Part shown: one piece after another, positions 1 to 64,000 of the stretch
Layout of the letters: every line of letters begins with the position of its first letter
Numbering within the stretch: position 1 is the stretch's first letter
Assembly (NCBI GenBank): GCA_010015675.1
Contig: ML976992.1
Location: 921,194-985,193, forward strand
Length of the DNA stretch: 64,000 nt
From: Byssothecium circinans
Taxonomy: Eukaryota > Ascomycota > Dothideomycetes > Pleosporales > Massarinaceae
Reading direction: 5' to 3'
Made by a program: the position numbers and the translations under genes
The notes under the pieces: model-generated
What the model was told of the DNA's origin: nothing
The model's database searches: none
The model's input: the letters and a program-made list of their open reading frames with translations, nothing else

Positions 1-224
1 AGCTACGCCGTCAGAGACACCGTTTGGAAATTGGCGTGTCTGAGGGTATATCGCAGGGGCGGGAAGGGAAAGGGAAAGAACAGCGGCCGTTACAAGAGCA
101 GAAGCAGAAGCGATTACAAAGGGAAATACCGTTTCCAAAAAGGGGGGGAAAACAAAATCGGGAGACCTTGAACCATTATCGAAATGAACAGAGGATCATG
201 AACTAGCCAAAGCGTTAACTGTTT

Positions 225-3200
225 TTACACAGTCACTTCAGTCGCAAGCGCACGACCACCACCTACAAGCTCAAGGATCTTGCTAGCGACAGCGGCAGGG
301 TATCCGCGAGACAGACCCTCATTCACGACAGCCATGGCGGAAGCACGGTCCTCGACGGCCATGAAGGCGCGCGTCATGGCTTCATAGGTGCTGGGTTCGC
401 GCTTGCTCTCGCGGACGGATTCGTAGATGCTCTTAGCTTTGTCGATGTTGTGCACGAGGGCCCAGCCGTGGATGAGCGAGTTAGCGATGTAGGGAGTCAT
501 TTCCACACGGCGGGCACGCATGTCGGAAAGAACGGACTCGGTGTCGGCGATTTGATGGTTGGCAACCATGGCTTCGAAGAGGGCTTGGTAGAGACAGGCT
601 TGGGGACGGATGCGGGTGTCGGCGAGGACAGTGTCAAAGAGTTTGCGCGCTCCCTCCATGTCGTGCAGAACGCAGCCTTTGGCGTGGATGAGGGAGGAGT
701 AGTGGACGGCCTCGGGGATGGCACCGGCTTGACGGATGTGCTCGAGCACTCTCTCGGCGGCTTCCATGTCGACTGGCTCAAGCGTGGCGTAGGTGTCGAT
801 GAGCAGCTTGTACGTGTGCGTGGTAGGTTCGATGCGCTTCGAACGCATACGCTCGTAGTATGCAAGGACTTTGCTACGGTCGCGCTTGGTGGTCAGGAAG
901 AACTGCATCATGCTGTGGTAGGGCGCTGGACGGGGCTTGTAGTTGGGCATGCTCTCCATTTCCTCGAACAGCTCCTCGGCGAACTTCTCGTCGCTGACAC
1001 GGCAAAGGGCGTTGACGATAGTGCCGTACGTGACGCTAGTAGGGCGAATGCCAAGGTTGCGCATCTCAGAGAAGTAGAAGAGGCAGTCGTCGATACGACG
1101 GGCCTTTCCAAGCTTGCCAATGAGAGCGTTGTAGAGGAAGGACGAGGGTTCAACACCTTCGGCTTTGGCGCGGAGGAAGATCTTGACAGCTTCAGTGGCC
1201 TCATCGAAGGTCTTGGTTGACTCCTTGAGAGTGGTAATGTAGAGACCAAACGTGTTAGCTGTAGGAGCAGCGCCCATCTCGAGCAGGTCCTGGTGGTATT
1301 GAGCAGCAAGATCGCGACGGCCGGCAGTCAGACAAGCAGCGACCATGGCATCCAAGATGGTGACCCAGCCATACCGAACAATACGGTACTGTGGGAGAAG
1401 GGGTACATCTTGCTTGGCGAGGTTGAGGATGTCATGAGCAAGTGGCAGACGCTCTTCCTTTGCGGCGGCAGTGATGAGCTTCGCGTACGTGAAGAATCGC
1501 GGATGACGACCAGCACGACGCATGTTTCTGAACTTCATGAGAGCCTCATTGAGATGCGAGGCTGGCCGACCATGCGTCTTCTCGAGCAACTCAGTGATTG
1601 CAACGGAACCTTTGTTGTCGGTGGTGGCCGCATAAGGGTCGAACGAATCCTCAAATGTGGGAGCCGCCGGGGCTGGCGCCTGCACCGGGTACGAAGCATA
1701 CGAGGCTGCCGGAGAGTATGTCGGCTCCGGGGCCGGATGCTTGTAGCTGTACCAGCGGTGCTGGAGATCTCCTCGATCAAGCTTGACCAAAACCTTCTCA
1801 ACCAAACTAGATGTCGCTTTGTTCACTGGCGCGCCTGTCGATGTAATAACTTCGAGTAAGTGGGAAAATCGGGCGGCGTGAGCAATGTCGACTTCAGTAG
1901 AGTCAATAATAATTCCGGACTGGACTTGCATTAGGAGGGTAATGTCTTCGAAGCTGAGCTGGGCAACAGCTTCAGGTCCCATTCCTGCAAGCAGGTGGTG
2001 GGCAACGGGGGTGACAAGGCCGCCGTTTTCAATCATGGTCCACATCAGCTCCATGCTGGCGCGGGGAGGAAGGACGATGCCTCGCTTCATCATGAACTGA
2101 CCCATGACCTCGATGGCTTCATCGATATGCTCAACAGCCTCCATCTTGGCCTGGTTGGAGGCAGACTGCGAGTCTCGGATACGGGCAAACATCTGACGAC
2201 CTTGGCGGAGACCACGCTCGGGGTGGCCGCTGCCAATCAAAGCGATGCTGTGCATGGCAGTGGGCTCGATGAAATCGGGCTTTGTCGGTGAAAGCTCGAG
2301 CATCCTCCAGAAGACTTCAGCAGCCTCAATGCTACCATTGCGAATGTGCATAGCTCCCATGGCCATAGCTGGTCGGGCCAGGTCCGTCTCGGCCGGTAGA
2401 GCATCGAAAGCTTCCGTGGCAACCTCGATGACATTGCTGTCGGCGGCTTTGATGCAAATGGCTGTCATGGCAAGGGTGCGGGCTTGCGGGCTGAGGTTAT
2501 CAGATACATGGGCAAAAGCCTCGTGGAAGGAACCCTTCTTCAACCACTCAGGGACGAGTGCCTTGAGGCTGACAATGTCACGGATGGAGCCAATGTCTTG
2601 TGAAGAGGTAAGGTTTGCTTCAATCTTGGACAAGAACTTGAAGCCGCCTTCGAAGCGATCGCAGATAGCGTACGCCTTGATGAGGGCGGCATAGACGTCG
2701 TTGTCTTTCCGGGCCAAGGTGATTTCACCGGCATCGTTCGACACGGCGAGGGCCTTGTATTCGTCGTAGCACTCAACCGCGCTCTTGAGATCACCAGACT
2801 TGCCAAAGGCGTGGATCATGGGCACAAACATGTCAGCAGCTGGGATGACATTCTGCTTTTCCATGTGGGCGAAGATGCGAACCATATCTTCAACGCAATC
2901 ACCCTCGGCGCAGGCAGTGACCAACATGCGGTAGGTCTTTTCGGAAAAGGCGCGTCCAGACTGGACTTTGATGGCGGCATCAAAGAGGCGGACAGCAATG
3001 GAGAGCGAACCGTCCTCTGACAGGATCTCGTATTCGGTTTCGTTTGAGTTGAGCATGAACTTGCCCTGCTCTTCCATCCCACCATATCGTATACGCCTTT
3101 CTTCCAGACCCTGCTTCATCGATACCACTTCCAACGATCGCCTCGAAAGAAGCTCAATCAATGTAGTATACGTCGTCGTATCGGGAACGACGCGTCGGCG

Positions 3201-4112
3201 AAGCATGTCAGAGTAGACATCGAGGGCCTTGGGCACGATCTGGTGCTTCGTCTTGGGGAGGTTGATTGCAGCAGAAAGGAGGGCATTGTATGCAGGTACC
3301 GATGGCTTGACTCCGGAGTGGAGCATAGCCTCGAAGACGGCGGGGATTTCGGCATACTTCTTTTCGTCGGCCAGCCTCTGAAGCTGAACAAGGTGCGTGT
3401 CGACATCTTCGATGGGGCTCGGAGCGAGTGTAGAACCGCTCTGGCTCAGTGTGGTGGATTCGACGAGAGTGTCTGCGACGGTGGCCGGCGACTCTGAGCG
3501 TGGTTCTTCGATGGGTGAGCGCGCCTCTTCGATGGGTGATAGCTCTTGCTCTACATGTGCCGCAGCGGCTTGATGCTCGGCCTTGATCTTAGCTGCCTCC
3601 TGCGCGATGGCCTCATCCACCTGGGCGAGGGCAACTTGTTCTACCTCTGCATCGCCAATAGCCTTCTTGAAGTCCTCTACCTGGCTGGTGCTGTAGGCGC
3701 GACTGACGCCGGACCGCGCTGGAATAGCCTCGGCGGCCTCTTCCGGCTCTTCAACAATGACATTGCTCTCCTTCGCCCCCGCTTGAGGCTTCCACTCAAT
3801 GAGCTTGCGGAATTGGAACTGTGACCACTCCTTGTCTTCGACAGAGCGCGTCTTCTGCCACGCGGCATAGTACGCAGCTAGACCAGCATCATGGTTGTCA
3901 GAGGCAGCGAGCGCCTTGATAGCACTCGCGGTGGATGTGGAGGCGTAAGCAAGATGCTGGTTCTGCTTTGCGCCGGGCTTGCGGAAGCGGTCGTGTTTGA
4001 AGGTGGCGCTGTTCTGACTGACGCCAGCTACCAGAGATTGAGCATATCCGTGGTTGAAGCCTTTTGCAAGACTCTGACGCGCGAGGTTGATGCCTTTAAA
4101 GTTAAAGACCAT
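225..4112 (-). CDS. Large mitochondrial pentatricopeptide-repeat (PPR) protein, Cya5-like
   Basis: A single uninterrupted frame of 1295 aa. The first 60 residues are basic and hydroxylated with few acids, as in a mitochondrial import sequence. Residues about 130-240 are Ala/Glu/Ser-rich linker. From about residue 240 there are many degenerate PPR units (for example VPAYNALLSAA, TTYTTLIELL, FLYNALIGKL, VTYGTIVNAL, HTYKLLIDTY). PPR proteins of this kind bind organellar mRNAs; the size and architecture resemble the fungal Cya-5 class needed for COX1 expression. The family is clear from the repeats, but assignment to Cya5 itself is inference. The start follows the upstream stop and matches the presequence. 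It is transcribed away from ERG8. Confidence 0.88.
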   Translation of the reverse strand: MVFNFKGINLARQSLAKGFNHGYAQSLVAGVSQNSATFKHDRFRKPGAKQNQHLAYASTSTASAIKALAASDNHDAGLAAYYAAWQKTRSVEDKEWSQFQFRKLIEWKPQAGAKESNVIVEEPEEAAEAIPARSGVSRAYSTSQVEDFKKAIGDAEVEQVALAQVDEAIAQEAAKIKAEHQAAAAHVEQELSPIEEARSPIEEPRSESPATVADTLVESTTLSQSGSTLAPSPIEDVDTHLVQLQRLADEKKYAEIPAVFEAMLHSGVKPSVPAYNALLSAAINLPKTKHQIVPKALDVYSDMLRRRVVPDTTTYTTLIELLSRRSLEVVSMKQGLEERRIRYGGMEEQGKFMLNSNETEYEILSEDGSLSIAVRLFDAAIKVQSGRAFSEKTYRMLVTACAEGDCVEDMVRIFAHMEKQNVIPAADMFVPMIHAFGKSGDLKSAVECYDEYKALAVSNDAGEITLARKDNDVYAALIKAYAICDRFEGGFKFLSKIEANLTSSQDIGSIRDIVSLKALVPEWLKKGSFHEAFAHVSDNLSPQARTLAMTAICIKAADSNVIEVATEAFDALPAETDLARPAMAMGAMHIRNGSIEAAEVFWRMLELSPTKPDFIEPTAMHSIALIGSGHPERGLRQGRQMFARIRDSQSASNQAKMEAVEHIDEAIEVMGQFMMKRGIVLPPRASMELMWTMIENGGLVTPVAHHLLAGMGPEAVAQLSFEDITLLMQVQSGIIIDSTEVDIAHAARFSHLLEVITSTGAPVNKATSSLVEKVLVKLDRGDLQHRWYSYKHPAPEPTYSPAASYASYPVQAPAPAAPTFEDSFDPYAATTDNKGSVAITELLEKTHGRPASHLNEALMKFRNMRRAGRHPRFFTYAKLITAAAKEERLPLAHDILNLAKQDVPLLPQYRIVRYGWVTILDAMVAACLTAGRRDLAAQYHQDLLEMGAAPTANTFGLYITTLKESTKTFDEATEAVKIFLRAKAEGVEPSSFLYNALIGKLGKARRIDDCLFYFSEMRNLGIRPTSVTYGTIVNALCRVSDEKFAEELFEEMESMPNYKPRPAPYHSMMQFFLTTKRDRSKVLAYYERMRSKRIEPTTHTYKLLIDTYATLEPVDMEAAERVLEHIRQAGAIPEAVHYSSLIHAKGCVLHDMEGARKLFDTVLADTRIRPQACLYQALFEAMVANHQIADTESVLSDMRARRVEMTPYIANSLIHGWALVHNIDKAKSIYESVRESKREPSTYEAMTRAFMAVEDRASAMAVVNEGLSRGYPAAVASKILELVGGGRALATEVTV

Positions 4113-5164
4113 TTAGGAGATGGAGGAGCCCTTCAGATTGGAAGGGTGAGACTATCATAATTAATATGCGCGTGCAAGACGCGATGTATTCAAGAGACGT
4201 ACTATTATTCTCGGGGCGCGACGGGTGTGCAGGTTCATTTGACGACAAGTGCCGCCAAAGAACGCGCTGAAGGGGTGCTGGGAAGGGTAGATGGTAGAGG
4301 GTGCGTAGATATTGAGCGACCCGTATCAGGCGCAAATGTGTGAGGGGTTGGAAGAGAGGAAATAAGAAACACGCTGGCCTTGGGGTACAAGAATGGCTGC
4401 CTGCGCTTGGACGCCTGTGAGAGAAGTTTCTCGGGCTCAGTAAGAATGGAGTCGTCACCACGTAAAGTAAATTACGAGTCACACTCAGACCCGTTTTTCC
4501 CCGTCGCAGCCTCCGGGCGATCCACGCGCCCTACTTGGCTAACCGCCTTGAGCTAGCCCAACCCCTTTCCTCGGGACTACCGGAACCTTAAATCCATGTC
4601 AGAAGGAGTCAAAACCGACCGACAGGCCGACTGAGTCACTGCCACAGTGCGACTCCAACAACGTCAGGGGGCTGAGAGACGGGATCGTAAGGGCAGATGA
4701 CGCGAAGAAAATGATGACGAGCACAATTCGCCGGACGCTTATTCCCGTCAAAGGCTCAAAGCCTCGAACAGATGCTTAGAAACCGCTCAGGACGATCCCT
4801 CGCGTCCACACGTGAAGTCATTGACTCCTGTCAATCGCATGGAACCGCTTGCCAGCACAAAGACCTATAATACAGTATGGTCAAAATATTGGATACCCTC
4901 AAAAAGAAGAGCGCCTCACTTAACAAGTCAGTGAGTCTGAGTGAGATCAGGAATGCCAATCAACTGTAGAGGGGTGAAAAGTTTCGAGTTTCAGCTCGGG
5001 GAACCGGCCATCCCTCCCACCACGCCTCCCCACCGCACAACTCCTCACGCCAAACCCTTTCAACACCACCCCCACATGCACTCATCCGCCATCCCACCCA
5101 CCACTCCATCTGGCATCTGCGAAACACAAAGCCCATCTCAACCATATCGTGACTCCCAAAACCG
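4113..5164. other. Intergenic, divergent promoter region of the PPR gene and ERG8
   Basis: About 1.05 kb between two divergent starts. The short reading frames here lack codon bias and recognisable domains. Pyrimidine-rich tracts precede the ERG8 start. No RNA gene or repeat was seen. Confidence 0.6.
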
Positions 5165-6871
5165 ATGGCCCCGCGACCCGAGCTCACGCCGCAAGCCGTG
5201 TCCGCGCCGGGAAAAGTGTTTCTGGCGGGCGGCTACCTTGTGCTCGACCGGGCGTACACGGCGCTCGTTTTCGGCCTGGATGCGCGCGTCCATGTCGAGG
5301 TCGAGCCGATCCAGACCAAGAGCGGTGTCTCGCTGAGTGAGATTCTAGTCAAGAGTCCACAGTTTAGAGAGGCGGTCTGGGAATATGGGTATAGGTTGAC
5401 CGAGGGCGATGGGGGGATTGCTGTGTATCCGCTGAGAGCGTAAGTTCTACCTTTCGCGTTACCAAAGTCAATTCTTCTTCATATCTGTCTACTCTTCATG
5501 GCCTCAATTGGAGCCATTCCCTCGCTATCAATTTTTCAATTCCTTTTCATATCCTAAACTCCACTTCATCCTCCCTTTTCCCCTTTTCCATCTCTCCGTG
5601 TCATTACATCATTTCCATGTCACATCCACATCCACTCCCACTCCCACGATACCCCGAGCACGTGACTTTCCCAACACACAACCAAGAAAAGGAAAACACA
5701 CTCCAGTCCAACACCAAACTTACTCGGAACCAAAAAATCCAGCTCTCACGACTCCCCCCTCGCCAAAAACCCCTTCATCGAAACCGCCCTAACCTACGCC
5801 CTAACCTACATCTCCACCCAGCAACCCCGGTCCTCGATCCCCCCATCCAGCATCTCCATCCTAGCCGACCAAGCCTACTACTCCAACCCCGGCAAGCCAC
5901 CCTCCTCCACCCCCACATCCCCCTTCCTCGACTTCGACGTCACCCTCTCCGCCGCCCACAAAACCGGCCTCGGATCCTCCGCCGCCCTCGTCACTGCCTT
6001 CACCGCCGCAGTGCTAACCTACTACCTCCCACCTTCAAAATTCGACCTCAGCAAACCGCAAAGCCTACAGGTCCTCCACAACCTCGCGCAAGCCTCGCAC
6101 TGCGCTGCCCAGGGGAAAGTGGGATCGGGCTTCGACATCGCCTCCGCAGTCTACGGCTCCTGTCTCTACCGCCGCTTCACTCCCTCCGTACTCTCCAGTC
6201 TCCCAACCCCCTCGACCCCCACATTCGCACAGAAGCTGAAAACCCTCGTTGAAAATAAAGATGGTGTCTGGGACACTGAGATCCGCAAGGCGGCGATCAA
6301 GATGCCTAGGGGTCTGCGCCTTGTAATGTGCGATGTAGACTGCGGCAGCGAGACGCCTGGGATGGTGAAGAAGGTGCTGAAGTGGAGGGAGGAGAATCGC
6401 GGGGTTGCGGACGGGATTTGGGCGAGGTTGCAGGAGGGGAATGAGCTGTTAGCGGGGGAGCTTACGAGGCTTGCTGATTCAGAAGAAGCTGATGGGGATG
6501 GGGATCGATATGCGAGGTTGAGGGAACTTTTTAAACAAAACCGAGCCCTGATTAGACAGATGAGTACAGAGTCGGGCGTGCCAATTGAGCCGCCGCAGCA
6601 GACGGCGTTGCTGGATGCGTGCTCGGAAGTCAAAGGTGTGGTTGGTGGTGTTGTGCCGGGCGCGGGTGGGTATGATGCTATTGTGCTGTTACTCGAGGAT
6701 AAAGAGGAGGTAGTTGCTGAGCTGAGGAAATTGTTGGATGGGTGGAAGGTCGATGAGCAGGGAGAAGACGGTGTGAAGATTGGCAAAGTGGGGATTTTGG
6801 GTGTGAGAGAAGATATGGTTGGAGTGAGGAGAGAAGACCCGGCGCTGTACAAAGAGTGGATAGCCTCATAG
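5165..6871 (+). CDS. ERG8: Phosphomevalonate kinase
   Basis: Two exons, 5165-5439 and 5707-6871, joined by a 267-nt intron (GTAAGT donor, CCAG acceptor), give 479 aa in frame. The enzyme phosphorylates mevalonate-5-phosphate in the cytosolic mevalonate pathway to sterols and isoprenoids. It is a GHMP kinase: N-terminal SAPGKVFLAGGYLVLD, the ATP-binding GLGSSAALVTAFTAA near residue 178, SGFDIASAVYGS soon after, and the C-terminal VPGAGGYDAIVLLL. Length is normal for fungal Erg8. The intron is long for this window, and its acceptor was chosen because it alone restores the frame into the NPFIETALTYALTYI segment typical of fungal homologues. Confidence 0.93.
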
Positions 6872-7231
6872 ACTGGCAAAAGATGCGACTGTGTTAGAGC
6901 AAAAGTTAATGTTAGCGGGGGGAAAGTCAAAATTCTGTGTCATCTCCAAAATACACTTTGTAATCATTTCACTCTCATTCTGCCTTGCACGACCACACAC
7001 GCTCATATCTTTCATTATCGCATGATTTGGTATGAACTTTTTTGATTCATATTGATCTTGACATGGACGCCATCCCAATTCCGTAAGATCGCCCCGTTTC
7101 TGCCCATCACATCACCTGCCCTCCCCTTTTATCGTGGTATAAGGGTACATTGGTGAGCGCTAGCCGTGAAAAGCCCCGGCAATGCAATGCATCAAGTGAG
7201 AGAGAAAAAGGAAACACGCCGCGCCACCCAT
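6872..7231. other. Intergenic, convergent 3' ends of ERG8 and RPL35
   Basis: 360 bp holding the two 3' untranslated regions. No coding signal or structured RNA was seen. Confidence 0.6.
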
Positions 7232-7948
7232 CTATGCCTTGACAGCATACTTTCGCTGAGGGAAGTGCACCTGCTTCTTCTTCTGCTTCTCGGTGACGAG
7301 CGACGCCTCGTGCTTGGTGAGTCGTCGACGGATGGCGCGCGTCTTCTTGGGTCGGAGGTCGAGGGGAGTGTACCTGGCGCATGTTAGGTCCGAGTTCAGC
7401 AATTTCGTGGTGGCTTCAGGCGGGGTCGACGCACTTCTTGCCCTTGTAGAACAGACGGAGCTGTGCCCGCTGGTTGGCGTTTATGACGGTGAGGACACGA
7501 GCGATACCCTTGCGGACGTCATGGATGCGGGTGAGCTTCGTTGAGCCGCCGGTGACCTTGGAAGTTCTGAGCTGGATCAACTCCCTTTTCACCCGTCAGC
7601 ATTTCCTTCCGTGTAGAGTGGTTCTTCCTTAGGCAACGCACGACTTCAACTCCTGCAACTGCGTGTTGAGGTCCTCCTTGCTCTTGTTCCACAGCTGGGC
7701 GGTCTTCTGCGGCGGTTGTAAGTATTTAATCGTTGGTTTGGCGAGGTTAAGCGCGGGGACGTACGACTTTGGGAGCAGACTATGAGCATTGAGTTAGCAA
7801 TTATCCTTTTAGATGGAGAGACAACAGCACGAGGAATTCGAGGTAGCGCAGGTGCAGCAATTGCAGACCCTCTACATACCGCAAAACTCGAGGTTTGCAG
7901 CGGGCGCAGTGCTCAGGAATTGAAATAGACAAGGGATTAACGTACCAT
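7232..7948 (-). CDS. RPL35: 60S ribosomal protein L35 (uL29)
   Basis: Five coding exons on the minus strand: 7946-7948, 7765-7779, 7642-7706, 7435-7584 and 7232-7373, giving 124 aa. Exon 1 codes only for the initiator Met (ATG followed by GTACGT); exon 2 is a 15-nt micro-exon coding SAPKV. The rest reads as a typical L35: [38 protein letters not shown], then [16 protein letters not shown] and the C-terminal [10 protein letters not shown]. The protein binds 25S/5.8S rRNA near the polypeptide exit tunnel. The introns (166, 58, 57 and 61 nt) all have GT-AG ends. Splitting after ATG also occurs in yeast RPL35 genes. Confidence 0.95.
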
Positions 7949-8542
7949 TTTGACTGTGTAGTTAGTAGGACCGGGTGTTGATGGTCGAGGCTATCGCGTG
8001 TCGTCTGCAACTTTCGAGAAATCGTGTGTGGGCAGCCAAGCTCCGGTTGTGCGCGATCCCGGGAAAAGGTTGTTCCGGGCTTGGCACGAGCAATCATCGA
8101 CGAAATTCAACGAGCGGGCTCAAATAACTTTATAGTCATGAGATGCATGATATAAACGATAAAACATATGTTTGCAGTTCCGTCTCAGCAAATATCCAAG
8201 AGTTGATGTCAATATCGCTTCTCTTTTTCTTCAAGATGCCCAACTTTGACGCGAAATCTACACAGGCACAGCCATGTCAGGCCAATAGCGCTTGATCTTC
8301 CTCTTATATGTCGACTCCAATAATTTCTGTCTGTCCAGTATTCAAATTTCAAGTCAACACAAGTTACAACATTGCACTTCTTGCTACTTGCACGGACTAG
8401 CGCCGCCACACTACGCCACAGCAGGGTCCAAGCTCTTGGCATTGCGTTGCAGCAAGTGCAGGTGCAACCAACGGCCCGGGCGATCACCAGGTCTCCAGAC
8501 ATCTTGCAGCCTCACCCTTCCCACACTCTTGCTCCCCTAGCG
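7949..8542. other. Divergent promoter region of RPL35 and GOS1
   Basis: 594 bp between two divergent start codons. No supported gene, tRNA or repeat was found; it should hold the 5' untranslated regions and promoters of both genes. Confidence 0.55.
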
Positions 8543-9347
8543 ATGTCGTCGACTGGAGGAGGATGGGCGCAACTGCGCCAACAAGCGCGCTCACTTGAAA
8601 CCCAGGTACACTTCAACCCTCCATCTCCTTCTCCACCGGAGTTAGCGGTCTACAGCGCTCTAACTAGGGATACAGACTGAGTCCCTCTTCCACACCTACT
8701 CACAATACGCCTCTACCTCCAACATACCCACCAAAGCCTCAGAAGACGAACTCCGAACAGAAGCCCAACTGCAAGAGATCCTTGGAAAGGTACACACGAT
8801 TCATTACCCACACTTCCTTAACACCTGCTGACATGATGCCTAGCGCGAGGCTCTTGTTGGCCAACTCTCGCGCCTCCTCGACTCCGAATCCGCCCATTCC
8901 TCCTCCGCCGTGAAACAAAACAACCTCGTCCGCCACCGCGAAATCCTCTCTGACCACCGCCGCGAACTCATACGCTTGAGATCTACAATAACAGAAGCTC
9001 GCAACAAAGCGAACCTGCTCTCCAACGTGCGCTCTGATATCGATACCTACCGGTCTGCGAACCCGGCCACCGCAGAAGCGGAGTACATGCTGGAAGAACG
9101 AAGCAGGATCGATCGCGCCCATGATATGACAGACAACGTGCTGAGCCAGGCGTACGCCGTGAATGATAACTTTCGAAGCCAGAGGGAGATGTTGGGGAAT
9201 GTACAGAGACGCATTGTGGGTGCGGCGAGTCAGGTTCCGGGGATTAACGGGTTGATTGGACGGATTGGGGCGAAGAAGAGGAGGGATGGTATTATTTTGG
9301 GGTGTTTTGTTGCGTTTTGCTTTCTTCTGTTGCTTTGGTTTCGGTGA
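8543..9347 (+). CDS. GOS1: Golgi SNARE protein Gos1 (GOSR1/GS28 type)
   Basis: Three exons (8543-8605, 8676-8789, 8844-9347) with introns of 70 and 54 nt give 226 aa. The start reads MSSTGGGWAQLRQQARSLET, the classic Gos1 N-terminus. The middle is helical (EEALVGQLSRLL-like, REILSDHRRELIRLRSTI). The SNARE motif covers roughly residues 130-190, followed by a short basic linker GAKKRRD and a C-terminal membrane anchor IILGCFVAFCFLLLLWF. It is a v-SNARE acting in ER-to-Golgi and intra-Golgi fusion. The length equals the family norm. Confidence 0.95.
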
Positions 9348-9629
9348 TGGGCTTCCTTTCCGAAGAAGAGTGAGGGCTATGGCACTGGCACTGTTTGGCG
9401 TTCCGGGAGCGGGTGAGGATATCCATACGGTTCTTGGTCCTTGTCATGATTATGTAGAGGGAGCTATGGTGTCCCATGTTTCTTGTTGTACAATTACATT
9501 TACATGTTCCTTGAAGGGAATTGGTATCACACTGCATCTTTTATACATCCGTAAACTTGACCCTCCCTACTTGAAAGCGACGGGCACCGGAATCGGGATT
9601 GCCTTCTCTTCCTTTGAAGGTTTTGCTCC

Positions 9630-10613
9630 CTAACCCACATTCTTGACCGGAGGTTGTATCCTCGTCTTCGTCGGGCCCGTCGTCGCCTCCTCAATCAACC
9701 TTGCAAAACCCCTCGTCAAGTCTTCCACCTCCGTGCCCTCCGCATTCGCGCTCCCCGCCCACCGAATCTTACAATCCTGATCCACAAGATACACATATCC
9801 CACCCTCCCATTCAACAGCCCAATCGTCTCCCTAATCCTCTCACTCACCCCCCTTCTCACAACAAAGTACCCCCCCCACTCCTCCCTCCTCTTCTTCAAC
9901 CTCAGATTCCACGAAAACAGCGATATAATCCAAGCCTTGAGACTATTCTCCTCGATATTAACATCCACCATCTGTGCAGTCTCCGGATGCTTCGCCAGCA
10001 CTTGATGCAACCCCGGATTCACCTCCTTGCTTGTAAACGTCTGGACCTGCGCCGCGCCCCACTCCGAGCTAAACACATTAACCACACTAACCCTCCCCCT
10101 CAGCACACTCGTCGTATCCGTCCCCTTCTGCGCCAACGTATCGCCGTGGAAATTGGGAAAGTACATCGCAGCCTCTTTCTTGAATATCCGCGCATTCGCC
10201 ATGAACGTTTTTCCGCTCCGATATTTCCGTATGTTTTTGAAGTCGCGGAAGTAATTCGTGCCCCATTTCTCGACTAGGTCGGCGCGCTTCGCGAGGTTCC
10301 GCTCTGACATGGTCATCCCGCTGTAGTCTTTCTTCACGGGTCTTTCGAGGCCGGTGTTTTGGCCTGGTTGCGGTGGCGTGGTGAAGCCGATGGGGCGGCC
10401 GAGAGGGCGTGGAATGAATGTTTCGCCATCTTTGGGGTCGTTGGATGGGGGCTGCGGTCTCGGGGGAGCGGCGGGGAGACGGAGGAGTGGTGCGGTGGTG
10501 AAGAGTCGAGGGGTTGAGGGGGATAGAAGGGCGCGCGTTTGGCAGCGTAGACAGGCTGAGGTGGGATTGAGGCGAAGGCGTGCCATTGGCGCGGATATTC
10601 GGGGTTGGAGCAT
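9630..10613 (-). CDS. ATP10: Mitochondrial ATP synthase assembly factor Atp10
   Basis: One exon, 327 aa. An Arg/Ser-rich mitochondrial presequence (about residues 1-45) and a Pro-rich linker lead into the conserved Atp10 core: RNLAKRADLVEKWGTNYFRD, GKTFMANARIFKKEAAMYFP, VVNVFSSEWGAAQVQTF, and a C-terminal thioredoxin-like part with VGYVYLVDQDCKIRWAGS. Atp10 is a chaperone for subunit 6 of the F0 sector in the inner membrane. It is convergent with GOS1. A pogo-type transposon begins 57 bp upstream of the ATG, so the native promoter is probably split. A second in-frame ATG nine codons in (MARLRL) is possible. Confidence 0.92.
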   Translation of the reverse strand: MLQPRISAPMARLRLNPTSACLRCQTRALLSPSTPRLFTTAPLLRLPAAPPRPQPPSNDPKDGETFIPRPLGRPIGFTTPPQPGQNTGLERPVKKDYSGMTMSERNLAKRADLVEKWGTNYFRDFKNIRKYRSGKTFMANARIFKKEAAMYFPNFHGDTLAQKGTDTTSVLRGRVSVVNVFSSEWGAAQVQTFTSKEVNPGLHQVLAKHPETAQMVDVNIEENSLKAWIISLFSWNLRLKKRREEWGGYFVVRRGVSERIRETIGLLNGRVGYVYLVDQDCKIRWAGSANAEGTEVEDLTRGFARLIEEATTGPTKTRIQPPVKNVG

Positions 10614-10670
10614 TTTGTGAGCTGGTGGGTGGTTGGATGTGGGATCTTGGAAGTTGAAGATTGAGAGTTA

Positions 10671-10710
10671 CCCGTGATTCTCGCTTGACGCACGGGCTCA
10701 CCTGACGCAC
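10671..10710 (+). repeat. Left terminal inverted repeat of the Fot/pogo element
   Basis: Starts CCCGTGATTCTCGC directly after the target-site TA at 10669-10670. It pairs with 12729-12768 at 36 of 40 bases. Confidence 0.9.
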
Positions 10711-10757
10711 ACTTTTTCTAAAAACCCCACAATTGAAATTAATCTAGCTCCACCAAT

Positions 10758-11787
10758 ATGGACCCAATTGAGGAGGCGCTGACGGCTTTGAAATCCTTAG
10801 AGCTTGGAGAAAAAGTTAACATATCGCAGACTGCCAAAAAGTATGGTGTTGAACGATCTACGCTGTCGCGAAGGTGGCGCGGTGTGCAGGGCTCCCGTGC
10901 AGCCCAATATGAGAACCAACGACTTCTCAACGACCGTCAGGAACAGGAGCTCGTACGATACGTTGATAGGCTCTGCGAGCGAGGGTTACCGCCTACGAGA
11001 AGCATGCTACGCAACTTTGCTACCGAAATAAGCGGCAAACAGGTGGGGAGCTCTTGGCCTGATCGGTTCCTCAAGCGTCACCAACTTAACCTGGTATCAA
11101 AGTGGACGACTGGTATGGACAAGGATAGGAAGCGAGCTGATTCTGCTCTCAAGTACGCACTCTATTTCGAGCTCTTGAAGCGTAAAATCGAGCAGTACGA
11201 TATTAAGCCTCAGCATACCTACAATATGGACGAGAAAGGCTTTCTCATTAGAGTACTGTCAAAGATGAAGCGCGTCTTCTCCCGACGGAGGTATAAGGAG
11301 GGGGGGATCAAGCAGATGGTTCAGGACGGCAATCGCGAGTGGATTACGACGATTGCTTGCATATGCGCTGATGGATCGTCCCTATCCCCAGGCCTCATCT
11401 ACCAGGCTGTTACGGGTAATATTCAAGACTCATGGCTGCAAGATTTTGATCCTACGATATACAAGGCCTTTTTTGCTTCATCTCCTAGTGGATGGACGAA
11501 CGACAACCTTGGGCTTCAATGGTTGAAGACTATATTTGATCGAGAGACAAAATCTAAGGCTTGACGGCAGTATTGATTGCTTATCCTTGACGGCCATGGC
11601 TCCCACATCAACATGCGATTCATTTAGTACTGCGACGACAATAAGATCCTCCTAGCCGTCTTTCCTCCTCATAGTACTTATACTCTGCAGCTGCTTGACG
11701 TTACTTTGTTCCGGCCTCTCTCACAAGCCTATTCGTACGAGGTAGCACGATTTATGGAGGAATCCCAGGCCTTCTCAGCAATTACTA
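10758..11787 (+). pseudogene. Pogo-family transposase (HTH_psq, CENP-B HTH, DDE_1), inactivated
   Basis: The open part (10758-11564, 268 aa) holds a Psq-type helix-turn-helix (ISQTAKKYGVERSTLSRRW), a CENP-B-type DNA-binding segment (RGLPPTRSMLRNFATEI, WPDRFLKRH) and the first catalytic aspartate in YNMDEKGFLI. The frame then meets TGA at 11562, TGA at 11574 and TAG at 11625, while homology continues in the same frame: LLILDGHGSH (second catalytic Asp), LLAVFPPHS and TLQLLDVTLF (third). The first two stops fit CGA to TGA changes. Sequence stops at the N gap at 11788, so the C-terminus cannot be judged. The copy cannot make a full transposase. Confidence 0.88.
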
Positions 11788-12677
11788 NNNNNNNNNNNNN
11801 NNNNNNNNNNNNNNNNNNNNNNNNNNNNNNNNNNNNNNNNNNNNNNNNNNNNNNNNNNNNNNNNNNNNNNNNNNNNNNNNNNNNNNNNNNNNNNNNNNNN
11901 NNNNNNNNNNNNNNNNNNNNNNNNNNNNNNNNNNNNNNNNNNNNNNNNNNNNNNNNNNNNNNNNNNNNNNNNNNNNNNNNNNNNNNNNNNNNNNNNNNNN
12001 NNNNNNNNNNNNNNNNNNNNNNNNNNNNNNNNNNNNNNNNNNNNNNNNNNNNNNNNNNNNNNNNNNNNNNNNNNNNNNNNNNNNNNNNNNNNNNNNNNNN
12101 NNNNNNNNNNNNNNNNNNNNNNNNNNNNNNNNNNNNNNNNNNNNNNNNNNNNNNNNNNNNNNNNNNNNNNNNNNNNNNNNNNNNNNNNNNNNNNNNNNNN
12201 NNNNNNNNNNNNNNNNNNNNNNNNNNNNNNNNNNNNNNNNNNNNNNNNNNNNNNNNNNNNNNNNNNNNNNNNNNNNNNNNNNNNNNNNNNNNNNNNNNNN
12301 NNNNNNNNNNNNNNNNNNNNNNNNNNNNNNNNNNNNNNNNNNNNNNNNNNNNNNNNNNNNNNNNNNNNNNNNNNNNNNNNNNNNNNNNNNNNNNNNNNNN
12401 NNNNNNNNNNNNNNNNNNNNNNNNNNNNNNNNNNNNNNNNNNNNNNNNNNNNNNNNNNNNNNNNNNNNNNNNNNNNNNNNNNNNNNNNNNNNNNNNNNNN
12501 NNNNNNNNNNNNNNNNNNNNNNNNNNNNNNNNNNNNNNNNNNNNNNNNNNNNNNNNNNNNNNNNNNNNNNNNNNNNNNNNNNNNNNNNNNNNNNNNNNNN
12601 NNNNNNNNNNNNNNNNNNNNNNNNNNNNNNNNNNNNNNNNNNNNNNNNNNNNNNNNNNNNNNNNNNNNNNNNNNNNN
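11788..12677. other. Assembly gap (890 N)
   Basis: A continuous run of N inside the transposon. It explains the X-only reading frames here, which carry no information. It hides the transposase C-terminus and most of the right half of the element. Confidence 0.99.
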
Positions 12678-12728
12678 TGTGTGAGGCTCAGTAGGCTGAA
12701 AAGCATTTGAAGATGCTCGGCAAAAACC

Positions 12729-12768
12729 GTGCGCCAGGTGAGCCCGTGCGTCACGCGAGAAAAACGGG
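12729..12768 (-). repeat. Right terminal inverted repeat of the Fot/pogo element
   Basis: The reverse complement starts CCCGTTTTTCTCGC and matches the left end at 36 of 40 bases. It is followed by TA at 12769-12770. Confidence 0.9.
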
Positions 12769-13056
12769 TATGTCATCATGCTTGGCGTGGGCTCGCCTAC
12801 CTTGACTTTCGTCGCCTTCTTTCCTCATCTAACATTTTGTTTGAGAGATTGTGGGACTTACCGATACTATCAAAATAAATTATTCCGCTTGCTTGTACCG
12901 ATACGAAGAGACAGGCTACCTACCATGTCCACAAAAACCTTCGAAGCCGATTAATCTCCTTTACGCTGCCTTGCTTGATCAATATAACCAAAGATCACTG
13001 CCTTATAGATGAACATTAACAGTCACTCGTCCCTCCGAACCTCATCTCAACAGGCT

Positions 13057-14325
13057 CTACGATGGCTTCTTCGTCCAAAACTTCGACAACCCCACGTCCC
13101 CCGCTCTCCCAGCCCTGACACGCCGTCTAACAATCCCCTCCGTAGCAGGCTCCTTTTTCTGTTCCTCCAACAGCTGCCTATAAAACGCCATCGCCGTCCC
13201 TGGCCGATTCATCCGCCTCGGCCACCCCCTCTTCCACTCCTCAAACTCCTCCAAGCTCTCCCCCAAACACCACCGAAAATCCAAACATCCTTCCGGCAAC
13301 GGCATCTCAATCTTGATAACAAACCCCAAGTCCCGCATCTTATAGTACCAATCCGCGAGGTCATCTAGGATACGCAGTGCATTCTTTGGCGAGCGCGTCG
13401 ATCCTGTGCGGCTTAATTGGATGGTGATGGCGGTCTTGTAGTGTAGGTCTTGGAGTAGGTCGAGGCATTCGATGTTGAGGGGGTTGGGCGTTTTTTCTGA
13501 ATGGACTTTGAATTTCAGGGTTAGGTGTTTGATGGTGCTGAATAGATCGAGGTTTAGGCCGAATGGTTGGATGGCGAAGAAGCTGGGGATTAGTTCTTCG
13601 GGGTGTTTGAAGCCTTTGAGTTGGATGTGCGTTTGGCTTATGTATGCTTCGGCTAGCTCTTGCGCGGTCTGGGGGTTTACTTTCTCTGTATCTGAAAGGT
13701 ACTGAGTAATCAGCAAAGCATACTTGCCGCCGCGGAGCCTGATGGCTAACTCAGCTGGCAGCTAGGTTCTGCGTACCTAGTAATAGAGCTAGATTGTTCT
13801 TAGAGAAACATGTCTCGAATTCCTCTTGGATAGACTCCGTGTAAGGCGGCGAGCATCCATTCTTCATGTTATCAAGTTCAGACTCTAAATGCGTATCCGC
13901 AACCGCATATTCATAAATCATAGCACGCAACTCGCGGGGCAGTCGGTGGTGGAAGTCTCGCACCCATAGATAGTAGAAGTAGCGATTATATGCCCCAACT
14001 GCACCGCGAAGAGCACTAAACAAAAGTCAAAAAACTATACATGATCTAGCGCGGAGTGGGTATCTACGTACGCTGTGTTGGGGTCTCTTGCTGGACTGTC
14101 ACGCTGCTGTCGTCGCAATTCCCAGATCTTTTCGCGCCGCTTCTGTAAACGCTGGATTTCTTTCTCAAGGTCGAAGTCTTCCTGCAAAAGGTCTTGATAG
14201 CTGTATGGAGGAGTTACTGATGTGATTGGGGAGATATCATGGTAGTGGGCGTGGGCTGCGCACTGCTTTTTGGTGAGGTGCTCTGTTAGGAGCGCTTTGC
14301 GAAGGTCGGCTATGATGGCGTCCAT
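13057..14325 (-). pseudogene. Hypothetical fungal protein gene, probably broken by a 4-base insertion
   Basis: Exon 1 is 14072-14325 (MDAIIADLRK..., with a basic coiled-coil stretch around EKEIQRLQKRREKIWELRRQ), then a 57-nt GT-AG intron, then exon 2 from 14015. Exon 2 contains LPRELRAMIYEYAV, the F-box-like start of many Dothideomycete proteins of unknown function. The frame stops at TGA about codon 170, but the next frame continues directly (AIRLRGGKYALLITQYL...) to a stop at 13057. Leaving out AGCT at about 13753-13756 restores LAAELAIRLRGG and a continuous 402-aa frame. Function unknown. A 31-nt intron (GTACGC...TTAG) would also rejoin the frame but is shorter than expected. An assembly error is a third possibility. 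Confidence 0.6.
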
Positions 14326-15373
14326 TGCTAAAAGGTAGAGGAATATTGTTTTGGGTCAATATATTTTCAAATAGCAGATAGATTCTTATGATTTGGTAGA
14401 GTATTCAGATGTTGTGTTTTTATAAGCATTGGAGTGTGACTCAACGGCCCCGAGTTCGTGATGTTGGGGTCATACCTTACTAGCTGACCTTAATATAGTT
14501 CTTCGAAACATATTGAGCACTCTATTTAGCCCCCGCTATCTCAACAAACACCTTGCTACACTACTTGAGACCCGTTCTCTACCTGATTATGACCTCAAGT
14601 CCGCCTTACTTTGATCCTAGCAAACCCCCCGGCCGAACGCACTTGGAGCTACCAACTACGAGCGCACGGCAATAGAGATAACGCCCTTCGTGTAAGGCGT
14701 TTGCAAGTAGGCATCAGAGATATATGTTAAAGTTTGTATTGAGACAATTCCTTAAGGAGATTTCATTTATGACACTTACGCGCTGCCTGCGTCCACATGC
14801 AGTAAACCCCCAGAGAATAGTCTCGGTAAAGCCTCTTCACGGCACCTATCCGCATTGCAAATTTCCAGATGTCGTAGCCTTAGTTGCGGCCCGAAAGTTC
14901 AATAGTTTGATAGGAAATGAGCCTAGAGCAACTTAGTGCCGTGCTGCATTACCATAATGCCCAGAGTTAAGTCTATCGATATTGATGTAGAAGCCACAGG
15001 ACCGAGGAAGACCAGATAAACAATAGCAAGCTACACAACAGCAAGCTACACAACTCCAGGTCGATTTTCAGCATAAATAAAGTGACTTCGAGGAAGACGG
15101 GGTTTCTCGATCCTCTGTAGTATGTACCAACGCGGAGCTTGCGCTAGTACATAAGCGGTATAGTCGACCAATGGGCAACGCTCGCTAAGACAAAGAGGCA
15201 AAGTCAGGATCTTTCTTTCACTCGACACTCAACACACAGCGGGCCTTGAACCAGCTCTTCTACTTAAATATCCTCTCTTTCACCTCTCCTCAGCCACGGC
15301 AAGGCATATTGGCTGCGGGTTCAGATACACCGACACCGTCGCCGTTACTTAGCTCGCATGTGCACAACACACC
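14326..15373. other. Intergenic, no gene recognised
   Basis: About 1.05 kb. The small frames at 14724-14936 and 15046-15228 have no recognisable domain. A short direct repeat containing AGCAAGCTACACAAC occurs around 15025-15055. The right end holds the upstream region of the F-box-like gene. Confidence 0.5.
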
Positions 15374-16435
15374 ATGCCACTCCTTCAACTTCCCCCCGAA
15401 ACCCTATTCCAGATTTTCGATTATGTCGGCTCATCGTATTTCCGCTCGGACCTCTCACGTCTAACAGTATCCAAGCAGTGGAGCAAATTTGCCCACACCG
15501 AGTGCTTCCTGGATTTCTACGTTACTCAGAAGACACTACGACGCTTGATCTCCTCTCCATATGTGGAATTAAGTGCATCTCTAGTGAAAGATAGCATGAA
15601 AACTTTGGACCTGGACTTGGAGGGATTCCAGGACTGGGACTCCATTCCGCCGTCCCAACACGATTCGCAGGCTGCCAATGTGACAGCCTGGAATGGCGCT
15701 CATGGACGCGCGGTGCGCGCAGCCTGGACAACAGAGCTGAATAATGACCTACTCTACCTCTCCACCATCGTCAAGCAATCGCAGAAGTTGCGTATCCTAC
15801 GCATCCAAGCCACCAGTGAACTGCATCCACAACTCCTAACACGCCGCGACTACCTTTTTCTATCCACACTACGCGATTTCTTATCAGTCAGCAATATAAC
15901 TTGTCTGGAGCTGGATCTATGCGGTACTCGACTTAGACCGCTTCAAAACCAAGACCACGGTGAAGAAATCCATATCTGCAGGAGTATCGCCGCGCTTCTT
16001 ACTAAGCTACGACGTTTGCGACTGCGCATGCGCACTATCTGTGCCGATGTTCTAAAACCTCGACAAGATAGCACCGAGCTATGTTTGAACGAGGTACTCA
16101 TCAACCTCGGTCTATCCAACGAGTCACCCCTGATAACCTCGACGATGCACGCCACATGTTGCGGTTCCTCTCCAGGGGGAATTCTTCAATTGAAAGCGGA
16201 TATGGAGGAGCAGGCACAAGTTCTCGTGGCGCAGATGGAGGCCCCGAAAATAGTGAGGATCTTGACGCATGCGCCTCCGCACATTGAAATGCGGGCGTTC
16301 GATGCCTTGACTGGAAGAAACGTCAAGCTGAGCGAGGGTGCGGAGTGGGATGACGACGGCGAGGTTATCGAGGACGAAGTGTTGGAGGAGAGTTCGAGCG
16401 AGATTTCGGACCTGTCTTCAGACGACAATGCATAG
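15374..16435 (+). CDS. F-box-like protein, function unknown
   Basis: One exon, 353 aa, starting MPLLQLPPETLFQIFDYVGS, an F-box-type first helix (LPPE.L..IF.Y). F-box proteins usually link a substrate to an SCF ubiquitin ligase through Skp1. The middle (SQKLRILRIQATSEL, NITCLELDLCGTRLR, KLRRLRLRMRTI) has Leu-spaced segments like irregular leucine-rich repeats. The C-terminus is acidic and Ser-rich (EVLEESSSEISDLSSDD). The substrate cannot be guessed. An ATG slightly upstream is out of frame, so this start is kept. Confidence 0.75.
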   Translation: MPLLQLPPETLFQIFDYVGSSYFRSDLSRLTVSKQWSKFAHTECFLDFYVTQKTLRRLISSPYVELSASLVKDSMKTLDLDLEGFQDWDSIPPSQHDSQAANVTAWNGAHGRAVRAAWTTELNNDLLYLSTIVKQSQKLRILRIQATSELHPQLLTRRDYLFLSTLRDFLSVSNITCLELDLCGTRLRPLQNQDHGEEIHICRSIAALLTKLRRLRLRMRTICADVLKPRQDSTELCLNEVLINLGLSNESPLITSTMHATCCGSSPGGILQLKADMEEQAQVLVAQMEAPKIVRILTHAPPHIEMRAFDALTGRNVKLSEGAEWDDDGEVIEDEVLEESSSEISDLSSDDNA

Positions 16436-17461
16436 CCATCAGTGGCGGAAAGAGCCCTGTCGCGGCGGTCCTGGAAGACACTTTCTGGCGGAGGCTGGCT
16501 TGAACGGACGTAATGTCACGAGTGCTTCGAGGCTGAGAAAGCTCGATTCCCCACCCCTCCCTATGCTTCTTAGACGGATTTCGATGCATGTAATGGCAAC
16601 TAAGCGATTTGGCACGATTCTCTGCTTATGTCCGTCTCCTAACAGACTTCATTCATTGTCACTTTTAAACCCAATCTGATTAATGAAATACTCTTGATAC
16701 ATCACAACTAACTTCTCTCCAACGTGCTCCCTAATACAAGTAAACTATCTATCCCCCAAGAGAGCTAGATATTCCAGCGTACCTAAAACGGAAGTCACGT
16801 GTTTCACGAGGCTCCAGGGCTGCATTATGCCTGAAAGGTCATTGATGATTCATTGGCCAGCTTGGTAATATTGAGTTCATTGGACTGCGCAGCATACAAT
16901 TGGCTACATATTTTTTCAAGTGGGCCTTTGCGTCGTTGCAGACTGTGCTCCGAAGAATTAGACGCCTTTATACGCTGGACTGTCTTGGGTACGCAAAGGA
17001 AGTTTCATCCTTTTTTTTGGCAGCGTATGCAGCGAGCGCAGACTAGCTAGTGGTATGTAATAAATTAGAGCGCGGGTGGCAAAAAACGTGACTATAATTC
17101 CACCCGTGCACGTGAGTACTTTCGCACCTAGGGCACTGCTGAACAGAGAAAAGGCAAATGGAGGACTCATGCGAAGGACGAGAAATGTGATTTTTGATAG
17201 GCTCGCTAAAATACCTCATAAGCGCTATGCTGTTTTCAGCCTAGCTTTTTGCGGCGCTGCAACTTCTGTGAGTAGAAGAAATAGAGCCATTGTACGCTAT
17301 ACCAAGTTAGGATATAAGTACGCCCCAGAAGCACGTACTGATGTCCTGAATTCGTCGTGTACTGGCAAAATTCAAAGGCCTGAATGATGTTTAGTTAAAC
17401 ACTCAACTATGTCAAGCATCTAATGTGCTCCTTTAGGCAACAGTGTCTCATAACTAATTTA
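16436..17461. other. Intergenic with a dispersed-repeat relic
   Basis: No gene is recognised. Around 17048-17117 there is a 70-bp segment repeated in inverted orientation near 26.3 kb (listed separately). The rest has frequent stops and no codon bias. Confidence 0.5.
17048..17117 (+). repeat. Dispersed repeat, copy A
   Basis: Contains AAATTAGAGCGCGGGTGGCA followed about 20 nt later by CCACCCGTGC. The same order occurs on the minus strand at 26286-26356. Copy A has T where copy B has C at several sites (for example TATGTAAT against CATGCAAC), which suggests C-to-T decay of copy A. The GGGTGG/CCACCC pair could form a hairpin, so this may be a transposon end. Confidence 0.6.
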
Positions 17462-20400
17462 TTATATAGGTGTTGAGACATTTGGTGTGAGCGAAGCGGA
17501 ATTTGAGCTTTCAGCACCCTCTTCCTCTTGTTGCGGAAGTATACAAAGTCGACCTTTCTCACTTTTCCAGTGTCGATTGAGCATATCTCCTCTATTAAAC
17601 TCCTTCCCACATCCCCACAACGACCCATTCTTCAACGTACCACCGCAACAGAACTTCTTCGCATTCGAGTGAGACGTAGTTTGATGCCTCGTTAGGTCCC
17701 ACTGTCTCACAAATCGCTGTCCACAGGTCCTACACACAAACCTCTTGACATTCGTTCCACTGTGCTTCAATTGGACATGGTTCTTGAGCGAGTGCTTACG
17801 GGTGAAGGACTGGCCACAACCGTCGCAGTCGAAGGAAACCTTTTCAGGCGGGAACTCTGGGTATTCGGCGTCGTCGTCATCTAGACTTATCGTGCCATGC
17901 GAGTCTGTTTCGTGCTTCTGAAGATCTTTCAAGGTCGCGCATCCGAGTGTAGAGATATGACAACCTGGAAAGGAGCAAAAGTAAGCTCGGTCATGTTTTA
18001 GAACATGATCATCGCGTTCCTGTTTCGTCGTGAACCCGCTGTAGAACCATACACAATTGACTCGGGGACATTTAAAGATGTGAGACCCGTACATTTGTTG
18101 GAACTTGTGCGGATCGGCAATGGAAAAGTTCCCGTCTTCTAGGTGGGTGCGTATCTGCTTCAACGAATTATGGATTGTGAGGACTTCTTCGTTGGACGAA
18201 GATTTTGCGGGCGCAAGGAGCTGTCGCTTAGCGAGGTAGATGGCAGAAGCAACGCGATCGATATTATCTTTCTTGCAAAATGTTTTCAGGCGATCCGTGA
18301 TATACTTCGGAATGTTGATTACAGGCGCAGTTTGGGGACGTTTCCAGTACATGTCGATGAAGAGTTCGATAACTTCGGAGAGTTCTTGGAGACCTTCTGC
18401 AGCCTGTTTCATTGACAAAGTCTTCTCAACATGTCGGCACCAGTATGCATATGCGTAATTAAAGAATCCGCAGTAGCCAAGTTCAATATACAAGCCAATG
18501 TCGGAAAGGCCATCATCTGCATCGAAACAAGGGAACTTGAGATAACCCAAACAGAGCAGAGTTAGGGAAAGTTCTTCGGCAGCTATGTCGACCACGTTCT
18601 TCTCAACCAGGTATCTGAGCTTGTTAGTCCAAAAGCTAATAGCTGGCAGACGTCGATCACAAACCTTTTAGTAGTGTGGTGGACGAGGTCAACAGTGTCA
18701 TCTGTACGGACTTCCACGAGCGAGCCGCAAAGCTCTTTGGAATCAACAACAAACCGATCCTGCTCCCAGTTTATGGTTTGCTCGTCTAAGTTGATGGCCA
18801 CGGCGCACTGAATCTCTCTCCACTTGAGCGGTCTTTTTGCGCATACAAGCCAGCTTAGCAGCTTCTTCGAATCTGATGACGACACGCCACCTTCTCCAAA
18901 TACTCTCTGCGTTATTCTCGAATACCTATAAAGTTAATTGGGTATCAAACATCCACAGTATTGGACTCACACTTCGTCCAAACGAAACGGCCCCTGAGGG
19001 AATGTTGCTGCGGAAAGCTCTTCATTCAACTTCCCGACAGACGTCTGGTGGTAAAGGTAGGAACTCATCAGCCTTGCAAAAAGGAACATACCTGTCTCAA
19101 ATTTTAGTTTATATCTTGAGCATTTTCTGGAACGTACATACCGTCCGCCTTCTCTGTGACGATGTCTTCGATATAGCTCTGTCGCTCTTGGTCTAGACCA
19201 AATTTGTTTTGGATCTTAGAACTCCAGATCCTCGCATAAGATCGAATATCTTTTGCAGAATCGCTCTGAGTGACTTTCAGCGATACCATCCTGGCGAAAT
19301 CTTTCGCCGCAGCGCTATCATCCTGGCTGACAAACAAGCACCGCAGTGAATCTTTGGCGTTATCACCAAGTGTTTCCCATATTCCCTCAAAAGTTGAAAC
19401 TATCTCTTTCCTATGGTCCCTGTCACACTCGTCGATCCCGTCTAGGATGATGTATAATTTCTGGAAGCTTTTGGTCGCCGTCTTGAGCAGCTCCTTCGCG
19501 AGAGAATCGGTCTCTAGGGTAGTTTGACCACTTTTTGAAGCTTTGTCGTAGAACGAGGTCAGGAGCCCTTCATCTTGATGGAATAATTGAGCGAGTACAC
19601 CGCGTGCCACTCTGAGGAATGTATTTCGTTCAGCGTCCTGATACTTGCAGTAAAAGAAAGCCACAGTCACCCCCTGTAGTTTTCGAGCTTCTTCAATCAC
19701 AAGTGAAGCTAGGATTGTTTTTCCTAACCTATTAGAAAATTACACGTTGCAAGAAAGGGGAAACTCACCCGCTCCAGGTATACCGGTCAGCCAAAGGAGC
19801 TCATTCGAGCAAAAGTCCGGATCAAACCAGGAATGAAAGCGGTTCGTTTTCAAGAGCCATTGCCCCGTTCCAGGATAGGCATGCCGGGCCATTGAGTATT
19901 GTTCTTGATCCGCTTCGTACTTTGCAGCCGAGAGCCATTGATTCACCCTATCTCTCTGTCTTCTCAGCTCTGTCTGTTGCTGCGACTCCAGCGTCCTGTT
20001 TGCCGTCTCTTGAGACCGTATTATCTCGGAAAATTGTACGATATTGGCTTGAGTCTCGATGAGCAATCGATGCTCTCGCATGTTCAGCAGAATTCCATCG
20101 AACTCAGTGCTGAAGTTTCTCCAGACCGCATGAAACAGTTGCTTCCACATAGGACTCTTGAAGTACCTCATAGCTTTCCAGTGAAACCTTAATATATCTT
20201 CGTATAGCAGGCTGAGAACGCGGCCCATGTGGGGGCTGCTGTGGAAATGCTGTGCGTACTGGACAAGTAGCGGGAATACCTCCCCGATACGCTGATAGGC
20301 GTTCATCAACGCATCGAAAGCTTCGGCAAACGTGCATGCTATTTGGAGAAGGAACTTCATAGGACCCCAGACAAATGCCAGCACCTCGCTGGTATTCACG

Positions 20401-20627
20401 AAGACTTGGATCACCTTGTCATACTCTTTCATGGCTTCGAGAAAGCCCTCAAGTCTGCGCATACTTTGCATTTTCTTCGTTGAGGCATGTTGTTTTTGTA
20501 TTTCGTCGGCTGCAAGCTGGAGGTCGTCGAATGTTGTGGTACCAAACTGTTTCTTTTCCTTTGGTGATAATGACTTCTTGAAGCGCTCTAACGCTAGCTG
20601 GAACGAGACTGACTGCAACGATGCCAT
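17462..20627 (-). CDS. STAND/NACHT-like NTPase (fungal NLR architecture) with C-terminal C2H2 zinc fingers
   Basis: Five exons (19769-20627, 19142-19723, 18971-19091, 18665-18925, 17462-18614) with introns of 45-50 nt close to 991 aa. Residues about 1-270 form the helical N-terminal domain common before fungal STAND NTPases (VWGPMKFLLQIACTFAEAFD). The Walker A motif GIPGAGKTILASLV (about 280) is split by intron 1; Walker B is LYIILDGIDECD (about 380). A winged-helix-like part follows (LLSWLVCAKRPLKWREIQCA, DLVHHTTKRYL). Residues about 788-965 hold four or five C2H2 fingers (CDGCGQSFTRKHSLKNHVQLKH, CRTCGQRFVRQWDLTRHQTTSH as clear ones). Fungal STAND proteins often act in self/non-self recognition and cell death. 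No WD40, ankyrin or TPR sensor is present; zinc fingers take that place. The role here is inference. It is divergent from the SNF2 gene. Confidence 0.88.
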
Positions 20628-21052
20628 CGATACGGATCAATATCAAGTCGGGTCATTTGATGCGGGCAAAGATGATAGAGAATACGAAAAAACAGGAGAT
20701 AGAGAAGGATGCGGGGACTGATTCTGGCTAAATGTCGTATCTTGCGGCAGTGTTCAGCCACGCGAGGCTGTGCTTCACCGGTCAAACTGCGTGCCTCGTT
20801 ACGGCCTTGCCCCCCTTCATCAAACCTTTATATCCGCGATGGAAGGTTTTCCATAACAATCCACTGCCACTGGTATTCGCTGTCGAGATGGAAACCTTGA
20901 ATTGTTTCGGAGGTTCTTTGGAGGCGAACCGTGGTCGGAAGCGACCAGCGGAAGAAGGTAAGGCGATCTGCTAAAAAGTTGCCCATTGCCCTCATCACTC
21001 AGATACCAAGGATCGGGCACGAAGTTTTAATCGCTTAGACGCATCGTATCTA
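20628..21052. promoter_or_regulatory. Shared divergent promoter region of the STAND and SNF2 genes
   Basis: 425 bp separate the two start codons, so both promoters must lie here or overlap it. No specific operator could be identified. Confidence 0.5.
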
Positions 21053-24000
21053 ATGCAGCCTTCAGATGACTTAACTATCGCGAGCACTTCACGTGACCAG
21101 AGTCGCAGTCCACTGCCCACACCACGGTGCACTGAGCTCGAGATTCCGCTGTGCCTGGGCTCCCTTTCAGATATACAGGTCCAGATACGGAGTGATCCTC
21201 TCCCATCAGTATATCGATTCGAAGAACAGGTTGCTTTGGAACTACTTCCGAAAGGAGCCAACGTATGGATCAAACATGCAGCAGGCGATCCGTTTGGGTG
21301 TTTGACCACGAAGGTGTCACAAGGGTTGAAGCGTTTGAGAAAGGCCGCCTACCCTTGTGTCGAAGTGCAAGGAATTATCGCTCTGTCGAAACTGGAAGAG
21401 GCTAGAGTATCGTGGTGAGTGATTCCACAGTGCCTGTGGCATGGGTAGGTTATGCTGATTTGGCATTAAATGTGATAGGAAAAGAACTGGAAGATCCGCA
21501 ATGTCAACCATCCATGTGAACGTCTATGGGCATCCTCATTGTGCTAAATCTGTAGGCCATGAGCTCACATCAGTGAAGCTTTTCCTCCAACCTCCAGTGG
21601 TAGATCTTCGGGATCTTGTGTACGACAATCCCCAAGAACTAAAGCTCACGAATGCGCCCTCTGCGCAAGCGAGAGTCGAACATATTGACGTTACAGATCG
21701 ATCTCCGGTAGACGAGCGCAAAGAAGTGGCACAGTCGGAAATCGAAGCCATATTAGACCATATACCGCAGCCTACCGCCCTTCGGGAAGTTGCCGTAGAC
21801 AATCGTATCATCACTACTCTAATAAGGTTAGTATTTCATGATTCTCGACAGGAATGGCTCACTGAATATTATAGGCATCAAAAAGACGCCATCAACTTCA
21901 TGTCCGAGCGAGAGGCTGGAGGTCTACGGTCTTCACTAAGTTTCTGGCACCACAAGATGTCAGAAAATGGCGTTGTTTAGTACGTTTGCTACAAGCATCC
22001 CAATGGTAGAACATTGTGGTAAGACTAACTGGAGCTTAGCCACGAAAATGTTATTACCCGTTCCAAGGACAGTGATGGAGTTGACCCTTTGGGTGGAATT
22101 CTTGGTGATGATATGGGCTTGGGCAAAACCCTTTCCACATTAGCTGTAATCGTTGGATCGCTTAGGCGAGCATTGGATTTCGCGATAGAAAGAACTAGGG
22201 CGGCCCCAAGTACCTGGCATAGTATCGTCCCATCGAAAGCAACGCTTGTTGTGGTACCGTCTTCTTGTAGGATCTCTTCACCTCACTTCCCACTCAACCT
22301 AATGTTATACTGATTTGGGTAGTACTATTAGACAGCTGGGCGGAGGAGATCCAGAAGTGAGTTACTTGAGAACTTTGAGTGTCTTCTCTAACATTTTAGG
22401 CATATCGTTCCAGGAACAGTTCGCCTGTGCAGATATCACGGGGCTGGAAAGCCCGTCAGTCTAACAGGGTTACTGTCGTGCGACATTGTGATCACAACGT
22501 ATGCCACAGTCTCTGCGGAGTTTTGCCGAGGGCAGAGTATGATAAGTCGCGTGGAGTGGTACCGAGTTGTACTTGATGAAGGTATGTACTCAAAATGGCT
22601 CCTGAGCCTTCTGTTAATACTGTCAAAGCGCACACAATTCGTAACGTTTCCACGAGGCAATTCAGAGCTATCAATTCCATCCCTGCGCACATCCGTTGGT
22701 GTTTGACTGGGACGCCTATACAGAACTCTCTTGAGGATCTCGGCGCGTTGGTTAAATTTCTTAGAGTACCCCTGCTCGACGATATCACAACTTTTCGGAA
22801 GTATGTGATCACACCTATTATGAATAACGGTCGATTTGTAAACCTGCGACGACTCCTCGGCTTAATATGCCTCAGACGCACGAAAACTCTACTACAACTG
22901 CCTGATCCGGTGACCCATTCAGAAATGCTGGAGTTATCATTGGCAGAATCGGAGATATATAATGACTTTGGAGAAAGCTGTAGAAGAGCGATCGACTCGG
23001 CAGTTTCTGGGCACAGCTTGAAGAAAGCAAACAACCATATCATCCAGATGGTATTAGGAATGCGCCTATTCTGCAATGACGGAGCACGAGCTTTCACGGG
23101 CAAATGGAGACCACAGGGATTGCCATCTGATCCAGAAGAAGCTTTAAGCTACTTGCAAAGTTGCGGGAACGCTTTTTGCCGTCGATGCGAATGCGAGGTC
23201 CAAAGCATGTACACGGTGGATGACCGAAGCTCGGGCGTGCTTACACTTTGCCAGCATTTGATTTGTGGTGAGTGCGTTCAGGCTTTCGAAGCCGACTTGG
23301 ACAGCAACAGCGTAGATGGGCGGGCACAGTGCCCAGAATGTGGTATGACTGGAGCACGAGATGCGATGGTTGTCGACCCATCACAACGATCTGATATGCT
23401 ATCCGGAAACGTGTATCCCACGAAACTTTTAGCTCTTCGTGAGAATGTTTGCTGTCAAGATGCGTCGGAAAAATCGTAAGTCCGCAATAAAAAAAATCTC
23501 AAACTCGCTCGAAGTTCACCAAGCTGACCTGGTAACCAGTGTCGTATTCTCCTTTTGGAAGAAAACTCTCGATCTTGTTGCCGAACTATTCCAGCAAATT
23601 AGATTTCCTTTTCTCCGTATCCACGGTAGCATCCCTTCGTCGCAAAGATCCAAGATTCTGACGGAGTTTGAACAATCCACTTCAGCAAGGGTGCTTCTGA
23701 TCACATTCGGCACAGGTGGAGTTGGGTAAGCATCACTCTGATAGAATATTTACTATCTGTTGACAATGAGGATGTAGAATCAACAAACTAATGGTCGCAA
23801 ATCACATTCACATTCTCGAGCCACAATGGAATCCTTCCGTTGAAAGCCAAGCAATCGGACGCATCCTGAGGTTCGGACAAGAAAGAAACGTCAAAATCTT
23901 ACGATACATCATGAAGAACACAGTCGAAGGGGTGAGTTGATACGAACTTATGACTATTTAAACTGTGCTTTTTCTTACAGGCCTTAGGCCGTGCAGTCGC

Positions 24001-24181
24001 AACAGTTACGCAAACTACAACTCGCACGTGGCGGTTTCGGCGTGACTAAAGATGAGCATACGTCACAGCGCATCCAGGAGATAATGGTAGGATGCAACCC
24101 AAAAAATCTCCCATTTTCCGCATCCAAACATTACTTACTAAATACTAGAACTTGCTCTGCCCTTCTAAGTCAGATAAATGA
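21053..24181 (+). CDS. SNF2-family helicase with RING-like insert (Rad5/HLTF-type layout)
   Basis: Eleven exons (21053-21414, 21479-21826, 21875-21979, 22040-22266, 22323-22356, 22400-22581, 22629-23475, 23540-23725, 23778-23931, 23988-24086, 24149-24181) join without a break into 858 aa. Motifs in order: GGILGDDMGLGKTLSTLAV (Walker A, about 290-305), VVVPSSLLLDSWAEEI, WYRVVLDEAHTIRN (DEAH at about 418-421), CLTGTPIQNSLEDLGAL, a Cys-rich RING-like segment between about 598 and 658 (CRRCECEV, CQHLICGEC, CPECG), and the helicase-C part GGVGINKLMVANHIHILEPQ with QAIGRILRFGQ. Such proteins are DNA-dependent ATPases, some also ubiquitin ligases in DNA-damage tolerance. The N-terminus (about 230 aa) is unlike Rad5 and lacks an obvious HIRAN domain. 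All splice sites are GT-AG. Confidence 0.87.
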
Positions 24182-26932
24182 CAGTAAGACTTGCTTGCGG
24201 CACGAATGATTCAACTTAGGAGTAGGGATTCAACCCACAAGATTTTATCTGGTTTTCCTTTCTACAGTGGAGGAATGGCTGCAAAATATTTTAGCTATAC
24301 ACCATGATACTATCCAAAAGGTCACAGTTGCCGGTGCGATCTTATCGTCACACCAAGTCTTCAACTTGGGCCTATTGTCAGGAGGCCCCACTTCTCTCCC
24401 CCCTTCATTGGATGCCATCATAAATTGGGCAACGTTCGATAAAAAACCTTCAACTTACGTAGTGGGCTCCTTTTCAGGCTTAAATAGAGACGTACATTCA
24501 GTTACGATGAACAATCGGTACTACTACAAGGCACAGCCTGAAGAAGCGGTTACACTAGTGGCATAAGTCCTACAACGACTGCACTAAGCACTTGCGGATT
24601 TTGATTAGAGCCTTGAACATAGGACTTCTGAAGTTAGTGAGCTAGCCTTTCGAGTATCCAACTTCCATATAGGACTGACACAAAAATTCGATTAAAGGCT
24701 GCAGCCAAACTGTGGTAAACCGTCTCGCTCTTCCCTAGATCTTAGGTAATGTGCTTTCTTAATGCTGTGTAAAACGTAGAATAAATGATAAGTGGGATTT
24801 ATAGTAGCACCACGAACGATATTGGCTAGAATTATCTATTACGTATCACAAATCCTATTTTTGGCCTAGCTCGTAACGCCCTGAGCTTGCCATTGTTCCT
24901 CATTGCAGAGCCGCAATCATGTAAGCAAACTAAACTCCATAAGGGCATAGTGTTCGTAAATGGTAGGTTCGAAATTTAGTTCGTATCACTGCAACGCATA
25001 TAAGTCATCGAAGACGATGGTTTCCTAGTGGTACATAATTTTTGTACGCTTTAGCACTGAGATTCGAATTCTTCGCTTATCCTGTTCACTGTTCAGTATA
25101 ATAAAGTTGTAGCTCCATGCAGTTGAGTAAAAAAAGTATTTTGAGTTCTTTTTTTTGCCACCACAATGAGACTCAATTTCCTACTGCATTTGTTGCAAAT
25201 TAGGTTTGCTTGGGTTCTCGTAAAGAAACTCGAGCTTTTTTGTAATGATCTGGTCATAAAGTCAACCTAAGATTAGATTGGTGATAATAGTATGGGATTC
25301 CGTGTACGGAAGGACGAGTTGCTACTTGGTAAGCCTACCATGGTACCTGGTAGCCTCGTAGCGGATATATATCAATGCCTACGATCACATCGCATGACTC
25401 CGCCCCCAATGAGTGAGTCACAACAAGCTCTTGATATATTTACGGACTCATAACTACGTAATCGCAATAAAATTCTACAAATGCCAAGGGTATTTTCGCA
25501 ATACAACAGTCTTGCGCCCGACAGGGTAAGTACAGAGCCTTCACTGCATATTTGTTTAATTCATAGCGCCCTAGAATCAGAGCATATCTTCATCAGCTCT
25601 GTTCTAACGCTTCAGTAAATTCTATGTCTAGGTTTGAAGAGACTATTATTTTTCTAAGGTAACATTACTCGGTGGCGTATAATTCGAGATTGGTCTCCAA
25701 CCGACTCACGTTTAATAATACTTAAAAAAATAAAATATATTCCATAGCGTATCGTTGAGGTGGTATTCTATAAGGTAATGAGATACTCCAAGTTTTTATT
25801 AGGTACTTAACGCCTTTTATAGTGACATGGTTGGGGATAATGCGTTATGATTTGTGTTATATGAGGTCAATTCTACGATCAGATGCGACGTGCAATTAAT
25901 CAAAGGTTTTTATGACGAGAGACATACTGTTACGTAGTACTGTAGTGCGCCGAGCTACCTATATAGTAGATATTTTCTTCACTTGGTCTTCTATCTGAGC
26001 GATGGCCGCAACTTAAGCTTTTCTCTCACATTCTTTGCTAACCTCATTCATCCTAGCGCACAACGCGACAGTTTCTCCAGTCCTACCTACATTGCAACGC
26101 CGCAATTTAGTAAGCATACTAGTAGTGCAGTGCATAACACGTCAGACCTCGGAAACTCCGCTCTGGGCTCCGCTCTTGATTGGTTGAGTGCTGGTGGCCT
26201 GTGTCTTCAAAGCTGTGTAACACCAACTGCAGGCACAGAGAAGACATCTGATTGGCTGTGCTTCCGGTCAACAGCAATATTGAGACTCCCGCGCACGGGT
26301 GGTTTCGGCGTCACCGTGCTTTTGCCACCCGCGCTCTAATTCGTTGCATGCCACTAATTAAATTGGTGTGTAGGGCCTTATTGGTTCGCAAGGGATGCAA
26401 TTTCCACGTGACTCCGAAATCAGCTGTGTCCACTACGCTCCGCGAGTACACATCTCAGTGGCCCTTTCTCAGCAAATACGTTGAAACCACTTTATCCGTT
26501 TTCATGCTCTCATCTGGCTGCGTATCCAAGCTTTGCGCTTTTTTCAAATCACATATTGCGATGGTGTCGACGTATTGTTATTCGTACAAGACTCAAAGCG
26601 TTTCATTACGAAACGAACCTCGCTTTCTCACTTTGCTATATACCTTTCCCTTCTTTGGTTTTAAGTAAACAATGATGTTAGTAGTATAACGCTTTCATAT
26701 CTTTGCTTCAAGCAGCCCTTTACGATGTGTCCGCACGCTTGTAGACCCAGTGCATGGACAATCGTTGAATTCATCTCTCGCGCGGCACAGTTACAGTGAC
26801 CGACACTTCTCCGCACCGGAGATAATCCCATCACCCACCTCAATTTCCCAGGCGAATCAATTTTCTTGTCATTTCTTACTATTTCTAGGAAATCCGAATT
26901 AATCACCTAACCCAGCATACCTTACGCATAAC
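24182..26932. other. Gene-poor stretch, probably decayed DNA
   Basis: 2.75 kb with no recognisable gene. It is visibly richer in AT than its neighbours and crowded with stops. A 99-aa frame at 24267-24566 (MEEWLQNILAIHHDT...) has no recognised domain and may be chance or a relic. The frames at 25983-26675 look non-coding. Copy B of a dispersed repeat lies at 26286-26356. The last 250 bp should hold the ERG26 promoter. Confidence 0.55.
26286..26356 (-). repeat. Dispersed repeat, copy B (inverted relative to copy A)
   Basis: The minus strand reads GCATGCAACG, then AATTAGAGCGCGGGTGGCAA, then CCACCCGTGCGCGGGAGT. It is the partner of 17048-17117. Homology fades on both sides, so each copy is about 70 bp. 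Confidence 0.6.
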
Positions 26933-28202
26933 ATGCCATCACTAGATCCCGTCCTCATCATCGGGGGCTGCGGAGGCTTAGGCTACCACATCACCCAGCA
27001 ACTCCTGGAATCTAGCGACGCCTCCAACATCACGATCCTCGACATCGATACTGAACGTAATCGCGTCAAAGGAGCGCGCTACATCAACGGTAGCGTGAGC
27101 TCTCGAGATGATGTTTCCAAAGTGCTAGAGTTAGCCAAACCTCGTGTCATCTTCCACGTTGCTTCACCGCACTTGATGCACCAGAGCGCTACGCCCGAGC
27201 TTTTCGAGGACGTCAACGTTACCGGTACGCGAAACTTAGTAGATTGCATTTACGAGCGGGGCGATGTCAAGGCGTTGGTTTTTACGTCGAGTACCGGGGT
27301 TATTCATAATGGGTACACAGATATTATCAATGCGACTGAAGGTAAACCGTCTTGGGTACCCTCCCTGGAAATAGACAGAACTGATAAATGAAAAGACATA
27401 CCCATCTGCTTCTTCCCCGAACAAACAGAATTCTACCTCCACACAAAAGGCGTCGCGGAAACCATGATCCGCGAAGCCAACCGCAAGCATGGTCTTCTAA
27501 CATGCGCCTTGCGCTGCACCACTCTCTACGGGGAGGGAGATAATACCACGATCCCGCAGATGGTAGGGAATGCGCAGGCGGGACGGGGAAAGATGCAGGT
27601 TGGGTAAGGAAAAGTCCCTCCGCTAGCTGCATGTGTGATATATACTGATTTTACCAAGGCCTGGGAAGAACATGTTCGACTTCACGTACCTTGGAAACGC
27701 AGCATATGCTCATCGACTAGCAGCCAGAAAACTTCTAGAGCTTGACGCTCAAGCCAGCTCACCAGCCGCAGACAAGCGCGTCGATGGCGAAGTCTTCGTC
27801 GTAACGAATGATGAGCCGTGGCGCTTCTGGGAATTTGTTCGTGCTGTTGGGACTGCGGCGGGCTGTGGTGTTAAGAAGGAAGATGTACGAGTTGTGCCGA
27901 TGTGGGTGTATTATGCTATTGCTGTGGTGGCTGAGGTAAGTTACTTGCCTGTGAAGCGCATGTGAGATGTTCGCTGATTTTGTGCCTTCGAATTCTAGTG
28001 GGCTGTCTGGATATTCAGTCTGGGTCGTAGAGAGTCGCAGATCAACCGCAAGATGATCCGCTTCTTTAGCATGACGAATACCTTCGATATCACGAAAGCC
28101 AAACAGCGGCTGGGTTATGTGCCGCAGTGGAGCACTCAGGAAGGCATCGACAGGGCAGTTCAAGGTTTCTTGAAAGATAGGGAGGGGAAGAAGATCGTTT
28201 AG
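26933..28202 (+). CDS. ERG26: Sterol-4-alpha-carboxylate 3-dehydrogenase (decarboxylating)
   Basis: Four exons (26933-27341, 27396-27603, 27659-27935, 27999-28202) give 365 aa. It is an NAD(P)-dependent short-chain dehydrogenase of the 3-beta-HSD group: Rossmann motif VLIIGGCGGLGYHITQQLL at residues 7-25, DVNVTGTRNLVDC, FTSSTGVIHNG, and the YxxxK catalytic pair in FYLHTKGVAE. The C-terminal half has a hydrophobic segment VYYAIAVVAEWAVWIFSL, suitable for ER membrane attachment. Erg26 oxidises and decarboxylates 4-alpha-carboxysterols with Erg25 and Erg27 in C-4 demethylation of ergosterol precursors. A related 3-beta-HSD family oxidoreductase remains possible. Confidence 0.85.
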
Positions 28203-28850
28203 ACGTGCGTCTCTCCATCTGGAGTGCACAGAACCGTGCAGTTGCTTTGACGTCAGTGTACGCAGGCATGTTCCTGCTGTGCATAGCATGCTGATGAGGT
28301 AGTGAGTAGATAATGGAGGCTCTGAGGAAAGCAGAGGTAGCGACGCGTTGCAAAGAACGAAGGCTGTGATGAGGTAGTGATCTGGGAACAGTAGATACCA
28401 GGCAGTGTTGAATGCCCCTATCAAATCCTCGGAATATTTCTTGTTCTGCCATCTCAATCACCTTGCTATCCCTTCGTCTGCCTTCCATCACTTCAACGAT
28501 GAGCAGTCAGTATCCCACTAGACCCGCTTGTGAGCCGATACCCAGCAGCCAATTTCTATAATGCTTGGATTGTAAATCTTGAATACCAATGTCAAGTCGC
28601 TAAACTCATACAGTATCCCATTGCAGCAACGCAACCCCTCAAAAAAATCAAGTCGCAAGAAGCTCCGTCATGACGTCGGAGATATTAGCAGGACCACAAA
28701 GTTCGGTGTCGTTGCCGTCCACCCCCCGAATGCTCGAAAAGATGCAATACTAGTGGGGTTTCCCGTTTCACCCGCAATTACCCGTCCGCGTCGATGGTTC
28801 CCGATCGTTTGACCATATCCTAAATCCACCGCCAGCAAACTCCGACGCGC
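28203..28850. other. Intergenic, convergent 3' ends of ERG26 and the SET gene
   Basis: 648 bp. Several overlapping frames exist on both strands but none shows a domain or a sensible start. Confidence 0.55.
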
Positions 28851-30564
28851 TCACGTCCACAACCACTTCCTGCACTTCGCCGCTCCACACAGACACGGAA
28901 TCGCGTCCGCGCCAGGATCATCGATAGGCTCGCCCTCCTCTTTATCCAGATAGTCGAATGTCAACTCCTCACCAGCAGGGATGTCGCGGCAAGCGAAGAA
29001 TGCGATGTCATACACCCTCGGGTCATGCTTGTTGTAGGACACCGTGTACTGGCGGCAATTCGGCTCACAGCTGTGGTTGATGAACTTCGTCGGACCTCCC
29101 ATAAATTCTCCATCGACGACGTAAAGATCCTCTTCCTGTAGGCCCTCGCTCTCTGCGAATTTGTCAAGGCTGTAGAGGTAAGATGCCTTGGTCTTAGACT
29201 TAGCTGCCTCCTCTCGGCGCGTAGCTTCGGCGTCGGTGATAACCTCTCCGCGGTACGTGTCGATGAATTGTCCTTCGTAGAGCTTCTGTCTGCAGCGAAG
29301 ACCCCAGCCGCGGCCGTGACCGCTACCTGTCTTGAAGATCTCCAGCTCAACAGTGCGGCCAAATTGGACGTTCTTGTTTCGACAATGAGGACCGCAGCGG
29401 CACTTATCATTGCACTCATAGATTGGCCGGCGTGAGTGGAGGTAGAAGGGTACAAGTGTGCCAGCTCTCTGTCGCTTCGTTCCTTCAGCATAGTACGGGA
29501 ATCTCTTAGGAAACTTCCTCATATCCCGTCCAGTAGCTTTTGCTTTGTTGTAGGCCGCAAGCATCTGGGGATCGGTAATAGCTGCTTCGTTGATAGCGGC
29601 ATACTCTAGGCAGTCACACTTCTTCGTATACTCGCAGCCAATATCACGGCCCATGTGCGGTGAGCACTTCTGACAGCCTTCCTGTGTATCAAGGTCGGCT
29701 TTGTAGACGCCGTCTCGGAGGACATAGTCGGAAATATACTGGAAACGAAGAGACGGAGTAGACATGTCGTGAATGTTAACAAGACGGACTTCTTTTCCTG
29801 GTACCATTTGAAGGCGTCGGCTGTACTCTGCACGAATAAGAACGTTGGCGTTGTCAACCTTGGCCCGCTGGTCTCGTAACATGTCTGGCGTCGGTATGTG
29901 TCGAATATCGATTGATGCGATGCCTGTGCCGAATACCTAGAAATGTTCAGTTAGGGTCTCGTATAACAACAGGTTGATAACTCACGCTTCGGCAAAAGAT
30001 GAAACCGTTCTCGTCCGCATCCAATACACCATTGTAGACATCAATGGAAGTCGTTGATGTGGACGACACTGATGACGACCTTGACGTTGATGTCCTACTG
30101 ACTAGGTCCAGTCGCGGATCAGTTAGCGCGGACTTTCGGTCGAATTCGGTCTCGGTCTCGGTATCGGGGCTCTTCCGCTTCTTTGACCCTTGGTCTCCAG
30201 ACGACCAAGCTTTGTGGGACCTGATTTAAATTAGCGTAGATTTTTAATAATTTAGAGCCTCCCTACTTCTCTCTCAGTTCCAAATAATCCTGAACGTGTT
30301 CAAGACATCGCGCCAGCTCGTGAATGCTGTGCCAGCTAAGAGGTGGCTTTGTTGGTGAGGGCGCGTTCCAGCGAACTAGGTATTGCTCATCCTAGATAGG
30401 CAATATCAGCTTATGTAAGCAACGACAAAGTGTGGGAAAACCTACTTTGCCTTTAACTCGATTCGAGACAATAGAGTGAACCTAGAGGGTGTTAGTAAGT
30501 TACCTAGCGTTAAGACGAAATAAAACGCGTCTCTCACTTTGTGAACGTTGACACGACGCGACAT
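28851..30564 (-). CDS. Histone H3 lysine-9 methyltransferase with chromodomain (Clr4/SUV39/DIM-5 class)
   Basis: Exons 30538-30564, 30446-30481, 30267-30391, 29986-30220 and 28851-29936 give 502 aa; an in-frame ATG at 30600 would add 12. Residues about 1-63 form a chromodomain (VHKVHSIVSNRVKGKDEQYL, VRWNAPSP, CLEHVQDYLELREK) spread over three exons, one of 36 nt. A Ser/Thr-rich linker follows. The catalytic part has a pre-SET cysteine cluster (CQKCSPH, GCEYTKKCDC, CRCGPHCRN), the SET domain (GWGLRCRQKLYEGQFIDTY, KFINHSCEPNCRQYTV, ELTFDYLD) and a post-SET CLCGAAKCRKWLW. It makes H3K9me3 for heterochromatin; in Neurospora this mark directs DNA methylation of RIP-mutated repeats. Unlike N. crassa DIM-5 it keeps a chromodomain, as S. 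pombe Clr4 does. Confidence 0.93.
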
Positions 30565-31579
30565 CTGGCCAAAGACCGGTATTACTACTATAGAGGGCAT
30601 GTGATCGCTGCATCGTGTTAGCTGTTACTGCCATCTTTATCAGGTCTCGTCTGCCGGCTAGCGAGGTTTTCTCGCTATGCGCCTGCGCTGTTGGCGTGCA
30701 GGATGTGTGAAGTAACAAACTAGAAGGAGGGAGACGTACACGACCTCGGAATGGCAATTCAGAAGGAAATTAGCGCCTAGAAATTAGCACTTCCCCATTA
30801 ATAAAGTAGATAGTAGCTTACCGAGACATTTCAGCTATACGTAGGTTGCGTGATGGTTGTTAGTAGATAGGAGTGTTAAAGTAAAGCGGTCTAGAAGGTG
30901 CAAAACTATCTATTGGCTAGATACGCACAGACCACTTAGAGTTATCTAAAGTCTTGGCACTAGTTATTATCTTAAAGCTCTCTAGACCTCTACCTAGCTA
31001 TTTAATGCTTCTATTTTATCCTAGATCTGCTAACTATTAACTAACCTTGCTTATACAAGGCCTCTATTTTAATAATAAAATAAAAGTATTTTTTAAACCC
31101 CTTGTCTTTGCAAATCTAGGGGGAATATAGAGGAGAAGCTAAGCACCTGTACAGAGAGCAGTAGTGTGTTGAGATTTATCTACACACATGTAGCTAACCA
31201 ATGGACGCAGGCTGGCGATAGAAATACCTGAAACGCTTGCCCAACTGGTCTGAACACTTGCAACTGTGATTGTGGTTGTGAAAAAGTCAAGCCAGGACTC
31301 CTACAGATAACCAGGTCTATCCACTGCAACTTTTACATCATATCTTTATTGCTGGTTTGATTATACAGAACAAAAACAGCATACATCCATGCTAGGATTT
31401 CCTAACCTTCTCTCAACTAGTTGATACGATCTCCTCGATACCATCGCGCTAGTCCACACACGGCACAAGCACCCCACTAGATCGTTATCGATAACCTTAA
31501 ATTTTCTAGAACATCTCCCACACCAAATGCTTCGGTCGTCCATCTTGAAGCTCCACGTCCCCGCAACACAAAAGTCACA
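30565..31579. other. Intergenic, divergent SET gene and RRP1 promoters
   Basis: About 1 kb with an AT-rich core (30830-31130) and no supported gene. An 85-codon frame over the SET gene start (30500-30757) is in another frame and is not supported. Confidence 0.5.
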
Positions 31580-32492
31580 ATGGCGGCAGATGCGCAGAAC
31601 AACCCGTTCATAAAACATCTCGCCTCGAGCGGTAAGCCACACCTCCCGCCTGCAACAAGAGCGCAGCCGAGTGTCGAAGAGGTCCAGGAGGTTTATACAA
31701 GAGCTGCGCGCTGACCCGCAAACACAGACAAGAAAACGCGCGACCAAGCCCTAACCTCCCTCCGCGCCTTCCTCGGCGCGCAAACCTCAATCTCAGAACT
31801 TGATCTTCTCAAGCTATGGAAAGGTCTATTCTACTGTCCGTCCTCCCATTCCGCATACCCAACCCTCCGCCTCCTCCCCCCTCATCAAAGAGAAAGAGAT
31901 AGGAAGAAAGCCCACGCTAACACCAAAAACAAACACAGGTCTATGGATGCAAGACAAACCCGTCCTCCAAAACGCCCTCTCCACCTCCCTCGCCACCCTC
32001 CCCTCCACCCTACGCCCCACGCTCGTCCTCCCCTTCCTCCGCGCCTTCTACCTCACCCTCGCGCGCGAATGGTCCGCCATCGACGCGCTGCGCATGGACA
32101 AATTCCTCTTCCTCATCCGGCAATACATCCACGCGTCCTTCGCGTACCTCGCGCGCGCGAACTGGGACGAGCAGACGGTGCGGCAGTGGAACGAGGTGGT
32201 GGAGGAAGTACCGTTGAATCCGGAGGATATGAAGGTGCCGAATGGGCTGCGGTATCATGTGTTGGATGTGTGGGTCGATGAGCTGGAGAAGGTGGAGCGG
32301 GGGTGGGGGGGGAGGGGGGAGGTTTTGGGGTGGGTGATGCAGCCTGTGGAGAGGTTGGGGAGGGAGGGGAGGTTGAAGGCTGTGAGGGTCGCGGCTAAGG
32401 AGTGTTTGGAGGATGAGCGGTTAAGGGCTTGGAGGGGGGAGGGGGGGAAGGGGGAGGAGGAGGAGGAGGAGTGGGGTGGGATTGAGGATTAG
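31580..32492 (+). CDS. RRP1: Ribosomal RNA processing protein 1 (Nop52 family)
   Basis: Three exons (31580-31631, 31728-31835, 31939-32492) give 237 aa. The start reads [17 protein letters not shown]; the core contains [56 protein letters not shown] and [14 protein letters not shown], the conserved Nop52/Rrp1 sequence. It acts in the nucleolus in late 27S pre-rRNA processing of the large ribosomal subunit. The second intron uses a weak GTCCGT donor, kept because it alone restores the conserved junction. The protein ends early with an acidic Gly/Glu tail, similar in size to yeast Rrp1. Confidence 0.92.
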
Positions 32493-33007
32493 AGAGTCTG
32501 GGTGCTAGGGGTACAGGATATGAGTGGTTTGGTGGAAAGAGGGGCATTTCGGCGCGGCGTTGAAGGTTGCATGTTCGTGTGTCATACGGGTATTGGGGGG
32601 AAAGTTTTGATACCTAGTTCATGAGGAAGTTATCTTATTACTTTTCACTCAACCTTCAGTCGGGCTGTGCGCTCTCCATTTATGGCATCGAAATCTTGAG
32701 ATATACTTCATTATTATTCGCAACTATGTTCTATAGAACTCACCAAAATAGATACGGCATCTGGTACGTCGACTAGAAGTCAAGCTCCAACAGTCCTATC
32801 ATGCCCTGAGCCCACCTTTTCTCGAGTGGACGAATGCCATTCGACCTGAGAAATCTGAGAGGATCAGACTACCAAAGCCGCCCCTCCTGATCATCTCGTC
32901 GATGTTTGACACAGAGCACCGAAGTTCGAGGTTTCCAGACAGTTCAAATTCTTTTTTTCAAAAACTGTGGAAAGTCTACCCTCATCTCCAACCCCGTCCC
33001 CACCCCA
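32493..33007. other. Intergenic, convergent RRP1 and TRM8 3' ends
   Basis: 515 bp; nothing recognised beyond the 3' untranslated regions. Confidence 0.55.
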
Positions 33008-34102
<1,095 letters not shown>

Positions 34103-34600
34103 TCGCTCCAAGGTTCGAGCTTCTCGTCTCTGACTCGGCTCTCAAAGTGGTGACTGACTGGTGGGGTTATGAAGATCTGGGTTTACGCTGACGGTGGTTG
34201 GTTGCGAAGCGAGCGTGGAGTCTGGTTAAGCTTTTTTCGCTAGTACGTAATTGGATAGGGTAGGTCCATGATACCAGTGGTGGGGGTGCAATCAACTGAT
34301 GTGATTCAGGGCTGCGACTCCACAAGTGCAACTCGCGCGACTCCAATGACGTAACGTATACAGACACTGAAGAAAAGCAAATATGGTAAAGGCATGCGCT
34401 CACTCTTGACTGCACACTGCGTCAAAAGAGAGGCCTTGTAAATTCTGCCCAATTTGAAAGGCATGCAGAAAGGAATCTGTACAGGGAACGTCCAAGACCA
34501 ACAAATCAAAACGCTCGACTCCCAAATGCTGTGCGTTGTTTGCGCCCGGTAATCCAACATGTACATGCACCAGAGTTCGCTCAATCGTCAAAGTCGTGAG
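34103..34600. other. Intergenic between TRM8 and GID4
   Basis: 498 bp upstream of TRM8 and downstream of GID4. Minus-strand frames of 60-90 codons lack any domain. Confidence 0.55.
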
Positions 34601-35756
34601 TTACCGGAATTCAATTGCGCCTTGACACCCATGGTCTTCGACATGCTCTAATTGGAGTTTCTGGAATCTACATCTAATCAGTATCGCGTCCAGGAAGTAG
34701 AGAAGATGGACTCACTTCTCGCTCTTGGCGTGAAAGTAAATACCCTCAATGCCACCCGTTACCTGGTTGAAGCAGATATAATAGAAGCCCTCAAAACTTG
34801 CGCCGTTGATCGTCTTTACGCGGTGATCGGGGACCAAAAAGTATTCTTTCCAACGCATGAAGAGGTGCTCCTTCTGCATCCAGTCTTTTGTTATCAAATC
34901 GGGCCGTGACGAGTACTTAGTCAAAGGCTTGTATGCCGGAAACCTAGCCCAGTGTTGGCGGTCAACCTTCTCGTTCGAGCCCCATTCCGGATGTTGTGTT
35001 ATGAAGGTGTATTTGCTGCCGATTATCTCGCCCTCGAAGTAGGTGGTCAGGCTTGGGTGGTCTTGTGTTAGACCTAATGATTGTTAGTCGCATGCTGTAT
35101 GCCCTATTTCGGTTGTGTGCACCTTTAATGCGCAGATAGCCGCATAGTAGCGATTCCCGCATGTCCACATATTTTATCTCCACTGCTACTTCGTATTGTT
35201 GGTGGTCGGAAGTTTGATTGCCCGTGAATCGGCTGCCGGGGCGGAGAAAAGAGGATGACGAGTGTGGAAGAAACTGTCCCATGTTAACACTGTCGCATAC
35301 TTCCTGCCAGGCAGCAATAGCGCCGGTGATACAGACCCTGTAGCTGGGATACGGTGATGTCAGGTACCTGTGTTGCGACCAGATGGGGGCCGCGGCGGTC
35401 GCAGAGAGCGGCGAGACTTGGGCATTGCGCTGCTCCTCTACGCTTTCTTCCGTTGCACTTATAGGCGTATGAATATCTCTCGCTGGCGTATCTATCGGCA
35501 TGTCTGAAGGCTTATGATGCGATTCTAGAGCGGGTTGCGCGCGTGGTGATGGATCGAGGTCGATGGGCGGAGGCGTTGGCTGTTGCGCCGGCGGTGCCAT
35601 TGACTGTTCTCTATCATCCACGATGGGAATGTGCTGCTCGCGCGGTGGTGAGTGGTTTCGCGATTCCTCGGGTGGACATGATGCGTGACCGTGATCGAGC
35701 TCGGATGCGGGCGACGGCATGGAATCGGCGGGCATTTCCGAGGAAGAGATGGACAA
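34601..35756 (-). CDS. GID4: GID/CTLH ubiquitin ligase substrate receptor Gid4 (Vid24)
   Basis: Three exons (35123-35756, 34716-35073, 34601-34667) give 352 aa. Residues 1-135 are a disordered Pro/Ser/Glu-rich tail. The Vid24 beta-barrel follows: LRPGSRFTGNQTS, ESLLCGYLRIKGLTQDHPSL, TYFEGEIIGSKYTFIT, HWARFPAYKPL, LFMRWKEYFLVPDH, GASFEGFYYICFNQ, IEGIYFHAKSEKFQKLQLEH and the terminal GAIEFR. In yeast Gid4 binds Pro/N-degrons of gluconeogenic enzymes when glucose returns. The long disordered tail is typical of filamentous fungi. Confidence 0.94.
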
Positions 35757-36353
35757 TCACAGATGAATGAATAGCGCCAGCATGGGGTGAAAAATAAGTA
35801 TTAGTAGGAGTACGGAGGCGACGTGAATTCAAGAGAAGAGATGGTCGGGCGGTGTCATGGTTGTGTGGGATAGGATGAATGGACTGGGGATGGACCGAGT
35901 CGCAATGCCCACGACTGGCTAACGCGGGGAAACATGGTACGCTAGCCTCGCGTGGCGACAAGGCACAATGGCAACCGCAAGCTGAAGGAGAGACCTTGGC
36001 GCACACAAATCATGCGCTTCCCAAAGTTAGCTGTCAAGAGTAGGTGTCAAGGAAACTGATGAATCAATGTCTTGTCTCTAGTGAGGTCAGTCCGGAGGTC
36101 AGTAAGCTTCAAGAACTATAACGGCTTGGCATGGGAGACATAGCCTGGCGAGCATCGCGTGGGTATCAAATATACATTCCCGAATTACGGTCCACTAGGC
36201 TTCCTGACAGGTTCTGTCCCTGGATTTTTCCTGGATCGATGTGTCCAGACTCTGGGCGCCGCACGAATGAGCAGTCATTTGAAGTAATGCATTCGGCCCT
36301 GGATGATTCGCTGGCGGAAAGCAAACTCAACGCCTCCCCTCAACGGTCAGAAT
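35757..36353. other. Intergenic between GID4 and MAGO
   Basis: About 600 bp upstream of GID4; no gene recognised. Confidence 0.55.
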
Positions 36354-37185
36354 TCAAATCGGCTTGATCTAGAGGAGGAATAAGCATCTACATGGTCATA
36401 TCGGCAGGATAATGAACGGTACCTTGAAGTGCAGCGAGATGAGCGTGAACACCAGAGCCTTCAAGTCCTGCACAAGGTAGTAGAAGACACGAAGACCGTC
36501 TGGGTCGGCGGAATCCTGTACATCCTGGAGCGACCCAATCTTTGCGGTCTGGGGGGTTTTAGTGAATATCATTCATTGGATGAGAACGAACTTGCCTCGA
36601 AGGAGATGTGCTCATTGCCAATGCGGATTTCCAGCTCTTGACGGCCGTCCTTGTTCTTCTGCGGCCACTTGGTGTCATCTTCTCTGGAAACAGTCAGTTT
36701 CAATAAAATGATGTCAATGGATCAAGCGGACACATACTTCAAGATCTCGCTCTCCTTGACTATCCGCTTGATCTCAGTGACAAGAGCGTCACTCACACAC
36801 ACTGTCTGGTCAGCCTAGTTCTTCTACCTATCCACTGTAAAGAAGTCTTACTCTCTTTTCGAATGAGTGAGTCATTTCGGTAGTTGGAATTGTTTGCATA
36901 TCGGGCAGATGCGCTGCGGCCGTCTCCAAGCACGCGAAAGTCAAATTCTGTGCAGAGTTAGACAAGCAGTTTCGTTCGTCCAGGTAATGTTTACCCAAGA
37001 ACTCGTGTCCAAAACGTCCCTGGTGGCCGGAGCTGTGAAAAGTCAATATGATGTACATGTTTTATTATAACAGCCGAAGAGAAGACGTAGAGATTCGTAG
37101 CGAACGGGTTGAGCGCTTCTGAGGAGAGATTCAGGACTGCCTACTAGTATCGCACATAGAATGGTTCGTTCAAACTGGAGCTCAT
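36354..37185 (-). CDS. MAGO: Exon junction complex core protein Mago nashi
   Basis: Seven exons on the minus strand (37145-37185, 36995-37032, 36852-36947, 36738-36801, 36596-36683, 36423-36548, 36354-36368) give 155 aa. The product reads [109 protein letters not shown] and ends KIKPI. Mago binds Y14 and locks eIF4A3 onto spliced mRNA. The intron after HISFE has a GCAAGT donor (GC-AG class), and the last coding exon is only 15 nt. No continuous reading frame shows this gene, so simple ORF calling misses it. Confidence 0.95.
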
Positions 37186-37645
37186 CTCGGTGGTAGTATA
37201 GATCTCGAAATTGTCGGTGGATGTGGAAGATGCAAGGCTTGTACAGGGTGCGCGTGGGTTTGTCGGCGCAGTTCAGTTCACGATCGACGGCGAACCCTGG
37301 TCATTTAGCCGAGGAGACGCCAAGAGCAACCACCGGCGATGGATTCTCGACACCTGGACAGCAATAGCAGTAACAATAGCGGAGCGCTGAGAACCCCCGA
37401 AGCCACGTATTGGCACCCAACAATTCCACCTTCCTCCTCTCCTTTCCCTAACCTCCAGCATTGTCCGGCTGCGCATCGATCCCACCAACTCGGAGTCCAC
37501 CTTACTTCCACGTAGCATCCCGCCATTCTACACACACACGCACCGAGTTGACGGCTGACGGCCGACGGCTGGAGCTCGAAAGAATTGCAGTTCGAGGCCA
37601 CGATTCTGCCGACGAATTAATACCGGCCATCTTCCCGCCGGCATC
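37186..37645. promoter_or_regulatory. Divergent promoter region of MAGO and SEC26
   Basis: 460 bp between divergent starts, with no coding signal. Confidence 0.5.
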
Positions 37646-40600
37646 ATGGCGACGTTTCTCGAAAATGCGTACAGTCTGGTATGCTCCACCTGGCGCTATT
37701 CAGAGCTCCCCGCTGACGGAGAATAGGTCCACCAGGACAACGCCGCCGATGTCCCCTCGCAGAATGAGTTCAAGACGGCTCTGGAGAAAGGCAACGACGA
37801 GCAGAAGATTGAGACGATGGTACGATTGGCTTCATGAACTGCCCCACCAGGCCTCCAGGCTGGCCTAACAATTCAATAGAAGAAGATCCTCGCCATAATG
37901 CTCAATGGTGATCCCCAAGCCGGCCTCCTCATGCACACGATCCGATTCGTCATGCCCTCCAAGTCGAAGCCGCTGAAGAAGCTCTTCTACCTGTTCCTCG
38001 AAGTGTGCCCGAAATACGACGCTCAAGGGAAGCTGCGGCAAGAGTGGATATTGGTGTGCAATGCCATTCGGTTCGACTTGCAGGCGCCCAATGAATACGT
38101 GCGGGGAAACACACTGCGCTTTGTGTAGGGCTGTCTGTATAATGTAGGCGACACCGCTGACGAGGAAACCAGAACCAAGTTGCGAGACGCTGAGCTTGTG
38201 GAGCCTCTTTTGCGTAGGTCAGCCCTGCAGGTGTTGCGCTTCAAAGGCTGACGGCAATGTAGAACCCGTGCGACAATGCCTAACCCACAGACACGCATAC
38301 GTACGGAAGAATGCCACCTTCGCGATCGCCTCCATTTTCACACATCTGCCAGAGCTCCTGCCCGACGCCCCCGATCTGCTAGTTACCTTCCTCGATGACG
38401 AGAACGACGCGACTTGCAAGCGCAACGCCTTTGCCGCTCTTGTATCCATCAGTCACGACAAGGCACTGGAATATTTAAGCACGATTTTCGACTCGATCCC
38501 CAACCATGACGAGCTTGTACTACTGGCCGAGTTGGAATTTATTCGCAAAGACGCTATCATCAACCCACAGAACAAGCCACGATATCTGCGCCTCATCTTC
38601 GATCTGTTGGAGTCCAGCGTGTCCACCGTCATCTATGAGGCTGCACATGCCCTCACGACCTTGACCAGCAACCCGGTAGCCGTCAAAGCTGCCGCTGGAA
38701 AATTCGTCGAACTAGCCATCAAGGAGCCAGACAACAATGTGAAGCTGATTGTCCTCGAGCGTGTGGAGCAATTGCGGGAAAAGAATGAGGGTGTCTTGGA
38801 TGACTTGACTATGGAAATTCTGCGAGTTCTGTCTAGTCCGGACCTGGATGTGCGGAAGAAGGCGCTCAACATTGCCTTGGAGATGGTCACCACCCGCAAC
38901 GTGGAGGAGGTTGTGCTGCTCCTCAAGAAGGAGCTCATGAAGACGGTCGACGAGCAGTACGAGAAGAATTCGGAATATCGATCTCTCCTCATCTCCGTCA
39001 TCCACCAGTCTGCGATCAAGTTCCCCGAGGTTGCGGCCAGCGTCGTGGGCTCACTCATGGACTTCATTTCCGATGTCAGCAGCAACGCCTCCGCCGTGGA
39101 TGTCATCTCTTTTGTCAAGGAAGTGGTTGAGCGATTCCCGGATCTGCGGGCGTCGATCGTCGAGCGCTTGGTCACTACTTTAGGCGAAGTTCGCGCTGGT
39201 AAAGTGTATCGCGGAGTTTTGTGGATTATTGGTGAATTCTCGCTCGAGGCGAAGGACATTCGGGACGCGTGGAAGGGTATTCGCGCATCACTGGGAGAGA
39301 TCCCCATTCTCGCTTCTGAACAACGACTATTGGACGAAGCCTCTGAAGGCAAGGAGCCAGCTGAAGTCAATGGCCGCCCCAAAACTGCGGCCCCATCCGG
39401 ATCACGGAAAGTTCTTGCAGATGGAACGTATGCGACAGAAAGCGCACTCACATCGTCAGCGGCCGCAAAGGCAAAATTGGAAGCGGTCAAAAACTCGCAG
39501 AAGCCTCCGCTACGGCAGCTTATTCTTGATGGCGACTACTACCTCGCCGCCGTCTTGTCCAGCACCCTCACGAAGCTCGTGATGCGACTCTCTGCAATCT
39601 CAACGGAGGTCGCGCGCACCAACTCTCTCAAGGCTGAAGCTATGCTCATCATGATTTCCATCATCCGTGTTGGTCAGTCACAGTTTGTAAAGACCTTTAT
39701 AGATGAGGATTCGATCGACCGCATCATGTCTTGCGTTCGGTCACTGTCGGAATTTTCTCAGAGGAAAGAGTTGCAGACTGTCTTTTTGGAAGACACTCGG
39801 AAGTCTTTCCGGACCATGGTGCAAGCCGAAGAGAAAAAGCGGGCGGCTAAGGAGGCTTCCGAGAAAGCGAAATCTGCGGTCAATGTCGACGACTCTTTCT
39901 CGATACGGCAGCTGAAGAAGAAGGATGCGGATGGTACGGACGAGATCGAGCAGGACCTGGAGCGTGCCACTGGCGGAGATACAGCTACTGAGGATCTCAA
40001 CTCGAAGCTCAGCCGGGTGGTACAGCTCACAGGTTTCTCAGATCCCGTATACTCTGAGGCTTACGTTAAGGTGAGAATTATATTTGCTGTGCCCGAGGTG
40101 TCACTAACACGTTATAGGTGCATCAATTCGACATTGTCCTGGATGTACTGCTCGTCAACCAGACAACCGAGACGCTACAGAATCTCACAGTTGAGTTTGC
40201 GACATTAGGTGATCTCAAGGTCGTGGAGCGACCACCAACGCAGAACGTCGGTCCTCATGATTTCATCAACCTGCAAGCTACCATCAAGGTCTCTTCCACA
40301 GACACCGGCGTCATTTTTGGCAATATTCTTTATGAAGGGTACGTTACCTTGATCTGGTTGCTTGACTTTACTGACTTGGACACAGTGAGAAGGGTGTTGA
40401 CTCGAATGTCGTTATTTTGAACGACGTCCATGTGGATATCATGGACTACATCAAGCCCGCACACTGCACGGAAACGCAATTCCGCACCATGTGGACCGAA
40501 TTCGAATGGGAAAACAAAGTCAACATCAACTCCAAGGCCAAGACACTCCGCGAGTTCCTCAAGCAACTCATGGCCTGCACTAACATGAGCTGTCTCACAC

Positions 40601-40865
40601 CCGAAGCCTCAATGAAGGGCGACTGCCAATTCTTGTCCGCAAATCTGTACGCGAGAAGTGTATTCGGTAAGCATTTCAAGATATATTTCGCGTGCATATC
40701 ACTAATACCGGACATCTAGGCGAGGACGCTCTGGCCAATCTGAGTATCGAAAAAGAGGGCGAGGACGGGCCGATTACTGGGTTTGTGCGTATCCGAAGTC
40801 GATCGCAAGGGTTGGCGCTTAGTCTGGGGTCGTTGAAGGGGCTGAACAAAGTGGGCGTTGCTTGA
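37646..40865 (+). CDS. SEC26: Coatomer (COPI) subunit beta
   Basis: Eight exons (37646-37678, 37727-37819, 37880-38124, 38173-38213, 38263-40070, 40118-40338, 40386-40666, 40720-40865) give 955 aa, the family length. The N-terminal adaptin-type HEAT solenoid starts [20 protein letters not shown] and includes [18 protein letters not shown] and [20 protein letters not shown]. The middle linker is charged ([16 protein letters not shown]). The C-terminal appendage includes [38 protein letters not shown] and [16 protein letters not shown]. It is a core part of the COPI coat for Golgi-to-ER transport. All introns are short GT-AG. Confidence 0.96.
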
Positions 40866-42089
40866 TTTGGAGATGGATAGCGGCCGTGCGAGTAATGACG
40901 ACGAAGTGAAAGAATAGACTTTTTATGATATGAAAAGGTTAAGGAAGGGCTGGAAAAGCGATTTGTCTGGTGGTGCTGAGTATGACTCGGTTGGGGGTTA
41001 TAACGTTTGTTGGACGGGAGTGGCGACGTGGGTGGATAGCGTAGTGTAGTGTAAGGGTTGGTTGCATGTTTGCATCACCTCGGCTTTGTTACAAGACATG
41101 AGAATCTTTTACTCTTTGATATCTACGCGGTATACCATCAACGACTACCTAAAACCATCGTCTATGGCATTGTATCCGTTCCAGACTGTAACTCGCGATT
41201 AACTGCCGCCGATAAAAGTTCGTTTACCCTTAGTCGCCACGTGTCTCTTCGCATACCTAGGCACAGGGCGATACGATGATCGAAGCTTTTTATGCATGGA
41301 AAAGCCATGAGGTATTGCAGTCTTGGACGGATCGAGGAGCAGTTCGCGCCCAAACGCGCACGGACGGACACACAATACCTGGCGGCCACGCTACCTGCTA
41401 CTATGTGCGTTATAACTTCCAAGCCTACTATTACCTGTTCGGTGAATGTGAATGGGGCAGCAGGCAGCTAAGGCAGTGAGTTTACTGTGTGCATGATGTG
41501 GGGAAGACCATCGTGGAATCAGTGAGGCCTGGGGGAGAAGTTGTAAGTAAGGTTGATGCTGTTTTGTACTTTTTTAGTTCGTACTTGTTAGTTCTTTGGT
41601 AGGTACTTGGGTGTAACACTGTACACAGAATACGGAGACATACTACTGGTGGCTATACGTGCTCGCATATCCGTATACCATAGTAGGTAGTACCTTAATG
41701 TACACATACCACACCCTATACAAACCTATTGCACGAATTCCGTGGGGATTACTTCAATAACCTTCACAAATCCATCGCCTCTCTCTCAAAGCCCCACAAA
41801 AACAAATCTCAGCATCAACACAAGAACCAAGCCTACGCATCAATCCAAGCCCAATCCCATCCCCACAAGCCAAGAAGGAAAAAGACGAGCCTTCGTACAC
41901 CGTAATAGATAGAATACGCCCACACAAGTTCTACCCTAGCTTTACTTGCACACCTGCACGAACCCCAACGCTTGCCTATACTAAAAGCAAAAACAAAAGT
42001 TGCAACTAAAGTACGTCACCTCCACTACCTATCCTATGTATGAAGGCAGAATGAAAAGCAAAAACAAAAGCAAAAAAAAAGAAGGTGAT
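40866..42089. other. Intergenic between SEC26 and the tRNA gene
   Basis: 1.2 kb. Plus-strand frames at 41058-41479 have no domain. From about 41800 the plus strand is A-rich with repeated AAAACAAAAG-like tracts. Confidence 0.5.
42072..42080 (-). terminator. RNA polymerase III terminator of the tRNA gene
   Basis: Nine consecutive T on the minus strand, starting 9 nt past the tRNA 3' end. This is the standard Pol III stop and suggests that the tRNA gene is transcribed in the usual way. Confidence 0.85.
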
Positions 42090-42220
42090 TAGCTGCTATC
42101 GGTTTCGATCCGATGACCTCCGGGTAACTCTATGAGCCCTGATGATTCGTTAGTACAAATTACACCCGCATTTAGGGAATGCTAGAACTTACCGGCGCGC
42201 TTCCACTGCGCCAAGCAGCT
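42090..42220 (-). tRNA. Initiator tRNA-Met (CAT) with two insertions, one spliceosomal-intron-like
   Basis: Initiator identity rests on A1 with a 7-bp acceptor stem (AGCTGCT/AGCAGCT), the D-arm TGGCGCAGTGGAAGCGC, and ATCGAAA in the T loop in place of TTCGA. Anticodon CAT lies at 42132-42134. The gene is 131 nt. Insertion 1 (42139-42192, 54 nt) splits the 5' strand of the anticodon stem; it starts GTAAGT, contains TACTAAC about 10 nt before its end, and ends CAG. Insertion 2 (42126-42130, GAGTT) lies one base 3' of the anticodon, the canonical tRNA intron site. Without both, 72 nt remain with an anticodon arm CCGGG-CTCATAA-CCCGG, the exact length of yeast initiator tRNA. The Pol III terminator and intact A and B boxes argue against simple decay. 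Splicing is inferred. Confidence 0.85.
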
Positions 42221-42856
42221 TTTTTTGATTTCGCTATTGCTGGAATTGATGGAAATTTACACGCTCAGAAAATATATATAGCATCTCACAGCAACGGGAG
42301 ATGTGGATTTTCACCCTGCCCTTTGTGTGGTGCGGAAGAGGGGCACAGGATAGGCGAAAAGTGGGGTTAGGGACGGCGTGGTGTGGTGCAGAATTTTCCG
42401 TTGGGAAGGTCGTGTGGGGGTTTGTGGTTGGGTGAGTCAGGGGTACCAACGTAGAACGTCAACACCACAGGTTAACGCGAGTGGAATCAAGCAAACAATA
42501 ACATATCGCGTATTAAACGGAGTCGAGGGTTGTTCCTACGAAATTAACCATCAAACCGAGTAAAAACAATATCCAGCTCTCTCCTAAATTAAATCGTTAC
42601 ATGACTCCAGAAGAGTGATCAAGCTCTTTCCATCCCGTCTACGCACTCCGTCTAACCACTACAACAACCGCATACATGCTACACCATGTTAGAATAAGCT
42701 ACGCTTTACACACTACGCAAATAACTCAATCAAAACACATGTTTACATTCCCATGGATATGACGGTCTATACACAAAGGCCAAAGGTCAAGACGACGAAT
42801 GCCAGTAGCACTCCATCCCCAACCCCAATCCAAACTCCAAATAATATCAACACTCA
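42221..42856. other. Intergenic between the tRNA and the LCB kinase
   Basis: 636 bp; no gene recognised. A T-run directly abuts the tRNA 5' end on the plus strand. Confidence 0.5.
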
Positions 42857-44429
42857 TCACACGCCCTTCGCCTCAAACAAATGCCCGCTCTTACTCAACA
42901 CGGTCCCCAACCCTCTATGCACCTCGGCCTGAAACGCCTCAAACGGCACTTTCTCCCCATCAATACTAATCAGCCCATCCTTTGCGCCCTTGGGCACAAC
43001 CCGATACGCCGCAACCTTCTGATAGTCCACATGCTCTAGATCATAGTACCTGTTTTCGCCGACGGCAATCAGCGTACGGACTGAGGTCCACCGCTTGATA
43101 TCGCCAGGCATGCGCATGACATCGAGACAGCCGTCCGAGGGCAGCGAGGCGGGGAAGAAGTTGGCGTCGGGGGACATGTAGGCGAGGTTTCCGGCGTAGA
43201 AGGTGCCGAGATTGGGGTGTGGGATGAAGGTCCAGGAATCGGGGAGGGGGTCGTTGACGGTGCCGTATTTGAGGGGTGGGAGGCCCGTGGAGGGAGGGGC
43301 GAGGGCGCGGGAGTCGTGGGTGGGAGGGGGTTTTGCGACTTCGGCGCGGTACGCTTCGCGAATGGCGGTCTTGCTGTCGTTTTCAACTTTGATGGCAATG
43401 TCAGCGGGATAGACGACGCCTCGAATGACGCGCATGAGGAAGCCGTAGGTGAAGCGTGCGCTGCCCATCCAGCGGATGTGCTCGGTGCCGACGTCGCAGT
43501 CGGCGACGATGCCGTAGCTCTGCGAGAGGAAGGAGAGAGTGCGCCGGTCGCCTTGGGTGACGGAGACGAGGTCGAGAGGCGTGCGGAGGCCCTTTATGAT
43601 GGCGAGGGCGGCTAGGCTGGGACTGTCCGTCCCGTTGAAGTTCAGACTCATCGCATTGCCTGAGCCGCATGGGAGTTGCACAAGAGCCATCTTGTTCAGA
43701 GCGTAGGCAGCGTCTTCCCTCTTTCCCAGGCCGTTCCATACTTCATGCGGTATGCCGTCTCCCGAGCAGCAGGCAACCACATCATACGCCTCAATATCCA
43801 ATTTCTGCGCGATGTCGACGCCGTGCCCGCCGTACTGCGTCTTCTCCATATCCAGCTCGCATCGCGCGGCGGAGAAGATGGGCGCAATATGCTTGTGGTA
43901 CAGCTTCAGAGCGCTTCCCGACCCGCCAAAGGGATTCACAAGCACCTTGATGCGCTTCTGTCTCTGTGACGCTCCGTATGCGCGGTCCATCAACCGTTCT
44001 ATCCACGCTTCCGTCGCATTGCTGCTTGGCTTGTCGACTGTGTAGCTCACAATGGCGGGGCGGACGACGGTCTTCGACACGGTATGCGCGTACTGGATGA
44101 TGATTTCGCCGTCGGTGGCGGTTTCGGCCCAGAGGATATTATAAAAGGGAATCGAGCGAGTGGTCTTGTTCTCTTGATGTCGTCAGCTACAAGTCCAAAA
44201 CTTGGTGAAGGAGGAGAGAGAGCTCACTGCCAGCAAGGCTGATGCCGCAGCAATTGACGCCCCTGCCCTGCAGCAGCGCCTCGTCCAGTACCACCAGCGA
44301 ATCCGTGCCCAGCGTCAACGAAGCATTTCTGCCCACGGCGAGCGTATCCGGGACCTCTGCACCCGCATTCTCCGGCGCAGGCCTCAGCGAGGGGTCTTTG
44401 AAGGGGTCGGCTTCTCCCACAGAAGCCAT
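42857..44429 (-). CDS. LCB4: Sphingoid long-chain base kinase (sphingosine kinase family)
   Basis: Two exons (44228-44429, 42857-44172) joined by a 55-nt intron give 505 aa. The DAGK-type catalytic domain begins KRIKVLVNPFGGSGSALKLY (about residue 140); the nucleotide loop is VACCSGDGIPHEVWNGL, followed by LVQLPCGSGNAMSLNFNGTD. Later blocks include LSQSYGIVADCDVGTEHIRW and a C-terminal DGLISIDGEKVPFE. It phosphorylates dihydrosphingosine and phytosphingosine to the base phosphates that signal and feed sphingolipid breakdown. One LCB4/LCB5-type gene is usual in filamentous fungi. An upstream in-frame ATG at 44483 would add a hydrophobic stretch (LLITLPLLFLF); the start at 44429 is preferred. 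Confidence 0.93.
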
Positions 44430-44904
44430 GGTGAACAAGAACAGCAACGGCAATGTTATAAGAAGCTCTGCATCGTGGGGCACAGAACAGCGAGTGTGGA
44501 CAGCGAGTGAAGAGTAGGAAATAGACGGGCGGAGAGGGCGTCAGACGCAAGCTTCGTTGTTGGTGAATGCGGTTGCGCGCGGAATCGGAATCGGATATGC
44601 CGAGGCCTAGTTTGAGCTCCAGGAACGCTTGTGACGGCTTGCAAGTCACCTTCCCCACGAAGAGAACCCATAACTATATCGATATTGTAGCATTTATTAA
44701 TACCACCCACTCCGTATCATATCATCCAAGATAATAGAGATGACGTCCTTCCAACCCAATTAGGTCTATCATCATTATGAGAAAAAGGTACGCTATCAAA
44801 GGTATCATAATGCACTACCATAGTAATACAGCCCTCCCATCTTTCCATCCCATCCACTCCAACCCAACAAGAAAGAAACAAATACGCCCTCCCCTCACAT
44901 CCAT
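44430..44904. other. Intergenic between the LCB kinase and the surface protein gene
   Basis: 475 bp; nothing recognised. It should contain the LCB kinase promoter and the 3' end of the surface protein gene. Confidence 0.5.
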
Positions 44905-46418
44905 TTACCCCTTCAACCCCCCTCCCCCGCGCACTGCCCCATCCAACTCCGCCGGTGCATTCCCCATCCCAGGTATCTTACTATAAAAATCCCCCTCAAT
45001 CTCGACCGGGTCCTGATTCTGATGCCCCATCTCGGACACCACCTCGCCATTGTGCGCATACCGATAACTGCCCCCATGCCCCGCCGACATTTCCCCATAC
45101 GTCTCCACTTCCTTCCTCTCCTTCTTCTTCCTCATCTTCAAGACAAGTACCACAGCGCCGATAACCATGCCAAGACCCAGAATGCCTAGGCCAGCCCCGA
45201 TGCCTATACTCGCTCCCGTACTGAGACTGCTGTCTTTGCTTGCATTACCATTGCCACTGCTGCTGGTTTGTTGGATCCCTCCCGTCTCACTTCCACCGGT
45301 AGTACTTCCCCCACTGCCGCCCCGGCCCCCGCCGCTGGTATTTTTCGGCCCGTCAAAGTCGCCCGACTGGTACCGAACGATAATCCCGTACGCGTTTAGC
45401 GCGCCGCCCTGGAGAGTGCGCGTAGTGATGAAAGGTTCCTCGTCCGGCGCGGCCGAGGACGTGAGTGTTATGACCGTGAAGCCGTGTTTACTTTCGCAGA
45501 CGAGGGTTTCGAGGAAGGGATAATTGATGTTTGGGTTGGGTTGAGTTTGATATTGGAAGCCCATTGCACTGTACATGCGCGTCAGACCTTTTTTTTTTTG
45601 TCCCCGTCGCGCCGCGTTCACCATGTTTCCTTCTCTTGTTTTGTTTTCTAGGCTTTTTCTTTTCCCTTCTTCTCCCAGAAGTGTTCCGCAGACTAGAAAA
45701 TGAAGGAAGAAAGATAACATACCTCGGACAGCAAACTTCCGTAGTCTCTGTCAGACTCCCAATTGCCTTAAGCCCGGTACTCGCCCCCGTATACCCCGCC
45801 GGGCATCTTGCAGGGCTGTAATAAGCAGTATGCGTCGGATTCCATGACGGCGAGGGGAAGCAATTCCTTGCTCTATCGCTCGGCAGGCCAAAAAACTGGT
45901 ACGCTACTGTGCGGTTCCCGGCTCGAAGCGTTGTTTTGACTTCCCTTTACGCATTGTTAACATTTTTTGTCGGTGTGGGTTAGTGAGACGGGCGATGGAG
46001 TGGGAGGGGTTAGTGGAGTGAAACGTGGAGGCTGCGGGAACGGAATGGGTTAAATGAAGATGGTGCTTGAGGTTATGTATTGGGCAAGGTAGGAAGGGAA
46101 GAGAAGGAGGGACATACCAAAGATTCGAGCTCTCAAGACAGGACGGACTAGGCGTGAACTGCGTGGTGAGCGCTCCGAGCGACATCTTCTCTCCTCTTTA
46201 CAACAATCAAGAAGACCAAAAACACTTAACGCTAAATCACACAAACTCAATGTAGTACTTTGAACGTACCTTCCAGCTGTGCTGTAGTGATAATAATCCC
46301 CACGCGCCACAAAAGAAGGGACCGAAATATCAAAGTTCACTGACGCTGGAAAGCTCACAAGATAAACAGGCAAAAAAAGGCAAAAAGTGATGAGAAGGAC
46401 CGAACCCATCTGAGTCAT
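44905..46418 (-). CDS. Single-pass surface glycoprotein with Cys-rich ectodomain, function unknown
   Basis: Four exons (46270-46418, 46118-46195, 45723-45944, 44905-45568) close to 370 aa. MGSVLLITFCLFLPVYLVSF is a signal peptide. The ectodomain has the pattern TTQFTPSPSCLESSNLW, FFGLPSDRARNCFPSPSW, YYSPARCPAGYT, EVCCP, common in Pezizomycotina surface proteins. A Gly/Ser-rich stalk (GGGRGGSGGSTTGGSETGG) leads to one membrane helix (IGIGAGLGILGLGMVIGAVV), a basic stop-transfer KMRKKKERK and a cytoplasmic tail. The layout is like Wsc/Mid2 wall sensors but the ectodomain is not WSC; a sensor role is inference. The junction of exons 1 and 2 is the least certain. Confidence 0.72.
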
Positions 46419-46762
46419 CCCATCTTAGCTGGTCTCAAGACACCAAGGCAGCCAATGGCAGCCGCCGTGCAAGTCGAACCAACACGCCCAGCCTTAGCCG
46501 TGCTCCCAAGCCCACCTCAAGCCCAAGCAGCCCCAAATGGCTTCCATCCCCCGACCTACTACAGTATCGCTCAGCCCAATACGTACTATACATGTACATG
46601 GACAGTACATATAGCGCGAAACCCAAACACCGCATAAACCAAGACAAACCAGTCAACCCACGCTCAATATAATCATCCTCAAAAGCCAACAGGACGTCAA
46701 AATTATTAGGCCTCAGGACCCATGAAACGGGCGTTGCAGTTGGCTCGTCACATCTCGCTTCC

Positions 46763-47057
46763 ACATACTGTGGTAGTAGGGATAAGTAGTGTGACAGGTC
46801 AGTGCGCAGCAAGGGTGCGAGACGCCGGAAATTGCGTTTTAGCTAAGCTAAGTTAGGATGGAAAGAATGTTTATTTTATCGTATTTAATACTTAGTGCGG
46901 CCACCTTGTGTTTTAATTACTATGTATAGTTAAGCGCCCTAATTTAGTATGGTATTAAATGTTGTAAGGGCTTTTCACAGACCCCGAATTAGCGGCCTCT
47001 CTCACCCTTGCTACGCACTGACCTGTCACACCACTTATCCCTACTACCACAGTATGT
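46763..47057. mobile_element. Short inverted-repeat element (MITE-like), 295 bp
   Basis: Arms of about 59 nt at 46763-46821 and 46999-47057 are reverse complements with about four mismatches; both begin ACATACTGTGGTAGTAGGGA. The 177-bp centre has no coding capacity. No certain target-site duplication was found, so the exact ends are uncertain. Long terminal inverted repeats without a gene suggest a non-autonomous DNA transposon. Confidence 0.7.
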
Positions 47058-47625
47058 AAAGGCTAAGTACCATATGTAAGTCCTTTCAAAGGTTCCAAGC
47101 TCAAAGCCCAAACCCTATGGTAATATCTAAACATGTACGCAGATAGCGTATCGAGAATAAGGTAACTATAACTATATTAAGCCTGGAGTGACCGGTTTAT
47201 TTTATTCCAGCTTACGGTACGGGGCACTACCTAGGGCGGGTAAGCAGTGAGCAACCCGGGCAGTTCCGAAAAGTTGATTCTGAAAAAAGGCATTCTCTGC
47301 TCTCCGCTTTCTGCCCCCAGAGAACAAATTCTCCGCTCGCTGCCGTTGAGATGAGGATAAAGAGAGGCGTGCATAGTTTAAATACCTATATGTCTTTATA
47401 GAATTATAAATGGTGCCAAATTTAAGGTTGTAAGGTAGTTATCCACATCATCGCCGCGGTATCTCACATTTGAAAGCCTCCACATCAAGGTTTCCGAGAC
47501 TATGAATAAGAAATGAATGTATCCTGTCCACTCCAAGGCCGCTATGGGTGAGCGTTGCTTTAGAATCCGCGTGTAAAGGTGAACGCAGAGTATCTGGCCA
47601 GCATGGCTGGTTTCATCATGATTAA

Positions 47626-48328
47626 CGTATCCGTGCGCGTAATGCGCGGATTCGCGTGATGCGCCGCTTTTTACTAGGAAAATCAAAGAAAATAAGCAAC
47701 TTTAAAGTTATATAACTCTTTAACTACCTTTTCTTTTTAAAAGCTTCCTTAACTAAAGTTATAGAGAAAGACTATCTTTATAACTCTAGAATTTTAGTTT
47801 TCTAATAATAATTAGTTTTAAGAAAAAAGTATAAAAGTACTAAAACTTAAGTCTCTAAATTTTAAAAATAATATTTTTTTAGGAGTAAAGTATGCTATTT
47901 AGAATATATTTTATATTAGGGTCTTTCTAATAAAACTATTAACTAGAAAGTTATATTATCTTTTTATCTTTTTTAAATAAGAAAATTAGAAAATATAATC
48001 TATCTTCTTAAGTAGTTCTTTCTAAGAAAAAGTCCTAATATAAAATATATTCTAAATAGCATACTTTACTCCTAAAAAAATATTATTTTTAAAATTTAGA
48101 GACTTAAGTTTTAGTACTTTTATACTTTTTTCTTAAAACTAATTATTATTAGAAAACTAAAATTCTAGAGTTATAAAGATAGTCTTTCTCTATAACTTTA
48201 GTTAAGGAAGCTTTTAAAAAGAAAAGGTAGTTAAAGAGTTATATAACTTTAAAGTTACTTATTTTCTTTGATTTTCCTAGTAAAAAGCGGCGCATCACGC
48301 AAATCCGCGCATTACGCGCACGGATACG
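47626..48328. mobile_element. 703-bp long palindrome (fold-back/MITE-like element) flanked by TTAA
   Basis: Two arms of about 297 nt (47626-47922 and 48032-48328) are reverse complements with only two differences seen, both C against T. A loop of about 110 nt separates them. The outer 40 bases are GC-rich (CGTATCCGTGCGCGTAATGC...); the rest of each arm is very AT-rich. TTAA lies directly outside both ends (47622-47625 and 48329-48332), which fits a TTAA target duplication or a TA duplication with longer ends. No transposase frame is present, so it would need to be mobilised in trans. Confidence 0.85.
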
Positions 48329-48869
48329 TTAATTATTGTAGAACTAATCTTCCTGCATAGTGGAAAGTGTTGCTAGACGCTTGACGCACTACTATAAGTA
48401 TTTAAACTGAGTACCTTGTAAGTACGGCAGTGCGTGAAGACCTACCAACATTATACATCGGCTAGCGTTGCCAGATATCTAATTACATACCTAAGCCAAT
48501 ATAAAGAGATGGAAGGACATTATGACTCCTTATACCCGTTTCATCTTCCATCCCATATTCGACAGTGTGTCTTCAAAGTGCGTCTTTGTAAGAATGGTCT
48601 AGGAGCGCATACAACAACTCATAAGGGTGTTACCTAGGTAGTAGAGATAATATCAGTAGTAAAAGGAATGAATATTTGGTGTGGAAGCAATACGTAAAAG
48701 ACCCCGAAAAACTCTCTGTGCCCGTTTCTGATTATAAGTATCCATGAGCGACATCTCCTCCGCCAACAAGCCCTATTCTGGCTTGACGGTCTTAGTGCTT
48801 CCTAGAAAGTGCTGCCGGAAAGCCGATTTTGTAAACTTCGTGATCTCGAACATATTTCACGCTGACGGT

Positions 48870-49358
48870 TCAGCTACGTGGTACAAATTGTGTCAGTTTA
48901 CGTCCCCAAGCTCCAGCACCACGCACCAAAAGAAAAAAAACGCCCGACAGCAGAAAGAAGGGGAAAAGAGAAGACTTATCAGCTCGACCAGCCAATTCTT
49001 GCATTTTTCTTAGCAAATTATCGATGCCCCGATGTGTAGACTTGCGTCCTTCGCTTTCAACGAGCACCTTCCCCGTGCGCCACGTATGGGTGTCTAGCCT
49101 TTGGTAGAGTGTGTATGTGATGAGTTGGGCGACTATGATGGCGTTGTTGGGAGCATCGGAGGTTGCGGACCTGACGGGCGTGATGAGGGCAAAGTTGTCA
49201 TTGGGCATATTGAGATAGATGGTTCGCGCGGAGTCTGGACGTGCGTGTTAGCGACGATCCTTTGGTTGGAAGTGATGCTTCGTTTACATACCGAGGATTG
49301 GTTGGCGGAGGTCGGAGTTGGGGATGAGTTCGGGGAGGCTGATGTTGTTTTGATTCAT
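48870..49358 (-). CDS. Hypothetical small protein, two exons
   Basis: Exon 1 is 49292-49358 (MNQNNISLPELIPNSDLRQP); a GTATGT...CCAG intron of 57 nt joins it to 48870-49234, giving 143 aa. The middle reads SARTIYLNMPNDNFALITPV, NNAIIVAQLITYTLYQRL and TWRTGKVLVESEGRKSTHRG, which looks like real protein, but I do not recognise the family. The last 35 residues are hydrophobic then basic and may be read-through of an unrecognised intron, so the 3' end is uncertain. Confidence 0.45.
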
Positions 49359-49636
49359 GAAGGAGACGATTGAGTTGGAGCGAGTTGGGATTGTGGAAGA
49401 AGTTGGTTTGATGGACGGATGGTAAAGTGGGTTAATATATCAAGGGGATTGGGGAGAAGAGAGGGGGATAGCAAGCAAGTGACAAAAGCTTGCTTTGGAG
49501 GCGTGATTTTAGAATAGCTCTGCCATAGTGTTAATGGACACATCAACACGGAATTTCTACTACCTGATTTTTCATTCCCGCGAGATACCTACAAGCCCAG
49601 GCTCGCTATACACACATATCCCTATCCTCAAGTGCC

Positions 49637-51698
<2,062 letters not shown>

Positions 51699-52766
51699 CT
51701 ATGCATCAATCTCCCTTCTCAAGCCTTGTCGACCCCTGGCAATGACATCACCCAGGTCCAGGCCCGCAGCCTTACTGCGCACCCCAGAGATGAGGCGCTG
51801 CCCGCCGTCCTTGCTGTTCTTGTGCTTTTGTTCTTCCGCTGCGTCTTCGGCTTCTCTCAAGCAAACACGCTCACTGCGCTGTTGTTCCAGCGAAGAGGCA
51901 TCTGCTTGCATAGCCGCGAGGCGTTCTGCCGCACTAGGTCCGTCATCTTTCGCTGGAGGAGTGCGATCTTGGCGGCGGGAGTTGTCGCGATGGTTTCGAT
52001 AGGGCGAGCGCGAGCGTCGACGGTAGCTATCGTGATCATCTCGCCTCCGAGGTGAGCGCGAACGTCTACGATAGCCATCGCGATCTTCTCGCTTCTGGGG
52101 TGAGCGTGAGCGTCTCCTGTACTCTCTCTCGTGGGAATGGCGTCGTTCTCGATGGTGGTCTCGCTCACGGGAGTGGTGGCGGTCGCGGCGGTGGTGTCGC
52201 TCACGTGAGTGATCACGGTCTCGAGAGTGATGTCGATGCCTATGCTTGCGTTCCTTCTCCTTTGCCCGTTTCTCCTCGTACTGCTTATTCTTCTGCGCCG
52301 CCTTCAACGCTTTGAGCTGCATCTCCATCTTCTGTTTTTGGATCAGCAGGAGCGGATCCTCGAGAACTTTCTTCTGCGTGTCTCGCGCAGAGGTAACGTG
52401 CGTCTGTCCCACGGCATCGATGCCCACTGCGGCTCCCTTTTGCAGACTCTGTGTGTCGGTGCCCTTTATAAGGCCGTCAATCCTCCGCTTCCCTAGAAGA
52501 TAGCCTTCCCGCTCCTCTGTGACACCTGCGCCATCGGCACCTGGGCCGTTGTACATCCATTCGACCCGCTTAGTGGCGACTTTTCCGCCTGCTGCTTCTT
52601 GGAGTCGTTGCAGCTCCTCAATCTGTCGTTCCTCCTCGAGCTCCTTCTTTCGTTTCTCTATAACTTTGCGCTCGGCCAAAGCAGCGGACTCTTCTTTCCA
52701 GACGCGCTCTTGGTTGCTCCGGATCCCTGGATGCCAAGACTTCTTCGTATTGAGGTCACCACCCAT
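51699..52766 (-). CDS. CWC25: Pre-mRNA-splicing factor Cwc25
   Basis: One exon, 355 aa. It starts [20 protein letters not shown] followed by [20 protein letters not shown], the conserved Cir_N/Cwc25 N-terminus, then VEWMYNGP and [12 protein letters not shown]. Residues about 185-265 are a dense Arg/His/Asp/Ser region with SPRRRDD-like repeats. Cwc25 joins the spliceosome after Prp2 action and promotes the first transesterification. Its N-terminal part contacts the branch helix; the RS/RD region is probably disordered. Confidence 0.94.
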
Positions 52767-53126
52767 TTTGAAAGTGTTATGGTGGGTCGCAAGAGTGTGT
52801 GTTGTGGGGTGGAGTTAAGCGTTTCTGGCGACTGTATAGTGGCGACGCGTACTGGGGAAGGTTCAAAGACGCAAAGCAATGGTGATAGTGGCGTGCTTGA
52901 GAATGTCGTGCGTCGTGCGTCGTGCGTTGTGCAGTGGTGGAGGTGTGTGGAGTGCATGTGAAGAGTAAAGAGGGCAGGCAGCTTTTAGACTAGCCACCAC
53001 GCCTTGGCGCTTACCTCATCGCCCCACTAAATGTTCACCTTCACGAGCACCTCCACATCGCGACAAAATTAAGCAAGCACAGAGCCTCAAATAATTACAC
53101 ACAGTCAGCTCACCTCCACAATTGCA
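52767..53126. promoter_or_regulatory. Divergent promoter region of CWC25 and ESF2
   Basis: 360 bp between two divergent starts, both genes of nuclear RNA processing; joint regulation is possible. No specific motif can be claimed. Confidence 0.5.
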
Positions 53127-54119
53127 ATGGCAACACGAAAGCGTAATGAATGGCTCGACGCCAACGACAGCGACGAAGAAGAGCAAACCTACGAGTCCGA
53201 AGACGAAGGCCGGACGCAAATGCTACGCTCCAAGCGCCAAAAAGTAAACCACAGCTCCGCCTCGGAAGAAGAAGAAGAAGAAGAAGATGGCAGCGACGCG
53301 CCCTCAGAAGCCGACGAGAATGAAGCGCAAGACGAAGAAGACGAGCAAGACCTAGGCGGCTACGAATCCCACGACGCCGAACTCGCACGCCTCGAAAAGC
53401 TGCGCTCTGCCCTCCCAACCGACCTCAAACTCGCCTCAGGAAAACTCACAAAACCCCTCCCACCGCCTTCGAAACCCAAGAAAGAGAAAACAGGGGTGAT
53501 ATACCTCTCGCGCGTCCCGCCCTTCATGAAACCCGCCGTCCTGCGCTCACTCCTCACACCCTACGGCCCCACAGGACGCATCTTCCTCACCCCCGAATCC
53601 AGCGTTCAGCGCTCCCAACGCCTAAAATCCGGGGGCACACGGCGCAAACTGTTCCTCGACGGCTGGGTCGAATTCCTGCACAAAAAGGACGCCAAGTTCG
53701 TGGCAGAGAATCTGAATGCGCAGACCATGGGCGGGAAGAAGAGGGGGAGATGGCATGACGAGGTGTGGAATATCAAGTATCTGAGTGGAGTCAAGTGGGC
53801 GTATTTGGTCGAGGAGATTCAGAATCAGAATGCGGAGAGGGCGGTGCGGTTAAGGAAGGAGATTGCAAAGGATAAGGTGGAGAATCAGAGGTTTTTGGAT
53901 AATTTGGAGAGGGGGAAGATGATTGCGGGGATTGAGGCGAAGAGGAAGGAGAAGGGGAGGGGGAAGGGTGATGGGAACGCAGCAGTGGAAGTGGGGGGGA
54001 AGGACAAGGCGAAGAAGGAGAGGAGGAGAAAGTTCGAGCAGCATGAGATGCGTTCGAAGTTTGATAAGAAGACGGAGCCCAGTGAGAAGCTGGAGAAAGT
54101 GCTGGGTAGTATCTTTTGA
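53127..54119 (+). CDS. ESF2: Pre-rRNA processing protein Esf2 (ABT1 homologue)
   Basis: One exon, 330 aa. The N-terminal 90 residues are strongly acidic (SASEEEEEEEDGSD). The RRM-like core reads TGVIYLSRVPPFMKPAVLRS, LLTPYGPTGRIFLTPE, GWVEFLHKKDAKFVAENLNA, DEVWNIKYLSGVKW. The C-terminus is basic and helical. Esf2 acts in the small-subunit processome with the helicase Dbp8 during 18S rRNA maturation in the nucleolus. It is convergent with SYF2. Confidence 0.95.
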   Translation: MATRKRNEWLDANDSDEEEQTYESEDEGRTQMLRSKRQKVNHSSASEEEEEEEDGSDAPSEADENEAQDEEDEQDLGGYESHDAELARLEKLRSALPTDLKLASGKLTKPLPPPSKPKKEKTGVIYLSRVPPFMKPAVLRSLLTPYGPTGRIFLTPESSVQRSQRLKSGGTRRKLFLDGWVEFLHKKDAKFVAENLNAQTMGGKKRGRWHDEVWNIKYLSGVKWAYLVEEIQNQNAERAVRLRKEIAKDKVENQRFLDNLERGKMIAGIEAKRKEKGRGKGDGNAAVEVGGKDKAKKERRRKFEQHEMRSKFDKKTEPSEKLEKVLGSIF

Positions 54120-54302
54120 GATGTGCAGAAACGCCCAGTGGTCCTCCAAATACGTACCGGCTGGTCCTTTGAATCGTTCACAAGAATATGTAATGCAGTT
54201 TTGACCATGTCCTACTCATACAAGATGCCCCCTTTAAAACGCCATGCCCATAGCAGAGACCCCAAACGCCTGATCAAGGGTATCATACACATTCCCTCAC
54301 CC

Positions 54303-55181
54303 TCAGATCGCCGTTCCCCGCTCAAAGCTATCCCGAATATCCGCCGTATACCTATTATAAAACCTCGCCAACTTGTCGTTAAACTGCTTGTTCTTCAGGT
54401 TAATATACGTGACATCGCCCGTATCATTCTCATCCCGCTGTCCCCTCGCCGCCCTCGCTTTCCTCCTCGCCTCCTCTCCCTTCTCCAGATCCTGTACCAG
54501 CCGATCTACCGCCTCTTTACTCGGCTTATGATCATGACTATAGTCCTCCTCCACCGGCGTATTCACCCTCCCCTGCTTATCAATCGTAAATACATCCCCG
54601 TCTTCCGTCTCCACGAGCTGCAAAAGCCCAGACTGCACCTGTTTCTGCAACCTCTCGCCCTTCCTCCTCGCATACTCTTCCAGATCCACGCCATTCATCT
54701 GCCCGATTTGTCGCTTGTACACTTTATTCGCCTCTTTCCTGTAGTCGGCGAAGGCGTTGCCGTCGCGGTGCCGCGCTTTCTTCGCCATCCGCTTGTCCCA
54801 GCTCTCGCTCTCTTCGACCGTGTAGTCCCAGTTGCGCTTGCGCTCGAAGTCCGGGTCGTCGGCTTTGAGCAGCTTGTAGGAGGCTTTTTCGTTGGCGGCG
54901 CTGAGTTTGGAGAGTTGCGCGGTGCGTGCGGAGGAGTCTTCGGCTAGGCGGACTTCGCGCTCTGTGGCTTTGCGGCCGGTTTCTTTGGCGGCTTGGAGCG
55001 ATTTGAAGCGCGCCATGCGGGCGGCGAGGGCGGCTTTGGGGTCGGGCGCGGGGGTGTCGGAGGTGGAGGCGGGAGTTAGGGCGGTGGAGGTCGAGGGGGC
55101 GGCTTCTGGGGGCGGAGATGCGGGTTCTTGGGATTCGGGCATGTTGGGCGTGAGTTCTTCGGTTGTTGTTGGTTCAGTCAT
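54303..55181 (-). CDS. SYF2: Pre-mRNA-splicing factor Syf2
   Basis: One exon, 292 aa. A Pro/Ser/Thr-rich N-terminus (about 60 residues) precedes the Syf2 domain: AARMARFKSLQAAKETGRKA, DFERKRNWDYTVEESESWDK, GNAFADYRKEANKVYKRQIG, VDRLVQDLEKGEEARRKARA, GDVTYINLKNKQFNDKLARF and the terminal YNRYTADIRDSFERGTAI. Syf2 is part of the NineTeen complex and contacts U6/U2 RNA in active spliceosomes. With CWC25 it is the second splicing factor within 4 kb. Confidence 0.96.
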   Translation of the reverse strand: MTEPTTTEELTPNMPESQEPASPPPEAAPSTSTALTPASTSDTPAPDPKAALAARMARFKSLQAAKETGRKATEREVRLAEDSSARTAQLSKLSAANEKASYKLLKADDPDFERKRNWDYTVEESESWDKRMAKKARHRDGNAFADYRKEANKVYKRQIGQMNGVDLEEYARRKGERLQKQVQSGLLQLVETEDGDVFTIDKQGRVNTPVEEDYSHDHKPSKEAVDRLVQDLEKGEEARRKARAARGQRDENDTGDVTYINLKNKQFNDKLARFYNRYTADIRDSFERGTAI

Positions 55182-58100
55182 GGTGAGGGAGTCGTCGTGG
55201 AGGTGAACGAGTTTGAGAGTTGAGAATTGCTGGAGGCTACGAATGCCAAGACACTAGCGCCTACTCAACCACAGCACACTGTCCTGGTCTCACGAAACTC
55301 TTGGCTATGACTTCGCGTCAATATGCAAATACTGTTGCCTCATGTTTCAAGCATCACTAAACCCGATGCTACAGAGCGATGTCCAGTCGATACTTCAGGT
55401 TAATCATTCCATGCGATACTCATCTATTTGCGAATAATCAGACCATGATATCGATGACAGCTCTCTTAACCTCCCGATGAAGCATCTAGTTGACCGACCG
55501 CTATGTCGAGATCAAAATACTTCACTTCACGGGCACACGGCCACAAGCAGATATCTCCTACAAGCGGAGCCCTCAGATGGCTCACAACATTTCAAAAATT
55601 CCCGAAGTGGCGTATTACCACTCCAAGTGTACTTGAACGTCTTGGAAAAACGAAAGCATGCTTTCTCTGCATCTTTCTTTCCTCTATAATACATGAGAAA
55701 CTACCTAGGTACGCGTGGTGTAGCACAAAGCGTATTGCTGTGGCATTTCTGCGGATCGGGACCTACTAATTCTCGAACTACAATACAATAACCGGCTTGG
55801 TGAGAAGTTTTATCCTTCCAATTTTCCAGTGGAACATGCACCTCTTCCGATAATTGCTGTTGGATTTCAAGACTCTAGGTACCTAGATACGATTCTTCCG
55901 AGATTCAGCGTTGAGTTTTCTGGTAAATAGTGCGTCTTCCCTTTTTACAAGTCGTGTATTACATTTTAGACGACCAGGGAGTGCGAACCTCGTCCACGAA
56001 AACAATTCGTACGCAAGCTTAACATTATCTTTTCACCTCCTCATGACAGGGACGCAGTGGCTTCGTAGGCATCCTTGGCTTCCGAAACCGGAGCAGAACG
56101 ATGTCGGCCTTGATTCGAAGACGAAGTCTATACGCAAATCGATTCAATGAATGTGAGTAGAATTTCTTCTCTTACAGTCCCGTTAATTGTGTGTTTGTTA
56201 GATGAGGGACGGAGTGCACAGTCCAGCCTTGACATTTCAAGATCTCAGGCACTTTTGGGAATCCACCAATTACAACAAAAACGAGAAGGGCCCTGGGGAA
56301 TTTCGGGGAAATATTTTTAGGACTTCAAGTTATCGTACACGTCAGTCTTGCTCCAAATATTTTAAGAGAATTGCACCTTGTGAAGAGCTTAAAGTTTTAT
56401 TTCTAAGCTCCGGTCTCATGAGAAGGCACTGTACTATGCAGTACTACGATATAAGTATCCGGGACCAATCCAAAAGGTATTAACTAGAGGTGTGTGCTTA
56501 GCTCTTTCTTGCGCGTGCTGTCACCCATTGTATCGCTTGAAAATGGCGAAAAATACGTAAATTAAATAAGGATTGGCGGTTGTAGGTGGTATTGAAGTTA
56601 CTTCTCTCTAGGCACTGTACGTTGACGACAAAGGAAGTCGGCGGTGAGTCTACGATGGCAATGCGGATGGGTATTCATATGTACTTATTTAAGAGGAAAC
56701 AATGTGGTAAATTAGTGTGGCAGTGTATTTCCAATTGTAAGTTCAGTGAGATGCTTTATGATGAATAAGAAAGAGATATGGAATTCAATTGATGATACTT
56801 GCGAGTAATGAGACAAGCCAGTTTTTGTATCAATCTCTGCCAGCACTGAAGAGATGGGGGCTTTTATGATGAGAAGTTCAGTTTGAGGGCAGCTTCCAAT
56901 GTGATTGTCAACGAGAAGGTGGGTTTCTTGCAAGTTCTAAAATCATTCTTGGCTTGATGAAGCGACGTAGAAAGACAGAATCTTCCTAATCATCCGAGAA
57001 CGGTCGGATGGGCATGTGCTTGGCTTTCACATTGGTACGGTGATCAGTGACCAGTACTTAGCACTATGCTTCAGTTTTCTCAGCACTACGCAAAGTGATC
57101 TGAATCACCGACGGTTGTCGAACACCAAATTTCTCTTGCAAGACGAAAGAATTGCTCGCCGGGGCTGAACGAAAGATTACCACACCTCGGCACAGTGCCA
57201 TTTCACCTCTCCCTCCACAACATGTGAGTCTTTGCTTGACGTTGGTGGCGTCTTCATCTCACAGACAGGGACCAATTCCGCTCACATCCTTTAAATCAGG
57301 CGCCCAGGTACATCCCGGCGCCACTCCCAAGGAGTCACGAGGAAGCAAAAAAAGCACACGTCCACGTCTACAGCGGCAATCAGCAAAGCTAATACTCGAT
57401 GCCTGACACGTCCTGGATACCGGTATCGCCTCCCACACTCTGTTATCGTAATCATGCGACCGACAATGTCAAATTGGGCAGCAACAATATCGAGATGCAG
57501 AATAATAATAGGAAATGGCAAAATTCCATGGGAATGCAGTGCCGTCGGACCGTCGATCTCGCACATGAAAGTTACAATCTCATGGCACACCGACACGATA
57601 CCGACAGCCGAAGGGCCAGGAACCTAGTTGAAGAATGGTGCCATCGGTGGTACGATAATAGGCCTCGTCTCTTCCAACCCATGTCTATGTCCATGTCAGC
57701 TCCCAGCCACAAAAAACACAACTGGAATTTGGAAAACACACACATCCATGATGCCATATCATTCCCCCTCCTCGTCGTCGTCCGCAAAGAAAGTTAAAAC
57801 ACCAAACATAAGTAAGTTTTTCCAATCCCTAAAGTTCACTCCCACACCACTCTCATACAATGATTATCAAATAATGTGTTTTAAATAAACAGCACATCAC
57901 CACGTCACAAGGCCCCAAAAACAGGAACACCTTTTCTTCAGTGCTTCAACCCATCCACAACCCCGGAACCTTTTCTTTCTCGGACTGTCCTACCGAGACC
58001 AACCAGTCAGTCAAGCCACCAGCCTCGCCCTCGTCAGCAAGCGATCGACAAACTACTGCTCTAGGTGTCCTGCGTGCTGCAAGGAACACCCATGCATTTA

Positions 58101-58606
58101 CCCCGCTGCAAACCATCCCGTGTTTATCCCCCCGTGGGGTTAGTAGCGCCGGAGACAACGTCTCGTTTGGGAACGTTGCCAATAAAACGCATCCTGTCTG
58201 CTGGCGCCGTTGCAGGCCCGTTGCGGCACGGGTATGGGATTTACGGCGTCCTTGGCGAGTTGTGGCGACGCTTGAGGTAGTTTTGTACGGTGGCTTTAGA
58301 AAGGTGTAGGTGTGGTCGCATGTGAAACCGAATTTGGAGCTTGTACTGTAGACTATGTATGTATGATTCTTTGGAGATGGGGGCATGCGAGCAGAGCTAT
58401 CCGAAAATTGCAACAATATTGGAGTGCCGCGTTCTGCGTGGGCGCGAAAACGAGAACCCTGGTCATCGGGTGAGAGATGAGCAGAAATTGCTGGATGGTG
58501 ACGCGAAGTGATAGAACGTGCAGTATTGCATAAAACGGCATAATTAGATTCGTAGATAGTATCCGTACGTCTACCTAGCTACAGCAGCTCAGCTCAGCTC
58601 AGTATT
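55182..58606. other. Long gene-poor interval
   Basis: 3.4 kb upstream of SYF2 and downstream of the acyltransferase gene. Many short overlapping frames occur on both strands (for example 55477-55769, 57291-57797, 57946-58416) but none has a domain, a convincing start or plausible splice partners. An unrecognised non-coding RNA or poorly conserved gene cannot be excluded. Confidence 0.5.
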
Positions 58607-60085
58607 CTAGCGCTTCGGCGATGAAGGCGGCGCGAGCGCTTTATTGTACAACCAACTCGCCATCTTCACACTCGGTTCATCGAACAACTTCGTGACCACT
58701 TCGGCCACGTAAAGTGTAACCGGCAAGATAATCAGCTGCGGGACCCAAAACGCCAATTCCAATCCCATGGGTCCTCCTCTCGACAATGGGAACTTGTCGA
58801 CCCAATTGGGGATGTGTTGCTTTTGTGTCTCTCGCGTGAAGCCTGTGGCAGCGTAAAGGCGGTCTGCGAGCCCCCAGATCACGAATCCGTGGACGAGGTA
58901 CAGAGCGAACGAGATACGAGCGAGGTATTGGCAAATCCGCGATTCGAAGAAGCGCTTCACCAGCGGCAAGCGCGGAACCGATGCGACAGTGAAGAACGCC
59001 GCCCAGAAGAGGTAGAACCATTTCTTGTCGAAGACAGCTTGAGGCTTGAGGTGGGCGAGCCACCTCCATCCCGGAGATTTGGAGTAATCTGCTTCAAAGC
59101 CCGGCATATCGGTTGACGGAGCTCCACCGAGATACATGCCGAAAATGAAGAGGTGGAAGAAGATGAGTTCTCTGAAGCTGGAGAGCGCGGAGAAGATGCG
59201 TGGGAGTTGGTCGTCTAGGGCGAGGAGGTCGAGATCGCAGAGGAACATGCCCGCCATGAATAGCGCGCCGTACCATCCATCGACGATGTAGAGGAAGTAG
59301 AACATGAGTCCTACTTCACACCAGAGACGGGCGTTGCGTGTGCATCTCGTCAGAGCAGAGAGCGCAGTGTAGATGATGATTGAGCCTCGAAACTCGACCG
59401 GAATGGACCATGCATGCGGATGATAGGATAGAGGGAATTCGTAAAAGTTGCCCGTGAATACAAAACTGTAGTTCTTGAAGGTGGCATAGAAGTTCCAGAC
59501 ATCTTCGCGATAGGTTGATTTGAGCTCGCCGAAGTCGACCCAGAATTTCGTCCAGTGTCGCTGGGACATCCAGATGAAACTGACGGCGAAGACTGAAAAG
59601 TACAGCCTGAACCAGCGCCGGAAAAGCGCTGAACCAATGCTGTCCGCCGATTGCTGATATTGGCCTTTCTGGATGAGACCTAAGCTCTTCACTGAAAGGA
59701 CGTATCCTGAAATGACGAAGAAGACGGATACCGCATAGTGACCCCCAGAGAAGAAGTTCCGCACGAAAGGGAGAGCAGCAAAGTGATATTTGTTGTTGTA
59801 GCCGAAAGCGTTTTCGAATATCTCATTGCCGTGCAAGTTGTGAGCCCACAGCTGGTTGTGGTGGAGGTACACGAGGAACGCTGCAAAGCCTCGTAAACCG
59901 TCTAGCCATGCTGTTCGTCTCGCGGGCTTTTTTGGGTTGGATGATCTTCGTAATGTAGTGATGAACTCTGGTCGGACGAGGTCGAGGCTCCATCTTGCTG
60001 GCCGCACCGGTCTCCATGTTGCTGACTTCAGATCAACATCTTCAAATCGGCCGTGATCCAGCAGCCCTTCGAACTTGGGTGCCAT
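58607..60085 (-). CDS. Acyltransferase-3 family multi-pass membrane protein
   Basis: One exon, 492 aa. RRTAWLDGLRGFAAFLVYLH is the hallmark start of the acyltransferase-3 (OafA/Nose resistant-to-fluoxetine) domain, with the LHHN histidine, then HYAVSVFFVISGYVLSVKSL, PHAWSIPVEFRGSIIIYTAL, several more membrane helices and ISFALYLVHGFVIWGL near the end. These enzymes O-acylate sugars or small metabolites at membranes. The substrate is unknown. It is head-to-head with a GT32 glycosyltransferase, so modification of a glycan is a reasonable guess but inference only. Confidence 0.88.
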   Translation of the reverse strand: MAPKFEGLLDHGRFEDVDLKSATWRPVRPARWSLDLVRPEFITTLRRSSNPKKPARRTAWLDGLRGFAAFLVYLHHNQLWAHNLHGNEIFENAFGYNNKYHFAALPFVRNFFSGGHYAVSVFFVISGYVLSVKSLGLIQKGQYQQSADSIGSALFRRWFRLYFSVFAVSFIWMSQRHWTKFWVDFGELKSTYREDVWNFYATFKNYSFVFTGNFYEFPLSYHPHAWSIPVEFRGSIIIYTALSALTRCTRNARLWCEVGLMFYFLYIVDGWYGALFMAGMFLCDLDLLALDDQLPRIFSALSSFRELIFFHLFIFGMYLGGAPSTDMPGFEADYSKSPGWRWLAHLKPQAVFDKKWFYLFWAAFFTVASVPRLPLVKRFFESRICQYLARISFALYLVHGFVIWGLADRLYAATGFTRETQKQHIPNWVDKFPLSRGGPMGLELAFWVPQLIILPVTLYVAEVVTKLFDEPSVKMASWLYNKALAPPSSPKR

Positions 60086-60754
60086 GGTATGCAGACAATA
60101 GTGAGGAAGATGTTGGAATTGTCAACTGGCGATATGAGTTGACGGTGAGATCGCAATCGATGTCGGAATACAACATCGGTCATACCATCTCAAAGTCAAA
60201 AGCAAACCCAAAAGAAGCAAATCGTCCGTCACAAAAGATAGACTACTTCCGGCCGAGGAATAATGTTTTCTCTGCTCAGCTTTCAGATTGGCTCGGTCTA
60301 AACAGCTAGTGCAGGGGCCGGATGCAAAGTGCGGGGATAGTGTTGATCATAAACGTTTAGGGCGTAATGTGGTTGGGGCGTCCCTGGCAGACTGCATGTT
60401 CATATTAAATCAAGCCCCGAAAAAGTAAATGGCGACTGCAGCCACGGGTCTCCCGTGTGAACTTTAGCTCGGCGAACAACTACATCCTTGCCTCTGTAGC
60501 ATCGTGTCACCCAATGCCGGATTGCTTCCCAGTTGAACCTTGCCATGACCTTCCATGTTTGTATCTCTAGCCGTGATTTGCTCTTCGAGTGATAGCTCGA
60601 CGTCATGACTGCGCTTGACCGAGGCTCAGTGTTATGCGTGGAGATCATTGCGGCCGAGGAGCTAGGGATAAGCTGGCAAATAGCTTGTGCAATTTAGTTG
60701 CTGCCCTGAGGCTGGAAAATGAGCTCGTAGCCTTCGTTTCGTGAAAACCCAAGC
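60086..60754. promoter_or_regulatory. Divergent promoter region of the acyltransferase and GT32 genes
   Basis: 669 bp between the two starts; no other gene recognised. Confidence 0.45.
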
Positions 60755-62002
60755 ATGCGCACTCGAGCATTTAGGCCGCCTCCCCTGAAGCTTCACCTCG
60801 ATACCAAGATGCCAGCACACTCCCCTATAGCCTCGCACTTTAGGAGCAAGTTGACGACGCAAGTACGGAGAGTGCTGCCGGCATACGTTCTGTTCATCTT
60901 CCTGTTCCTCTTCTTTGCAAACACACACTTCTTCACCAAACCTATCCGAGCTGCGCACAAGTACCGGCGAGAATTGAAGTACCAGAAGCCCATACAGAAC
61001 CCGCGAGACTCTGTGATCCCAAGAAAGATCTGGCAGACGTGGAAGACGGGTCCACTCGCTTTCGAGCAACGTCATTCCGATGCAGCGAAAACGTGGCCGG
61101 CGAAAAACCCAAGCTATCGATATGAGGTGCTGACGGACGACAATTCCTTGCAGTACGTCGAGTGGCATTATGGCGTGCATGGCTTCAACCGACCAGACAT
61201 TATCGACCTGTACAAGGAGCTCAACATTACCATCATCAAGGCCGACCTGCTCCGGTATCTGGTCATGTACGCTGAAGGCGGTGTGTATGCCGACATCGAT
61301 GTGGAGTGCCTCCGACCGGTCGCTAGGTTTATACCTGAGCGATATACTGAAGAAGAGGTCGACATGATAATTGGTGTGGAGATTGACGAGCCGGCTTTTG
61401 AGAAGCATCCGATCCTAGGGTCCAAGTGCAAATCGTTCTGCCAATGGACGTTTGCCGCGAAACCACGCCTTCCAGTCATGATGAGGCTTATCGAAAATAT
61501 CCAGGATTGGCTCCATGAACTCTCTCACGACAAAGGAGTGCCCATATCGAAGCTCCAGCTTGACTTCAACGAGGTCATCAGCGGGACCGGTCCTTCAGCC
61601 TTCACACAGGCGGTGCTCGAACAGATGTCGGCACAAAACCACGGCAAGCCGGTGAATTGGGACCTGTTCCACAACCTGGCAGAGTCAAGGCTCGTGAGCG
61701 GCATCCTCGTGTTGAATGTTGAAGCCTTCGCTGCCGGGCAAGGGCACTCAGACTCGGGCAACCATGACTCAAGAGGAGCGCTTGCAAAGCACCACTACCA
61801 CGCCTCTGGCTGGCCAACTCTTCACCCAAGGCATAATCATCCCATGTATGGTGAGGTGGAGAAGTGCAATTGGAATCCAGGGTGTGTCGCGGAGTGGGAC
61901 AAGAACGTTGCCGAGTGGGATACTCTCGGGAAGGAGGAGCAGGACAAGCGTCTAGCCGCCCGTTCAGTTGCAGTTGCACTAGAAGAAAAGCAGAGATTAT
62001 AA
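60755..62002 (+). CDS. GT32-family glycosyltransferase, type II Golgi membrane protein (Och1/Hoc1-like)
   Basis: One exon, 415 aa. A short basic N-terminus and one membrane helix (VLPAYVLFIFLFLFFANTHF) give type II Golgi topology. The catalytic part has VIPRKIWQTWKTGPLAFEQR, the conserved block NITIIKADLLRYLVMYAEGG and VYADIDVECLRPV with the DxD metal/nucleotide-sugar motif. GT32 enzymes in fungi are mostly alpha-1,6-mannosyltransferases that start or extend N-glycan outer chains. The exact linkage is not shown. An in-frame ATG at 60809 (MPAHSPIASHF) is an alternative start. It is divergent from the acyltransferase gene. Confidence 0.88.
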   Translation: MRTRAFRPPPLKLHLDTKMPAHSPIASHFRSKLTTQVRRVLPAYVLFIFLFLFFANTHFFTKPIRAAHKYRRELKYQKPIQNPRDSVIPRKIWQTWKTGPLAFEQRHSDAAKTWPAKNPSYRYEVLTDDNSLQYVEWHYGVHGFNRPDIIDLYKELNITIIKADLLRYLVMYAEGGVYADIDVECLRPVARFIPERYTEEEVDMIIGVEIDEPAFEKHPILGSKCKSFCQWTFAAKPRLPVMMRLIENIQDWLHELSHDKGVPISKLQLDFNEVISGTGPSAFTQAVLEQMSAQNHGKPVNWDLFHNLAESRLVSGILVLNVEAFAAGQGHSDSGNHDSRGALAKHHYHASGWPTLHPRHNHPMYGEVEKCNWNPGCVAEWDKNVAEWDTLGKEEQDKRLAARSVAVALEEKQRL

Positions 62003-62537
62003 CATAGATACCGTCTAGATTCAGCATGGATAAGTTGCTCCGCGCAACAGGCTGTACGAGAGCGTGACGCTAGAAGTAGGCCGATGAGGATTTGGAACCA
62101 CTACAAGTGAAGACGGGAGACGCTTGCTGGGAAGGTCGTCGAGGAAAGGGTCACGCTCTCTGAAGCATTTGATTTTGGTGCATTGTTGGTGGTTCATGTC
62201 TGAGATGAGTAATGGATGCAATGGTGTATGGCGTTATGAAGTGGGCAGGACGACCACTGAGCGAGGGCCTCACATACCCTTTCTAGGCTTCGCTAGGGCG
62301 GAATACATAGGAATATAAGAATTTTTCAAACTTCATCAATTATGGAATGCATATGCAGATGGAAGTGATGAAGCCTGTTGCTGCTGGTGATGTGATTGCG
62401 GCCGAGAAATTGAGCTGTGAGAGAGGCCCGCTTGAGCTACCGTGCCCGTGCGCGCAGCGACCCACGTCGCGCAACGATCCACGAACACCAAAACACCAGA
62501 CAAATCCTAAACTTCAACGCGTCGTAACTCTACCACT
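62003..62537. other. Intergenic with the probable left end of a transposon
   Basis: The first 430 bp hold the GT32 3' region. From TA at 62438-62439 the sequence CCGTGCCCGTGCGCGCAGCG is GC-rich and resembles a pogo-type end, about 100 bp before the transposase ATG. The other end lies outside the window, so this is tentative. Confidence 0.4.
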
Positions 62538-64000
62538 ATGGCACCAATCGACGACGCGCTTACAGCAAACAAATCGCTGGAACCAGGAGAACACTTCTCA
62601 TATAGGGCAATTGCTCGTCAGTTCAATGTGCCGCACAGTACGCTGTCCCGAAGACACCAAGGTCGTCAGCGCCCACGGGAAGCTAAGGATACCGATCAAC
62701 ACAAACTCAACCCACAGCAAGAGTTAGAGCTTGTGAGCTATATTAAAGACCTTACAAAGAGAGGGCTGCCTCCTACAAGAGAGATGATACAAAATTTCGC
62801 ATCCTCGATAGCCACAGAGCCCGTGAGCGACGCTTGGGTTACCCGCTTTCTTGACCGACATGGCCACCATCTCATCTCTAAATGGACATCTGGAATTAAC
62901 TCTCTCCGCCACAACGCTAATTCAAACATTAAGTATAAGCTATACTTTGACTTGCTACATCAGAAGATAAAGCAGTACGACATACAGCCGCGCCACACCT
63001 ATAATATGGACGAGAAGGGCTTCATAATAGGTATAACAGGACGCTCAAAACGAGTGTTCAGTCGTCAGATGTGGGAGCGAAAAGAGGTGCAGGCGGCACT
63101 CCAAGATGGCTCTCGTGAATGGATCACCCTCTTAGCAGCTGTCTGCGCTGATGGGGAGGCTCTGCCACCGGGTCTTATCTATGCGGCTTCATCGGGGACA
63201 CTGCAATCGAGCTGGGTGGCCGATATTAAAGCCAGGAAACACGAGGTCTTTGTGGCTTCATCTCCCTCAGGTTGGAGTAACAACGACGTTAGGTTAGCAT
63301 GGCTTAAACAGGTCTTTAATCGCTGCATAAAGCAGAAAGCGCGATAAGCATGGCGACTCCTCATCCTTAACGGCCATAGGAGCCACTTAACGCAAGATTT
63401 TATCGACTACTGCGACTCCCATCGCATACTCCTAGCTGTGTTTCCCCCTCACTCCACCCATACGCTTCAACCTCTCGACGTAGTCCTGTTTAAACCTCTC
63501 TCCACTGCCTACTCTAAGGAGCTCTCCACCCACCTCCAGAGGAGCCAAGGGCTAGTACCAGTCAAGAAGGGAGACTTCTTCCCACTGTTCTGGAGAGCGT
63601 GGGAGTCCTCCTTTAAGATAGAGACTATCCTTAAGTCGTTTAAAGCTACTGGTATATGGCCTATGGACCCAGAGGTTATACTTAAACGCTTCACCCAGGA
63701 GGAGTCTAAGGAGCAGGATGAAGATAAAGCAGGTCCTTTAGCTCTCAAGGAGAGCGACTGGCGTCAAATGGACCGTCTCATACGCTCTGCCGTGAAGGAT
63801 GAAGGCGCAAAGGAGTCAAAGCAGCTAAGTCTCTCTCTCCACCAACTCCAGGTCCAAAACGAGCTACTATACCATGAGAATGACGGGCTAAGAGAGGCGC
63901 TTACTGCTAAGGAGAAGCATAAGAAGCGTGGCAAACCTCTTGACTTGCAGCAGCGAGAGGAGTATCATGGAGGAGCTGTCTTCTGGTCTCCGCGCAAGAT
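62538..64000 (+). pseudogene. Second pogo-family transposase, inactivated and cut by the window end
   Basis: The open part (62538-63347, 269 aa) has the same domain order as the 10.8 kb copy: Psq-type helix-turn-helix (YRAIARQFNVPHSTLSRRHQ), CENP-B-type segment (RGLPPTREMIQNFASSI) and YNMDEKGFIIG with the first catalytic Asp. After TAA at 63345 the same frame stays open to the window end: LLILNGHRSH, LLAVFPPHSTHTLQPLDVVL, FWRAWESSFKIETILKSFKA. The second catalytic Asp is Asn (AAC at 63369-63371), and the next Gly is Arg, both G-to-A changes. Amino-acid identity to the first copy is only moderate, so it is a different element family. One stop plus a lost catalytic residue make it inactive. Confidence 0.88.

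What the first reader, a model, noticed from the sequence alone, without database searches (positions are those of the whole stretch)
42090..42220. Initiator tRNA-Met gene interrupted by a spliceosomal-type intron in the anticodon stem
Seen: a 54-nt insertion (42139-42192) with GTAAGT at its start, TACTAAC about 10 nt before its end, and CAG at its end, placed between bases of the anticodon stem, not at the 37/38 site used by tRNA endonuclease. Removing it, with the GAGTT at 42126-42130, leaves a perfect 72-nt initiator tRNA with all stems paired and a Pol III terminator. Known: nuclear tRNA introns are cut by the tRNA endonuclease, while mRNA-type introns in Pol III genes are known for some fungal U6 snRNA genes and interpreted as reverse splicing. 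Inference: an mRNA intron entered a tRNA gene and is removed by the spliceosome. If it is a required iMet gene, translation initiation would depend on mRNA splicing.
Basis: partly seen in the sequence, partly recalled or inferred. Interest (0 to 1): 0.88.

Follow-up and report, generated by a model that had tools for sequence, protein, structure and literature searches.

The report
tRNA genes split by mRNA-type introns
In this fungus the initiator tRNA gene, and more than twenty other tRNA genes, are interrupted by introns of the kind normally found in messenger RNAs, so making basic protein-synthesis parts appears to depend on the mRNA splicing machine and not only on the usual tRNA-cutting enzyme.

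Summary
The minus-strand gene 42220-42090 is an initiator tRNA-Met with a 54-nt GTAAGT..TACTAAC..CAG intron between bases 29 and 30; GAGTT is a separate tiny intron at the ordinary 37/38 site. The only other initiator gene found, diverged, carries a different intron at the same site with the same signals. Of 64 tRNA genes I could delimit, 23 carry 25 such introns, in acceptor stem, D-loop, anticodon stem, variable loop, T-stem or T-loop. All 25 are GT/GC..AG, 48-64 nt, with a branch-like motif; 0 of 49 distinct 37/38 introns are GT/GC..AG. They resemble seven mRNA introns of the window's coatomer gene. An Arg gene spliced in silico is 72/72 identical to the exons of an uninterrupted copy. Two Lys genes whose intron splits the Pol III B box carry a B-like box inside the intron. 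Every initiator, elongator-Met, Asn and Lys gene found is interrupted, so these can hardly all be pseudogenes. Removal by the spliceosome is inferred from sequence; no RNA data were available. Ten searches of a partial library showed no earlier report.

The parts
42270..42280 (-). TATA-like element (TATATATATTT) upstream of the tRNA gene
   Evidence: sequence; TATA-like hexamers start 60, 58 and 56 nt upstream of nt 1
42193..42220 (-). exon 1 of initiator tRNA-Met (nt 1-29), with the A box TGGCGCAGTGG
42139..42192 (-). 54-nt spliceosomal-type intron between nt 29 and 30: GTAAGT ... TACTAAC ... CAG
   Evidence: best structure-restoring deletion
42149..42155 (-). branch-point-like TACTAAC of that intron; branch A 11 nt before the intron's end
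42131..42138 (-). exon 2, GGCTCATA (nt 30-37), with the anticodon CAT
42126..42130 (-). 5-nt intron GAGTT at the ordinary 37/38 site (tRNA endonuclease type)
42090..42125 (-). exon 3 (nt 38-73), with the B box GGATCGAAACC
42072..42080 (-). run of nine T, Pol III terminator
   Evidence: sequence

Best explanation
In this fungus many nuclear tRNA genes contain ordinary U2-type spliceosomal introns at sites other than 37/38. Inferred pathway: Pol III transcribes the interrupted gene from an upstream TATA-like element and the internal A and B boxes; the spliceosome removes the 48-64-nt intron, which lets the cloverleaf form; the tRNA endonuclease and ligase then remove the 37/38 intron where there is one. 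Shown here: anatomy, signals, recurrence, empty sites, retained or replaced promoter boxes. Inferred: transcription by Pol III, removal by the spliceosome, and the order of the two steps.
For: 25 of 25 extra introns in 23 genes are GT/GC..AG, 48-64 nt, with the branch A 9-12 nt from the end in 24 of 25; 0 of 49 distinct 37/38-site introns are GT/GC..AG. Seven introns of the coatomer-beta gene in the window show the same grammar at 47-60 nt. Scoring by cloverleaf alone gives a best deletion set that contains a GT/GC..AG segment with branch motif in 17 of 21 single-intron genes, against 1 of 73 other T-arm hits. Spliced Arg-ACG equals the exons of an uninterrupted paralogue in 72 of 72 bases, Thr-AGT in 71 of 72. 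Both initiator genes found have the intron at 29/30 with diverged interiors. A box intact in 22 of 23 unspliced genes, a B-like box in 23 of 23, and in both genes split at 57/58 the only one is inside the intron. Every initiator, elongator-Met, Asn and Lys gene found is interrupted.
Against: No RNA evidence. The Arg-ACG intron has an untypical branch motif (CTAAA, 5 nt from the end). Arg-CCT lacks a regular A box. The tRNA inventory is incomplete (no Tyr, Trp, Leu-CAG, Val-TAC), so uninterrupted copies of some types may have been missed. No relative could be compared.
Confidence: 0.92

Rival explanations
1. The interrupted genes are pseudogenes hit by insertions, and working uninterrupted copies exist elsewhere in the genome.
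For: Four interrupted genes do have an uninterrupted counterpart with the same anticodon: Thr-AGT, Arg-ACG, Ile-AAT, His-GTG. Searches were pattern-based and incomplete.
Against: No uninterrupted initiator, elongator-Met, Asn or Lys gene was found. Stems stay paired after in-silico splicing, scores 21.1-24.5. Splice signals are kept while intron interiors diverge between gene pairs, and promoter boxes are kept or replaced.
Confidence: 0.04
2. The introns are removed not by the spliceosome but by the tRNA endonuclease or another RNA enzyme, as for the non-canonical tRNA introns of archaea or Cyanidioschyzon.
For: Non-canonical tRNA introns at similar sites exist in archaea, nucleomorphs and C. 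merolae (passages of PMC4090602); the same genes often also carry a 37/38 intron.
Against: 0 of 25 junctions show the four-base-pair core of a bulge-helix-bulge, with 0.43 expected from shuffles (a simple test of one fixed geometry). 25 of 25 carry mRNA splice signals that nothing in that pathway asks for.
Confidence: 0.03
3. Assembly or sequencing artefact.
For: One assembly only; no reads were available.
Against: 25 introns with one grammar on many contigs, and paralogues with and without them.
Confidence: 0.01

Closest known systems
mRNA-type introns in fungal snRNA genes (U6, U2)
   Same: A spliceosomal-type intron in a small structured RNA gene; U6 is a Pol III gene (recalled), so the spliceosome is thought to act on a Pol III transcript. 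Seen as reference titles.
   Different: Here the genes are tRNA genes, which have their own intron-removal enzymes, and there are at least 23 of them with introns at many sites. The U6 gene found in this genome matches Rfam U6 over its full length with no insertion.
Spliceosomal introns of fungal U3 snoRNA genes and of ascomycete rDNA
   Same: Normal splice and branch signals in genes of non-coding RNA (U3: passages of PMC5832005; rDNA: a reference title).
   Different: A different RNA class and, by recall for rDNA, a different polymerase; no B-box constraint comparable to the one seen here.
Nuclear tRNA introns at 37/38 removed by the tRNA endonuclease
   Same: They occur in the same genes: GAGTT in the window gene, and 49 distinct ones in the set.
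   Different: 5-43 nt, at 37/38, none GT/GC..AG; the extra introns are 48-64 nt, elsewhere, and all GT/GC..AG.
Non-canonical tRNA introns of archaea, nucleomorphs and Cyanidioschyzon merolae
   Same: Introns at acceptor, D-arm, anticodon-stem and T-arm sites, sometimes several per gene (passages of PMC4090602).
   Different: Those are attributed to the splicing endonuclease and bulge-helix-bulge-like junctions, or are 3-24 nt long (Guillardia nucleomorph); here 0 of 25 junctions have the four-pair core and 25 of 25 have mRNA-type ends.

Membership tests
U2-type spliceosomal intron | GT..AG (or GC..AG) ends | tested here: met
   25 of 25: 23 GT, 2 GC, all ending AG; ends were picked with this in mind, but a scan without splice information gives them in 17 of 21 genes
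U2-type spliceosomal intron | branch-point motif near the 3' end | tested here: met
   CTAAC, CTGAC or CTAAT with the branch A 9-12 nt from the end in 24 of 25; CTAAA at 5 nt in Arg-ACG
U2-type spliceosomal intron | length and signals like the mRNA introns of the same genome | tested here: met
   48-64 nt against 47-60 nt for seven introns of one protein gene in the window; a small reference set
U2-type spliceosomal intron | removed by the spliceosome through a lariat | not testable with these tools
   no RNA data
tRNA endonuclease intron of nuclear tRNA genes | position 37/38 | tested here: not met
   none of the 25 lies there; GAGTT of the window gene does, and is taken as one
bulge-helix-bulge tRNA intron | four-base-pair central helix between two three-base bulges at the junctions | tested here: not met
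   0 of 25; shuffles give 0.43
introner-like element family | introns at different sites share sequence | tested here: not met
   interior alignment scores: 17.0 for the eMet a/b pair at the same site, one other pair at 9.5 against a shuffled maximum of 9.0 (the shuffles used whole introns), the rest at or below 8.0
functional Pol III tRNA gene | A box, B box and T-run terminator | tested here: met
   A box in 22 of 23 and a B-like box in 23 of 23 unspliced genes; T-run for the window gene; transcription itself not tested

The most novel reading that the evidence does not exclude
In this lineage the spliceosome has become an obligate tRNA-maturation enzyme. Initiator Met, elongator Met, Asn and Lys tRNAs, and several Arg, Thr, Ser, Ala, Val and Pro isoacceptors, can be made only after mRNA-type splicing of a Pol III transcript. 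Some pre-tRNAs need two machines and three excisions (Arg-TCT, with an 8-nt exon between two spliceosomal introns; elongator Met a). Selection has kept the Pol III promoter working by tolerating introns beside the boxes or by supplying a B box from within the intron. Gain or loss is recent enough to leave practically identical genes with and without the intron.
Probability: 0.82. Interest if true: 0.95.

Novelty: new variant of a known kind. Interest (0 to 1): 0.93.

Why it matters
Nuclear tRNA introns are taught as a class that the spliceosome does not touch. A genome in which over a third of the tRNA genes I could delimit, including both initiator genes found, carry spliceosomal-type introns would couple tRNA supply and translation initiation to mRNA splicing. 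It would show that the spliceosome handles Pol III transcripts as a routine, with exons that contribute as little as 3-8 nt to the mature RNA, and it would explain tRNAs missing from standard annotation of such genomes. Paralogues with and without the intron make the question of how spliceosomal introns are gained directly testable.

Tried and rejected
Relatives: the initiator D-arm pattern in viral contigs gave 6 stretches from 5 contigs, none a eukaryotic initiator gene by eye. An Asn and a Lys exon pattern in viral contigs and the Asn pattern in the prokaryote genome collection gave 0 each. No collection of eukaryote genomes was on hand, so the spread across Pleosporales is untested.

Introner-like elements as one source: not supported; introns at different sites do not share sequence beyond the shuffled range, apart from one marginal pair. 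Bulge-helix-bulge introns: not supported. U6 interrupted too: the full-length U6 match at C14:277621 shows no insertion; a second, partial match lies nearby on the other strand.

Limits of my scans. The deletion scan takes one deletion, so Arg-TCT and eMet a (two introns each) were left out: 21 of 23 genes were scanned. It could not reach the true deletion of Pro-CGG and gives many ties in loops. Of the 74 control loci one was a second copy of a real gene (L076, the Lys-CTT a locus) and was dropped, leaving 73. The 49 introns at 37/38 come from the genes only; Val-AAC (three) and Phe-GAA, fetched later, were not in that count; four of the 49 contain a CTRAY motif. The count of 41 genes without extra introns uses my own score cut-off of 21.5 plus L007, an identical second copy of L006. 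Loci looked at and left unresolved, in neither count: L042/L053, L052, L067, L070/L106, L092, L116, L140-L142, L145 and SINE-like matches (L044, L045, L048, L049, L051, L056). Of the 50 Rfam matches two (C44:42821, C20:597918) were not fetched. No background rate was computed for the TATA-like elements.

Literature: ten searches of the held library and passages of PMC4090602, PMC5832005, PMC8393795, PMC3978253 and PMC2586383. None reported spliceosomal introns in nuclear tRNA genes. The library lacks most subscription papers and all bioRxiv preprints. The paper on fungal U6 introns cited in PMC5832005 was not held.

Full report
WHAT IS IN THE WINDOW. On the minus strand, 42220 to 42090 is an initiator tRNA-Met gene: exon 1 (28 nt), a 54-nt insertion at 42192-42139 (GTAAGT ... 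TACTAAC GAATCATCAG), then GGCTCATA, GAGTT and the rest of the gene, followed by nine T at 42080-42072. With both insertions removed the cloverleaf is complete: AGCTGCT TG GCGC AGTGGAA GCGC G CCGGG CTCATA A CCCGG AGGTC ATCGG ATCGAAA CCGAT AGCAGCT A. The A1-U72 pair, the GGG:CCC of the anticodon stem and the ATCGAAA T-loop are hallmarks of eukaryotic initiator tRNA (recalled). The insertion splits the anticodon stem between 29 and 30. GAGTT lies at 37/38, the ordinary place of nuclear tRNA introns, so the gene carries two introns of two kinds.

HOST. The window's coatomer-beta fragment is closest, among named sources, to Pleosporales proteins (Trematosphaeria pertusa 93%, Paraconiothyrium brasiliense 93%, Aaosphaeria arxii 92% over 88-90% of the query; 120 of 2583 hits were listed; the order is by recall). 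The assembly has 48.4 Mb in 109 contigs. I take it as a Pleosporales-like fungus; the species is unknown.

IS THERE AN INTACT INITIATOR GENE? A T-arm pattern with up to one mismatch gave six places: the window, a second initiator gene (G000:C60:62915, minus), and four that are not tRNA by eye. The second gene has the same insertion site, a different 49-nt intron (GTAAGC ... CACTAACCAAATCAG) and a 10-nt intron at 37/38; its exons, counted with that small intron, are 74% identical to the first gene's. A D-arm pattern with up to one mismatch gave seven places, of which only the window is an initiator gene. BLAST with the spliced gene returned only the window's two exon pieces; it missed the diverged second gene, so its reach is limited. 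Among 50 Rfam tRNA matches at E up to 10, of which 48 were fetched and looked at, none is an uninterrupted initiator gene.

IT IS NOT ONE GENE. I collected tRNA genes with Rfam, T-arm plus terminator patterns and a D-arm pattern, and fetched stretches. I could delimit 64 genes: 41 uninterrupted or with a 37/38 intron only (40 by sequence plus one identical copy) and 23 with 25 further introns. Sites: 3/4 in Thr-CGT and Pro-CGG; 4/5 in Arg-ACG; D-loop in eMet a and b, Thr-AGT, Arg-CCT, Arg-CCG, Arg-TCT, Ala-CGC and Val-CAC (the last at its 3' edge); 25/26 in Ile-AAT; 26/27 in Arg-TCT; 29/30 in both initiator genes; variable loop in Ser-GCT; 50/51 in Thr-TGT; 52/53 in Asn a and b, Lys-CTT a and b, and His-GTG; 53/54 in eMet a; 57/58 in Lys-CTT c and Lys-TTT. 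Arg-TCT has two such introns around an 8-nt exon, plus a 37/38 intron; eMet a also has two plus a 37/38 intron.

WHY THEY ARE SPLICEOSOMAL-TYPE. All 25 begin GT (23) or GC (2) and end AG, are 48-64 nt long (median 52), and have CTAAC, CTGAC, CTAAT or once CTAAA near the end, with the branch A 9-12 nt from the end in 24 of 25. Of 49 distinct 37/38-site introns in the same genome none is GT/GC..AG, and four contain CTRAY anywhere. Seven introns of the coatomer-beta gene in the window, located by aligning a relative's protein and then placed on GT..AG ends, are 47-60 nt with the same grammar. To avoid choosing ends by eye I scored all single deletions of 30-99 nt by cloverleaf alone. In 17 of 21 single-intron genes the best set contains a GT/GC..AG segment with a branch motif. 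In 13 of these the best set has at most eight segments; in Thr-TGT and Thr-CGT it is that one segment alone. In Thr-AGT, Ser-GCT, Arg-CCT and Arg-CCG many cuts tie. The four failures are eMet b, Ala-CGC and Val-CAC, where another D-loop cut scored slightly higher, and Pro-CGG, whose true deletion my limits excluded. Among 73 other T-arm hits (74 run, one duplicate of a real gene dropped) the best score never reached 21 (highest 19.7), against 20 of 21 in the real set, and one of the 73 had such a segment. No junction has the four-pair core of a bulge-helix-bulge (0 of 25, shuffles 0.43).

WHY THE GENES ARE PROBABLY ALIVE. With the 37/38 introns also taken out, spliced Arg-ACG equals the exons of a paralogue without the extra intron in 72 of 72 bases, and Thr-AGT in 71 of 72; Ile-AAT is 95% identical to one, His-GTG 75%. 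eMet b has an uninterrupted T-stem where eMet a has an intron. Gene pairs that share a site keep splice signals while the interiors diverge (initiator, Asn, Lys-CTT). Pol III promoter boxes survive: a regular A box in 22 of 23 unspliced genes (not in Arg-CCT), a B-like box in 23 of 23. Introns at 52/53 and 53/54 end in the G or AG that completes the B box. In both genes split at 57/58 the only B-like box is inside the intron (GGTTCGAATC in Lys-TTT, AGTTCGAATC in Lys-CTT c). A TATA-like element starts 33-67 nt upstream of nt 1 in 20 of 22 genes with at least 58 nt of upstream sequence (Asn a has none, Asn b one at 73). This includes the three genes whose intron follows nt 3 or 4 and pushes the A box 51-56 nt downstream (no background rate computed). 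Every initiator, elongator-Met, Asn and Lys gene found is interrupted.

HOW IT MOST LIKELY WORKS. Shown: anatomy, signals, recurrence, empty sites, promoter boxes. Inferred: Pol III makes the long precursor; the spliceosome removes the mRNA-type intron first, since in many cases a stem of the cloverleaf is split by it; endonuclease and ligase then remove the 37/38 intron. Origin by reverse splicing followed by reverse transcription would fit scattered sites and empty paralogues, but was not tested; no shared repeat family explains them.

WHAT IS KNOWN. Spliceosomal introns are known in fungal U3, U6 and U2 genes and in ascomycete rDNA (passages and reference titles). Non-canonical tRNA introns are known from archaea, nucleomorphs and C. 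merolae (passages). In ten library searches (listed under Tried and rejected) I saw no report of spliceosomal introns in nuclear tRNA genes; the library is partial, so earlier description cannot be excluded. I rate it a new variant of a known kind: a known machine, by inference, on a class of substrates held to be outside its reach.

LIMITS. One assembly, no RNA, no relatives. The tRNA inventory lacks Tyr, Trp, Leu-CAG and Val-TAC. Introns in loops cannot be placed by structure alone; there the ends rest on splice consensus and on paralogues.

Noticed in passing
L042 (G000:C43:364649-364720, +), L053 (G000:C10:772867-772938, +): Two tRNA-like genes that fold with an 8-nt anticodon loop containing TCAC, each followed by a second T-arm-like sequence; unexplained, possibly pseudogenes.
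   Followed up: no
L070 (G000:C4:184026, +), L106 (G000:C18:252286, +): A conserved pair of tRNA-like genes with acceptor, D and T stems but no clear anticodon arm; perhaps another interrupted tRNA that my single-deletion scan did not resolve.
   Followed up: partly
L044, L045, L049, L051, L056 (several contigs): A repeated tRNA-like family (GGTGGGATGGCTCAGTAGTAGAGTGCTGC...) that looks like a tRNA-derived SINE.
   Followed up: no
G000:C14:277874-277936, - (L060): A partial second U6 match in inverted orientation about 150 bases from the full-length U6 match.
   Followed up: no
L057 (Arg-CCT) and L104 (Arg-TCT): The two GC..AG introns of the set sit in the D-loop of Arg tRNAs, at neighbouring positions.
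   Followed up: partly
L146 and L147 (elongator Met): The D-loop introns of the two elongator-Met genes share their last 18 bases (AAGCTAATCCTTATTAAG) and end in AAG, unlike the YAG ends of the other 23 introns.
   Followed up: no
window 51699-52766, -: A CWC25-family pre-mRNA splicing factor gene lies about 9.5 kb from the tRNA gene; probably coincidence.
   Followed up: no
G000, tRNA inventory: No gene for Tyr, Trp, Leu-CAG or Val-TAC was delimited; they may be interrupted in ways that break both search patterns.
   Followed up: no
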